From positions 1 through 51,640 of the forward strand of contig NZ_JAHOEA010000030.1 of NCBI RefSeq assembly GCF_019127135.1: a stretch of 51,640 nucleotides of DNA, written 5' to 3'. This document shows positions 1 through 51,640 of this stretch, in pieces (position 1 is the first letter of the stretch; each line of letters begins with the position of its first letter). The notes under the pieces were generated by a model, which saw only the letters and a list, made by a program, of their open reading frames with translations, made no database searches and was not told the origin of the DNA. The position numbers were made by a program, and so were the translations under genes. Source of the stretch: Segatella copri (GTDB lineage: Bacteria > Bacteroidota > Bacteroidia > Bacteroidales > Bacteroidaceae).

Positions 1-50
1 CCCAGGGCGATGCCCTGGGCTAGGAGCTTTTGGGCCTTCAGCCCGTTCTT
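1..50 (+). repeat. Dispersed palindromic repeat, copy 1
   Basis: Bases 1-8 and 12-19 form a perfect 8-bp hairpin with loop GAT. The 17 bases at 13-29 (CCCTGGGCTAGGAGCTT) recur exactly, in inverted orientation, at 51545-51561, and the flanking CCTTCAG-like text is also similar. This fits a dispersed non-coding repeat. The window edge cuts it, so its full length is unknown. Confidence 0.6.
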
Positions 51-509
51 GAACCACATGCGAAAGTTCAGCAAATAATTGATAAACCGAATACCGTTCT
101 GTTTCGGAAATCTTTGTTTTCCTGGTTTACTGAACGACCGTAGGGAGTGATATCTTCTTTAACTTCCCTTTAACTTCTTTAACCGCTTAAACTTCTTTAA
201 CCCTTTTAACTTCTGAACTTACCTGAAACTTGAATAATCTAATATACGAAACTTCAAGTTTTCTGCGTTAATATTTGTTTAAAAATCAGTCCTTTTTCGG
301 TATCGTTAACTTCTTTTATCTGATAATTGTTTAACACAACATAAGACGGGATAACCTACCCCACTCGCTTTTCAAAGATTTCAGCGGTAAGAAAAGAGAA
401 AAAATGGGACCCTAAAAAAATGGCACCTCTTTCGGAACCAAAAATAAACGCTTAAAATATGTAAAAACGGGCAAAACCCTTAAAATATGTTTATAAAAAG
501 CGAAAAACA

Positions 510-723
510 CCCTTCACCACCCTTCACCCGTAACTATTTGACACATAAAACGTTAAATAAAAAGGTGAAGGGTGAAGGTTTGAAAACTCTTTTTTATATA
601 TACGCGCGGCAAGGGAAAAAATCCGTTTTTTCATTTTTCTGATTTTCTGTTTTTTCCAAAAATCCTAAAAAAAGAATATAATATAGAGATTTTAAATATA
701 CCCTTCACCCTTCACCCTTCACC
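510..723. repeat. CCCTTCA repeats in inverted arrangement
   Basis: CCCTTCA-type repeats occur at 510-529 and 701-723. Their complement, AAGGTGAAGGGTGAAGG, lies between them at 562-578. The middle block can therefore pair with either flank, giving alternative hairpins. The spacer carries TATATATACGCGCG at about 595-607. No gene was seen. Confidence 0.6.
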
Positions 724-779
724 TCGTCACCACAACACATATCCATCATCGTATTCCCAACATTTGTTTTCCTGGTTTA

Positions 780-905
780 TTCTTCGGAGATATTCTGCTA
801 TCTTTCGGAGATATTTTCATATTCTTCGGAGATATTCTGCTATCTTTCGGAGATATTTTCGTATTCTTCGGAGATATTCTGCTATCTATCGGAGTAATTT
901 TCGTG
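780..905. repeat. 21-bp tandem repeat, six units (42-bp higher order)
   Basis: Six 21-bp units begin near 782, 803, 824, 845, 866 and 887. Odd and even units differ slightly, giving a 42-bp super-period (CTTCGGAGATATTCTGCTAT, then TTTCGGAGATATTTTC plus a short tail). Because 21 is a multiple of 3, both strands stay open in one frame and would encode heptapeptide repeats (SRISPKN/TKISPKD-like on the minus strand). There is no spacer structure, so it is not a CRISPR array. Confidence 0.8.
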
Positions 906-1055
906 TTATTGATTTCAGAAATAGTTATCATTTGACAAGTGGAAGAGCCAATTCGTTACCGCCCACACCAAGCCAACCTCGTGACCATCAGAGCGAAAAA
1001 CAACGGATTAACTTTATTTAACGGCAAGAATCAACTGATTATGAAAAAATTACAT

Positions 1056-1063
1056 TAAATTTG
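1056..1063 (+). promoter_or_regulatory. -7 element of the first lipoprotein gene
   Basis: TAAATTTG matches the Bacteroidota -7 consensus TAnnTTTG. No well-placed TTG at -33 was found. It would give a leader of about 150 bases before the start at 1221. Confidence 0.45.
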
Positions 1064-1104
1064 CAGCGTCTAAGAGCTCCACTTGTAAGTGTACGCAAGA
1101 TGAT

Positions 1105-1143
1105 GATAGTCAAACTACCAAAACGATAGTCAAACTACCAAAA
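1105..1143 (+). repeat. 20-base direct repeat in the 5' leader
   Basis: GATAGTCAAACTACCAAAAC is followed directly by a nearly complete second copy. Both copies lie in the presumed untranslated leader of the lipoprotein gene starting at 1221. Function unknown. Confidence 0.6.
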
Positions 1144-1220
1144 AAACAACGAGCTGGAGGACAAGAATATAAGTAAGTGATATTAAAGAAACTGAAAGTA
1201 CAATTTAAACTTAAATAGAT

Positions 1221-3689
1221 ATGAAAGTATTCAATTCTACTCTTGCTGCCATCGGTTTGGCGGCATTCGTATTCGCATCATGTAGCGACAGTAACAGTGA
1301 TCCTGCAGATGGTTCACCAGCAATCAATCCTGCAGAGATTACCAACATTACACTTAAATCACAGACTGTAGACAACAGCCGTGTAATCAATTACAAAAAC
1401 TCAACAGCCAAGGCTAGAAAGTTTTTCCTGAGCACAAGAGCTGAGGACGGAGTTACATTCCCTACTCTCAAGAAAGCTCCTGTAGAGGAAAACGCAAAGC
1501 AGCTTAACAATCCTGCCGACCTCGAAGTTGTAGGCAAGAGTTACCAGATTAGCGGTCAAAAGAGTCTGAACTTCGCAGGAAAGACTATTAACGGCGCAAC
1601 AATCTTTGTACATAGCGGTTCTACTTTCGAATACGACAACACTACCAAGATAACCAACAGTGTCATCGTATTGAATGGTAGTGCAACTTTGAAATATACC
1701 GGTACTGGAGAAATGGTACCTGCAACCAACACTGTATTCTGCACAGATGTAAGAAACAATGTTGTTGCTTCTGGCGAAATCAACATCAACGGTGAATTCT
1801 ACGCTAACTTCAAAGGTACCTCTGCTTCAACAGGTAAAGATTTGATGACAGGTCTTGGAGCTATCAAAGAAACATCTGCAGAAGATAAGAATAAGCACAT
1901 TACTCCTACCCAGAAGATTATTTTCGGTGAGAAGGCAGTAGCTTACATTAATGGTTCTATCCGTGCTACAGAGTTGAACATAAATAAGGGTGCAATTGTA
2001 TACACCACAGAAAATGTATTCGATTCTAAAGGATTTAACTTGAATGGAAGTTTGAAGGTTGATGGTTTTGTACGAGTAGGTGACTTCACTACCTTGACAA
2101 AAGACAATCGAGCAACTGCTGCTGACATGACTGTAAATGGCTACCTTGAGACAGGCGCAAACTCTGCCGTAAAGGTAACAGGTACTCTCAATGCTAATGC
2201 GGATTCTAAGATTGTTGCTAATTACATCAATGTAACAAACAATCCGAAGAACGGAAAGAACCAGGCTACAGATGATAAGGGCAATACCATTCCTGGCGAT
2301 GCTACGCTTAAATTGAATGGTAATTGCAAAATCAAATTGACCAACAAGAGCGTAATGAACGTCAACAACCTGGTTACAGACAACACTCAGGGTCAGGTTG
2401 AGTTGGCTGATGACAGTTCTATTGCTGTAATCAAGGCTGACAAGTTCGTTAACAATGGTGAAGATAGAATCCTTTCTTTCTCTACCTCAGGTACCAACGC
2501 TTGTTTCCTGTTCCAGTTCACAACCAACTATAAGGGTGAAACCAAGTTGTCTTCATTCGATGACCTGACTCTTCAGGCTACATACATCGACTACGATAAG
2601 ACAGACCAGAACCAGAAGGTTGAATACAAAGACGACAACCACGTAAGCTTCGGTTACAAGTGGACGGGAGACGCTTCTAAGCTGGTTGCAACTCAGAAAC
2701 TTGACTTGATTGCTTCTGCAGAAGATCCTAAGGACGGTGAGTCTGCAACATGTATCCAGCCTGCAAATAACAAGTTGTATGTTTCATATCATACTAACGG
2801 AAACAATAAGGTTGGTGGTAGTATCGAGGTTGCAAGCATGACAGAAGGCAGCAAGACTTTGACTATCGAACAGAGTAAGAAGGCAGCTGATATCGACTAT
2901 AACCACCTGATTATTGAAGGCGACAAGCTCTTCCTCGCAGGTAGCCAGCAGGGCAATGGTAAAGATGTAGAAGGTGGTCATTCTGTAGGTGCTTTCATGG
3001 GTGAAGTTGCTATTACAGCTTCAGGCATTAGCGACAACCTGATTCTCCATTCTGTTGATAAGAAGAGCGACAAGGTAGACGCAAACTGCGTTGCAGCATA
3101 TGGTACAGACCATGTATTGGCAACAACCCAGGGATTCTACGTAATCGATAAGGATGATAATGCTGACCTCTACCTGTCAGGCACAGTAGCCAAGCATGTT
3201 ATCAGTGAAGGCAACAAGATTTATGCATTGACAGAAACAGGCAGTTTGAACGTATACAATAGTTCTGATATGACTAATCCTGAAACAACTTACACAGTTG
3301 GCGCAGTAGCACCTAAGGGTAACAAGGCGGTAATAGCTATTGACGAACCTAATGGTGATATCTACGTCTGCAAAGGTAAGAATGGTGTTGCTAAGATTTC
3401 AGGTAATACTGTAACAGATTTCTTTACTTGCCCAACTATCTCTTCTGGAGATAAGCAAGGTCAGACTGAAGGTAATGCTAATGGTGTAGCTGTAGATGGT
3501 AAGTATGTATACATTGCATGTGGTAGCTATGGTGTTGTTGTTCTTGACAAGACAACAGGCAAGGAAGTTTGCCACCGCAAGGCATCTAACGGCAAGTCAG
3601 CTAACTACGTAGCAGTAGCCGATGGTAACATCTATGTTGCTTACGGTCAGAGCCGTATCCAGGTTTACAAGCTCACAAAGACGAACTAA
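1221..3689 (+). CDS. Surface lipoprotein, beta-helix-like plus beta-propeller-like
   Basis: The protein has 822 residues. Its N-terminal hydrophobic stretch ends in VFASC, so Cys21 is probably lipidated and the protein anchored in the outer membrane. Acidic and Ser residues follow the Cys, as in many surface-exposed Bacteroidota lipoproteins. Residues about 95-430 contain short repeated beta segments (LNGSLKVDGFVRVGDF-like) resembling a beta-helix or bactofilin-type solenoid. Residues about 505-822 carry repeated blades ending in YVYIACGSYGVVVLD and IYVAYGQSRIQVYKL, suggestive of a beta-propeller. The next gene is a full-length paralogue with the same layout. No named family was recognised and the function is unknown. 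Its position ahead of an exopolysaccharide-like locus suggests, but does not show, a surface role. Confidence 0.85.
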   Translation: MKVFNSTLAAIGLAAFVFASCSDSNSDPADGSPAINPAEITNITLKSQTVDNSRVINYKNSTAKARKFFLSTRAEDGVTFPTLKKAPVEENAKQLNNPADLEVVGKSYQISGQKSLNFAGKTINGATIFVHSGSTFEYDNTTKITNSVIVLNGSATLKYTGTGEMVPATNTVFCTDVRNNVVASGEININGEFYANFKGTSASTGKDLMTGLGAIKETSAEDKNKHITPTQKIIFGEKAVAYINGSIRATELNINKGAIVYTTENVFDSKGFNLNGSLKVDGFVRVGDFTTLTKDNRATAADMTVNGYLETGANSAVKVTGTLNANADSKIVANYINVTNNPKNGKNQATDDKGNTIPGDATLKLNGNCKIKLTNKSVMNVNNLVTDNTQGQVELADDSSIAVIKADKFVNNGEDRILSFSTSGTNACFLFQFTTNYKGETKLSSFDDLTLQATYIDYDKTDQNQKVEYKDDNHVSFGYKWTGDASKLVATQKLDLIASAEDPKDGESATCIQPANNKLYVSYHTNGNNKVGGSIEVASMTEGSKTLTIEQSKKAADIDYNHLIIEGDKLFLAGSQQGNGKDVEGGHSVGAFMGEVAITASGISDNLILHSVDKKSDKVDANCVAAYGTDHVLATTQGFYVIDKDDNADLYLSGTVAKHVISEGNKIYALTETGSLNVYNSSDMTNPETTYTVGAVAPKGNKAVIAIDEPNGDIYVCKGKNGVAKISGNTVTDFFTCPTISSGDKQGQTEGNANGVAVDGKYVYIACGSYGVVVLDKTTGKEVCHRKASNGKSANYVAVADGNIYVAYGQSRIQVYKLTKTN

Positions 3690-3710
3690 GTTATAAATAA
3701 AATCTCTCTT

Positions 3711-3740
3711 GTTCTCCCTCACTCTATCGTGAGGGAGAAC
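3711..3740 (+). terminator. Strong hairpin after the first lipoprotein
   Basis: A perfect 12-bp stem (GTTCTCCCTCAC with its complement, loop TCTATC) lies just after the stop. The following T-tract is weak, so it could be a terminator or a 3' stabilising hairpin. Confidence 0.7.
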
Positions 3741-3832
3741 AAACCTTATAAAAGCTAAATTAACTAGCTATTAAACAATTATAAGGTATGCGTAAAAAGT
3801 GACTAAAGTATTAACGAATAATATAGAATAAC

Positions 3833-6331
3833 ATGAAAGCTATAAATATAAAGCTTGCTACTTTTAGTTTCGCAGCTATGCTCCTCGCTTCTTGTAATGA
3901 TAGCAATAATAATGAAGTAACTAATCCTTCACCATTAGTTAACACTAAGATTGTCGGTAGCGAAGTAGCATCTAGCACAGATGCTCAAGAATTGGCCAGT
4001 AGAGTTTTCAACTATAAAAATTCTGTTTCTACAACCAAAACAAGAGCATTTGACACAAATACAATAAAGGATATCCTTGAAATGCCTAAAGCTCCAACAA
4101 AAGCAGAGATTGAAGCAGACGCTAAAGATATCACAGCTAAAACAAGTGATGATTTAAGTAATGGAAAATGGTATCTTCCTGAGAACAAGTCCTTCGAAAT
4201 AGCTGGTAATTTGAATTTGAACAACACTACAATATATGTAGAAAAAGGAGCTCACCTTACTTGGTCTAACGGTCCATATACACAAACCGCTAAAGTAGTT
4301 GTATTGGAAGGTGGAGAATTCGACACGAGTCTTGATAACATTAACCAAATGACAGAAATTGTCTGCTATGGTTCATTCAAATTCAAAGGCTCAACCTTGT
4401 TAGTCAATAAACCTTTATACATAAAAGGAGATTTTGATTTAACAGGAAAGACATTTAATGTACAGGGAAAATGTTATATTGGTGGAAACTTAACTACTAC
4501 AAATTTCAGCTGTAACTATCCTTACTTAAACGTTAAAGGCAACATGACTGTTAAGGAAAATGATTATCTTAGCATTCCTGGTGGCGTAATCAATGTAGAC
4601 AAGACAATAAACATTGGAGGAAGCATCAATATAAACAATAGTGCTGTAGTAAATAGCGGTTGTGCTATCAAGAATGATGGCGGAGAATTAAATATTAACT
4701 CTGGCAGTACACTTTACTTAAAATACATAAAGTGCAACAAGATTATAGAAAGTTCTGGAGCCAATATCAGACTTGCCAACCAAAGCTATATTGAATGTGA
4801 TGTTTTCGAAAACAACAATTGTGATAATTATGACTGGAAAAATACTCAAACTAATGTAAGTACATTAGAGGGTGGTGATACAGAAGCAAATCCTGCAGTT
4901 GCTGTTATCAAAGCAAAAAAGTTTGCATTCAGCAATGGTACAGCAATAGACAACACGACTGAAAACAAAAAGTATAATTGCTTTATGTTTAGAACACCTG
5001 GTGATTATGCAAAAATTGTCCTTGATGGTAAGTTCTACAAAAAGGATGATTTAACAACTGAGATTGAACCATACTTCCCAGGCGCACGTATTTATTGGGC
5101 AACAGACAAGGACAACACATCGGATGTGACCATTAATGCAACAGAATGTAATGGTGGCAAGGGCTGGACTCCAACGAATCCTGACCCAGAACCGAAAAAG
5201 CCAATCGTTCCTATCAGCGTAATAGAGCCAGACCACACACACAACATATCAGCTACATGTGTACAGCCATATAGCGATAAGATGTATATGTCTTACCACA
5301 CACGTGGAAAGGATCTCGGTTCTTGTGTTGAAGTATTCCAACCGGTAGATGCGAATCGTCAAGTAAAACTTTTGCAGTATGTTTACGACAAGGATGGCTA
5401 CTTGGACTGGAATCACTTGATGGTATATCACAAGGGTGATAAAAAGCAAGTATATGTAGTGGGCAATCATTACAAAAAAGCTGGTACACTCGGATTTATC
5501 GACATTGCCAAAGGTGGATTACTCAACACAGATTCCAAGACAATCGTTACAGAAGACGGTTCAGAAAAGACCATTCAGCCTTTCCAGATTCTCCCGCTGA
5601 ACGCAAAAGAGAAAGCTACGGATGAAAACTGTATTGTTTATGATGACAAAAGGAACAGATTCATCGTTATGACAACTAAGGGATACGTTACTTACGACCC
5701 TGAAACTTTCAACGAACTAGAAAAGGTTAATAAGGTTGGCAAAGCAAAGCATGTTGCCATTGGTGATGGTAAGATTGTCACATTAGTATTTACAGAAAAA
5801 GCCCAATATAATGAGACTGACAATCCTGAAGAAGCTTCAAAAGAAGCCATCAATGCTCAGTTGGAAGTTAGAGACCAATCTGCAGAAATGGAATCTGAGC
5901 CAAAGTTGACTATCAAGACTCCAGCAGTATTGCCTCACTATGGCAAGAATGCTATAGCGGTTAAAAAGAGCAAGATATACGTTTGCCTTGGTGCAGCAGG
6001 ACTTTACTGCTACGATATGAATACAGGAGAAAATCTGGGTCACTATCAAATGCCAAGCCCTATTATTACAAATAGCAAAGATGGCAAAAACGGCAATTAC
6101 AAAGCCTACGCCAACGGATGCTTCGTTGGAGATGACGGCAAAGTATATATCGCTTATGGCTCATATGGCGTGGTAGTTTTGAAGGCTGGTACATTGGAAG
6201 CTGGTAATCCAGAGGTTCTTGCACATGTTTGCGAAGGTAAGTCTGCTAACTACATCACTGTCTACAAGGACTATATCTACGTAGCTTATGGCCAGAAACG
6301 ATTGCAGGTATACCAGCTTAAAGCTGAATAA
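3833..6331 (+). CDS. Surface lipoprotein, paralogue of the preceding gene
   Basis: The protein has 832 residues with lipobox LLASC (Cys21) and the same plan as its neighbour: a signal peptide, a Lys/Thr-rich linker, a solenoid-like region (about 115-360) and a propeller-like C-terminal half (about 473-832). Shared landmarks include SATC.QP...YMSYHT, D.NHL, DENC, KSANYI and IYVAYGQKRLQVYQL. Sequence identity is clearly higher in the C-terminal half than in the solenoid. The coding sequence looks more A-rich than the upstream copy, especially in the first 1 kb. No TAnnTTTG promoter was seen between the two genes. Function unknown; tandem duplication with divergence is the simplest reading. Confidence 0.85.
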   Translation: MKAINIKLATFSFAAMLLASCNDSNNNEVTNPSPLVNTKIVGSEVASSTDAQELASRVFNYKNSVSTTKTRAFDTNTIKDILEMPKAPTKAEIEADAKDITAKTSDDLSNGKWYLPENKSFEIAGNLNLNNTTIYVEKGAHLTWSNGPYTQTAKVVVLEGGEFDTSLDNINQMTEIVCYGSFKFKGSTLLVNKPLYIKGDFDLTGKTFNVQGKCYIGGNLTTTNFSCNYPYLNVKGNMTVKENDYLSIPGGVINVDKTINIGGSININNSAVVNSGCAIKNDGGELNINSGSTLYLKYIKCNKIIESSGANIRLANQSYIECDVFENNNCDNYDWKNTQTNVSTLEGGDTEANPAVAVIKAKKFAFSNGTAIDNTTENKKYNCFMFRTPGDYAKIVLDGKFYKKDDLTTEIEPYFPGARIYWATDKDNTSDVTINATECNGGKGWTPTNPDPEPKKPIVPISVIEPDHTHNISATCVQPYSDKMYMSYHTRGKDLGSCVEVFQPVDANRQVKLLQYVYDKDGYLDWNHLMVYHKGDKKQVYVVGNHYKKAGTLGFIDIAKGGLLNTDSKTIVTEDGSEKTIQPFQILPLNAKEKATDENCIVYDDKRNRFIVMTTKGYVTYDPETFNELEKVNKVGKAKHVAIGDGKIVTLVFTEKAQYNETDNPEEASKEAINAQLEVRDQSAEMESEPKLTIKTPAVLPHYGKNAIAVKKSKIYVCLGAAGLYCYDMNTGENLGHYQMPSPIITNSKDGKNGNYKAYANGCFVGDDGKVYIAYGSYGVVVLKAGTLEAGNPEVLAHVCEGKSANYITVYKDYIYVAYGQKRLQVYQLKAE

Positions 6332-6401
6332 AGATAACAAATGTATTATATAAAGATAAAAGACATAATACATTTAAGATACAAAGAACACTAAAGGAAT
6401 A

Positions 6402-6423
6402 CAGCTGCAAAAGTTTGCAGCTG
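6402..6423 (+). terminator. Hairpin after the second lipoprotein
   Basis: CAGCTGCAA pairs with TTGCAGCTG and is followed by a T-rich stretch (ATTCTTTGTGTTT). It probably ends the lipoprotein transcript 30 bases before the next gene. Confidence 0.6.
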
Positions 6424-6451
6424 CATTCTTTGTGTTTAAACAAAAAATAGA

Positions 6452-7855
6452 ATGAAGCGAAAAATAATACTATACTCAACTACTGTTCTGCTCCTTCTCA
6501 TGGCAGCACAAAGCGCTATGGCTCAGACGAAAGGCAAAAAGCCGAAAAGTTTCAGCCCTAAGATGCTCGTATATGAGAACCTGAAGAACAATAATGTACT
6601 GAGACACTTCAAACAGCGCTTCGCACAACTCGACACTCTCATCAAAAACCCTATATGGGTAAAAGCACCAGTCATAGAACTGGGACTCAATAAACAGCAT
6701 CACGCTGATATCAATAAGACCGACTCTCTGTTCTGGTCGAAAACTGCACATGAGCACTTAGCGCTCAACAGACACAACGGTCTGGAAGTGACCGGACAGG
6801 TTTATGCCCGACCTGACTCGTACTTCGATTCTGATGAAGACGACGCAAAAGAGGTATCAAAATATAAGATGAAGGTTCAAGCCGAACTGGGATGGAACAT
6901 CATCAACTCGAAGTTCTACCAAGGCAAGGAGAAAAGAACCAAGATTGCTCTTGCCAATGAACTCGACCGCTTGCAAATAAAAAAGCGCCAAACTGCAGAC
7001 ATCTATGAAAAGGCAGCAGATGAGCTGACCGAACAATATAATTTCTATATCGGTACTGTCATAGCACACAGACTGGACAACCTCGACATCATGAACGAAG
7101 CGTACCAGTTTATGCTGGAAAAAGACCGAATCAGCAACGACAAGATGCTGAAAGTGATGAACGATAAGCTGGAGGCTGAATACGACATCTCCGTGCTCTG
7201 TACAGACAGAGATATCACCAACAAGCCTATCTACCGCATCAAACCAACCAAAATTGTGGTAGATACAACAGCCCTCTGGAACCATCTGAACCAGGAAAGT
7301 CTGGATGCACGAATCATGATGGTGAAAGAACAGATTGCTGACAACGACAGCAAGCTGACCAACTACTTAAGCACTACCCGACTCACACCATTCGCAAGAT
7401 GGTCGAGTTACTGGCAGAGCAACAACAAGATTTCGAACAATGCCGACGTGGGCGTGAGATTCACCATTCCTATCTGGAACGAAACGCCACGCAAACGACA
7501 GGCACTGGAGACCCAGAAGGAAATCATACGCAGCAGCCGTGGTACCGATGTAAAGGAAATAAAACAGTCGGTAGGCATCCTGCTCAAGAAGATAGACAAC
7601 CTGAACAAGGCTATAGCCACCGAGGCTTTCCATATAGACCAGACCGGCAAATATATCGAAATGCGGCGGTTTGCTTACATGAACCAGAAGCAGGGATACA
7701 ACTATCTGATGCGTATGGACGAATATACGGGACTTCTGGAAAGTATGGAGCGAATGTATAAACTGATGCAGAACCGCGCCCTCGCTATCATCAATATAGA
7801 GAAAGCCGTGAGCATCTATGACAACAACAACATCTTCAAAGAAATAGAACTTTGA
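6452..7855 (+). CDS. TolC-like outer-membrane export protein
   Basis: The protein has 467 residues and a signal peptide ending at AMAQ (about residue 25). Long charged helices (about 165-240 and 370-460) and the late motif VGVRFTIPIWNETPRKRQA, followed by a helix, resemble the second repeat of TolC-type outer-membrane factors. It would form the outer-membrane duct of an envelope-spanning exporter. The next gene is an HlyD-like adaptor 18 bases downstream, the usual TolC partner, and the locus continues into a polysaccharide synthase. No ABC or RND pump is encoded nearby, which argues for polysaccharide rather than drug or protein export. The family match is moderate; the substrate is inferred. 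Confidence 0.75.
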   Translation: MKRKIILYSTTVLLLLMAAQSAMAQTKGKKPKSFSPKMLVYENLKNNNVLRHFKQRFAQLDTLIKNPIWVKAPVIELGLNKQHHADINKTDSLFWSKTAHEHLALNRHNGLEVTGQVYARPDSYFDSDEDDAKEVSKYKMKVQAELGWNIINSKFYQGKEKRTKIALANELDRLQIKKRQTADIYEKAADELTEQYNFYIGTVIAHRLDNLDIMNEAYQFMLEKDRISNDKMLKVMNDKLEAEYDISVLCTDRDITNKPIYRIKPTKIVVDTTALWNHLNQESLDARIMMVKEQIADNDSKLTNYLSTTRLTPFARWSSYWQSNNKISNNADVGVRFTIPIWNETPRKRQALETQKEIIRSSRGTDVKEIKQSVGILLKKIDNLNKAIATEAFHIDQTGKYIEMRRFAYMNQKQGYNYLMRMDEYTGLLESMERMYKLMQNRALAIINIEKAVSIYDNNNIFKEIEL

Positions 7856-7873
7856 ATGTAAGGAAACTAGAAT

Positions 7874-9055
7874 ATGAATGAATTCCAATATAATGGCACG
7901 CCACAAGAACAGGCGATGGCAGACTTGCTGAAGACGCAGAGTCACCGCCTAGCCAGACAGCAGATCATCTTTGCCCTGATCTTCCTGCTGGTTATCGTGC
8001 TTGCCGCCTACTATATTGTCACTCGTATGATATGGGCTACCTTCGACGGTTATATAACCCTCGATGAAAACCATATCAGTGCCGTTGATGACATCTATAT
8101 CCTTAAGGTGAACAAAGAAATGGGTGAAGTGGTGCATAAGGGAGATACGCTCTACTCTTATGTACTGCTAGGTAACATTGTGAACCAATACGACCCGAAC
8201 ATCCTGCCTTCTGCCGTAAAGGAGACTCACGACATGGAGGTACAGGCTAAACTCGCACAGCAGGAGATTCCTGTATTGCGCACCCGCCTTGCCGAACTGA
8301 GGAAACAGAAAGCCTCTGAAAGTTCGGACATCTACTACGGTCTTACCGACAACACCAAGCGAAATGCACTGGATGCTGAGATTGCCGAGGTAGAAGAGGA
8401 ATTGAGAAAGCAGGCTAACAAGGTGGAAATCTATGCACAGGCAAAGAACACCACCTATAACTTCATGAGCCGCAGAGGAGCCGGCAGAGCAAATGCTTCC
8501 ATGCCTTACTCCAGCACCAGCATCTACAACCCGGGACTTATACACTACTGCTGTGCACCAGCTGATGCTTACATCTCAAAAATCAATGTGAGCGACAAGA
8601 CACTGGTGTTCAAAAGCGAGGAGGTGATGGTTATCCAGCACACCGACTATGCTGACTGTCATCTGGGCGTAATCGCATACGTACCCAACGACATGGTGAA
8701 GTATATGGAAAGCCCTGACGATGCAGACATCATCATCAACAAAGACCTGGAACTGCAGGCTAAGTTGCAGATGGTAGGTCTGAGAGTAGAAGAAATACCA
8801 AAGCATCTGCAGAGCAACTTCTCGCATGATGCCAACGCAGTGGTTGCCGTCTTCACCCTGAACCCGAACCAGAGAGTTCCGGCATGGGTAATGAGCAACA
8901 GACTGCCGGTAAGAATAAGAGTGAACAAGATTAGTGCCATGCTCGATCCGAAGCCGCTGCCGATGTACACCGTCCCAGTGGGCAAGAACGAAAACGTGAA
9001 GCGAAGCAACCTGATTTCGAGCGACACCAATAATCATCAAGAACAAAAGAAATAA
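7874..9055 (+). CDS. HlyD/Alg44-like periplasmic adaptor
   Basis: The protein has 393 residues: a short cytoplasmic N-terminus, one transmembrane helix (about 30-52), then a periplasmic part. VVHKGDTLYSY resembles a half lipoyl motif of membrane-fusion proteins. A coiled coil spans about 118-195 (VLRTRLAELRKQKA and EVEEELRKQANKV). The second lipoyl/barrel part starts near HYCCAPADAYISKI. No PilZ domain is present, unlike Alg44. It probably bridges the inner-membrane synthase to the TolC-like duct. It ends 3 bases before the next gene, so the genes are tightly coupled. Confidence 0.75.
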   Translation: MNEFQYNGTPQEQAMADLLKTQSHRLARQQIIFALIFLLVIVLAAYYIVTRMIWATFDGYITLDENHISAVDDIYILKVNKEMGEVVHKGDTLYSYVLLGNIVNQYDPNILPSAVKETHDMEVQAKLAQQEIPVLRTRLAELRKQKASESSDIYYGLTDNTKRNALDAEIAEVEEELRKQANKVEIYAQAKNTTYNFMSRRGAGRANASMPYSSTSIYNPGLIHYCCAPADAYISKINVSDKTLVFKSEEVMVIQHTDYADCHLGVIAYVPNDMVKYMESPDDADIIINKDLELQAKLQMVGLRVEEIPKHLQSNFSHDANAVVAVFTLNPNQRVPAWVMSNRLPVRIRVNKISAMLDPKPLPMYTVPVGKNENVKRSNLISSDTNNHQEQKK

Positions 9056-9058
9056 AGA

Positions 9059-10678
9059 ATGATTGGACTTAGAAGAAACAAACGTGGAGACATGGTGCTC
9101 ACCATCGATAGCTTTATAGATATCGACTCGACACCGGATATCCAGCCCGACTACTTCGATTGTATATACATCAATACGAAGAGTGAGCGCGCGTTCCATG
9201 CCATACTGTATGGAGCCAGTCCAATCTTATCGTGGAAATGTAGCTACAAACCGATATTCGTCAATACGGCAGTATCAGGAAAGGAACAGATCATCGACTA
9301 TATCATCGATGCCTATGTGAGCGACATGAACAATGAAAAGGTATATGAGATTATAGACAAAATCAAGCAGGCAAGACAGAAGTATGGCGTGAAAAACGAA
9401 ACAGCACGCCCTACACAACCCAACCAGCTCTTTGCCAACATCCTGAAATACCTGCTCTCAAGAGACCAGCGAATCATAGGACACCGACTGCTGGAGAAAT
9501 CATCTTTGGGATATATCAACCCAATCTTCGAGCACTACCACAGTATGGGTCTCTTCCATCTCAACGAGATGTTCATGTTCATCGACACTATGGTGGAGTT
9601 CGGATCACTGCGCATTCACCGCTTCCTGCTCAAGGAGCACCTATGCCCTAAGTGTAACCACTCTCACCTGCTCTATACAGAGTGCTGTCCGAAGTGCGGA
9701 AGTTCGAACCTGAAGATTCAGAACATCATCCACCACTTCAGCTGCGCCAACGTATCGCCGGAAAGCAGCTATAATGTGGGCGGTATGCTCATCTGTCCGA
9801 AGTGCCACAAGAAACTGCGCCACATCGGTGTTGACTATGACAGACCAGCCGTGGTATATACCTGCAAAGACTGCGAGAATTCGTTTACCTCGCCTATCAC
9901 CAAGTCAACCTGCTGCTACTGCCAGAGCACCTTTCCGGTAAATGCCCTGGTGCCACGAGACGTAGAGGACTACGAGATAACGGAAGAAGGAATCAGAACG
10001 CTGACCAGCGGCAACATCATGTTCAACAACATGGTGAACATCTATGATAACTTCATGGAATATTATCTGCTGATGAACCGACTGCGCCGCCAGCTGATGG
10101 AAACCTACCGCAAGGATGAACTCTCGGTCATGGTAGGCAAGATATGGATTATAGATGAAAACAAGGATACCGTAAAGATAAAGGAAAGCATACAGGGCAA
10201 GCTCTGTAGAATCTTCTCCAATCACAAGGTGTCTTACAACAACAATATCTTCTACGTATCCTCTACCCTCTATGAGCAGGGAGAAACGGTGGAAGAAGCC
10301 CAGCAGAAACTGAGCAAGGAGATGTCGGTAGCCATCAGAAAGCTGGCCAACTCGATAGAACCGGACGAGATTATCTGCAGCATGCTGGAAACCAAGACGA
10401 AGACCATCGCCAACAACTATGACGAGTTCTTCAACAAACTGCAATATGTGGATATGACTCCAGACGACTACTGCCGCTACTCAGAGGAACCTCTGATGCA
10501 GGAAGAAGAGAAAGAGGTGCGGCCGCAGGAAGAGCTGCTCGATACGGAGCCGAAGGAAGATGAAAACGACAAGATACAGAAGCGCATCGTGCTCTACAAG
10601 AAACTCGTTGCCATCCTTGTCACCATCGCAGGTATACTCATAATCATGGCCCTCCTGGCACTCACCGTGCTGAGATAA
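9059..10678 (+). CDS. Multi-zinc-ribbon membrane protein, TackOD1-like
   Basis: The protein has 539 residues. The N-terminal 180 residues are of no recognised fold. Residues about 195-290 carry five Cys pairs (CPKC, CCPKC, CPKC, CKDC, CCYC), with IHHFSC and LRHIGVDYDRPAVVYTC between them. From memory this pattern resembles the TackOD1 (thaumarchaeal output domain 1) family, a predicted metal-binding signalling domain; this is not database-checked. Residues about 320-450 have the size and pattern expected of a degenerate GGDEF-like domain but no GGDEF motif. An acidic linker and one C-terminal transmembrane helix (about 515-538) follow. It lies between the adaptor and the glycosyltransferase, so a role in controlling or assembling the polysaccharide synthase is inferred. 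Confidence 0.7.
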   Translation: MIGLRRNKRGDMVLTIDSFIDIDSTPDIQPDYFDCIYINTKSERAFHAILYGASPILSWKCSYKPIFVNTAVSGKEQIIDYIIDAYVSDMNNEKVYEIIDKIKQARQKYGVKNETARPTQPNQLFANILKYLLSRDQRIIGHRLLEKSSLGYINPIFEHYHSMGLFHLNEMFMFIDTMVEFGSLRIHRFLLKEHLCPKCNHSHLLYTECCPKCGSSNLKIQNIIHHFSCANVSPESSYNVGGMLICPKCHKKLRHIGVDYDRPAVVYTCKDCENSFTSPITKSTCCYCQSTFPVNALVPRDVEDYEITEEGIRTLTSGNIMFNNMVNIYDNFMEYYLLMNRLRRQLMETYRKDELSVMVGKIWIIDENKDTVKIKESIQGKLCRIFSNHKVSYNNNIFYVSSTLYEQGETVEEAQQKLSKEMSVAIRKLANSIEPDEIICSMLETKTKTIANNYDEFFNKLQYVDMTPDDYCRYSEEPLMQEEEKEVRPQEELLDTEPKEDENDKIQKRIVLYKKLVAILVTIAGILIIMALLALTVLR

Positions 10679-10704
10679 GCCATCAAGAAGAAAGGGAAAA
10701 GCGT

Positions 10705-12021
10705 ATGTTTAGCATAGCAGAACATCTGAACGATTTCTTCGACTGGATCAGCACGCTATCGTTTACCAGTATCGTGAATACCTACTGGTTCCTCTTCTTC
10801 ATCGAGATGCCAAGATATTATATCCTGGAATATCTCGTAATCGGAAACCGACTGATGAAGAGAAACCGGTTAGAAAAAGAGAAAGAATATGCCAAATACT
10901 TCCTGTACCGCGAGAATCCGCTTATCAGCATCCTCGTACCGGGAAAAAACGAAGGCAAACATATATTCAAAATGGTGAACTCGCTGGCTGAGCAAACCTA
11001 CCGCAACTACGAAATCATCGTGGTAGACGATGGTAGCGACGACGACACCAAACTGATTTGCAACGACCTCTACCGAGCCGGGTATATCACCCACTACCTG
11101 AGGTTGGATACAAGAGGCGGTAAAGCTGCCGCCAGCAACTATGGAGCCCAGATGGCAAGAGGCAAATACATCGTATGTCTGGATGCCGACTCTTCGCTCG
11201 ACCGTGATGCGCTGGAGAAAATCCTACTCCCCTTCTACATCGATGGAATGGTGAAGGGTGTAGGCGGATGCGTGAAGGTACGCAACTACAAGGAGACCAT
11301 CTGCTCATCGCTGCAGGCTTTCGAATACCTGAAGCGAATACAGGTGGGACGTATCGTAACCAGCGAACTGGGTATCTACCACATCATTTCGGGAGCATTC
11401 GGAGCCTTCGAAAGAAAGACACTGAAGGAAGTGGGCTATTGGGACATAGGACCGGGACTGGACGGTGACCTGACACAGAAGATCCGCAAAGCCGGATATA
11501 AAGTGAAATTTGCCGAAGATGCCATCTGTATGACCAATGTTCCTACCAAATGGTACAAGCTGTATCATCAGCGCATCAGATGGTCGCGCTCGCTCGTGAG
11601 ATTCCGTCTCCGCAAGCATGCCGACATTCTGCTGCCTACCAAGAATTGGAGTATCCTTAACTGGATATCCAACATGGAGAGTGTGGTTTTCGACTGCTTC
11701 CTCAATTTCCTGTGGTTGTGGTACATCATCAAGCTCGCCATCACGTTTAACACACACATCATCGAGGTGCTGGCGCTGGGCTACTTTATCAGAGTATGCT
11801 TCTCGCAGCTTGCCTTCATCCTGGTGCTGATGGTTTCAGAAAGAAAGAGAGACGTATGGTTCCTCTACAGATATCTGCCACTGATGTCGCCTTATACAGG
11901 TTATTTCCTGCGTATCGCCCGTCTGTCGGCTCATCTGCAAGAGCTCTTCTTCCGCCGTTCTTACAAGGACGCATGGAACCCTGAGAAGACTTCGCGCTAT
12001 GCTCAGCTCGAAGGAATCTAA
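10705..12021 (+). CDS. Processive family 2 glycosyltransferase
   Basis: The protein has 438 residues with an N-terminal membrane segment (about 18-45), a GT-A catalytic domain and two to three C-terminal membrane helices. Visible motifs are ISILVPGKNEG, VVDDGSDDD, DADSS (about 160-164, the DxD-type metal site) and QRIRW (about 289), the last typical of processive synthases such as cellulose, hyaluronan, PgaC and Alg8 enzymes. The usual TED/ED before the QxxRW motif reads GLDGDLTQ here, so the catalytic acid may be this Asp. No PilZ domain is present. It is expected to polymerise a nucleotide-activated sugar at the inner membrane, with the product passing to the adaptor and duct encoded upstream. 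The sugar cannot be read from the sequence. Confidence 0.85.
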   Translation: MFSIAEHLNDFFDWISTLSFTSIVNTYWFLFFIEMPRYYILEYLVIGNRLMKRNRLEKEKEYAKYFLYRENPLISILVPGKNEGKHIFKMVNSLAEQTYRNYEIIVVDDGSDDDTKLICNDLYRAGYITHYLRLDTRGGKAAASNYGAQMARGKYIVCLDADSSLDRDALEKILLPFYIDGMVKGVGGCVKVRNYKETICSSLQAFEYLKRIQVGRIVTSELGIYHIISGAFGAFERKTLKEVGYWDIGPGLDGDLTQKIRKAGYKVKFAEDAICMTNVPTKWYKLYHQRIRWSRSLVRFRLRKHADILLPTKNWSILNWISNMESVVFDCFLNFLWLWYIIKLAITFNTHIIEVLALGYFIRVCFSQLAFILVLMVSERKRDVWFLYRYLPLMSPYTGYFLRIARLSAHLQELFFRRSYKDAWNPEKTSRYAQLEGI

Positions 12022-12108
12022 AAGACCCGGGTTACTTGCTGTAACGCAAACACAGCAGGGAGCTCCCAATAAAAGAAATAACATTATAAAACATAAACAA
12101 TATAGTAT

Positions 12109-13365
12109 ATGATAAACAAGTCTTTTGAGTTTAAGATTGGAGTAATAGGTTTGGGGTATGTAGGTACTCCACTAGCATGCTTATTCTCAAAGAAATACGA
12201 TACATGGGGATATGACATCAAAGCAGAAAAGGTAGCCAAGTTAGCCAAAAGTACAATGACAGACAACAAAATTGTATGCAAGGCATTGGAACAGGGACTG
12301 AAACTGACCAACAACATTGATGACCTGAAGAAGTGTAACGTGTATATCATCGCTGTACCAACACCGGTGAACAAATCGAACAAACCAGACATCAGCTGCG
12401 TGCGCAATGCAACTGCTGAGGTTGGCAAGATTCTGAAAGAAGGTGATATCGTGGTATACGAAAGTACCGTTTACCCAGGTCTGACAGAAGAGGTTTGTGC
12501 CCCATTACTGGCATCTACATCAGGATTGAAATTGAACCAGAGTTTCTTTGTAGGCTTCTCGCCAGAACGCATCAACCCAGGCGATACGGTTCATACCATC
12601 GAGAACATCGTGAAGGTTACCAGCGGTTCTACACCCGAAGCAGCAGCTATCATCGACAGCCTCTATGCTTCAGTACTTACTCATGGCACCTACAAGGCAA
12701 AGAGCATCAAAATAGCAGAGGCATGCAAACTGATGGAGAACTGCCAGAGAGACATACAGATAGCCTTCTTCAACGAGATGGAAAAGATTTTCGACAAGAT
12801 GAACATCAACATCGAAGACGTAACGGCGGCAGCTAGCACAAAATGGAACTTCGTGCCAGCTACTCCAGGACTCGTTGGAGGCCACTGCATCGCAGTAGAC
12901 CCATACTATCTGATCAACAAGGCACAGGAGGTAGACGTAGTACCATCGCTGCTCTCTACTGCCCGCGAAGTTAACGAGCAGATGGCGGTATGGATGGCAG
13001 GAAAGATAAAGAATGCATCTGAAAGCAGAAAGTTCAAGGCTCCAGAAACCAACGTGCTGATTCTCGGCTTCTCGTTCAAGCCTGACAGCGATGACTTGAG
13101 AAATACAAAAGTAGCCGATCTCTACATCAACCTGGTAGGTGCGGGATACAAGACTACACTCTACGATCCGCTGGTAGATACAGAAGAAGTGAAGAAAGAA
13201 TATAACATCAAGGTGACAAATGATCCTAAAGTTCTAGAAAAAGAGTATCAGATTGTAGTCATCGGTACCCATCACAAGGTGTTTGACAACATCGATATGA
13301 ACAAGATTATCACAGATAAAGGATTTATGTGCGACATCTACGGCATTCACAAGCCAAGAAGCTAG
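12109..13365 (+). CDS. Nucleotide-sugar dehydrogenase (UDP-sugar 6-dehydrogenase)
   Basis: The protein has 418 residues. The N-terminal Rossmann motif GVIGLGYVGTPLA binds NAD; YESTVYPG, FSPERINPGD and GGHCIAVDPYYL (catalytic Cys about 260) are hallmarks of the UDP-glucose/GDP-mannose dehydrogenase superfamily. Overall it resembles the WecC/TviB branch acting on UDP-N-acetylhexosamines more than UDP-glucose dehydrogenase. It would oxidise C6 of a UDP-sugar to a uronic acid and so supply an acidic precursor to the glycosyltransferase 87 bases upstream. The substrate is inferred from context and family branch. It ends in TAG, showing TAG is used as a normal stop here. Confidence 0.9.
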   Translation: MINKSFEFKIGVIGLGYVGTPLACLFSKKYDTWGYDIKAEKVAKLAKSTMTDNKIVCKALEQGLKLTNNIDDLKKCNVYIIAVPTPVNKSNKPDISCVRNATAEVGKILKEGDIVVYESTVYPGLTEEVCAPLLASTSGLKLNQSFFVGFSPERINPGDTVHTIENIVKVTSGSTPEAAAIIDSLYASVLTHGTYKAKSIKIAEACKLMENCQRDIQIAFFNEMEKIFDKMNINIEDVTAAASTKWNFVPATPGLVGGHCIAVDPYYLINKAQEVDVVPSLLSTAREVNEQMAVWMAGKIKNASESRKFKAPETNVLILGFSFKPDSDDLRNTKVADLYINLVGAGYKTTLYDPLVDTEEVKKEYNIKVTNDPKVLEKEYQIVVIGTHHKVFDNIDMNKIITDKGFMCDIYGIHKPRS

Positions 13366-13408
13366 ATCTTCAAGATCAGAAAGAACCTATATAATAAACC
13401 AGTGAAAG

Positions 13409-13792
13409 ATGGAAAAGAACAAAGTGCTAATCGTCGATGATATTCCAGAAAACATTGAAACGATTTCTGAAATGATAAAGGACTTTGACATCGACGTGAA
13501 AACTGCCAATGGCGGAAAAGAAGCCATTGAACTGATTGACTCATTCAAGCCGGACGTGATACTGCTCGACTTGATGATGCCACATGTAAATGGGTGGGAC
13601 GTAATAGACCATGTACGCTCTAAATACTCGAAAAGCGAAATGGTCATCATCGTGGTTTCCCTGTTAAACAACAAGGATAATGTGGATGAATGCTACGAGC
13701 TTGGAGTAAACGACTACATCACAAAGCCTATCATCAAAGCCCGTCTCACCAGTTCGCTAGACGCTCATCTAAGCAGTCTTGCAAGAGGCTAA
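13409..13792 (+). CDS. Single-domain response regulator (CheY-like)
   Basis: The protein has 127 residues and is a receiver domain only. The acidic pair is Asp10-Asp11, the phosphoacceptor is Asp54 in VILLDLMMP, the Ser/Thr switch is Ser84 and the conserved Lys is Lys106 in YITKP. There is no output domain, so it must act by protein contact. It is the last gene of the plus-strand series, 43 bases after the dehydrogenase, which suggests control of polysaccharide synthesis or export. No histidine kinase is encoded in the window. Its stop codon overlaps the stop of convergent pflA. Confidence 0.9.
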   Translation: MEKNKVLIVDDIPENIETISEMIKDFDIDVKTANGGKEAIELIDSFKPDVILLDLMMPHVNGWDVIDHVRSKYSKSEMVIIVVSLLNNKDNVDECYELGVNDYITKPIIKARLTSSLDAHLSSLARG

Positions 13793-13808
13793 AGTGCCTC
13801 TTGCAAGA
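13777..13808. terminator. Perfect hairpin spanning both convergent stop codons
   Basis: A 13-bp perfect stem (TCTTGCAAGAGGC with its complement, loop TAAAGT) covers the last codons of both the response regulator and pflA. There is no T-tract on either side. It is probably a bidirectional 3' end or mRNA-stabilising structure. Confidence 0.6.
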
Positions 13809-14517
13809 TTGCTTCTGCATGAGCTATACGATTACTAGTAGGAGGATTTATGCCTTCCAGCGGGTAGGCAATACCTAGTTTCTCATACTTGTAGATACCC
13901 ATCGTATGATAGGGTAAGACATCTATTTGCTCAATGTTTGAGAGTGTAGAAAGAAAATCGCGCAACTGATTGAGGTATTCATCCTTGTCGGTAATACCTG
14001 GAATCAGGACATGACGAATCCATACTGGTTTGTGTATCTCGCTTAAATAACGTGCACAATCCAGTATGTTTACATTAGAATGGCGGGTGAGTTTACGATG
14101 CTCCTCATCGTTGATATGCTTGATATCAAGAAGAACAGTATCGGTGACGGCCATCAGACACTCGAATTTATCGAAGAAAGCCCCCTCTTTTCGGAAGGGT
14201 TGCGCTGATGTATCAAGACAGGTATTGATGCCACGCTGATGGGCTTTCTCGAAAAGTTCGATGAGAAAGTCTATTTGCATCAGGGCTTCTCCGCCGCTTA
14301 CGGTGATGCCACCCTTATCTCCCCAATAACTCTTGAATCTCTCTGCCTTATCCAGCAGGTCATCGGCACTCCACTCTTCTCCTACCCCCATCTTCCAGGA
14401 ATCCGGGTTGTGGCAGAACTGGCAGCGCATGGGACAACCTTGCAGAAAGATCAAAAATCTGATGCCTGGTCCATCTACAGAACCAAAGCTCTCTATGCTG
14501 TGAACAAATCCCTTCAT
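13789..14517 (-). CDS. pflA: Pyruvate formate-lyase activating enzyme
   Basis: The protein has 242 residues and is a radical SAM enzyme. The cluster motif CPMRCQFC holds Cys28, Cys32 and Cys35; SFGSVDGPGIR before it and SGGEAL after it are typical of PFL-activating enzymes. It generates the glycyl radical on PflB under anaerobic conditions. The start ATG overlaps the stop of a 34-residue membrane peptide gene as ATGA, so translation is probably coupled. pflB lies upstream on the same strand but is separated by a terminator and a fresh promoter. Confidence 0.93.
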   Translation of the reverse strand: MKGFVHSIESFGSVDGPGIRFLIFLQGCPMRCQFCHNPDSWKMGVGEEWSADDLLDKAERFKSYWGDKGGITVSGGEALMQIDFLIELFEKAHQRGINTCLDTSAQPFRKEGAFFDKFECLMAVTDTVLLDIKHINDEEHRKLTRHSNVNILDCARYLSEIHKPVWIRHVLIPGITDKDEYLNQLRDFLSTLSNIEQIDVLPYHTMGIYKYEKLGIAYPLEGINPPTSNRIAHAEAILQEAL

Positions 14518-14618
14518 GCGCCAACTTTCTTTTCTTGGTAATTATCCCAAAGAATAAAAGCAAGCCCAGGAACGACTATAAGAGCAGTGACGACACCCAA
14601 AAAATCAACTAAATCCAT
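14514..14618 (-). CDS. 34-residue single-span membrane peptide
   Basis: The open frame starts at the ATG at 14618 and encodes 34 residues: a hydrophobic helix (LGVVTALIVVPGLAFILW) followed by a polar tail (DNYQEKKVGA). It begins 2 bases after the stop of the 72-residue gene and its stop overlaps the pflA start, an arrangement hard to explain by chance. A peptide of the same length sits in the same position in a second module at 39192-39296. No family is known to me. Confidence 0.6.
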   Translation of the reverse strand: MDLVDFLGVVTALIVVPGLAFILWDNYQEKKVGA

Positions 14619-14620
14619 AA

Positions 14621-14839
14621 TTATTTCTTTTTATTTTTAGACTTTATTATAAAATACATTCCTAATGCAACTATCAAGACCATAAAGAAAACGCCCCAAG
14701 CATACAACCTAGTTCTATCTATATTATCTTGCATAATTCCTGCAAAAATGACACCACCAAGAATGAGCTTGACAACATCAAAACAGAATTTGTAACCCTC
14801 TTCATAAAGGGCTTTCTTTTGTTCATTATTTAGTTTCAT
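14621..14839 (-). CDS. Small two-span membrane protein, DUF6722-like
   Basis: The protein has 72 residues: a basic/acidic amphipathic start, two transmembrane segments (about 22-36 and 47-65; FFMVLIVALGMYFIIK) and a Lys-rich tail. It resembles the 75-residue protein at 39301-39528, with the same length, DxxK....LGG start and hydrophobic end. From memory this matches the DUF6722 type of Bacteroidota proteins. It is the first gene of a three-gene unit with the 34-residue peptide and pflA. Function unknown. Confidence 0.7.
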   Translation of the reverse strand: MKLNNEQKKALYEEGYKFCFDVVKLILGGVIFAGIMQDNIDRTRLYAWGVFFMVLIVALGMYFIIKSKNKKK

Positions 14840-14843
14840 ACCG

Positions 14844-14851
14844 CAAAGATA
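14844..14851 (-). promoter_or_regulatory. -7 element of the small-protein/pflA unit
   Basis: TATCTTTG on the minus strand ends only 4 bases before the ATG at 14839. The transcript would start at or beside the start codon, giving a nearly leaderless mRNA. Confidence 0.5.
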
Positions 14852-14898
14852 GCACTTTTTTCAATACCAAGTTTAAATTTGCAGTTAAATAAGCTAAA

Positions 14899-14941
14899 AT
14901 TGCCCGCTAAATATCCTCGGAAAGAAAATCTAGCGGGCAAT
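14899..14941 (-). terminator. pflB terminator
   Basis: An 11-bp stem (ATTGCCCGCTA with its complement, 21-base loop) is followed on the minus strand by TTTAGCTT. It lies 60 bases downstream of the pflB stop. Confidence 0.65.
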
Positions 14942-15000
14942 CTATATGTTACAAAGAGACAAGAGAATTCTTCACTCTTCCCTCTTCATTCTTCACTTCC

Positions 15001-17250
15001 TTAGAGTCTCTCGTGAGCCTGACGAGCGATTACGTCGAGCTGCTGCTCGCGTGTCAAGTCGATGAACTTAACTGCGTAACCACTTACACGGATGGTGAAG
15101 TTCTGGTACTCTTCCTTCTCTGGGTGCTCCATAGCATCCTTGAGCTTGTCGATACCGAATACGTTCACGTTCAGGTGGTGAGAACCCTGGTTGAAGTAAC
15201 CATCCAATACACCTACCAATGTCTGGGCACGCTCCTCGTCGTTGTGGCCGAGAGCACCTGGACTGATGGTCTGAGTATTAGAGATACCATCGAGAGCATA
15301 CTCGTATGGCAACTTAGCTACTGAGTTCAATGAAGCCAAAAGACCGTTCTTCTCTGCACCGTAAGATGGGTTAGCACCTGGAGCCAAAGGAGCACCGGCT
15401 GGACGACCATCAGGCATGTTGCTGGTGTACTTACCGTATACTACATTTGATGTGATAGTCAGGATAGATGTAGTAGGCTCAGAATTGCGGTATGTATGAT
15501 GCTTCTTGATCATGTTCATGAAGGTCTTGAGCAACCATACTGCAATTTCATCAGCACGCTCATCATCGTTACCGTAACGTGGGAAGTCGCCCTCGGTCTT
15601 GAAGCTGAGAGGGAAACCGGTCTCATCACGGACGATGTTTACCTTGGCATACTTGATAGCTGAGATAGAGTCAACTACGTGGCTGAAACCTGCGATACCT
15701 GTAGCGAAAGTACGACGAACATCAGTATCGATGAGCGCCAACTCTGCCGCCTCGTAGAAGTACTTATCGTGCATGTAGTGGATGAGGTTCAATGTCTTCA
15801 CATAAACGCCAGCCAACCAGTCCATCATATCCATGAAACGTGGCATGAACTCCTCGTATGTCAATACATCACCCTCAACGGCGCGATACTTAGGACCGCA
15901 CTGCTCGCGTGTCTTTGAGTCAACACCGCCAGAAACAGCGTAGGTCAAGCACTTAGCCAAGTTGGCACGTGCACCGAAGAACTGCATCTCCTTACCTGTC
16001 TGTGTAGCTGATACACAGCAGCAGATGCTATAGTCGTCACCCCAAACTGGGCGCATTACATCGTCGTTCTCATACTGGATAGAGCTTGTCTTTACAGAAA
16101 TCAGAGAAGCGTAGTGCTTGAATGCCTTTGGCAAGCGAGAGCTATAGAGTACGGTCAAGTTTGGCTCTGGTGAAGGACCCATGTTCTCCAATGTGTGGAG
16201 GAAACGGAAATCGTTCTTGGTAACCATTGAGCGGCCATCCTGACCCATACCACCTACCTCGAGAGTAGCCCAAACTGGGTCACCGGTAAAGAGCTCGTTG
16301 TAAGAAGGAATACGGGCGAACTTAACCATACGGAACTTCATGACCAAGTGGTCGATAAGTTCCTGAGCCTCATCCTCGGTAAGAGTACCCTCGTTCAAGT
16401 CGCGCTGGATATAGATGTCGAGGAATGTAGAGATACGACCTACAGACATCGCAGCACCATTCTGAGTCTTCACAGCTCCGAGGTAACCGAAGTACAACCA
16501 CTGAACAGCCTCGCGAGCGTTCTTAGCTGGCTGAGAGATGTCGTAACCATACAACTGAGCCATCTCCTTCAAGCCCTTGAGCGCCTTGATCTGCATAGAA
16601 ACCTCTTCACGAAGACGGATTACTTCGTCAATCATCTCACGATCGCCCATGTTAGCGAGGTCGTTCTTCTTCTCCTCGATGAGGAAGTCGATACCATAGA
16701 GAGCCACACGACGGTAGTCACCTACGATACGTCCACGACCGTAAGTATCAGGAAGACCGGTAAGAATGTGGTTATGGCGAACGGATTTCATCTCTGGAGT
16801 ATAAGCATCGAATACGCCATCATTATGAGTTTTGCAATACTTGTGGAAGATTTCGTGAAGCTTCTCAGATGGCTGATAGCCGTATGTAGTACAAGCCTGC
16901 TCCGCCATCTTGATACCACCGTATGGCATGAAGGCACGCTTCAGAGGCTTATCAGTCTGAAGACCTACCACTTTCTCCAAATCCTTGGTACCCTCACCGA
17001 TATAAGCAGCACCATAAGCTGTCAATCCTGAAACAATTTCTGTTTCCATATCAAGCACACCACCCTTGGCGCGCTCCTCCTTCTGGAGTTCTTTCAACAT
17101 ACCCCAAAGGGTGTTAGTTGCCTGAGTTGGTTCTGCAAGGAACGACTCATCGCCGTCGTAGCTAGTGTAGTTGTTCTGAATGAAATCACGAAGATTCACT
17201 TCACTCTGCCACATGTTTCCTTTGAAACCTCTCCATTCTGTTTTCATCAT
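15001..17250 (-). CDS. pflB: Formate C-acetyltransferase (pyruvate formate-lyase)
   Basis: The protein has 749 residues, the normal length for PFL. It converts pyruvate and CoA to acetyl-CoA and formate in anaerobic fermentation. The active-site cysteines lie in [15 protein letters not shown] (about residue 410), and the glycyl-radical site is RVSGYAVKF, with Gly about 26 residues from the C-terminus. Start choice is between two adjacent ATG codons; the longer is given. The formate produced could feed Fhs, encoded 1.3 kb away. An orphan small unit with its own terminator lies directly upstream; an alternative weak -7-like TAACTTTA is about 25 bases before the start. Confidence 0.96.
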
Positions 17251-17340
17251 TTTAATACCTTTTTTTTATAAAGTTAATAATTATATATTTTGCACACACT
17301 ATCTATTTTGAGTTGGTTTTACACCTATTATATATAGTAA

Positions 17341-17372
17341 AATAAAAAAGCCCGAACACGTTTGTGCCCGGG
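17341..17372 (-). terminator. Intrinsic terminator upstream of pflB
   Basis: On the minus strand CCCGGGCAC pairs with GTGTTCGGG (two G-U pairs, loop AAAC) and is followed by C and six T. It begins 4 bases after the stop of the 39-codon frame and ends about 90 bases before pflB, so it either ends a small unit or attenuates pflB. Confidence 0.8.
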
Positions 17373-17375
17373 TTT

Positions 17376-17495
17376 TTAAGCACCTTTATTTGAAGGTGCG
17401 TATATCATGATGTTATCGTTCTTTCCGACAGCATCTGTTTTTCCTATATTTCCTAAGTTAATTCCCACTATTAATTTCATGTCTTTTAAATTCAT
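17376..17495 (-). CDS. Possible 39-residue peptide or leader upstream of pflB
   Basis: An ATG at 17495 opens a 39-codon frame (start MNLKDMKLIVGINLGNIGK, end APSNKGA) with a TAA stop immediately before an intrinsic terminator. A -7 element lies 40 bases upstream. The last codons also form a 7-bp hairpin (17381-17400). The composition is peptide-like, with no transmembrane segment, and I recognise no family. It could be a genuine small protein, a leader peptide governing read-through into pflB, or a small RNA with a fortuitous frame. Confidence 0.4.
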   Translation of the reverse strand: MNLKDMKLIVGINLGNIGKTDAVGKNDNIMIYAPSNKGA

Positions 17496-17534
17496 TATTT
17501 GTAATTGGCTTGCAACAGTTTTGCAATGCGGATG

Positions 17535-17542
17535 CAAAGTTA
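17535..17542 (-). promoter_or_regulatory. -7 element of the small unit upstream of pflB
   Basis: TAACTTTG on the minus strand matches TAnnTTTG exactly. No TTG with 19-20 spacing was seen. The rest of 17496-17623 holds no other feature. Confidence 0.5.
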
Positions 17543-17623
17543 CAACAATAAAATGAGAAAAGAGAAGAAAAACCTAAAATTTCTTCTCTTTTCTATGCAA
17601 AATCATCATTTATGAGTATCATT

Positions 17624-18313
17624 CTACTGATTCTCAAAGAAATGATTGAAATTTTCGAGACATAATCCGAAGCACTTCTCATGAACCTGACGTGTCATGG
17701 TAACAGGGTTCTCAGCATTCAGAATTGTACCGCTCATAGCTACACCGATGCCCAATTCTGCAAGCGGATCTATATCGTCTGGAGTCAAGCCTCCGATAGC
17801 TACCATTGGCAGAGAGATTTTATGCTCCCTCATCTGCTCAACAATCTGGTGATAACCCTCTATGCCCAACACCGGAGAGAGTTTCTCCTTGGTAGTGGTA
17901 TAGCGGAACGGACCGCAACCGATATAATCAGCCCCCTGTTCATGTAAACGGCGAATATCATCAAAAGTATTGGCTGTGCCTCCGATAATGAATTCATCAC
18001 TCAGGAACTTACGGGCCTCATCAACCGGCATATCGTTCTTGCCAAGATGTACACCATCTATCTGTAACTTCTTCACCAGTTCTACGCGGTCGTCGAGAAT
18101 AAAGGTTGCACCGGCACCCTCACAAGCCAACTTCAACTTACGGGCAATAGGCTCTACCTCTTCATCGGTAGCACCCTTCATACGAAGCTGAACCCAACTA
18201 CATCCCCCGATAAGTGCCAGATAGGCACCTTCGAGATAAGAGAAGCGCTCGTTCTGATGCGTGATAAACTGAAAGCTCGTCTGAAAATGAGCTAATGCTA
18301 AAGACTTGTTCAT
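17624..18313 (-). CDS. thiE: Thiamine-phosphate synthase
   Basis: The protein has 229 residues and is a TIM-barrel enzyme joining the HMP pyrimidine diphosphate and thiazole phosphate moieties of thiamine. Motifs follow the ThiE order: VQLRMKG, FILDDRVEL, DGVHLGKNDMP, IIGGTANTF, ADYIGCGPFRYTTTK, VAIGGLT and GVAMSGTI. It stands alone: no other thiamine gene is nearby and no TPP riboswitch was seen in its short leader. TenI-like function is an alternative, but the phosphate-binding GCGPFRYTTTK loop favours ThiE. The closest downstream terminator candidate is that of the small unit at 17341-17372. Confidence 0.88.
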   Translation of the reverse strand: MNKSLALAHFQTSFQFITHQNERFSYLEGAYLALIGGCSWVQLRMKGATDEEVEPIARKLKLACEGAGATFILDDRVELVKKLQIDGVHLGKNDMPVDEARKFLSDEFIIGGTANTFDDIRRLHEQGADYIGCGPFRYTTTKEKLSPVLGIEGYHQIVEQMREHKISLPMVAIGGLTPDDIDPLAELGIGVAMSGTILNAENPVTMTRQVHEKCFGLCLENFNHFFENQ

Positions 18314-18339
18314 ACGTTCTAAAATCTAAAATCCGCTTG

Positions 18340-18347
18340 CAAAGGTA
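18340..18347 (-). promoter_or_regulatory. thiE -7 element
   Basis: TACCTTTG on the minus strand, 27 bases before the thiE ATG. The -33 element is not clear. Confidence 0.5.
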
Positions 18348-18476
18348 CTACATTCACACGACAAAATCCTACAATTTACCTTTTTTAAACTTCGTCATTT
18401 GGAAATGGGGAAAGTCTTCCTTTTTTTTATTTTGTTTTTTTATACTTTCTTATTTTAATATATGAATACTTTTCTG

Positions 18477-18484
18477 TACCTTTG
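18477..18484 (+). promoter_or_regulatory. fhs -7 element
   Basis: TACCTTTG lies 21 bases before the ATG at 18506. It shows that the in-frame ATG at 18482 overlaps the promoter and cannot be the start. A long T-rich tract precedes it. Confidence 0.6.
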
Positions 18485-18505
18485 CACCATAAAACTATTT
18501 ATTTT

Positions 18506-20170
18506 ATGTTAACAGATATTGAAATAGCTAAATCAGTAAAATTGCGCCCTATCAATGAAGTGGCAGCAGAACTTGGAATTCACGAAGACCAAGTGGAAAA
18601 CTACGGCCGTTACATCGCTAAGATTACTACGGACAGAATTGACAGAAACAAGTTTAAGAACCATCATCTCATCCTCGTTACCGCTATCAGTCCTACCAAG
18701 GCTGGTAATGGCAAGACCACCGTATCCGTGGGTCTCGCCCTGGGTATGCAGAAGATTGGCAAGAAGGCTGTCGTTGCCTTGCGTGAACCATCTCTCGGAC
18801 CTTGCTTCGGCATGAAGGGTGGTGCTGCAGGTGGCGGTTACGCCCAGGTTTTGCCTATGGATAAGATTAATCTCCATTTCACTGGCGATTTCCATGCCAT
18901 TACAGAGGCCAACAACATGATTGCTGCCCTCCTGGACAACTATCGTTTCCAGCACGAGGCAGAGGGTTTCAAGTTGAAGAAGATTCTCTGGCGCCGTGTG
19001 ATGGACGTAAACGACCGTGGTCTCCGCCGCATCATCACCGGTATCGGCGATAAGAACGGCATCGAGACAGAGTCAGGCTTCGATATCACTCCTGCTTCTG
19101 AAATCATGGCTATCATGTGTTTTGCAACAAGCATCGATGATCTTCGTCGCCGTATAGATAACATCCTCCTGGGCATCACCGAGGATGACAAGCCATTTAC
19201 CGTAAAGGATATGGGTGTAGGTGGCAGTATCGTTGCTCTCCTTCTCGATGCTTTGAAGCCAAATTTGGTTCAGACAACAGAGGGTACACCGGCATTTGTT
19301 CATTGCGGTCCTTTTGCCAACATTGCTCATGGCTGCAATTCCGTCATGGCTACTGCTGCTGCTCTTGAGTATGGCGACTATGCCATTACAGAGGCAGGAT
19401 TCGGTGCAGATCTCGGTGCAGAGAAATTCTACAATATCAAGTGCCGCAAGACTGGTTTGCAACCAGACCTTACTGTTCTCGTCGTTACTCTCCAGGCTTT
19501 GAAGATGCATGGTGGCGTAGCTCTGGAGAACATCAAGGAGCCTAACGTAGCTGGTATGGAAGCCGGTTACTGGAACCTCGACAAGCATGTGAAGAATCTC
19601 CAGAGCTTTGGTCAAACTGTAGTCATCGCTTTCAATAAGTTTGCTACTGATACCGATGAGGAAATCGATGTATTGCGCAAGCATTGCGAAGAGATGGGTT
19701 GCGGATTCGCAGTCAACAGTGCCTTTGCCGAAGGTGGCAAGGGTGCGATGGAATTGGCAGAGCTCGTTGTGAAGACCATCGATGAGCATCCATCTGCTCC
19801 TCTCTACTTCACCTACGATGACGATGAGCCAGTGGAGAAGAAAATCGAGGATGTTGCCTTCAACCTCTATGGTGCAGGCAGCGTAACATTGAGCGATTCT
19901 GCCAAGGCGATGATTGAAGAAATCAAGAAGTTGGGTGCCGAAAAGTTCCCTATCTGTATTGCCAAGACTCAGTACAGTTTCTCTACTGATGCCAAGGCAT
20001 ACGGTCCTACAGAAGGCTTCGAGCTTCACGTTCGCGACATCACAGTGAATATGGGTGCCGAGATGATTGTAGTCATCGCTGGTCCTATCATGCGTATGCC
20101 AGGTTTGCCAAAGAGCCCACAGGCTGAGCGCATTGATGTAGTAAACGGTGAGATTACAGGTCTTTCATAA
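18506..20170 (+). CDS. fhs: Formate-tetrahydrofolate ligase
   Basis: The protein has 554 residues, close to the family norm. It makes 10-formyl-tetrahydrofolate from formate, THF and ATP. The P-loop is [11 protein letters not shown] (about residues 65-75), followed by [20 protein letters not shown] and [11 protein letters not shown], both family hallmarks. The start at 18506 is chosen because the upstream ATG (18482) lies in the promoter. It is divergent from thiE and sits near pflB, whose product formate is its substrate. A bidirectional terminator follows. Confidence 0.96.
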
Positions 20171-20203
20171 GCACTACAAATTTCACAGATTCATATAAAA
20201 AAA

Positions 20204-20226
20204 GCCCAGGGCGTGATGTCCTGGGC
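20204..20226. terminator. Bidirectional terminator between fhs and queH
   Basis: GCCCAGG pairs with CCTGGGC; A-runs before and T-runs after serve both strands. The stem sequence resembles the palindrome at the left window edge. Confidence 0.85.
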
Positions 20227-20234
20227 TTTTTCAT

Positions 20235-20840
20235 TTATCTCATACTGAATTCACAACCACAATATAACTGATTATAGAATTCATTGATTCTCAAGAGTTC
20301 ACCTCGGCGATTCTGCAAACCACCCTTCCGCCAATTCATATCCCACCATTCTACATCAGGATAAGCCTCAACGGCAAGATGGCCGGCAGTATCAATCTGC
20401 TTGATATTCTTCCAGCGCGAAGATGCCAACGTGGTGGTGAGAAGGTGAAATCCATGCTCCTGCGCATACTTGGCTGCATGAGAGAGGCGGAACAGAAAGC
20501 AGACAGAACAACGGCTGCCACGTTCGGGTTCATCCTCTAAGCCCTTGATAACAGAAAGCCACTCCTGATGATCATACTCATCCTCTACATAGGGTACATT
20601 CTGGGCTTCCAGAAATCGTTTCAGTTCATGTTTACGCACATCATACTCCTGCTGAGGATAGATATTACTGTTACTGAAATATACTGTAGGCTTCATGCCA
20701 TTACGAAGCATACATTCTACAATGGCCGACGAACAAGGTGCACAACAGGCGTGCAACAAGACAGCCTGACCTTCAGCCTTGCTTCCATCCGGGAGAGTAA
20801 GTTTTACGTATTTATATTGTTCTTCTACAGGAATCTTCAT
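20235..20840 (-). CDS. queH: Epoxyqueuosine reductase QueH
   Basis: The protein has 201 residues from the ATG at 20840; a TTG three codons upstream is less likely. It reduces epoxyqueuosine to queuosine in tRNA and belongs to the QueH (DUF208) family, not QueG. Family marks are LLHACCAPCS, FSNSNIYP, RCSVCF (Cys pair) and the C-terminal YCGCEFS, the conserved Cys set expected to bind the iron-sulfur and metal centres. Its promoter lies about 140 bases upstream, leaving an unusually long leader. Confidence 0.92.
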   Translation of the reverse strand: MKIPVEEQYKYVKLTLPDGSKAEGQAVLLHACCAPCSSAIVECMLRNGMKPTVYFSNSNIYPQQEYDVRKHELKRFLEAQNVPYVEDEYDHQEWLSVIKGLEDEPERGSRCSVCFLFRLSHAAKYAQEHGFHLLTTTLASSRWKNIKQIDTAGHLAVEAYPDVEWWDMNWRKGGLQNRRGELLRINEFYNQLYCGCEFSMR

Positions 20841-20979
20841 TATTATCAATATTAAATGTAAAATTTAAAATGTGAACAGCTACTTCTGTTACGAAGTATT
20901 TTCGCCTTGCTTCAAAAAAACAAATGGAGTACAATCTCACGACACCCCCCATTTGCCCAAATATATGCGAAAACTAGTG

Positions 20980-21009
20980 CAAAGTTACAACATTAATTCG
21001 AACCACCAA
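20980..21009 (-). promoter_or_regulatory. queH promoter
   Basis: The minus strand has TTG (21007-21009), exactly 19 bases, then TAACTTTG (20980-20987). The predicted leader to the ATG is about 130 bases; I did not recognise a known riboswitch in it. The remainder of 20841-21102 holds nothing else I can support. Confidence 0.7.
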
Positions 21010-21102
21010 ATTTTTAACTCATTATTTTCTTCACAATGGTTCAAACAGCTAATATTTAACTATGTTTTAACACTTTAGCACCAGTTATGTCATCTACTTG
21101 CC

Positions 21103-22236
21103 TCATAAATCACGCTTTAACGTGACAACGGTCAGTTCGGGCCATGCGCCTAGGCGGAAAGGAAAAGACCCACCAATACCCGATGATACATAGAGCATCT
21201 GCTCACCAATGCGGTAAGCTCCACCCCACTCTTTGAAAGCCAGACGGGCAGGCGTCCATTTACCTATTTTCAATTGTCCGGCATGCGTATGTCCCGCCAG
21301 CGTAAGTTGTATCTTCTTACCAACTACTTCTCTGCGCCAATGATGAGGATCATGACTCAAGAGGATTTTAAACATATCTGGATCCACCCCCTTCATCGCT
21401 TTCTTCAGATTACTGCGATTGGTGAAAGGAGGCTGACCGGGATTCTCTACGCCTATTACAGCAATAGATGCCATACCATGACTCACCACATGATGTTCGT
21501 TCATCAGCTGATGCCACCCCAAACTTTCCTGATAACCATATAGCATACGTCGGTTTCTCTTCAAAGCGCCTATAGAATGATTGTTGCCATATTCACAATA
21601 ATCATGATTGCCCCAGATAGAATAGATACCATCTTGGGCATGAAGCTGCCCCAACGTCTTCAGATAAGGCTCCACTTCGCTGGCTTGGTTATTGACCAGA
21701 TCGCCCGTGAAGAGAATCATATCGGGTTCTTCATTGTTGGCCGCATCCACCACCTTCTGCACGAAATCATTGCCGGGAGGAAACGAGCCGAGATGAAAGT
21801 CGGTAATCTGCACCAGCCGGTAACCATCAAAATAAGGTGGCAAGTCGGGCGAGGTAAAGGTAATATGTTTCAGTTCCAACCGCTTCCAACCCTCTATAAA
21901 GCCGAAGGCAAACCAACCCATTACACCCAAAGCAGGAATCAGAGCAAAGAACCAAGGAAGAAATGCATCGAACAGGATGAAGACAACCTTAGGGAATGCC
22001 GAGAAAAGTATCGTGGTAAAGAGTACACGGACTGACAACTTATGGAAGAACCCCATCTGCAACCCCACTTCGGCAAGAACAAGTAACAACGAGGGAACCC
22101 ACCATAAGATGGCTAGCAGCAAAGGCCACTCACTCACCCCAATGTGCCAAAGCCAGAAGTCGGGCAGGAATGCCAGAACCGACATGACTACTATATAGAA
22201 TATGGATCTTAATACCTTCTTTATTATCTTCTTCAT
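21103..22236 (-). CDS. Membrane-anchored calcineurin-like metallophosphoesterase
   Basis: The protein has 377 residues. Four hydrophobic segments occupy about residues 8-130; the catalytic domain follows with the five metallophosphoesterase motifs in order: QITDFHLGS, FTGDLVNN, WGNHDYCE, LSHDPHHW and AGHTHAGQ. The layout matches the YkuE/YaeI-like group, some of which act on lipid-linked pyrophosphates, but the substrate here is not readable. It is divergent from the serine hydrolase gene, with both promoters in the 130-base gap. Confidence 0.85.
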   Translation of the reverse strand: MKKIIKKVLRSIFYIVVMSVLAFLPDFWLWHIGVSEWPLLLAILWWVPSLLLVLAEVGLQMGFFHKLSVRVLFTTILFSAFPKVVFILFDAFLPWFFALIPALGVMGWFAFGFIEGWKRLELKHITFTSPDLPPYFDGYRLVQITDFHLGSFPPGNDFVQKVVDAANNEEPDMILFTGDLVNNQASEVEPYLKTLGQLHAQDGIYSIWGNHDYCEYGNNHSIGALKRNRRMLYGYQESLGWHQLMNEHHVVSHGMASIAVIGVENPGQPPFTNRSNLKKAMKGVDPDMFKILLSHDPHHWRREVVGKKIQLTLAGHTHAGQLKIGKWTPARLAFKEWGGAYRIGEQMLYVSSGIGGSFPFRLGAWPELTVVTLKRDL

Positions 22237-22259
22237 TGTTTTTCTTTATAAACTGGGTA

Positions 22260-22289
22260 CAAAGGTACGATAATTCAGAGACAATACAA
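22260..22289 (-). promoter_or_regulatory. Metallophosphoesterase promoter
   Basis: On the minus strand TTG (22287-22289), 19 bases, then TACCTTTG (22260-22267); 23 bases before the ATG. Confidence 0.75.
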
Positions 22290-22316
22290 AATAAATTTAA
22301 ATATATTTTCAATGTT

Positions 22317-22346
22317 TTGTTTTTTGAGAAGATTGCAGTATCTTTG
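22317..22346 (+). promoter_or_regulatory. Serine hydrolase promoter
   Basis: TTG (22317-22319), 19 bases, then TATCTTTG (22339-22346); 20 bases before the ATG at 22367. Confidence 0.75.
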
Positions 22347-22366
22347 CACATGAAAAATTAAATAAA

Positions 22367-23680
22367 ATGGCAAGAAGACTAAGAAAAAAACGCATAGCAA
22401 TCATATTGCTTACCTTTACGGCAATCGTAGGATGGACTACACACAGCTGTGTATCTCGCTGTACATCAGCATCAGACAAGAACAAGGCGGCAGATTCGCT
22501 CCCTAAGGCTCACATCAACGATTCCATCTCAAATGCCCTGACAGAGGGGAAGGAATATCATGAGATGGACTCGGTAATAGAAAGGTATCTCAAGAGATGG
22601 GAAATCAATGGAGCCCAACTCGTCATCACCCGCAACGACTCGCTACTCTATGCCCGCGGATTCGGAATGGCTGATAAGGAGCGAGGCATCAGAATGGAGC
22701 CTAACATGCTGATGCGCTTCGCCTCGGTATCGAAACTGATTACAGCCGTAGGTATCATGAAGTTGCAGGAGATGAAGAAACTCAAACTGAACGAGAAGGT
22801 GTTTGGCGAAAAGGGAATCCTGCGCGATACCGTTTACAACAACAGTATCAAGGACCAGCGATATTACGACATCACCGTAGAACAGCTGCTGCGCCATCAG
22901 GCTGGTTTCAACAATTATGCCGGCGACCCGGTATCTTCCACCCGCTACATCATGATGCAGAACCATCTCAAAACGCCACCTGATCACCCTACTCTGCTCA
23001 AGATTCTCTTGAAGCGCCACTTGGGTTATACTCCTGGCGAAGGCAAATGCTACAGCAATCTGGGCTACATGATTCTCTCCATGATTATCGAGAAGAAGAG
23101 CGGAATGAAATATGAAAACTTCATGCAGAAGTATGTGCTCAACCCAGCCGGATGCTACGACATGCACATTGCCGGCACTTACTTAAAGGACCGCCGACCT
23201 AACGAGACGAAGTACTACATGCACCAGGGCAGCATTCCTGTGTATGAATACAACAACAGTGGACGACTGGTAGAGAAATGCTATGGAGATACCGACCTTC
23301 CACGTCTCTCGGGTGCAGGTGCTTGGTGTGGTTCGGCTGCAGAGTTGAGCCGCTTTATTGCCAGCATCGATGGTTTGCCACATGTCAAGGATATCCTGAG
23401 CAAAAAGAGCATCCAGTTTATGACAACCGATCAGCCCGACCATCAGTATTCCATCGGCTGGAACTATACACCTAAGCGCAACAAGCCATGGATTCGTACA
23501 GGTTCGCTGGCAGGCACATCTGCTATCATTCTGAAATATCCGGATAACCAATGCTGGATTCTCATCACGAACACATCCACCTGGAAGGGACATGGTTTCT
23601 CTAACGATACAATGGCTTTCTTCGAGAAACTGAGAAAGAAATATATGGCAAACATGCCAAAGAAAGACTTGTTCTTATAA
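22367..23680 (+). CDS. Serine hydrolase, class C beta-lactamase family
   Basis: The protein has 437 residues. A basic N-terminus and hydrophobic stretch (residues about 8-24) end at THSC, so it may be exported and lipid-anchored, although His before the Ser-Cys is unusual for a lipobox. The catalytic SVSK motif (SxxK) lies near residue 120, the YSNLGY (YxN) motif near 229, and the third motif appears as RTGSLAG in place of KTG. This is the penicillin-binding-protein/class C beta-lactamase fold; such orphan members are usually peptidases or esterases. The substrate is unknown. A strong terminator follows. Confidence 0.85.
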   Translation: MARRLRKKRIAIILLTFTAIVGWTTHSCVSRCTSASDKNKAADSLPKAHINDSISNALTEGKEYHEMDSVIERYLKRWEINGAQLVITRNDSLLYARGFGMADKERGIRMEPNMLMRFASVSKLITAVGIMKLQEMKKLKLNEKVFGEKGILRDTVYNNSIKDQRYYDITVEQLLRHQAGFNNYAGDPVSSTRYIMMQNHLKTPPDHPTLLKILLKRHLGYTPGEGKCYSNLGYMILSMIIEKKSGMKYENFMQKYVLNPAGCYDMHIAGTYLKDRRPNETKYYMHQGSIPVYEYNNSGRLVEKCYGDTDLPRLSGAGAWCGSAAELSRFIASIDGLPHVKDILSKKSIQFMTTDQPDHQYSIGWNYTPKRNKPWIRTGSLAGTSAIILKYPDNQCWILITNTSTWKGHGFSNDTMAFFEKLRKKYMANMPKKDLFL

Positions 23681-23686
23681 AACCAA

Positions 23687-23724
23687 AAAGAGGGTGAATC
23701 ATAAGTTAATGATTCACCCTCTTT
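23687..23724. terminator. Bidirectional terminator
   Basis: A 16-bp stem (AAAGAGGGTGAATCAT with its complement, loop AAGTTA) lies between convergent genes, with T-runs on the plus strand and A-rich sequence serving the minus strand. Confidence 0.9.
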
Positions 23725-23762
23725 TTATATTAATGCTTTGTTAATCCCGATTCATATATACC

Positions 23763-26700
23763 TTAGAATGTATACTTCAAACCAACCTGGCCACGCCAGC
23801 GGCTGTAGTATGAGCTAGGATACTTGAGAGGCATATCTGATGGGTTAGCGAACTGGAATACACCATCACCCTTGTACGTGATCGGAGAAATAAACTCGCT
23901 GTTATAACCACTACTGAAGGTACGCCCCCAATCCTTGTTCAGGAGGTTAGCCACGTTCATGATATCCAAAGTAAGTTCCAAAGCATGTACATACTTACCT
24001 GTACGGATGCCAAACTTCTGACCGAAGTGGAAATCGAAATGACTCTCGAACGGCAAGTTAGCACCATAACGCTCGAAGTACTCACCACGATGATCCTTCA
24101 CATAACGAGTAGTAGCAAGCCACTGCTTCAAATTAGCACGCTGCTGCTCAGCAGTATAAGCATCAGTACCCAAGAACTGCATTTGGTCTACCTGCGCATC
24201 TGTAGGAATGAAAATCAAGTCATTACTTGTACCATTATCTCCGTTGATATCTCCACTATAAACGAGAGAGTAAGGAGAACCGCTCTGACCCTGGTAGATA
24301 AGACCTACTGTAGTGGTAAACAACTTGTTGGTTCCCCAGTTGAAGTGATAGAAAGCAGAAGCCTTCACTGTATGAGGCACATTATAACCACTATTAGCCA
24401 ACTCTGGGTTGTTTGAGAAGCGATAAGTATGAGTATTACGCCAGTTGCTCTGAGCAACAGATGAGGTCATACTGCTTACAGACTCTGAGTGAGTGAATGT
24501 ATAAGATGCATTCAGATCAAGACCGAACGCAAAGTGCTTAGCTGCAGACAAAGACAGGCTGTAGCTGTAGCCCTTGCTGGTATTATACATTGCATAAATG
24601 TTGGTAAACGACTTAGCATCTGCCACCTTTGTATAAAGAGGACGGTTATCCCAGTTCATGTAAGAGGTCTGAGACAAGGTCTTACCAGACTCCTCATAAG
24701 CCAAGTTCTTGTAATAAACATCATTCAGACTCTTGCTGAAGATACCCTCAGCAGTCCATTCGATACCCAGGAGATTGAAATCGAAACCAAGGTTAACACG
24801 CATAGTCTGAGTGAACTTGAAATCCTTGTCAAACACATTAATCAGCTGGCTACCGGTAGCCTTCAGATTATTTGCATTCTGTATCTGCTTGTTAGGATCC
24901 AGCAGAAGCTGCACAGCTGAATTCTTAGATGCAGAATAAGAAGAAGTCTGTACTCCAGTATTCGTAAAGTTATTGCTCAACCAAACGAAAGGAATACGAC
25001 CAGTGAATACACCGATACCTCCACGAAGGATATATTTGCGGTTCTTCTCAATATCCCAACGGAAACCTACACGAGGGCTCCACATTGGTGTACTGGCAAG
25101 TTTCTGATTTGTCTTGAAACCATATCCCTTACCTGCTGCCCACTCATTGAACTTTGCATTCTCGGCAGGAGTATCAAAGAACAGAGGCATATCCATACGG
25201 AGACCATAGGTAAGCTGGAAACTGTCTGTTACATCCCACTTGTCCTGTACATAAAAGCCCAGCTGAGCTGCGCTAAACTCTGGTGCCCAACGAGGATTAC
25301 CTGTCACCTCAACATTAGCCTGTGTGAAGTAGAAGTTCTTGATATACTTACCATCACCTCCCAAGCCATCAGCTCCACAACCATTGTAATAATTCAGGAA
25401 ATCGTCTGGAGTATCAAAATAATAGCATCCATAGAGATTCTGAAGGAAGAGGTTAGAGAACTTGTAAAGCTCGTTATGTGTACCGAATGTCAGTGTATGA
25501 TTACCCTTGTACCATGTAAAGTTATCTTCGAGGGTATAGATATCCTGATTCAATCCATTAGCCATAGAAGAATATTCATTACCAATATTCACGGTACCAT
25601 TTCCTACCTTATAGATAGTGATAGATGGCGCTGGCTGACCAGAAGTACGCTCATCACGAACACGAACGTAAGATACACGTGCCTCATTGCTCAGGTTTGG
25701 AGAGATACGGCTCTGTAACTCAGCTGAGAAAGAATGAGTCTTAGATGTGAAATCATACAAGTGGTCGGTAGTATTCAATGTAGCAATACCACCCAGACCA
25801 AGCGTCTGCTTAGCATCAACATAACTCCAACGTACAGAGAACTTGTTGAACTCGTTGATATTCCAATCCAACTTCAAACCAGCTTTCTGGCTCTTCACGT
25901 TCTTATCCTTATCTGCCCATGAAGTAGCATAATCATAACCCTGACGGTTAGCCAAGTCGTAAATCTTAGACATCAGGTCTTTAGCCAGATCTGGATTAAA
26001 CTTAACATCTGGAGAATCGATGGTATACTGAGTTGGGTACGACTTTTCTGAATTCTCATAGTTTGCGAAGAAGAAGAGTTTGTTCTTGATGATTGGACCA
26101 CCGAGCGTAAATCCGAACAAAGTTTCCTTCTCATCATCATAAGGCTGAGCATAGGTTCCGTCCATGTTCTTATAATGACGACCTACCAAATCCTGGTTGT
26201 TACCATAGAAATAGCCACTTCCATGGAATTCATTGGTACCGCTCTTGGTTACCGCGTTGATGGCACCACCGGTAAAACCACCCTGGCGAACATCGAAAGG
26301 AGCGATATTTACCTGAATCTGGTCAATAGTCTCCATAGAAACAGGCTGAGATCCTGCCTGACCACCATTACTGCCATTAGCAGTAAGACCGAACACGTCG
26401 TTATTCATCACACCATCAATCTGGAATGAATTATAACGGTTGTTCATACCGGCAAATGACATAGAACCAGACTGTCCGTTTGTAGTAAGCTGTGGATTCA
26501 GGCGAGCCACATCCGCAATACTGTGCGAGATAGAAGGCATATCAGCTATCTGCTGAGCATTGATACTCATGGCCGCACCGGTCTTCGTACCATTCAGACC
26601 AGCCTTACCCGAAACAACAACCTCCTGAAGCTGCTTGGCATCTTCCTGAAGAGAGCAAGAGAGATTTTGGCTTTCACCCAAGTTCAGACTGACATTGTTG

Positions 26701-26969
26701 AAAACCTTGTCCTTATATCCGATATAAGAGATACTTACCTTGTAAGGACCACCTGGACGCATACCCTGAATAGTATAGCGACCATCTACATTTGTTACAG
26801 CACGATACACTGTACCAGATGGCTGGTGTGTAGCAGTAACTGTAGCCCCAATAACGGTTTCGCCATTGGAAGAAATCTTACCACTAATGCCCGAAGTGGT
26901 AATCTGAGCCATTGCTGAAGTCACCACGAAGGCGAGCAAAGCTAGAAGTAGTTGCAATCTTTTCTGCAT
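23763..26969 (-). CDS. Oar-like TonB-dependent outer-membrane receptor
   Basis: The protein has 1068 residues with a signal peptide ending at SAMAQ. A carboxypeptidase-like beta-sandwich follows (about 22-110; ATVTATHQPSGTVYRAV, DGRYTIQGMRPGGPYKV), then a TonB plug (about 120-240) and a 22-strand-type barrel ending in an aromatic residue (GLKYTF). The MRPGGPY motif is typical of Oar-like receptors rather than SusC; no SusD partner is present. The start at 26969 is chosen because the longer open frame reaches upstream of the promoter at 27055-27084. It is a tandem paralogue of the next gene. The ligand is unknown. Confidence 0.9.
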   Translation of the reverse strand: MQKRLQLLLALLAFVVTSAMAQITTSGISGKISSNGETVIGATVTATHQPSGTVYRAVTNVDGRYTIQGMRPGGPYKVSISYIGYKDKVFNNVSLNLGESQNLSCSLQEDAKQLQEVVVSGKAGLNGTKTGAAMSINAQQIADMPSISHSIADVARLNPQLTTNGQSGSMSFAGMNNRYNSFQIDGVMNNDVFGLTANGSNGGQAGSQPVSMETIDQIQVNIAPFDVRQGGFTGGAINAVTKSGTNEFHGSGYFYGNNQDLVGRHYKNMDGTYAQPYDDEKETLFGFTLGGPIIKNKLFFFANYENSEKSYPTQYTIDSPDVKFNPDLAKDLMSKIYDLANRQGYDYATSWADKDKNVKSQKAGLKLDWNINEFNKFSVRWSYVDAKQTLGLGGIATLNTTDHLYDFTSKTHSFSAELQSRISPNLSNEARVSYVRVRDERTSGQPAPSITIYKVGNGTVNIGNEYSSMANGLNQDIYTLEDNFTWYKGNHTLTFGTHNELYKFSNLFLQNLYGCYYFDTPDDFLNYYNGCGADGLGGDGKYIKNFYFTQANVEVTGNPRWAPEFSAAQLGFYVQDKWDVTDSFQLTYGLRMDMPLFFDTPAENAKFNEWAAGKGYGFKTNQKLASTPMWSPRVGFRWDIEKNRKYILRGGIGVFTGRIPFVWLSNNFTNTGVQTSSYSASKNSAVQLLLDPNKQIQNANNLKATGSQLINVFDKDFKFTQTMRVNLGFDFNLLGIEWTAEGIFSKSLNDVYYKNLAYEESGKTLSQTSYMNWDNRPLYTKVADAKSFTNIYAMYNTSKGYSYSLSLSAAKHFAFGLDLNASYTFTHSESVSSMTSSVAQSNWRNTHTYRFSNNPELANSGYNVPHTVKASAFYHFNWGTNKLFTTTVGLIYQGQSGSPYSLVYSGDINGDNGTSNDLIFIPTDAQVDQMQFLGTDAYTAEQQRANLKQWLATTRYVKDHRGEYFERYGANLPFESHFDFHFGQKFGIRTGKYVHALELTLDIMNVANLLNKDWGRTFSSGYNSEFISPITYKGDGVFQFANPSDMPLKYPSSYYSRWRGQVGLKYTF

Positions 26970-27054
26970 GTTGTTTAGATTCTTTTGTGAATAAATAAAG
27001 AGAGAACCGCGCACCTCGTACCGTGTGCATTCACTCTTATAAACAAATATGTTG

Positions 27055-27084
27055 CAAATATAAACATTATTTTTGAAACAACAA
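27055..27084 (-). promoter_or_regulatory. Promoter of the first TonB receptor
   Basis: On the minus strand TTG (27082-27084), 19 bases, then TATATTTG (27055-27062). The leader to 26969 is about 80 bases and contains an imperfect dyad (GCACACGG...). Confidence 0.7.
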
Positions 27085-27143
27085 GCAAAAAACAGAGAAA
27101 AATGATAGAATATACCAAAAAGATGCAAATAAACGAAAAAAAA

Positions 27144-27175
27144 GATGCACTTCCCTCGAAAAAGAGAAGTGCATC
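27144..27175 (-). terminator. Terminator of the second TonB receptor
   Basis: A 10-bp stem GATGCACTTC with its complement, followed on the minus strand by eight T. It separates the two receptors into independent transcripts. Confidence 0.9.
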
Positions 27176-27241
27176 GGAATGATATTATACTAATGTATAG
27201 TACGATAATCTACACAGATTCTGATTTCCAAAACTCACCCA

Positions 27242-30200
27242 TTAGTTAAAGATGTAACGGATAGAGAACTGGATAGAATAGGTAGAGTTGAAGCTTGTGT
27301 AGTTGGTGAATGTCTTGGTCAAAGCCTCAGAACCATTACGCTGGAACTGGAAAGACTCTTTCTTAGAGTCATACTTCAACAAAGAACTGTTAACAACCTT
27401 CTTGTAAAGACCCCAGTTGCTATTAAGCAAGTTTGCCAGGTTCTTGATATCAACTCCAAACTGCAATGTATTGCGCTGACCAGCTACATTCATGTAGAAG
27501 TTCTGTGCAAACTTGAAGTCCAGCTGATGATGCCAAGGCATCTTGGCTCCACCACGCTCAGCATACTTACCCTTGCGTCCCTTCAGGTAAGAATCCTGAT
27601 TGATATAGTTCCAGAAATCATCCTTCTGCTGTTCTGCTGTATAAGTCTGCTTCTGCTTTTTAGCATCAGTATAAATATAGTCAGAGAAGTTCCAGGCATC
27701 AAGCGCCTCACGACTTGCTGGAACATAAAGCAAGCTGTTAGAGCCCTTATAATCGTTCACTACATTACCAGCAAATGTATATGAGAATCTTGTTGCAGCA
27801 TATGGATCATAGCCAAAATTAGTTCCCTCATATACCAAACCAACCATTGTACCGAAATGCTTAGCATAATCCTTAGAATAGCTGGCAGTAATCAGCAAAC
27901 GGTTAGGAGCAACATAGTTTGCAAAACCGATTTCCTTATCATTATGGGCATTCACAGAATAACGGTTGTTCTTATAGGCAGAAGTTACCTGGTCGCCAAT
28001 ACCGTCACCATATGATTTCGCCTGTGCCATGGTATAAGAAGCCGAGAGGTCGAGACCAAAGTCAAACTTCTTTGCCAAAGAGAATGTCAAAGATTCATAA
28101 TGTGCCTTGTGACCAGCATTTGTAATCAAATATGGTGTCACCGATTTATTTGAACATGTAAGATAATGACGAGTATCCTCTGGACTCAAAGTAATGGTCT
28201 TCTTTCCATCCCAGTAATAGTTCTGAGTGGTAACTACAGATGGGTTGAAATCACGGCTATAGATTCCCTCAACAGAGAAATTGATATCGTATGGCAACTT
28301 CACGTCAACAGCCAGAGATGACTTCCATGTTGCATTCATCTTCAAGTCCTTATCGATGATGGTTGGAGTCTGAGGTGCAGCATTTGGCTCCTTAGGCAGA
28401 GATAAGCCGCTGTCAGACAACTGCTCTGCAACTGTAGGATAGAACTTAGAAATCTCACCAAAAGTTGGAGTTGCTTTACCATCCCCCTGAATATAGGAGT
28501 ACTGATACTGACCACAACCCGAATTAGACACAGCAGAAACGAGCCATACGAAAGGCAAACGACCGATAAAGTATCCGGTACCACCACGGAGTACGACCTT
28601 CTGATTGCCGAGAACATCCCAGTTGAAACCTACTCGAGGAGAAACTGTGACAGGAGCATCAGGCAACTGATCTGTTGTATAGCTTACTTCAGAACCATCA
28701 GCCATCTTGAACTTCAGGTCAGCAAACTTAGCATTATAATTGTTCTTCAACTCAGGATAGATAGGAGCCTCCATACGGATACCGGCAGTCATGCGGAATC
28801 TGTCAGAGAAGTTAATCTGATCCTGTACATACGCAGAGAACTGATTATACTTCATTTTAGCATGGAAAGGTTCTGTACCATTGAACGGATAGGTAATACC
28901 ATAGGCAAAAGGCTGACCTCCAGCCATGAATTCATCTAATGAATTATAAACATAGTAACCATTCATGGCAGCACCGAATCCATTCAGAGCCTCATTGGTT
29001 TCATACTGAACACCAGCCAGGAAATTATGCTTTCCAATCATGAAAGAAGCCTCATCGGTGGCAACGAAAGTCTTCACCTGAGCTAAGTTTCCGGCAGTAA
29101 AGACATCAGGACCGAATGAGAGATAATCTGAGCCGTTCTGCAAAATATCTACTGTAGGGAATACACCACCTGTGTAAGAACGAGGCTCATCCTGAAAAGA
29201 GTATGTCAAACGTAAAGCATTGTTGACGATGCCCCACTTTGAGTTCCATTCTGCTGCAAAAGAGGTAAAGTTGCGGTCTTTGCAATAACGCGCACTTTCA
29301 AAATACATTGCCGAATTAGAAGTACGATTACCCTTGCCTGCAGAAATTCCTTCACCTCCCAAATAGAGTGCATTGGTTGAGAAAGGACTGGTTGAAGACG
29401 ATGGAGCATTAGAATCCTTTGAATGTGAACGAGAGAAACGGAAATTCAACTTGTTTGTCTCATTGATATTCCAATCCAAACGTGCCAAAATCTTGTAGGC
29501 AGGAGTATCCAATGAATAGCCCTGATAACGGCCTGGGTTATATCCATACTTGCTGGAAAGGAAATTTGTCAATGTACTGATATCACCTACTGTAGGGCGA
29601 TGTACTGTACCAGAAGAGAAGTTCCATGCATCGTTTTCTGAAGCACGAGCCACAGCCGAAGGGCCAGCAGCCATCTGAACTTCATATTCACCATTTACGA
29701 AGAAGAACAACTTATCCTTGATGATAGGACCACCAACAGTTGCACCCCAAGTAGTAGTATGAGACTGAAGACGGGTCAACTCGTAATCATCCACCTTGTT
29801 ACCTTTAAGATGAGAATTGGTAGTATACATATAAGCAGAACCCTTATACTGATTGGTACCGCTCTTGGTTACTGCATTAATAGCACCACCAGTGAAACCA
29901 CTCAAACGGACATCAAAAGGAGATGAAGATACAGAAATCTGATCCAATGCATCAAGTGAGATTGGTGAGCCATTACCAGGAAGGTTAGAACCGATACCAA
30001 AAGCATTGTTGAATGCTGCACCATCTACAGTTACATAGCTCTGACGGAAGTTACCACCACCAACAGAGAAACCACCTACGGTAGAAGCCTGAGGAGTCAA
30101 CTTCAAGAGGTCGTTCATGCTACGAGATACGGTAGGAACAGCCTCAATCTGGTCAGCATTAATACTTGTTGTAGCACCAGCACGGTCGGTGCGCATGTTG

Positions 30201-30574
30201 TTGTTGCGATCAGCCACGACCACTACGTCTTCCAACTGAGCAGCATCTTCAGCCAAAGTTTCATTCAAGACTGTGTTCTGACCAAGAGAAAGAGAAATGC
30301 CCTTTACCTGCTTGTTCTTGTAACCCACGTAGGTTACTTCCAGAACATAAGGTCCACCCGGGCGCATACCCTGAATAGAATAGCGACCATCGATGTTGGT
30401 CACTGCACGATAGACTGTACCAGAAGGTTGGTGAACAGCCTTAATTGTTGCGCCAATGACGTCTTCGCCATTAGCTGTAATTTTACCACTAACGCTAGAT
30501 GTAGTTATCTGCGCCATTGCTGTGGATACCATAAAGGCCAGCAAAGCCACTAATAAATGCAATCTTTTCTGCAT
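27242..30574 (-). CDS. Oar-like TonB-dependent outer-membrane receptor
   Basis: The protein has 1110 residues with the same architecture as its downstream neighbour: signal peptide to TAMAQ, a carboxypeptidase-like domain with HQPSGTVYRAVTN and MRPGGPY, a TonB plug and a barrel ending in IRYIFN. The first 90 residues of the two proteins are nearly collinear and much more similar than the barrels. A predicted plug segment contains FTGGAINAVTKSGTN in both. No SusD-like lipoprotein follows. The ligand is unknown; large peptides, proteins or complex substrates are possible by analogy with other Oar-like proteins. Confidence 0.9.
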   Translation of the reverse strand: MQKRLHLLVALLAFMVSTAMAQITTSSVSGKITANGEDVIGATIKAVHQPSGTVYRAVTNIDGRYSIQGMRPGGPYVLEVTYVGYKNKQVKGISLSLGQNTVLNETLAEDAAQLEDVVVVADRNNNMRTDRAGATTSINADQIEAVPTVSRSMNDLLKLTPQASTVGGFSVGGGNFRQSYVTVDGAAFNNAFGIGSNLPGNGSPISLDALDQISVSSSPFDVRLSGFTGGAINAVTKSGTNQYKGSAYMYTTNSHLKGNKVDDYELTRLQSHTTTWGATVGGPIIKDKLFFFVNGEYEVQMAAGPSAVARASENDAWNFSSGTVHRPTVGDISTLTNFLSSKYGYNPGRYQGYSLDTPAYKILARLDWNINETNKLNFRFSRSHSKDSNAPSSSTSPFSTNALYLGGEGISAGKGNRTSNSAMYFESARYCKDRNFTSFAAEWNSKWGIVNNALRLTYSFQDEPRSYTGGVFPTVDILQNGSDYLSFGPDVFTAGNLAQVKTFVATDEASFMIGKHNFLAGVQYETNEALNGFGAAMNGYYVYNSLDEFMAGGQPFAYGITYPFNGTEPFHAKMKYNQFSAYVQDQINFSDRFRMTAGIRMEAPIYPELKNNYNAKFADLKFKMADGSEVSYTTDQLPDAPVTVSPRVGFNWDVLGNQKVVLRGGTGYFIGRLPFVWLVSAVSNSGCGQYQYSYIQGDGKATPTFGEISKFYPTVAEQLSDSGLSLPKEPNAAPQTPTIIDKDLKMNATWKSSLAVDVKLPYDINFSVEGIYSRDFNPSVVTTQNYYWDGKKTITLSPEDTRHYLTCSNKSVTPYLITNAGHKAHYESLTFSLAKKFDFGLDLSASYTMAQAKSYGDGIGDQVTSAYKNNRYSVNAHNDKEIGFANYVAPNRLLITASYSKDYAKHFGTMVGLVYEGTNFGYDPYAATRFSYTFAGNVVNDYKGSNSLLYVPASREALDAWNFSDYIYTDAKKQKQTYTAEQQKDDFWNYINQDSYLKGRKGKYAERGGAKMPWHHQLDFKFAQNFYMNVAGQRNTLQFGVDIKNLANLLNSNWGLYKKVVNSSLLKYDSKKESFQFQRNGSEALTKTFTNYTSFNSTYSIQFSIRYIFN

Positions 30575-30638
30575 ACCTTTTATTATATAAAATTATTAAA
30601 ACTTGGGGATATGCCCCCTCTTATATTGTTATCGGTTG

Positions 30639-30646
30639 CAAAAGTA
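30639..30646 (-). promoter_or_regulatory. Second TonB receptor -7 element
   Basis: TACTTTTG on the minus strand, about 65 bases before the ATG at 30574. A small GGGGGCATATCCCC hairpin lies in the leader. No -33 with proper spacing. Confidence 0.5.
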
Positions 30647-30707
30647 ATAAAAAAATTGCTTTTATTTGTTACAAAAACATGAAAAATAGTGTTTTATAAC
30701 ATAAAAA

Positions 30708-30737
30708 AAATCTGCGTTAAGCAAATAACGCAGATTT
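30708..30737 (-). terminator. Terminator of the ABC transporter unit
   Basis: A 12-bp stem AAATCTGCGTTA with its complement (loop of 6) and a T-run on the minus strand, 114 bases after the permease stop. Confidence 0.85.
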
Positions 30738-30794
30738 CTTTTAATTTGTTATTTATAGCGAGGGGTTGCTTATAGTTTTTTCGGGGCTAAAAGC

Positions 30795-30838
30795 GGGGAC
30801 TGAGCTTTTATGACAGGCGATGGAATCGCCTGGAACGG
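30795..30838 (+). repeat. GAACGG-type palindromic repeat, copy 1
   Basis: GGGGACT, then CAGGCGAT-GGA-ATCGCCTG (8-bp arms, 30814-30832), then GAACGG. A related copy lies at 32743-32772 on the other side of the ABC transporter genes. The remainder of 30575-30850 holds only the promoter and terminator listed. Confidence 0.6.
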
Positions 30839-30850
30839 AGGCTAGATGCC

Positions 30851-32050
30851 TTACTCCTTCCGCTGCCAGATGCTCATCACCTTGCGACGGATGGCTACGA
30901 TGTTCAGGATAGAAACTATCAGGAACAGGAGCAGACCTAGAGCAATGGCTGGGAGCATGGTGCCCTCGTCGATATCAGGGAAGAGGGTTTCGATGAAGCC
31001 CATGTAGTAATCGCGGAGGAAGAAGAGGATGATCCACGCGATAACAAGTACCACGATGTTCAGCGCGATGGTGAGCACCTGATATGGTTTTGCTACATTG
31101 TTCGGACTGTAACCTATCAGAAGAAGATTCTCCAACTTAGAAGAGTTCTTCTGTACCAGCAGATAGATGCTGAGCATCAGAATGTAGAAGCTCAAAACGG
31201 AGATAACCAAACCGATAATCATCACCATCGATACCATCATGCGGAGGAAATAGGTAGTCTTCTCTGCATCCAGTTTGTCTGTCTCTACCTCATAACCGTT
31301 ATCATCCAGGTATTTAGTGATGTTCTCGTCTCCCGGGTTTCCTACCTCTACGATGAGGCGGTTAGGATCGCTCTTCTGGTTTGGCGCAAATTCCTGGTTA
31401 CTCCAGTCCATGAAAGCCTGTGGAACGAGGATGGTGTTGAGTCGCGAAGAGAAACCGATAACCTTTCCCTTGAACTGCTCTTTCTTGCCGCCAGCCTGAA
31501 TCTGGATATTGAAATCAATCATGCCCATCAGTCCATCGCTGATTTTAGGGAGCGAATGACTCTGGGCGAAACCGAAGTTATACATATTAATATAGGTACG
31601 CGGGAGGATGATTGGCACCTCCTGAGTTCCCGGCGTATATTTCCAGTCCTTGAGCGGCACATCAACAAAACCGTCAGGCACACTCTCAAAGAAGAGTTCG
31701 CTATTCAGAACGTTCACGCCGTTTACACCCATCTGGGCATCTACCTTATATTCAGTAGAGGTGAATTTTCCTATCTTCTTTACAAACTTCTGGTCGCCGA
31801 TTTCATCGATTTCAGAACCCGAGAAGGTATTGGAACGGCCGCTGATGGTATTTCCCATACCTATCTTCTTGCTCATGATGAGGTAGTCGGCTTTCATGAA
31901 ACTGTCTTGCTGAGTGAAGACAGGCAGCACGTCTTTATAAAACTGAAAGCCGAAAAGAACGATGAGCATACCGAAGAGATTGGCGAAGGCAAAGCCCGCA
32001 AACTGAGGTATGCTGATATGCTGACGCAATAATTTCCAAACCAAATTCAT
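30851..32050 (-). CDS. ABC transporter permease, FtsX/MacB type
   Basis: The protein has 399 residues. One N-terminal transmembrane helix (about 18-40) is followed by a 220-residue extracytoplasmic domain and three C-terminal helices (about 260-295, 320-345, 360-385), the FtsX/MacB/LolC layout. Its start overlaps the stop of the ATPase gene by 4 bases (ATGA). It probably works in lipoprotein or envelope-component movement, or as a mechanotransmission system, rather than classical transport. No periplasmic partner was identified unless it is the lipoprotein encoded upstream. Confidence 0.85.
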   Translation of the reverse strand: MNLVWKLLRQHISIPQFAGFAFANLFGMLIVLFGFQFYKDVLPVFTQQDSFMKADYLIMSKKIGMGNTISGRSNTFSGSEIDEIGDQKFVKKIGKFTSTEYKVDAQMGVNGVNVLNSELFFESVPDGFVDVPLKDWKYTPGTQEVPIILPRTYINMYNFGFAQSHSLPKISDGLMGMIDFNIQIQAGGKKEQFKGKVIGFSSRLNTILVPQAFMDWSNQEFAPNQKSDPNRLIVEVGNPGDENITKYLDDNGYEVETDKLDAEKTTYFLRMMVSMVMIIGLVISVLSFYILMLSIYLLVQKNSSKLENLLLIGYSPNNVAKPYQVLTIALNIVVLVIAWIILFFLRDYYMGFIETLFPDIDEGTMLPAIALGLLLFLIVSILNIVAIRRKVMSIWQRKE

Positions 32051-32691
32051 AATCTAAATATATGTTCATAGTTTAAGTCCATGTGTTTACCTATACTGGT
32101 TACGATAACGCCAGCCCCCTGCTCCTTCGCTTCGGTCATCATGATATCTGCCATGATGCGCGAATTGTTGTCGTCGAGGTGACTGATAGGCTCATCAGCC
32201 AGAATGAAATCGAAAGGCTGACAGAGCGCACGCATCATTGCCACACGCTGCTGCTGTCCGAACGACATTCTGCCGATTTTGGCATCTACCTTATCAGCAA
32301 TACCGAGCATATCAAACCATTTCAGTATCTGCTCACGCGTCTTGAATCCGGTTATCTTGTTTTTGATTTCTACATTCTCCAGGGCAGTAAGCTCAGGGAA
32401 GAGACGGAGTTCCTGAAAGAGATGGCTGATGTGACGCTTGCGCATCTCTACCCAGTCTTTCACCTTATAGTTGGCGGTAACATCATTGTCGAACATCACG
32501 CTTCCGCTGTAGTCGTGACGATAGCCGAGCACATAGCTGCAGAAAGTACTCTTTCCGCTGCCACTCTCTGCCTCGATAAGATAAAGATGACCTTTCTCGA
32601 AGGTAACATCCTGCTTCCATATCTCCGAATTCAGGTCGTTGCGCTGGGCAAAAACCTGTGGGAGAACGGAATGAAGCTGAATCTTTTCCAC
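32047..32691 (-). CDS. ABC transporter ATP-binding protein, LolD/MacB type
   Basis: The protein has 214 residues. Walker A is ESGSGKST (about residues 42-49), the Q-loop is FQELRLFPEL, the signature is MSFGQQQRVAMMRAL and Walker B is FILADEPISHLDD. Gln in the signature replaces the common Gly-Glu context but is acceptable. It pairs with the overlapping permease gene. The H-loop region VTSIGKHMDLN lacks the usual catalytic His in its exact place and reads SIGKHM. It is separated from the upstream lipoprotein gene by 121 bases holding a palindromic repeat. Confidence 0.88.
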   Translation of the reverse strand: MEKIQLHSVLPQVFAQRNDLNSEIWKQDVTFEKGHLYLIEAESGSGKSTFCSYVLGYRHDYSGSVMFDNDVTANYKVKDWVEMRKRHISHLFQELRLFPELTALENVEIKNKITGFKTREQILKWFDMLGIADKVDAKIGRMSFGQQQRVAMMRALCQPFDFILADEPISHLDDNNSRIMADIMMTEAKEQGAGVIVTSIGKHMDLNYEHIFRL

Positions 32692-32742
32692 TTTTTTTAT
32701 GTTTAATGTTTAATCTTTTACCTTTAAAATTAGGACTTTTTG

Positions 32743-32772
32743 GGGGACTAGCGATAGAATCGCTAGGAACGG
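32743..32772 (+). repeat. GAACGG-type palindromic repeat, copy 2
   Basis: GGGGACT joined to CTAGCGAT-AGA-ATCGCTAG (8-bp arms, 32748-32766), then GAACGG. Same plan as the copy at 30795-30838. Confidence 0.6.
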
Positions 32773-32812
32773 GGGCGCAGAGGAGGGAGGTTCTTTTTAC
32801 CCTTTTACCTTT

Positions 32813-34213
32813 TTATCCTTTTACCTTTAAAGTATAGACCACCGAAGTAAGATTTCCGAAGACTGGGGTGAGCAGACCGGTTACGGTAGAGATGGCATCA
32901 TTCTTGCCCGAGCCGTCACTATCAGAACTCTTGGCGAGATTGATGACCATTGCCAGTTTCTGACCGACGATGAGTTTCTGAATCTTTGCATCTATCGGAT
33001 GATTACTTGGTTTCACGGCATATTGCGCCATCAGCTGGTCACTTCCGCTAAAGAACTGCTTGTCATCCGTCACACCGAAATAGAACGAGGTCTTGCCATC
33101 GGTATAGAAGTAAGCATTCTTTCCCCAATTGGCTATCTTCGCACCAGCCGGACATGAAGTTTTCCAATAATCAACATCGCCCAACCAATTGGCATGCGAC
33201 AGTTTAGCAGCCATCGTCATCTGCATATTGTTATCTGTAAGCGAAGGCATCACGATAGCCATATCTCCATCCACACTACGGATGATATTATCCATATCAA
33301 TGGCCTGATTGATACCCATCAGGAGGGTCTGTAGGCTGCGGTTGCTCTGCATCATCGGCAGGAACTGATTGCCCTTTACGTTCATGAAGATACCCGCCAG
33401 TGCATCAGCAGGCATCGACTTGACGTAGCAGCCCTTGACCGGACGATAGGTTTGAGCCGCCTTCTTCAGAGCCTCATCTATTTCTTTATTAAAGGAGAAG
33501 GTTTCTCCCTTCACCTGCAGAATACCGTCTTTCACGTCCATCTCGGCAGCAATCACTACCTGCGAAGGGTCGGTATCCTTAGGCGTGCCAAGGGTAAATG
33601 GAGCTACGAACTTCTCCGGCAACGCCTGAGCCTGAGCCACCATAGCCATAGGCGAGGTGATGGTTTCCAGCCGTTCAAACATAGGCGATGCGGTAATACC
33701 TTCGCCCTCATCAGCCTTCAGATATTTCACCATCTGTTGCTGGAGCTGGGCCTGTGCATCGGCTACAACCGGTCCCATAACGAGGAGTGCCTGATCAGAA
33801 AAGCCGACCAGCCACGAATTTTTCAATACAGAGAAATGAAAGCCTTTGCGCTCTTTCACCTCTGTAGCGATATGCTGTTTGGCAAGCGAGGCAAGCCAGT
33901 CTTCCACATCGCCCTCATCGCTCACCTTGGCACAAAGTCCGAGGTTACCATCAGCACTCTCAAAGAGGAATATCTTCTCTGAGATGTCGATGCCACACTT
34001 CGATGCATCTTCAACGTGCAACAGAGACTTGAGCATTCCCGCCTTGTCTTCATCGCTCTTGCCGGATGCCATCTGCTGCATATCAACAGAGATGAGCGCA
34101 GTACTTTTCTTTGGAATGGCATTGAGATAGTCAGTGCCCGAGCATGAGCTCAGCAATCCCAATACGACAGCCAAGCACATGAACATCAAACTCTTATACA
34201 ATCTTTTCATCAC
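32813..34213 (-). CDS. DUF4836-like lipoprotein
   Basis: The protein has 466 residues with lipobox LLSSC (Cys24, or Cys23 if the second ATG is used). The mature part starts SGTDYLNAIPKKSTALISVD, which resembles the beginning of the DUF4836 family of Bacteroidota lipoproteins. The rest is a long alpha/beta protein with no catalytic motif that I recognise. It lies 53 bases downstream of rsmE and 121 bases upstream of the ABC ATPase on the same strand, so it could be a partner of the transporter or merely co-transcribed. Function unknown. Confidence 0.8.
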   Translation of the reverse strand: MMKRLYKSLMFMCLAVVLGLLSSCSGTDYLNAIPKKSTALISVDMQQMASGKSDEDKAGMLKSLLHVEDASKCGIDISEKIFLFESADGNLGLCAKVSDEGDVEDWLASLAKQHIATEVKERKGFHFSVLKNSWLVGFSDQALLVMGPVVADAQAQLQQQMVKYLKADEGEGITASPMFERLETITSPMAMVAQAQALPEKFVAPFTLGTPKDTDPSQVVIAAEMDVKDGILQVKGETFSFNKEIDEALKKAAQTYRPVKGCYVKSMPADALAGIFMNVKGNQFLPMMQSNRSLQTLLMGINQAIDMDNIIRSVDGDMAIVMPSLTDNNMQMTMAAKLSHANWLGDVDYWKTSCPAGAKIANWGKNAYFYTDGKTSFYFGVTDDKQFFSGSDQLMAQYAVKPSNHPIDAKIQKLIVGQKLAMVINLAKSSDSDGSGKNDAISTVTGLLTPVFGNLTSVVYTLKVKG

Positions 34214-34266
34214 ACTAGTAAATATTTTAAAGCTTCAGCCCTTCAAGGGCGTATGGATATAACTTG

Positions 34267-35022
34267 CTATATTCTTCTTGCCAGATGGCACATGTTGACA
34301 GCCACCAATCCTGCTGTTTCCGTACGGAGGCGACTGGTGCCAAGCGAAACACTCTCATATCCGTTTTCCAGGGCCAGTCTCACCTCATCGATAGAGAAAT
34401 CGCCCTCAGGTCCTACCAGCACGGTGATGTCATCAGTACCCTCCTGGGCTGCTCCGGCGGAATCATCAGCTGGACATGACTTGGAAATCTCGGTAAAAAA
34501 GTCTTTCTTTTCAATCTCCTCATAGCAATGGCAGATAAACTTTCTGCCATTGCGGGGAGTAGTAATAAAATCTTTAAAGTTCTGCAGTTCGTTGACTACA
34601 GGTTTCCACGCCTTGTGGCTCTGCTTGACGGCAGAAACCACAATCTTATCTACGCGGTCGGTGCGGATTACCTTTCGTTCAGAAAACTTGCAGTTGAGGA
34701 AAGAGATTTCATCGAAGCCGATTTCCGTAGCCTTTTCGGTCATCCATTCTATGCGGTCCATCATCTTTGTCGGGGCGATGGCCAGGTGAATGTGTCCGCG
34801 CCAGGCAGGCTGCTGCGGCATAACCTCCTTCACCTCATAGATGCAGCGTTTGTTGGTAGCCAGCGAAACTTCTGCGCGGTAGAATACCCCCTTGCCATCC
34901 ATCAGGAACAATTCGTCCCCCGCCTGGATACGCAAAACCCTGAGTGCATGAGTGGCCTCTTCCTGAGGCAGTTCTGTCTGCGTAGCCGCATCTGGCACAT
35001 AGAAAAATCTAACTTCTTTCAT
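34267..35022 (-). CDS. rsmE: 16S rRNA (uracil1498-N3)-methyltransferase
   Basis: The protein has 251 residues: an N-terminal PUA-like domain (residues 1-70) and a C-terminal SPOUT knot with VLVGPEGDFS and SLGTSRLRTETAGLVA, both RsmE hallmarks. About 18 residues rich in Ala, Ser, Asp and Glu (SCPADDSAGAAQEGTDD) precede the knot motif, an insertion that looks low in complexity. It methylates U1498 of 16S rRNA with SAM. It is probably co-transcribed with the bifunctional nuclease gene upstream (60-base gap). Confidence 0.93.
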   Translation of the reverse strand: MKEVRFFYVPDAATQTELPQEEATHALRVLRIQAGDELFLMDGKGVFYRAEVSLATNKRCIYEVKEVMPQQPAWRGHIHLAIAPTKMMDRIEWMTEKATEIGFDEISFLNCKFSERKVIRTDRVDKIVVSAVKQSHKAWKPVVNELQNFKDFITTPRNGRKFICHCYEEIEKKDFFTEISKSCPADDSAGAAQEGTDDITVLVGPEGDFSIDEVRLALENGYESVSLGTSRLRTETAGLVAVNMCHLARRI

Positions 35023-35082
35023 TTCCTCTTATTGTTACTTTTTCTTCTTTATTTTCTGTTATTACGTAAAAATATCCTTTAA

Positions 35083-35643
35083 TTATTCACCTTTTTTGGC
35101 TTTGCGGCGCTCTATCTCATCGCGAATGGCTGAGGCTGCTTCGTAATCTTCTTCATTAATAGCACAATCCAATGCTTTCTCGAGCATCTGGTCTGGCAAG
35201 GCCAAGAGTGGAACGGAACAAGCTGTCGAAGTCACGTTCTCTTTATTAAAAGGAGTAGAAAGCTCCTTCATAACCATCTCTGTTGTATACATTTCCATAT
35301 CCGCAGCCATAGCCAGCAACACAGCCTGGTCAGGTTTGATACTCATTCGCTCATTTGTGATTTTATTCACAAGAGTAGCATATATTCCCCTCTCTGGCGT
35401 AGCATCGAATTCGAGATAGAAATCGTCTACATTTTGCCTGTCAAATAGTGTCCAAAGTACAGAGATCACATCATTATTAAAGTCAGAAGTTTTCGAATTA
35501 CATGCCTTCAGCTGCTCTGCTACATATTCCTGAGTCAGGATAGATAAAGCTCTTTTTTCGGCTTCGTCTACCAGACTAATAATACATGTCCCGAAACCTT
35601 CCGGGATGCCAAAGCAGGCAGCGAGTTTAAGTTTGTACAACAT
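35083..35643 (-). CDS. Bifunctional nuclease domain protein with UVR motif
   Basis: The protein has 186 residues. Residues about 1-125 resemble the bifunctional nuclease (BFN, DUF151) family, including LDEA/EYVAEQL and SIKPDQAVLLAMAADMEMY, the latter equivalent to the DARPSDAIALA motif but diverged. Residues about 150-182 (LDCAINEEDYEAASAIRDEIERR) form a UVR motif as found in UvrB/UvrC. This combination is common in Bacteroidota. Catalytic activity is not certain given the divergence. Confidence 0.75.
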   Translation of the reverse strand: MLYKLKLAACFGIPEGFGTCIISLVDEAEKRALSILTQEYVAEQLKACNSKTSDFNNDVISVLWTLFDRQNVDDFYLEFDATPERGIYATLVNKITNERMSIKPDQAVLLAMAADMEMYTTEMVMKELSTPFNKENVTSTACSVPLLALPDQMLEKALDCAINEEDYEAASAIRDEIERRKAKKGE

Positions 35644-35728
35644 TATTAAGTACCCTTTCTTTATTTATATTTATTTTTTACGTTATTATCTGTTTTTACT
35701 CTCGCGTTGAGTATGACCTTTTTCTTCC

Positions 35729-37030
35729 TTATTTCTGTTCTTTCTTCGGACGGAAAAGGACAGCAAAGGCTACAGCTACCACGAGCGCATAACCGGCAAA
35801 GATGAACCAACAGGTTTTCCAGTCACCCATCAGATAGCCATCGTCTGTCCAGTGGCAGTAATGGTTGATGACCATACCTGCGAGAATGGTTCCGATAGAT
35901 GCACCCAGACCGTTGGTCATCAGCATGAACAGACCTTGAGCCGATGCTCTTACCTTCACATCACATTTCTGGTCTACGAACAGACCGCCCGACACATTGA
36001 AGAAGTCGAAAGCTACACCGTAAACGATGCATGAGAGGATGAAGAAGGTAACACCCGGGAATGCAGGATTGCCCAATCCGAAGAAACCGAATCGCAAAAC
36101 CCATGCCAACATGGCGATGAGCATCACAACCTTGATGCCATATCGCTTCAGGAAGAATGGAATGAGAAGGATGCAGAGCGCCTCGGCAACCTGAGAGATG
36201 GATACCAGGAGCGTAGCATTGTTAGCTGCAAAGGTATCAAGCATCGTTGGATCGCCCTTGAAACTGGTAATGAACGGAGTGGCATAGCCATTGGTTACCT
36301 GCAGACTCATACCGAGCATGCAAGAGAAGATGAAGAACATCGCCATCTCACGGCTCTTGAAGAGTTTGAAGGCATCGAAACCCCATGTTTCAACCCAACT
36401 CTTAGCCTCTTTCTTCACTACAGGACAGCTAGGCAATGAGAAGCAATAGAGGAAGAGAAGGATGCTGAGCACACCCGATACCAGGAACTGATAATGGGTA
36501 TACTGGAACTTATGGGCGTTCTCGCTCAACAGGAACGAGAATGAACCGTTGTCCCAGGTAGCACAGTTCACAATCCACATCGTAAGGATGAAACCCACGG
36601 TTCCGAACACGCGAATTGGCGGGAAGGCCTTCACGGTGTCAAGCCCATTGCTCTTTAATATACTGAATGCAGAAGTATTTGACAATGCCAATGTAGGCAT
36701 ATAGAATGCCACGCTGAAGGTGTAAACAGCTATAAACATTGCCTCATTAGGAGTCTGGCTAGCCTGTCCCATACCGAACAGACCTATCATGGCTGCTCCT
36801 GCCAAAAGGTGACAATAGCCCAAAAGACGTTGCGGCTGGATATACTTATCAGCAACAATACCCATCAATGTAGGCATAAAAATAGATACGATTCCCTGGA
36901 TGGTATAGAACCAGGAAATCTCTGCACCCATCCCAGCCTTGCCGAGATAGTTGCCCATAGACGTAAGATAAGCTCCCCAAACTGCAAACTCCAGGAAGTT
37001 CATCACTGCTAGGCGTACTTTCAGATTCAT
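35729..37030 (-). CDS. Nucleoside:proton symporter, MFS family
   Basis: The protein has 433 residues and about 12 transmembrane helices. The opening (LAVMNFLEFAVWGAYLTSMGNYL) and MGIVADKYIQPQRLL loop match the NupG/XapB nucleoside permease branch of the MFS. It imports nucleosides at the inner membrane. It is probably the first gene of the minus-strand series down to the ABC transporter (gaps of 85, 60, 53 and 121 bases). Confidence 0.85.
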   Translation of the reverse strand: MNLKVRLAVMNFLEFAVWGAYLTSMGNYLGKAGMGAEISWFYTIQGIVSIFMPTLMGIVADKYIQPQRLLGYCHLLAGAAMIGLFGMGQASQTPNEAMFIAVYTFSVAFYMPTLALSNTSAFSILKSNGLDTVKAFPPIRVFGTVGFILTMWIVNCATWDNGSFSFLLSENAHKFQYTHYQFLVSGVLSILLFLYCFSLPSCPVVKKEAKSWVETWGFDAFKLFKSREMAMFFIFSCMLGMSLQVTNGYATPFITSFKGDPTMLDTFAANNATLLVSISQVAEALCILLIPFFLKRYGIKVVMLIAMLAWVLRFGFFGLGNPAFPGVTFFILSCIVYGVAFDFFNVSGGLFVDQKCDVKVRASAQGLFMLMTNGLGASIGTILAGMVINHYCHWTDDGYLMGDWKTCWFIFAGYALVVAVAFAVLFRPKKEQK

Positions 37031-37064
37031 AGTTTAATGTCTTTTTATTATAAAATATTAGCTG

Positions 37065-37072
37065 CAAAGATA
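37065..37072 (-). promoter_or_regulatory. Nucleoside permease -7 element
   Basis: TATCTTTG on the minus strand, 35 bases before the ATG; the -33 element is not clear. Confidence 0.5.
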
Positions 37073-37146
37073 CAAAAATTCGGGAAAAAAGCACACGATT
37101 TTGAAGATTATCCGCATGAAAGCTAACATATTTAACAAATTATGTG

Positions 37147-37154
37147 TATTTTTG
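37147..37154 (+). promoter_or_regulatory. Chromate transporter -7 element
   Basis: TATTTTTG, 50 bases before the ATG at 37204; the -33 element is not clear. Confidence 0.45.
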
Positions 37155-37203
37155 CAGTCGATTTCAACAGATATAAGAGAAAAATAAAATAGAAGCAACT
37201 GAT

Positions 37204-37737
37204 ATGTTAGTAAAATTTTTCATCACGTGCAATAAAATCGGGGCTTTCACGCTAGGCGGAGGCTACGCCATGATACCGATCATGGAACAGGAATTTGTAG
37301 ACAAGAACAAGTGGATGGACAAGCAGGAGTTCATGGATATCATGGTAGTGGCGCAGACCACTCCGGGCATCTTCGCCATCGATATGGCGAGTCATATCGG
37401 TTATAAGCTGAAGGGAGTCTGGGGAGGCATTGTGGGTGCCATAGGCATTGCCCTGCCTTCTATCATCGCCATTCTCATCATCGCCATGTTCTTCCAGCAT
37501 TTCAAGGACAATTATTGGGTGGGCAAGTTCTTCATGGGTGTGCGCCCTGCCGTGGTAGCGCTCATTGCTGCGCCTTGCTTCAAGATGGCAAAGACGGCAA
37601 ACATCAACCGCTACAACATCTGGATTCCCGTTGTCTGCTGTCTGCTGATTGCAGCTTTCGGCATCTCCCCTATCTACATCATCATTGCTGCCGGTGTGCT
37701 CGGCTGGCTTTATGGAAAGTTTATAGTTAAAAATTAA
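37204..37737 (+). CDS. Chromate transporter, short-chain subunit 1
   Basis: The protein has 177 residues, a single CHR domain with about six transmembrane segments. GAFTLGGGYAMIPIMEQEFV and VVAQTTPGIFAIDMASHIGY are the conserved CHR motifs. Short-chain members work as pairs encoded side by side. It is named for chromate efflux, but many such pairs in gut anaerobes have no proven substrate. The partner gene starts 24 bases downstream. Confidence 0.9.
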   Translation: MLVKFFITCNKIGAFTLGGGYAMIPIMEQEFVDKNKWMDKQEFMDIMVVAQTTPGIFAIDMASHIGYKLKGVWGGIVGAIGIALPSIIAILIIAMFFQHFKDNYWVGKFFMGVRPAVVALIAAPCFKMAKTANINRYNIWIPVVCCLLIAAFGISPIYIIIAAGVLGWLYGKFIVKN

Positions 37738-37761
37738 TAGTTTACAGTTTACAGAAAAGAT

Positions 37762-38334
37762 ATGTTATTTCTCAAGTTATTTCTGATATTTACCAAGATT
37801 GGTACATTTAATTTTGGTGGCGGATATGCGATGCTTTCGCTCATCCACAACGAGACGGTAGTGAAGAATCATTGGCTTACCAATGCTGAGTTTACGGATA
37901 TAGTGGCTATCAGCCAGTCTACGCCGGGACCTATCGGCATCAACTGTGCCACCTACGTAGGTTATACCGCCTGCCTTCACGACGGCTATCCTACTTGGGC
38001 AGCCTGTCTGGGTTCGGTATTGGCTTCGCTCTCCATCATGTGGCTGCCTTTTATCATCATGATTCTCATCAGCCGCTATCTGATTACGCACAAGGATTCT
38101 AAAATCGTAAAGGATATCTTTGCGGGACTCCGCCCTGCCATCATCGGACTGATAGCTGCTGCCGCTGTTCTCCTGATGAATAAAGAGAACTTCGGATCAC
38201 CAACCGACAATCCGTTTGTCTTCGGAGCAAGCATCGTGCTGTTTCTGGCTGCTTTCTACTTCACAAAATTCAGAAAGACCAACCCTATCCTGCTGCTTTT
38301 CATCTGCGGTATCATCGGAATGGTTATCTTCTAA
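37762..38334 (+). CDS. Chromate transporter, short-chain subunit 2
   Basis: The protein has 190 residues, the second CHR domain: GTFNFGGGYAMLSLIHNE and AISQSTPGPIGINCATYVGY align with those of the upstream partner. It probably forms a heterodimer with it in the inner membrane. A bidirectional hairpin at 38418-38441 may end the transcript. Confidence 0.9.
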   Translation: MLFLKLFLIFTKIGTFNFGGGYAMLSLIHNETVVKNHWLTNAEFTDIVAISQSTPGPIGINCATYVGYTACLHDGYPTWAACLGSVLASLSIMWLPFIIMILISRYLITHKDSKIVKDIFAGLRPAIIGLIAAAAVLLMNKENFGSPTDNPFVFGASIVLFLAAFYFTKFRKTNPILLLFICGIIGMVIF

Positions 38335-38409
38335 ACATCGCCCTGCGGTCTGAACCAACGACCTCCAGCCGATGGGTAAGACAAGGGGCTGATGCCTTCA
38401 GATAGGGAC

Positions 38410-38480
38410 AAAAAAAAATTGATTGTCTCACGACAACCAATCTTTTATTAACCTTAATAATCTAATACCATGAAAAACAC
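38410..38480 (-). ncRNA. Candidate small RNA of about 70 nt
   Basis: A complete promoter (38485-38514) faces left and is followed within about 70 bases by an intrinsic terminator with nine T. The transcript would read GTGTTTTTCATGGTATTAG early and contain GATTATTAAGGTTAATAAAAG before the terminator stem. No open frame of useful length is present. It lies between convergent chromate-transporter and DUF3256-like genes and belongs to neither. Function unknown; an independent small RNA is the simplest reading. Confidence 0.6.
38418..38441. terminator. Terminator of the small RNA, usable by both strands
   Basis: On the minus strand ATTGGTTGTC pairs with GACAATCAAT (loop GTGA, one G-U) and is followed by a run of T. 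In the plus orientation it follows the chromate transporter genes. Confidence 0.85.
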
Positions 38481-38484
38481 GATG

Positions 38485-38514
38485 CAAAGGTACAAATAAT
38501 CTTGTAACCTGCAA
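38485..38514 (-). promoter_or_regulatory. Promoter of the small RNA candidate
   Basis: On the minus strand TTG (38512-38514), exactly 19 bases, then TACCTTTG (38485-38492). One of the best consensus matches in the window, although no protein gene follows. Confidence 0.75.
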
Positions 38515-38541
38515 TAGTTTATAGTAAAAAACTTCAAGAAT

Positions 38542-39189
38542 TTAACTCTCCTTAAAAGTTTTACCATCCCAATTAAATTTTCTTTGCACTTTTATTACAT
38601 TTACAGCCTTCTTATCGTCAGCAGACAGGAAAGGTAAAGCCAAGCGCACTACGAGACTGTTTTCGTGTTGCAGGAGCAAAGCGCTCACGATTTTGAGTTC
38701 AATTTTCCCCTTGAGTTCATCAAACTTAGCCTCGCTCATCGTATCGGGTTTGGCAACAAGTCCGGAAGCCAGTTCCTGCAAAGATTTTCCATCGAAAATT
38801 CTGCTGGCATCCTGCTCCTGCCAATCCTGATTAAAGAGATAGAGTTCGCTCTCCTTCTCTACTCCGGCAAACGTCTTCACCACGCAAAGCAGCGAATCGC
38901 CGTTAGCCGATGGCAGTTTCTTCATCTGCAAAGTAGCGCTCTTGCTTGTTCTCAACTGGGCGAAATCAGCAGTCAGCGTATCCATCACACTCGTTTCGCC
39001 TAACAGATTCTTCACTTCTGCCTTCACTCCCATCTCCTGCAGCTCAGCAAATTCCAGCCGCAGGTTGTGGTTGAGATAAGGCACAACAGAATCGGGCATC
39101 GAAACCAGCAAGTCTTTCATCGACTTGGCTTCCATGCCCAAGCTTGCCATCATCAGGCAAGCGCATAATATATATTTTATCTTCTTCAT
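38542..39189 (-). CDS. DUF3256-like exported protein
   Basis: The protein has 215 residues from the ATG at 39189; the longer frame overlaps the preceding peptide gene. A signal peptide (KKIKYILCACLMMASLGMEA) is followed by KSMKDLLVSMPDSVVPYLN, matching from memory the start of DUF3256 proteins of Bacteroidota. The rest is beta-rich with no catalytic motif that I recognise. It begins 2 bases after the stop of the 34-residue peptide gene. Function unknown. Confidence 0.8.
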   Translation of the reverse strand: MKKIKYILCACLMMASLGMEAKSMKDLLVSMPDSVVPYLNHNLRLEFAELQEMGVKAEVKNLLGETSVMDTLTADFAQLRTSKSATLQMKKLPSANGDSLLCVVKTFAGVEKESELYLFNQDWQEQDASRIFDGKSLQELASGLVAKPDTMSEAKFDELKGKIELKIVSALLLQHENSLVVRLALPFLSADDKKAVNVIKVQRKFNWDGKTFKES

Positions 39190-39191
39190 CA

Positions 39192-39296
39192 CTACAATTC
39201 CTTCGACCATTTCTTTCCCCAAGGAGTAAAGAGCCATGCAAGAAAGGCCAATGCTACTATTGAGCAAACGGCAAAAGTTAAAGCTAATGTATTCAT
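39192..39296 (-). CDS. 34-residue single-span membrane peptide
   Basis: The frame starts at the ATG at 39296 and encodes 34 residues: a hydrophobic helix (LTFAVCSIVALAFLAWLF) and a basic tail (TPWGKKWSKEL). It lies 4 bases after the stop of the 75-residue gene and 2 bases before the DUF3256-like start. The same order and size are seen at 14514-14839. Too short for most gene callers; no family known to me. Confidence 0.6.
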   Translation of the reverse strand: MNTLALTFAVCSIVALAFLAWLFTPWGKKWSKEL

Positions 39297-39300
39297 ATAT

Positions 39301-39528
39301 CTACCTTTTAGAAATTAACAAACCTATTATAAATAAAATGACAGTTAAGAAGATACCCCAAAATATCGCCCAGTAAGAATCTTCCTGATTGGTCTGAACT
39401 ATCCCAAACAGAGCCGCCATCCCACCTAATACCATTACAGTAAAAGTGGATTTACTCATATCAAAGAAATACTTCACTACTGTTTCTCTGACAAACTTTG
39501 CCTTTTCCTTTTCTTCTTTTGCTGCCAT
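39301..39528 (-). CDS. Small two-span membrane protein, DUF6722-like
   Basis: The protein has 75 residues: a charged N-terminal helix (AAKEEKEKAKFVRE), then two transmembrane segments (about 27-45 and 51-72). It aligns with the 72-residue protein at 14621-14839 over the membrane part. From memory both match DUF6722. It leads a three-gene unit ending in the DUF3256-like gene. Function unknown. Confidence 0.75.
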   Translation of the reverse strand: MAAKEEKEKAKFVRETVVKYFFDMSKSTFTVMVLGGMAALFGIVQTNQEDSYWAIFWGIFLTVILFIIGLLISKR

Positions 39529-39545
39529 ATTTCTCTATTTTCCGA

Positions 39546-39576
39546 CAAAATTACGGAAAATAAATGTAACTTGCAA
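39546..39576 (-). promoter_or_regulatory. Promoter of the DUF6722/DUF3256 unit
   Basis: On the minus strand TTG (39574-39576), 20 bases, then TAATTTTG (39546-39553); 17 bases before the ATG. Confidence 0.65.
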
Positions 39577-39623
39577 ATGATTTGCTCATTTTCTTTCGAA
39601 ATTTAACCTAAAAAAGACGAAAA

Positions 39624-39658
39624 AGAGGAAAGCGCTTCATTACGAAACACTTTCCTCT
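39624..39658 (-). terminator. ppdK terminator
   Basis: A 9-bp stem AGAGGAAAG with its complement, followed by TTTTCGTCTTTTTT on the minus strand. Confidence 0.75.
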
Positions 39659-39701
39659 AATTATCTAATCATTAATCGTACAATCTTCTTTCAAAAGAGA
39701 A

Positions 39702-42179
39702 TTACTCCTCAACAGCAGCCTGCGCCGCCGCAAGTCTGGCGATTGGCACGCGGAATGGAGAGCATGAAGCGTAGTTCATGCCAACCTTAGCGCAGAACTT
39801 AACAGATGATGGCTCACCACCATGCTCACCGCAGATACCTGTGCGGAGGTTAGGACGAGTAGCACGACCATTCTCTACTGCCATCTTGATGAGCTGACCA
39901 ACACCCTCCTGGTCGAGAACCTGGAATGGGTCTACCTTCAAGATCTTCTTCTCCATGTATGCAGGGAGGAATGAAGCGATATCATCACGAGAATAACCGA
40001 AGGTCATCTGTGTCAAGTCGTTAGTACCGAATGAGAAGTACTGAGCCTCCTCTGCAATCTGACCTGCTGTAAGGGCAGCACGAGGAATCTCAATCATAGT
40101 ACCAATCTCAAATTCTACCTCTACACCATACTCAGCGAATACCTCCTTAGAAGTAGCGAGGATGATAGCCTTCTGCTGCTTGAGCTCCTGAACGGTACCG
40201 ATGAGCGGAACCATGATTTCAGGACATGGGTTGTAACCTTCCTTCTTCAACTCGCAAGCTGCACCGAGGATGGCACGGGTCTGCATAGCTGTAATCTCAG
40301 GGAATGTGATACCGAGACGGCAACCACGATGACCGAGCATTGGGTTGTTCTCTGCCAGAGAGTTTACACGCTTCTTGATTTCCTCTACGCTTACGCCCAT
40401 CTCCTTAGCCATGGTCTCCTGACCAGCCAAATCGTGAGGTACGAACTCGTGGAGAGGTGGGTCGAGCAAGCGGATGTTCACGTGGCAGCCATCCATAGCC
40501 TTGAGGATGCCGTAGAAGTCAGCCTTCTGATATGGAAGGAGCTTGGCAAGTGCCTTCTCGCGACCCTCTACTGAGTCTGCCAGAATCATCTCACGCATAG
40601 CTACAATCTTCTGATCATCGAAGAACATGTGCTCTGTACGTGTCAAACCGATACCCTTGGCACCGAATGCACGAGCTACCTCAGCATCATGTGGAGTATC
40701 TGCATTGGTACGGATCTCCATCTTTGTATATTTGTCGCAGAGGTCCATCAACTCCTTGAAGTCGCCTGAAAGTTCTGCAGCCTTTGTCTCAATCTGTCCT
40801 GCGTAAACCTGACCTGTACTACCGTTCAGAGAGATGTAATCACCCTCCTTGTAAACAACGCCCTCAATCTCAACAGTCTTAGTCTTGTAGTCAACGTTGA
40901 TAGAGCCGGCACCTGATACACAGCACTTACCCATACCACGGGCTACAACGGCAGCGTGAGAAGTCATACCACCACGAGCGGTAAGGATACCCTCGGCAGC
41001 TGACATACCAGCGAGGTCTTCAGGAGATGTTTCGATGCGAACCATGATAACCTTCTTTCCGTCATCATGCCACTCCTGAGCATCGTCAGCGTGGAATACA
41101 ATCTGACCGCAGGCAGCACCTGGAGAAGCAGGGAGACCCTGTGTGATGACCTTAGCTCTAGAGAGAGCCAACTTATCGAATACTGGGTGCAAAAGCTCAT
41201 CGAGCTTCTGAGGCTCACAGCGGAGGATAGCAGTTTTCTCGTCGATCATACCCTCGTGAAGGAGGTCCATAGCGATCTTCACCATGGCTGTACCAGTACG
41301 CTTACCATTACGAGTCTGGAGGAACCAGAGCTTGCCTTCCTGTACGGTGAACTCCATGTCCTGCATATCGTGATAGTGGTGCTCCAGCTTATCCTGGAGA
41401 GCGTCGAGCTCCTTGTAAAGCTCAGGCATAGCCTCTTCCATAGAAGGATACTTGGCAGCACGCTCCTCTTCAGAGATACCGGCACGCTCAGCCCAGCGCT
41501 GAGAACCAATCTTTGTAATCTGCTGCGGAGTACGGATACCAGCTACCACGTCCTCACCCTGTGCGTTGATAAGATACTCACCATTGAAGAGATTCTCACC
41601 ATTACCAGCGTCACGTGAGAAGCAAACACCTGTAGCAGATGTATCGCCCATGTTACCGAATACCATCGCCATGACAGATACGGCAGTACCCCACTCATCA
41701 GGAATACCTTCCATCTTGCGGTAGAGGATAGCACGCTCATTCATCCAAGAACGGAATACAGCGCAGATAGCGCCCCAGAGCTGATCGATAGGGTTGGTAG
41801 GGAAATCCTGACCGGTCTGCTCCTTGATGGCAGCCTTGAAGAGTTCAACGAGCTTCTTGAGCGACTCTACAGAGAGGTCCTTGTCAAGTGTAACGCCCTG
41901 CTCTTCCTTTACCTTTTCGATGATAGCCTCGAATGGGTCGATATCTTCCTTGTTTACAGGCTTCAGTCCCATAACGACGTCACCGTACATCTGTACGAAA
42001 CGGCGATATGAATCGTATACGAAATGAGGGTTACCGGTCTTCTTGACCAATCCCTCAGCTACTTCGTCATTCAAACCGAGGTTGAGGATGGTATCCATCA
42101 TACCAGGCATAGATGCGCGTGCACCTGAGCGTACTGATACGAGGAGTGGATTCTCAACAGAACCGAACTTGCTGTTCAT
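39702..42179 (-). CDS. ppdK: Pyruvate, phosphate dikinase, main part (gene split by TAG)
   Basis: The frame has 825 residues starting at an ATG directly after an in-frame TAG. It continues the 80-codon frame at 42180-42422 without any shift; together they would give a 906-residue protein, the usual length of bacterial PPDK. It contains PLLVSVRSGARASMPGMMDT, the phosphohistidine loop GGMTSHAAVVARGMGK and the PEP-binding GTNDLTQMTFGYSRDD and CGEHGGEP. Missing from this part is the glycine-rich ATP-site segment. PPDK interconverts pyruvate and PEP using ATP/AMP and pyrophosphate. Whether the gene is inactive, expressed as two pieces by restart at TAGATG, or the TAG is a sequencing error cannot be told from the sequence. 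Confidence 0.85.
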   Translation of the reverse strand: MNSKFGSVENPLLVSVRSGARASMPGMMDTILNLGLNDEVAEGLVKKTGNPHFVYDSYRRFVQMYGDVVMGLKPVNKEDIDPFEAIIEKVKEEQGVTLDKDLSVESLKKLVELFKAAIKEQTGQDFPTNPIDQLWGAICAVFRSWMNERAILYRKMEGIPDEWGTAVSVMAMVFGNMGDTSATGVCFSRDAGNGENLFNGEYLINAQGEDVVAGIRTPQQITKIGSQRWAERAGISEEERAAKYPSMEEAMPELYKELDALQDKLEHHYHDMQDMEFTVQEGKLWFLQTRNGKRTGTAMVKIAMDLLHEGMIDEKTAILRCEPQKLDELLHPVFDKLALSRAKVITQGLPASPGAACGQIVFHADDAQEWHDDGKKVIMVRIETSPEDLAGMSAAEGILTARGGMTSHAAVVARGMGKCCVSGAGSINVDYKTKTVEIEGVVYKEGDYISLNGSTGQVYAGQIETKAAELSGDFKELMDLCDKYTKMEIRTNADTPHDAEVARAFGAKGIGLTRTEHMFFDDQKIVAMREMILADSVEGREKALAKLLPYQKADFYGILKAMDGCHVNIRLLDPPLHEFVPHDLAGQETMAKEMGVSVEEIKKRVNSLAENNPMLGHRGCRLGITFPEITAMQTRAILGAACELKKEGYNPCPEIMVPLIGTVQELKQQKAIILATSKEVFAEYGVEVEFEIGTMIEIPRAALTAGQIAEEAQYFSFGTNDLTQMTFGYSRDDIASFLPAYMEKKILKVDPFQVLDQEGVGQLIKMAVENGRATRPNLRTGICGEHGGEPSSVKFCAKVGMNYASCSPFRVPIARLAAAQAAVEE

Positions 42180-42422
42180 CTATGCCTCTGTATGAGCCAC
42201 TGCAGCCATCACTTCGTCCTGAAGAAGTTCTTTGATTTTTTCCTCACCCACTTCATAATATTCATTACAAGTGTCTGTAGTAATGGTGAAACCTGGAGGA
42301 ACAGGTACACCAATCAGGTTCATTTCGGCAAGGTTTGCGCCTTTACCACCAAGTACTTCTCGCATTTGGGCATTGCCTTCTGCTTTTCCGTTTCCGAATG
42401 TATAAACTCTTTTTTCGTTCAT
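42180..42422 (-). CDS. ppdK: Pyruvate, phosphate dikinase, N-terminal fragment
   Basis: The frame has 80 residues: KRVYTFGNGKAEGNAQMREV, then LGGKGANLAEM and VPVPPGFTITTD, the N-terminal nucleotide-binding segment of PPDK. It ends HTEA followed by TAG, with the next codon ATG in the same frame. It has the proper promoter, so it is the true 5' end of the gene. One base substitution, for example a sense TTG or CAG codon turned into TAG, would explain the break. Confidence 0.85.
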   Translation of the reverse strand: MNEKRVYTFGNGKAEGNAQMREVLGGKGANLAEMNLIGVPVPPGFTITTDTCNEYYEVGEEKIKELLQDEVMAAVAHTEA

Positions 42423-42480
42423 AATTATTATAGGTATAATATTTTATTCCGTTTAACGTTGTTAATTATTAATTGTAATG

Positions 42481-42511
42481 CAAAGATACGATTTTTATTT
42501 GATACCACCAA
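42481..42511 (-). promoter_or_regulatory. ppdK promoter
   Basis: On the minus strand TTG (42509-42511), 20 bases, then TATCTTTG (42481-42488), about 60 bases before the ATG. Confidence 0.7.
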
Positions 42512-42690
42512 ACTTTTATACGCTTTTTTGCTATCCCGAGATTACATTTTATACTGTTGACGCACACACGGGCAGAAAATTAACAATCCCGAATACGACA
42601 AGAAGATATTTGACGAATCTGAAAGTGCGTCTCTCGGAATTGCAGCCTGGATTTTCGGTGTTTTTTACTCCCTCCCGATGCATCTGAAAC

Positions 42691-42772
42691 TGCGTCCCGA
42701 CGTAGCGATGGCTACGTCGGGACGTACGAAAGATTGCGTCGCGATGTAGCAACGGCTGCGTCGGGACGTAAT
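42691..42772. repeat. Two tandem imperfect palindromes
   Basis: The first unit has a perfect 13-bp stem (CGTCCCGACGTAG, loop CGATGG, complement; 42693-42724). The second (about 42735-42772) is a diverged version (GCGTCGCGATGTAGC AAC GGCTGCGTCGGGACG). They resemble repetitive extragenic palindromes. Confidence 0.6.
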
Positions 42773-42773
42773 T

Positions 42774-43182
42774 TAAGGGTAAAAAAGTTAAAGGGTAAAG
42801 AGGTAAAAAGATTGCGAGGCGATAACAAAAGTAACAAAAGTAACAGGTGACTTCTGATGTAAAAATGTGAATGTGAATGTGAATTTGAAATGTAAATGCA
42901 AAGAAAAAAGAATGCATGTAATGATATTAATATCATTTAATTCATATATAATAAGGTACGCGCGTACGAACAATTAAAATATATACTATCAAAAATCATC
43001 AATAAACAGCCTTGACAAAAGGATACACATGACAGTCCGTTTTCTTCACTTACATTTCAAATTCACATTCACATTCACATTTCATCCCTTTACAACCACA
43101 GAATATTACCTGTTACTTCTGTTACTTTTGTTATCGCCTCACAATCTTTTTACTTTTTTACCTTTTTACTTTTTTACCTTCA
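42774..43182. repeat. Large imperfect inverted repeat with palindromic centre
   Basis: The arms are about 110-120 bp. Bases 42865-42895 pair perfectly with 43050-43080 (31 bp; GTGAAT repeats inside). Bases 42801-42848 pair with 43108-43155 at 45 of 48 positions. The outer ends are pyrimidine/purine repeats (TTTTTACC type). The 154-base centre contains a perfect 18-bp palindrome (42920-42937) and a 12-bp palindrome GTACGCGCGTAC (42956-42967). No open frame of note. The rest of 42423-43299 holds only promoters and the palindromes above. Confidence 0.75.
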
Positions 43183-43240
43183 AAAGCCTTTTCACCTTCA
43201 CGTGATTCAGGACAAGGATGAAAATAATTTGGGACAACTC

Positions 43241-43271
43241 TTGCATTTCTCATAAAATTGCCGTATCTTTG
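43241..43271 (+). promoter_or_regulatory. rlmD promoter
   Basis: TTG (43241-43243), 20 bases, then TATCTTTG (43264-43271). It overlaps the beginning of the longest open frame and so places the real start downstream at 43300. Confidence 0.75.
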
Positions 43272-43299
43272 CACCCATAAAAAAATACAAAACATTATT

Positions 43300-44751
43300 A
43301 TGGCAAGAAAACGTAAACCATTACCTCTGTTAGAGAACATCACCATCGAGGCAGTAGCAGCCGAGGGTAAGTGCATCACACGCGTAGATGAACAGGTCAT
43401 CTTCGTACCTTTCTGTGTGCCAGGAGATGTTGTCGACTTGCAGGTAGTAAAGAAGAAACATAAGTATTGCGAAGCCAAGGTGGTTCGCTTCATCAAGAAG
43501 AGCGAGGTGCGACAGGAGCCTATGTGCGAGCACTTCGGCATCTGCGGCGGATGCAAATGGCAGAACCTGCCTTACGAGGAGCAAATCAAGGCGAAGCAGA
43601 AGCAGGTGGAAGACCAGCTCACTCGCATCGGAAAGATTGAACTCCCTGAGTTTCGCCCTATCATGGGTAGCGTGAAGACCCAGGAGTACCGCAACAAGAT
43701 TGAGTTCGGATGCAGCAACAAGCGATGGTTCACCGCCGAGGAACTGGCTCAGCTCCCTCAGAAAGAGGATGATACCGTAACATCACTCAAGGAGCGCCAC
43801 GCCCAGAACGCCATCGGTTTCCATATCACCGGAGCCTTCGACAAGATTTATCCTATCAAGAAGTGCTGGCTGATGGATGACCTCTGCAACGAAATCCGCA
43901 ACTTCGTCTTCGAATACGCTGATTCTCACGACTATACCTTCTACGATCTGCGTGAGCAGCACGGTTTGCTCCGCAACATGATGATCCGCAATTCGAACAC
44001 CGGAGAGTGGATGCTCGTATTCCAGTTCCATTATGATGAGGAGGGCGATGAGCAGAGAGCATTGGAACTGATGCAGCAAGTGGCTGACAAGTTCCCTCAG
44101 ATTACATCACTCATGTACGTGGACAACCAGAAGGGAAATGATACCATCAACGACCTGGAACTCAGCCTCTTCAAGGGCAACGACCATATCTACGAACTGA
44201 TGGAAGACCTGAAATTCAAGGTGGGTCCTAAGAGTTTCTACCAGACCAATACCGAGCAGGCTTACCACCTCTACTGCGTGGCCCGCGAGTTTGCCGACCT
44301 CACCGGAGACGAGCTGGTTTACGACCTCTACACCGGAACCGGAACCATCGCCAACTTCGTGGCTCACAAGGCAAAAAAGGTTATCGGTATCGAGTATGTG
44401 CCAGAGGCCATAGAGGATGCCAAGGTGAATTCTCAGGTGAACAACATCGAGAATACCCTCTTCTATGCAGGCGACATGAAGGATATCCTGACCAATGATT
44501 TCATCGCGCAGCACGGTCGTCCTGACGTCATCATCACCGACCCTCCACGTGCCGGCATGCACCCAGACGTAATAAACGTCATCCTGAATGCAGCACCAAA
44601 GCGCATCGTATACGTAAGCTGCAACCCGGCTACCCAGGCACGCGACCTGCAGCTGATGGATGCGGAGTATAAGGTAGCTGCCGTACAGCCGGTGGACATG
44701 TTCCCTCATACCCCTCACGTAGAGAACGTGGTATTGCTCGAAAAGAGATAA
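43300..44751 (+). CDS. rlmD: 23S rRNA (uracil1939-C5)-methyltransferase
   Basis: The protein has 483 residues. A TRAM domain occupies the N-terminus, followed by the iron-sulfur Cys set CEHFGICGGCKWQNL, then a SAM-binding domain (DLYTGTGTIANF, ITDPPRAGMHPDV) and the catalytic nucleophile in VYVSCNPATQARD. This is the RlmD/RumA group of the TrmA family; a related paralogue (RlmC-like) acting on another uridine is possible. The start was moved to the ATG at 43300 because the longer frame begins inside the promoter. It is followed at 25 bases by the porin gene. Confidence 0.9.
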   Translation: MARKRKPLPLLENITIEAVAAEGKCITRVDEQVIFVPFCVPGDVVDLQVVKKKHKYCEAKVVRFIKKSEVRQEPMCEHFGICGGCKWQNLPYEEQIKAKQKQVEDQLTRIGKIELPEFRPIMGSVKTQEYRNKIEFGCSNKRWFTAEELAQLPQKEDDTVTSLKERHAQNAIGFHITGAFDKIYPIKKCWLMDDLCNEIRNFVFEYADSHDYTFYDLREQHGLLRNMMIRNSNTGEWMLVFQFHYDEEGDEQRALELMQQVADKFPQITSLMYVDNQKGNDTINDLELSLFKGNDHIYELMEDLKFKVGPKSFYQTNTEQAYHLYCVAREFADLTGDELVYDLYTGTGTIANFVAHKAKKVIGIEYVPEAIEDAKVNSQVNNIENTLFYAGDMKDILTNDFIAQHGRPDVIITDPPRAGMHPDVINVILNAAPKRIVYVSCNPATQARDLQLMDAEYKVAAVQPVDMFPHTPHVENVVLLEKR

Positions 44752-44776
44752 ACCTAGAAATCAAAATAGAAACAAG

Positions 44777-45994
44777 ATGAAGAAAACCATCATCATGGCG
44801 CTCATGGCTGTAGCTTCGGTCTCAGCCAGCGCCCAGCAGAAGCAGACCATCGAAATACCATCATGGTTGAGCAACGTGAAATTGTCGGGTTATGGAATGA
44901 CCCAGTATCAGTACAACGGACAGAAAGATGCTGAATCCAACTCATTCAACATCCGTATGGCGCGTATCTCTCTCGAAGGTCGCATAGCAGGCGACTTCTA
45001 CTGGAAGACTCAGATTCAATTCAACGGCAACACCTCTACCCTCGGTTCCAGTCCGAGAATGGTGGATCTGTTTGCTGAATGGCAGAAATATGAATACTTC
45101 AAGGTGAAGATCGGTCAGTTCAAGAACCCGTTCACCTTTGAGAATCCGATGCACCCTATCGACCAGGGCTTCATGGGATATTCACAGAACGTGAGCAAGC
45201 TGGCTGGTTTCAGCGACCGTGCCGGAGAACATGCATCCAACGGCCGTGACATCGGTCTTCAGTTCCAGGGCGATTTCCTCAAGAATGCCAATGGCAGAAA
45301 CCTGCTGCACTATCAGATTGGTGTGTTCAACGGACAGGGAATCAATACCAAGGACGTTGACCAGCAGAAGAATGTGATTGGTGGTGTATGGGTAATGCCT
45401 GTAAGCGGCATGCGCATCGGTGCCTTCGGATGGACCGGTTCTTATGCAAGAAAGGGAACTTGGACCGATGATGAACAGGGAAACATCATCTACAAGAAAG
45501 ATGCTGCTGGAAATTCCGTTCTTGACAAGGAAGGAAAACCTGTAAAAGAGACATTCAGCGGCACCCGCAGCCTGAACCAAAACCGCTACGCCTTCTCTTT
45601 CGAATATAAGAAAGACGGCTGGACCGTACGTTCTGAGTATATCCACTCTACCGGCAAGGCTTTTGCCAAGAGCATCACCAATTTCAACGATGCCAACGCC
45701 AAGGACTGCAATCTGAATGCAAAAATAGGCGATAAGGCACAGGGTGTATATGGACTGGTTATCGCCCCATTGGCTCAGCTGCCAAAGAACAGCCGAATCG
45801 ACATCAAGGCACGTTACGACATGTATCAGCCTAACGGCAAGAGCAACATGCAGAGAACCCAGTATGAGGCTGGTCTGAACTTCCACATCGGCAAGCGAAT
45901 CTCTATCCTTACCGAGTATGCACTTATCAACGACAAGACACTTGCGAAGCATAATTACTCCATGGCAGATGCCGAGGTTTGCTTCCGATTCTAA
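44777..45994 (+). CDS. Phosphate-selective-type porin (OprO/OprP-like)
   Basis: The protein has 405 residues with a signal peptide ending at SASAQ. Beta-barrel pattern throughout: SGYGMTQYQYN, NIRMARISLEG, FYWKTQIQFNG, VKIGQFKNPFTFENP, RYAFSFEYKKDGWTV, and a terminal Phe (EVCFRF). This matches the OprO/OprP family of outer-membrane channels as found in Bacteroidota. Phosphate selectivity is inferred from the family name only. It is probably co-transcribed with rlmD. Confidence 0.85.
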   Translation: MKKTIIMALMAVASVSASAQQKQTIEIPSWLSNVKLSGYGMTQYQYNGQKDAESNSFNIRMARISLEGRIAGDFYWKTQIQFNGNTSTLGSSPRMVDLFAEWQKYEYFKVKIGQFKNPFTFENPMHPIDQGFMGYSQNVSKLAGFSDRAGEHASNGRDIGLQFQGDFLKNANGRNLLHYQIGVFNGQGINTKDVDQQKNVIGGVWVMPVSGMRIGAFGWTGSYARKGTWTDDEQGNIIYKKDAAGNSVLDKEGKPVKETFSGTRSLNQNRYAFSFEYKKDGWTVRSEYIHSTGKAFAKSITNFNDANAKDCNLNAKIGDKAQGVYGLVIAPLAQLPKNSRIDIKARYDMYQPNGKSNMQRTQYEAGLNFHIGKRISILTEYALINDKTLAKHNYSMADAEVCFRF

Positions 45995-46005
45995 CAGATA
46001 CAACA

Positions 46006-46036
46006 AAGGCTCGCTCCTACTACAGGAACGAGCCTT
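46006..46036. terminator. Bidirectional terminator
   Basis: AAGGCTCGCTCCT pairs with AGGAACGAGCCTT (one mismatch, loop ACTAC) between convergent porin and DUF3078-like genes. Confidence 0.8.
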
Positions 46037-46063
46037 CATTGTGTTTACAGTCAACAGCTTATA

Positions 46064-47347
46064 CTAGAACGAATAAGAGAAACCTACTGACATGAATTCC
46101 TTAAACTGCCAATAGCTCTTATCATCCTTGCGCTTCACACCATCATCGAAACGCGGATAGAGGAAGATGTTGGTAGAAATATAACGGTTAAACTGGAAGG
46201 TGATGGTGTTTTCCCACTCTATTTCAGCACGCTTGTAAGTGGTGTATCCCCAGAGACGGGTCTTCCACTTGATATTATCCGCTATCTGCCACGACAGGTC
46301 GAAGGTACACTCAGAACCATAATCGGTCATACCATGCTGTCCCTCTTCCAGTCCGTATCGCGTAGCCAGCGACTCTCTGCCCACATACTTCCAGTTGAAA
46401 GCCAGAGGAGCCAGATGAGCACTACCCTTCAGGCGATGATGGAACCAGTCTACATTATAATCCATACCGACAGAGAGGTTCAGATTGAATGGCGAGAAGA
46501 AATCGGAATAAACCTTCTTGTCATTGTTCTTGTAACCATGCGTAAACTGGGTCTGGCCGACAACCTGGATGGTGTAATACCACTTCTTTGAAGCCTGCAG
46601 ACCGAGTTTTCCGGTGTATCGGATCATATCATCGCTCGTCTTCAGCGTATGAACCGTATCACCCTTCGAAGTCTGGTAACCCAGGCGCATCTCCACCTTA
46701 TTTTCCCATTTAACCTTCTGCTTGTTATTGTAGTTGGCAAACATCGTCACTCTTCCGAGCACCGAATAATTACTCTCACCACCCTTATACCAGTTGTCAG
46801 AAACATAGTTTTGCAGGAACTGGAGATAATAATCGCCACCTATGGTCCAGAAGTTAGGACGGGTGATGATGATATCCATCGGTGCCGCATCCACCTCAAT
46901 CGCCTTCGGAGCCACCAGCTCTACGATGTCAGGATGATTCTTCTTCGGTTTGCTCTGAGTAGCCAGCGGTGCTCCCACCTCTTTGAGATGAGTCTCGGTA
47001 TCGCGCACCAGGTCGGGACGCGTGAGATAAACCTCCATCAGAGTCTGGTCGAGCATTGTACCGAGCGAATCCTTCACCCCATCCTGAGGTTTAAGCCGCA
47101 ACATGCGGGCTGCCGGCCCATGATAGAACGTGAGCGGCGTAAAGAGCTGGGCATATCTGATGTCCTTAGAGTCCATCTTCATGGAATCGATGCGCTGCCG
47201 GGTCTTCATAAGCGAATCAGCATAGATGTCAGCCACCGTTTTCTGCGGCACTTTTTCCACCTCAACCTTTTTCACTTTGCGCTGGGCCGAAACAGGCGTC
47301 AGAGCCGAAAGGAACGCAAGAACGAGTAATCCAAATTTTATTTTCAT
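46064..47347 (-). CDS. DUF3078-like outer-membrane protein
   Basis: The protein has 427 residues with a signal peptide ending at PVSAQ. The N-terminal 130 residues are polar and helical (Lys-rich start); the C-terminal part has amphipathic beta strands (YYLQFLQNYVSDNWYKGGESNYSV; KVKWENKVEMRLGYQ) and a terminal aromatic (VGFSYSF), so it is an outer-membrane barrel. NWYKGGESN is the pattern I associate with DUF3078. It is divergent from pyrG. Function unknown. Confidence 0.85.
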   Translation of the reverse strand: MKIKFGLLVLAFLSALTPVSAQRKVKKVEVEKVPQKTVADIYADSLMKTRQRIDSMKMDSKDIRYAQLFTPLTFYHGPAARMLRLKPQDGVKDSLGTMLDQTLMEVYLTRPDLVRDTETHLKEVGAPLATQSKPKKNHPDIVELVAPKAIEVDAAPMDIIITRPNFWTIGGDYYLQFLQNYVSDNWYKGGESNYSVLGRVTMFANYNNKQKVKWENKVEMRLGYQTSKGDTVHTLKTSDDMIRYTGKLGLQASKKWYYTIQVVGQTQFTHGYKNNDKKVYSDFFSPFNLNLSVGMDYNVDWFHHRLKGSAHLAPLAFNWKYVGRESLATRYGLEEGQHGMTDYGSECTFDLSWQIADNIKWKTRLWGYTTYKRAEIEWENTITFQFNRYISTNIFLYPRFDDGVKRKDDKSYWQFKEFMSVGFSYSF

Positions 47348-47371
47348 ACCTTAATTTTATAAATTTGGGCA

Positions 47372-47379
47372 CAAAGGTA
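47372..47379 (-). promoter_or_regulatory. DUF3078-like gene -7 element
   Basis: TACCTTTG on the minus strand, 24 bases before the ATG. Confidence 0.6.
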
Positions 47380-47420
47380 ATAAATAATTCATAAATCTCA
47401 GCCCTTTATTAGGAATATTT

Positions 47421-47451
47421 TTGCTCATTTCACAAAAATGTCGTAACTTTG
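47421..47451 (+). promoter_or_regulatory. pyrG promoter
   Basis: TTG (47421-47423), 20 bases, then TAACTTTG (47444-47451), 34 bases before the GTG start. Confidence 0.7.
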
Positions 47452-47473
47452 CACCCAAATAATTCTAATTTAA

Positions 47474-49090
<1,617 letters not shown>

Positions 49091-49100
49091 ATATTAGGAG

Positions 49101-49130
49101 TTAAAGGAGTGATCCCCTTTACTCCTTTAA
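49101..49130 (+). terminator. Hairpin between pyrG and yidC
   Basis: A perfect 10-bp stem TTAAAGGAGT with its complement, then TTTC. It could partly terminate pyrG transcripts. No separate yidC promoter was seen. Confidence 0.6.
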
Positions 49131-49145
49131 TTTCAAATTTTAAAA

Positions 49146-51083
49146 ATGAACAAGAACAACATTATCGCTTTCCTCCTGATTGCCGTAGTGCTGATTGGCT
49201 TTAGCTGGTACAACCAGCCATCTGCCGAAGAACAGAGAACGGCATTCGTTCAGGACTCCATCGCCAAGGCTAAACATGCCGAGATGGAAAAGGCTAGCAA
49301 GGCTGCCGCTGCTAAGCGCCAGACTGATGCCAAAGCAAAGGTTGAGGCAGACTCAACCGCCCTCTTCTATTCGGCACTCAAAGGCCAGGCTAAGAAGATT
49401 GTATTGAAAAACAAGAAGGTAGAATTAACACTCAACACCAAGGGTGCTACTGTAGAGAAGGCTGTCATCAAGGGCTATGTGGGACACAACCTGCAGGTGA
49501 AAGATGGTTCGGCTGATGCCAAGGACGTAACCCTCTTCGACGGTAACGACCAGAGCCTCAAGTTCATGCTCGAGGCTAAGGAGGCCAACATCATCACCAG
49601 CGATCTCTACTTCACTCCATCCAACGTGACCGACAAGTCTGTAACCATGACCGCTGTGGCTGGTGAAGGCAAGACGCTCACCCTGACTTATACATTGGGC
49701 GATGACTACATGCTGCACATGAGCCTGCAGGCAAATGGTATGGCTGGTCTGTTCTCACCTAATTATAATAAGATGGATGTTGACTGGAGCGACAAGGCAC
49801 GCCAGCAGGAACGTGGTTTCATGTTCGAAAACCGTTACACTACCCTCACCTACCATAATGCAGAAGGCGGTACCGACCATCTGAGCGAGGGCAGCGAGAA
49901 GATTGACGAGAAAATAGAAGAAGCCATCGACTGGGTATCATTCAAGAACCAGTTCTTCTCTGCCATCATCGTATCAAAGGATAACTTCGAGAAGGATGCC
50001 TTCATGACCTCTATCCCTCAGGAGAAGGGTTCTGGCTATCTGAAGCAGTTCCAGGCTAAGATGAAGACAGCTTTCGACCCAACCGGTAAGAAGGCATCTG
50101 AGTTTGAGTTCTACTTCGGTCCTAACGACTTCCAGATCCTGAAGAATACCGAGAAGGAAAGTACCTTTGGCAAGGACTTGGAATTTCAGAAGCTCGTATA
50201 CCTGGGATGGCCTGTCATCCGCTGGATCAACCGTTTCTTCACACTCTACGTATTCGACTGGTTGAGCAAGATATTCCCAATGGGTATCGTATTGATTCTC
50301 ATCACCTTGCTCCTGAAGCTCATCACCTACCCTATGGTAAAGAAGAGCTATATGAGTTCAGCCAAGATGCGCGTGCTGAAACCAAAACTCGAAGCAGCTA
50401 CGGCTCAATATAACAAGCCTGAGGACCAGATGCAGAAGCAGCAGGCAATGATGGCAGAATATGCCAAGTATGGTGTAAGCCCATTATCCGGTTGCTTGCC
50501 TATGCTGATTCAGATGCCGGTTTGGGTTGCGATGTTCAACTTCGTGCCTAATGCCATCCAGCTTCGTGGTGAGAAGTTCTTGTGGATGAGCGACTTGAGT
50601 ACCTTCGACCCAATCTTCGAATGGAACACCAACATCTGGCTGATTGGCGACCATTTGAGTTTGACCTGTATCCTGTTCTGTGTAGCCAACCTGTTGTACT
50701 CTTGGATGACCATGCGCCAGCAGCGCGACCAGATGGTAGGTCAGCAGGCAGAGCAGATGAAGATGATGCAGTGGATGATGTATCTCATGCCATTGATGTT
50801 CTTCTTCATGTTCAATGACTACTCAGCCGGTCTGAACTTCTACTACTTCATCTCATTGTTCTTCAGTGCCGCTATCATGTGGACCCTGCGCAAGACTACC
50901 GACGACGAGAAACTCCTCGCCATCCTTGAGAAGCGCTATCAGGAGAACAAGAACAACCCTAAGAAGGCAAGCGGCCTGATGGCAAGAATGCAGGCTCTCC
51001 AGGAGATGCAGCGCCAGCAGCAGGCTGAGATGATGCGCAAGCAGGCAGAACTGAACGAGAAAAAGAACAATCTCGGAAAATAA
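49146..51083 (+). CDS. yidC: Membrane protein insertase YidC
   Basis: The protein has 645 residues, the long Gram-negative form. One N-terminal transmembrane helix (about 5-22) is followed by a coiled, Ala/Lys-rich stretch, a periplasmic beta domain (about 80-350) and the five-helix insertase core starting near YVFDWLSKIFPMGIVLILIT. Core marks include SPLSGCLPMLIQMPVW and NDYSAGLNFYYFIS. The C-terminus (about 590-645) is a basic, Gln-rich tail. It inserts inner-membrane proteins with or without SecYEG. Confidence 0.96.
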   Translation: MNKNNIIAFLLIAVVLIGFSWYNQPSAEEQRTAFVQDSIAKAKHAEMEKASKAAAAKRQTDAKAKVEADSTALFYSALKGQAKKIVLKNKKVELTLNTKGATVEKAVIKGYVGHNLQVKDGSADAKDVTLFDGNDQSLKFMLEAKEANIITSDLYFTPSNVTDKSVTMTAVAGEGKTLTLTYTLGDDYMLHMSLQANGMAGLFSPNYNKMDVDWSDKARQQERGFMFENRYTTLTYHNAEGGTDHLSEGSEKIDEKIEEAIDWVSFKNQFFSAIIVSKDNFEKDAFMTSIPQEKGSGYLKQFQAKMKTAFDPTGKKASEFEFYFGPNDFQILKNTEKESTFGKDLEFQKLVYLGWPVIRWINRFFTLYVFDWLSKIFPMGIVLILITLLLKLITYPMVKKSYMSSAKMRVLKPKLEAATAQYNKPEDQMQKQQAMMAEYAKYGVSPLSGCLPMLIQMPVWVAMFNFVPNAIQLRGEKFLWMSDLSTFDPIFEWNTNIWLIGDHLSLTCILFCVANLLYSWMTMRQQRDQMVGQQAEQMKMMQWMMYLMPLMFFFMFNDYSAGLNFYYFISLFFSAAIMWTLRKTTDDEKLLAILEKRYQENKNNPKKASGLMARMQALQEMQRQQQAEMMRKQAELNEKKNNLGK

Positions 51084-51102
51084 AGATCACCAGATAAAAA
51101 TG

Positions 51103-51145
51103 AAAGCGTAATGATTACCACCAGTAAAGGTATTCGTTACGCTTT
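51103..51145 (+). terminator. yidC terminator
   Basis: AAAGCGTAA pairs with TTACGCTTT over a 25-base loop, followed by four T. Confidence 0.8.
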
Positions 51146-51150
51146 TTTTG

Positions 51151-51291
51151 CCCCCGAAAAGGTATAATTAGTTAAATGATATTATAAATTATACCTTTTC
51201 GGGGGTATTTTCATTTTTTATTCGTATATTTGCCCCCGAAAGGGTATAATATAATATTATTCCATATATAATATTACCCGATAGGGTATAA
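51151..51291. promoter_or_regulatory. Operator array of the HipB-like regulator
   Basis: CCCCCGAAAAGGTATAATT (51151-51169) recurs as a perfect inverted copy at 51187-51205, as a near copy at 51233-51250, and in part at 51274-51291, where TACCC-GATA-GGGTA is itself a dyad. ATACC-N8-GGTAT (51191-51208) has the spacing of the E. coli HipB operator TATCC-N8-GGATA. The array flanks the promoter of the regulator gene. Confidence 0.7.
51225..51232 (+). promoter_or_regulatory. -7 element of the HipB-like gene
   Basis: TATATTTG directly abuts the third operator repeat (51233), so a bound repressor would cover the start of transcription. Confidence 0.6.
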
Positions 51292-51303
51292 AACAACAAG
51301 AAC

Positions 51304-51510
51304 ATGAGCAATACATTATCATCATACGTTAAGGAAATGCGCAAGCAATTCGGATTGACGCAAGTAGATCTGGCGGCGAAATCGGGCGTAGGACTCAGAT
51401 TCGTAAGAGAACTGGAACAGGGAAAGGAAACACTACGACTCGACAAGGTAAACCAGGTCCTCCTGCTGTTTGGTCAGGAAATAGGACCCGTTCCTATCAA
51501 AAAAGAATAA
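51304..51510 (+). CDS. HipB/Y4mF-type helix-turn-helix regulator
   Basis: The protein has 68 residues and consists of one XRE-type helix-turn-helix (VKEMRKQFGLTQVDLAAKSG, GLRFVRELEQGKETLRLDKV). The GVGLRFVRELEQGK and LRLDKV pattern is characteristic of HipB-type antitoxins (Y4mF group). It probably represses its own promoter through the operator array upstream. The usual partner, a HipA-type kinase gene, is not found downstream: within 20 bases of the stop the sequence runs into a dispersed repeat. It is therefore an orphan within the window, or its partner has been displaced. Confidence 0.85.
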   Translation: MSNTLSSYVKEMRKQFGLTQVDLAAKSGVGLRFVRELEQGKETLRLDKVNQVLLLFGQEIGPVPIKKE

Positions 51511-51528
51511 AACTAGGTATGCCCCACA

Positions 51529-51570
51529 CGCCCTGAAAGGGCAGAAGCTCCTAGCCCAGGGAGGGCACTG
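51529..51570 (-). repeat. Dispersed palindromic repeat, copy 2
   Basis: Contains AAGCTCCTAGCCCAGGG (51545-51561), the exact reverse complement of 13-29 at the left window edge, preceded by the small dyad GCCCTGAAAGGGC. Confidence 0.6.
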
Positions 51571-51640
51571 AAAAAGTCCCTTCATGGGTTATGTTAGTTT
51601 AACATTCGATCTTTGAAATAGTGTACCCAAAAGTTGCATA
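51571..51640. other. Non-coding right edge
   Basis: It holds a perfect ATGTTA-GTT-TAACAT dyad (51591-51605). No gene was seen; a gene or insertion element may start beyond the edge. Confidence 0.4.

What the first reader, a model, noticed from the sequence alone, without database searches (positions are those of the whole stretch)
6452..13792. Candidate undescribed synthase-dependent polysaccharide system with a TolC-type duct
Six collinear, tightly spaced genes encode a TolC-like duct, HlyD-like adaptor, zinc-ribbon membrane protein, processive GT2 synthase, UDP-sugar dehydrogenase and receiver-only regulator. Known synthase-dependent systems (alginate, cellulose, PNAG) use beta-barrel exit pores and c-di-GMP-binding PilZ domains. 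Neither is seen here. An alpha-barrel-type exit plus a non-PilZ control protein would be a distinct design. An acidic polymer is suggested by the dehydrogenase.
Basis: partly seen in the sequence, partly recalled or inferred. Interest (0 to 1): 0.8.

Follow-up and report, generated by a model that had tools for sequence, protein, structure and literature searches.

The report
TackOD1-controlled polysaccharide synthase operon, c-di-GMP-free variant
A gut bacterium carries a gene block that probably makes and exports a surface sugar polymer; it looks related to a biofilm machine of Shewanella that is switched by the messenger c-di-GMP, but here that switch appears lost and a receiver protein of the phosphorylation type may have taken its place.

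Summary
The six genes are real and collinear. The 539-aa 'zinc-ribbon' protein is a TackOD1 protein (PF18551, E 7.6e-44), a domain whose function was called obscure in 2018 (PMC5847659). In 22 of 22 Bacteroidota loci outside one genus, and 16 of 16 Pseudomonadota plasmid loci, it lies directly upstream of a PgaC-like GT2 gene, with an HlyD-type gene near in 22 and 15. Counter-example: in 14 of 14 loci of one genus it sits with a receiver gene and no such synthase. Gammaproteobacterial relatives end in a GGDEF domain that keeps the c-di-GMP I-site (173 of 177) but not the active site; 0 of 113 nearest homologues of the window protein keep the I-site, and 0 of 27 genomes has GGDEF over cut-off. 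The window protein is modelled with a GGDEF fold there. The gene set matches Shewanella mxdABC; that MxdA is a TackOD1 protein is inferred, not shown. Verdict: new variant of a known kind, with a likely input swap.

The parts
1221..3689 (+). Up1: lipoprotein-like (lipobox read from the sequence), 822 aa, weak propeller match at the C terminus; surface partner (inferred)
   Evidence: PF13360 E 3.1e-4, below cut-off; family near 17 of 22 synthase loci; 35% identical to its counterpart in G001 while the six other proteins are 95-99%
3833..6331 (+). Up2: paralogue of Up1 (26% identity), lipoprotein-like, 832 aa
   Evidence: no Pfam match up to E 1
6397..6428 (.). hairpin between Up2 and the duct gene; possible attenuator or terminator
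   Evidence: pattern match only
6452..7855 (+). TolC/OEP-like outer-membrane duct protein, 467 aa
   Evidence: OEP 17.6 bits, below 22; hhalign 98.7% and 89.4% to duct proteins of other Bacteroidota TackOD1 loci, but 0.1-0.2% to the clear TolC proteins of Aeromonas and Methylocystis; L023 duct over the OEP cut-off; own AF2 model unusable, pLDDT 35.8
7874..9055 (+). HlyD/EmrA-like periplasmic adaptor, 393 aa
   Evidence: TIGR00998 E 5.1e-5; a profile of it with 10 other adaptors, some of them clear HlyD members, matches EmrA 8zar E 1.8e-19
9059..10678 (+). TackOD1 control protein, 539 aa: N-terminal alpha/beta domain (about 1-115), TackOD1 (124-307), GGDEF-fold domain without GGDEF motif or I-site (about 325-472), C-terminal helix 502-538
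10705..12021 (+). processive-type GT2 polysaccharide synthase, 438 aa
12109..13365 (+). UDP-sugar (probably UDP-HexNAc) 6-dehydrogenase, 418 aa
13409..13792 (+). stand-alone receiver (CheY-like), 127 aa; phospho-acceptor Asp in LLDLMMP and Lys in TKPI read from the sequence (motif roles recalled)

Best explanation
The block is a synthase-dependent exopolysaccharide machine of a TackOD1-controlled kind, probably related to Shewanella Mxd. The GT2 polymerises the sugar and passes it through the inner membrane; the HlyD/EmrA-like adaptor and the OEP-like duct carry it across the envelope; the dehydrogenase supplies an acidic sugar nucleotide; the two lipoproteins act at the surface on or with the polymer. 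The TackOD1 protein, held to the membrane by its C-terminal helix, gates the synthase. In gammaproteobacterial relatives the gate reads c-di-GMP through a degenerate GGDEF domain whose I-site is kept; in this lineage that site is lost and the phosphorylated stand-alone receiver encoded at the end of the operon gives the signal. Shown by computation: gene content, synteny, domain identities, loss of the I-site, no GGDEF or PilZ over cut-off in the tested genomes. Inferred: polymer export, gating of the GT2 by TackOD1, receiver binding to TackOD1, c-di-GMP binding by the relatives, and that MxdA itself is a TackOD1 protein.
Confidence: 0.68

Rival explanations
1. The GT2 is not a polymerase: it adds one or few sugars to a lipid or to the lipoproteins, and the HlyD/TolC pair exports a small glycoconjugate.
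For: Substrate and processivity cannot be read from sequence; the GT2 scores far below the PgaC equivalog cut-off (162 against 422 bits), and the next models mix polymerising and non-polymerising enzymes (XrtG-associated, MftF, NodC).
Against: The processive-type signatures, QxxRW included, are invariant in 19 relatives; best PDB match is chondroitin synthase, E 3.8e-19 over the catalytic half only, and hyaluronan synthase is also matched; a dedicated duct and adaptor fit a polymer better (inference).
Confidence: 0.15
2. TackOD1 plus receiver is a general signalling pair, and its place in the synthase operon is only one of several uses; it controls the synthase in some lineages and something else in others.
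For: Genus g197: 14 of 14 loci TackOD1+REC without this synthase; 3 of 4 halobacterial records; TackOD1 reported in thaumarchaeal pilus loci (PMC5847659, passages).
Against: In the 22 other Bacteroidota and 16 Pseudomonadota loci read, the GT2 is the direct downstream neighbour; one of four archaeal records has it one gene away.
Confidence: 0.4
3. The TolC-like and HlyD-like proteins are an ordinary drug-efflux pair that happens to sit beside a GT2.
For: The adaptor resembles EmrA; in two Methylocystis records an MFS pump with its own adaptor and outer-membrane gene lies divergently upstream of TackOD1.
Against: HlyD in 22 of 22 and a duct gene in 21 of 22 Bacteroidota synthase loci (the last cut by its contig end), and no inner-membrane pump gene between duct and GT2 there. 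The Methylocystis TackOD1-GT2 run has an HlyD-type gene of its own.
Confidence: 0.03

Closest known systems
mxdABCD of Shewanella oneidensis
   Same: first gene a c-di-GMP effector that interacts with the receiver-only CheY3; second a membrane GT2; third an efflux-pump homologue (PMC3691769, PMC7666153, passages); the order TackOD1-GT2-HlyD in Plesiomonas and Photobacterium, and TackOD1-GT2-TolC-HlyD in Aeromonas, resembles it
   Different: here duct and adaptor precede TackOD1; a dehydrogenase, two lipoproteins and a receiver gene are added; the I-site is lost and no GGDEF over cut-off exists in the tested genomes; that MxdA carries TackOD1 is inferred
XcsAB-TolC cellulose system of cyanobacteria (Maeda 2018, seen only through review PMC12430437, passages)
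   Same: GT2 + HlyD-like + TolC-type exit proposed
   Different: PilZ on the synthase; in T. vulcanus the genes are scattered; no TackOD1 in the passages read
BgsBA mixed-linkage glucan system of rhizobia (PMC9495663, passages)
   Same: GT2 with an HlyD-like partner in one operon
   Different: c-di-GMP binds the synthase C terminus itself; no TackOD1 or TolC gene in the passages read
Pga/Ica PNAG synthases
   Same: GT2 family; PgaC is the best NCBIfam model
   Different: below the equivalog cut-off; no other Pga-type partner among the eight proteins scanned
TackOD1 output domain (PF18551; PMC5847659, passages)
   Same: the domain itself, often with receiver domains
   Different: its function is called obscure there; no polysaccharide link in the passages read

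Membership tests
TackOD1 (PF18551) | score over the curated cut-off | tested here: met
   149.9 bits against 32
TackOD1 (PF18551) | conserved cysteine set | tested here: met
   C199, C210, C213, C229, C246, C249, C269, C272, C285, C288 invariant and C196 nearly so in 70 sequences
Mxd-type system | GT2 directly after the effector gene | tested here: met
   26 bp downstream
Mxd-type system | efflux-type (HlyD) adaptor in the operon | tested here: met
   weak alone, supported by family profile
Mxd-type system | effector binds c-di-GMP (I-site on a degenerate GGDEF, binding itself not testable here) | tested here: not met
   RxxD absent in the window protein and in 0 of 113 rows present; 0 of 27 genomes with GGDEF over cut-off
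Mxd-type system | effector homologous to MxdA | tested here: inconclusive
   Shewanella TackOD1 proteins of about 462 aa found, none named MxdA or SO4180
Mxd-type system | interaction with a CheY-like receiver | not testable with these tools
   only a receiver gene in the operon
processive GT2 synthase | D, DxD, D, QxxRW | tested here: met
PNAG synthase PgaC/IcaA | NCBIfam TIGR03937 cut-off | tested here: not met
   162 against 422 bits
OEP/TolC family | PF02321 cut-off | tested here: inconclusive
   17.6 against 22 bits; 6 of 13 duct proteins of TackOD1 loci match at E 0.01; window-type profile finds no TolC in the PDB
HlyD/MFP adaptor | PF13437 over cut-off | tested here: inconclusive
   19.1 against 22.2 bits; mixed family profile matches EmrA E 1.8e-19
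UDP-GlcNAc 6-dehydrogenase TviB | NF011729 cut-off | tested here: not met
   384 against 592 bits; general NDP-sugar dehydrogenase model met
PilZ-controlled synthase (cellulose, alginate) | PilZ domain | tested here: not met
   none in the six proteins; 0 of 23 related genomes
GGDEF fold (residues 325-472) | structural match of the modelled domain | tested here: met
GGDEF fold (residues 325-472) | sequence-profile match | tested here: inconclusive
   window-type end against GGDEF-bearing groups 0.4-3.7%; REC-fused Bacteroidota ends against gammaproteobacterial GGDEF 95.2%

The most novel reading that the evidence does not exclude
TackOD1 is the hub of a separate, cross-domain class of polysaccharide synthases: a metal-binding coupler between exchangeable inputs (c-di-GMP through a degenerate GGDEF, fused receiver, stand-alone receiver) and a GT2, exported by HlyD/TolC-type ducts in diderms and without them in haloarchaea. 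In Bacteroidota the c-di-GMP input died, leaving a fossil GGDEF fold, and phosphotransfer took over.
Probability: 0.5. Interest if true: 0.78.

Novelty: new variant of a known kind. Interest (0 to 1): 0.64.

Why it matters
TackOD1 was named in 2018 without a function; a fixed place beside a GT2 in the synthase loci of two bacterial phyla gives it a direct, testable one. If the input swap is right, it shows how a c-di-GMP-controlled biofilm machine can be kept in bacteria that seem to have no c-di-GMP cyclases, and it explains why a lone receiver gene belongs to the operon. It also offers a handle on how Segatella/Prevotella-type gut bacteria build a surface polymer.

Tried and rejected
Drug efflux as the function of the duct pair: rejected on synteny. 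N-terminal domain of the TackOD1 protein as a degenerate receiver: hhalign 0.2% against 18 receivers, so not claimed; it does match the separate 106-119-aa protein encoded before REC-TackOD1 in six loci (75.6%). TolC fold by AF2 with two sequences: pLDDT 35.8, not used. The PDB match MtrE for duct profile A3 (E 2.5e-5) was discounted because A3 held clear OEP members; the window-type-only profile A6 has no such match, and the window-type ducts do not reach the clear TolC proteins of Aeromonas and Methylocystis by hhalign (0.1-0.2%, no better than 12 decoys at 0.0-0.5%). The EmrA match of the adaptor profile A4 has the same weakness: A4 held annotated HlyD members. Sequence proof of the GGDEF-like end in the window protein failed. 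In Roseibium, Palleronia and Methylocystis the adaptor is annotated 'hypothetical'; I call it HlyD-type from my own iterated profile, which was partly trained on such loci. Distance-matrix correlations TackOD1/GT2 r 0.76 (30 loci) and TackOD1/HlyD 0.863 (29), with 0 of 2000 permutations reaching them, are expected also from species relatedness and are not counted as evidence. Weak TackOD1 matches below the cut-off: seven (no hit to the window proteins in their 3-kb loci), one not looked at. Fold families not listed for other parts of the model were not tested, since one domain fills the list. Literature searches; one paper holds 'TackOD1'. Papers not held: PMC3067315 and Gambari 2019.

Full report
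What is there. The six genes lie at the stated places on the + strand with gaps of 18, 3, 26, 87 and 43 bp. The last one overlaps by 4 bp the convergent gene 13789-14517, which I read as a pyruvate formate-lyase activase (recalled, not scanned). The nearest held genome G001 (L035) and the Segatella copri record L002 carry the same block with the same genes downstream; the six proteins are 95-99% and 79-89% identical. Two large lipoprotein-like genes (Up1, Up2) come first and belong to the block: the family is near 17 of 22 Bacteroidota synthase loci.

Neighbourhood across Bacteroidota. PF18551 is over cut-off in 12 of 395 genomes of the phylum sample (13 loci) and in 24 of 251 of the family sample (23 further loci). 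All 36 loci were read in stretches of 4 to 20 kb. Fourteen belong to one genus (g197). In the other 22 the GT2 follows TackOD1 directly in 22 (21 by ORF and profile, L101 by tblastn up to its contig end), HlyD is present in 22, the duct gene in 21 (L034 by tblastn; L101 cut off), the dehydrogenase in 12, an Up-type gene in 17. In six a receiver is fused to TackOD1 (by profile; Pfam checked for L024 and L028). In L025 a receiver, an Hpt protein and a LytTR regulator precede the operon, and in L023 a PAS histidine kinase; in L094 a SpoIIE phosphatase and a HATPase protein follow it.

The counter-example. In 14 of 14 g197 loci TackOD1 is followed by a stand-alone receiver (10 by ORF, 4 by tblastn) and no GT2 or duct gene is found. 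Three of these loci have a 174-aa HlyD-profile hit about 5 kb away on the opposite strand (L084, L085, L090). The best GT2 matches elsewhere in these genomes are weak (E 8.4e-17, against 8.1e-207 in the same-genus genome G580), and a search with the adaptor of L094 finds nothing in them. So the TackOD1-receiver pair is conserved even without the synthase. This supports the receiver as partner and limits the claim that TackOD1 always serves this GT2.

Outside Bacteroidota. A tblastn of the protein finds 19 plasmid records; all 19 were read, and one second locus in Photobacterium. Of 16 Pseudomonadota loci in 15 records, 16 have the GT2 directly downstream and 15 an HlyD-type gene (L043 is cut at the record end; it is the same plasmid as L044); Aeromonas has a TolC gene between them, and Methylocystis has one two genes after the adaptor. 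Several records are near-duplicates, so the independent number is smaller. Of four halobacterial records one has TackOD1-DUF2334-GT2, and its GT2 fits the same profile (E 3.4e-108); three have none in the stretch read.

Input swap. Plesiomonas and Aeromonas proteins are TackOD1-GGDEF. Among 177 proteins of at least 400 aa from two searches (those with names are nearly all Gammaproteobacteria), 173 keep RxxD at the I-site register, which one search aligns to real cyclases, while one has a GG[DE][EF] motif anywhere. That is what a c-di-GMP receptor without cyclase activity looks like (family knowledge, recalled). Among the window protein and its 112 nearest homologues of at least 440 aa (most unnamed; those with names are Bacteroidaceae) none has RxxD there; two have a chance match elsewhere in the segment, one of them in an out-of-frame row. 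In six REC-fused Bacteroidota proteins one keeps RxxD (L033) and the D stays in all six. GGDEF is over cut-off in 0 of 27 genomes, 23 of which are among the 35 TackOD1-bearing ones; the single weak match lies in a TackOD1 protein's own end. PilZ is over cut-off in 0 of the same 23.

Kinship with Mxd. S. oneidensis mxdABCD encodes MxdA (c-di-GMP effector that interacts with the receiver-only CheY3), MxdB (GT2), MxdC (efflux-pump homologue) and MxdD; mxdA and mxdB mutants are deficient in aggregation (PMC7666153: abstract, passages, Discussion; PMC3691769: abstract and passages; PMC11395469: passages). Shewanella TackOD1 proteins of about 462 aa exist and the three or more in alignment A2 carry RxxD without GGDEF. 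I infer that they are MxdA; no SO4180 sequence was available. On this reading the Segatella system works like Mxd with the c-di-GMP input lost; it is not filed as an Mxd member because that feature was tested and not met.

Polymer and exit. The GT2 has the processive-type signatures. The dehydrogenase is closest to UDP-HexNAc enzymes (TviB model 384 bits, below cut-off; PDB ManNAcA dehydrogenase and Cap5O), so an acidic amino-sugar polymer is possible but unproven; in 10 of 22 loci no such gene was detected in the stretch read. Exit by a TolC-type duct is likely at the family level and weak for this protein alone. TolC/HlyD-type export of a GT2 product has been proposed before for cyanobacterial cellulose (PMC12430437, passages) and an HlyD-like partner for rhizobial glucan (PMC9495663, passages), so the exit route is not new in kind.

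Judgement. Ordinary parts: GT2, dehydrogenase, adaptor, duct. New: a fixed tie of an obscure domain to these synthases over two phyla, and a coherent case for loss of c-di-GMP control with a receiver left in charge. I found no paper that states either, within an open-access library only.

Noticed in passing
1221-6331: The two lipoprotein-like neighbours are only 32-35% identical to their counterparts in G001, while the adjacent six proteins are 95-99% identical; long DNA similarity begins at about 6239. Looks like cassette exchange or strong diversifying selection at the surface end.
   Followed up: partly
6397-6428: Hairpin between Up2 and the duct gene, possible attenuator separating the surface proteins from the machine (pattern match only).
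   Followed up: no
38409-38480: FopS small RNA (RF04319), minus strand.
   Followed up: no
L024, L028, L029, L030, L032, L033: A separate 106-119-aa protein before REC-TackOD1 matches the N-terminal domain of the window TackOD1 protein (75.6%): the domain seems to have been split off where a receiver was fused.
   Followed up: partly
L079-L090, L092, L093: TackOD1 plus receiver pair without this synthase in 14 of 14 loci of one genus.
   Followed up: yes
L094:9772-12108: Cache-HAMP-SpoIIE phosphatase and HATPase protein shortly after the operon: a possible partner-switch input.
   Followed up: no
L095:7553-8862: The GT2 is in two ORFs in this locus; not examined further.
   Followed up: no
L047, L054: In Methylocystis an MFS pump set lies divergently upstream of the TackOD1-GT2 run.
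   Followed up: no
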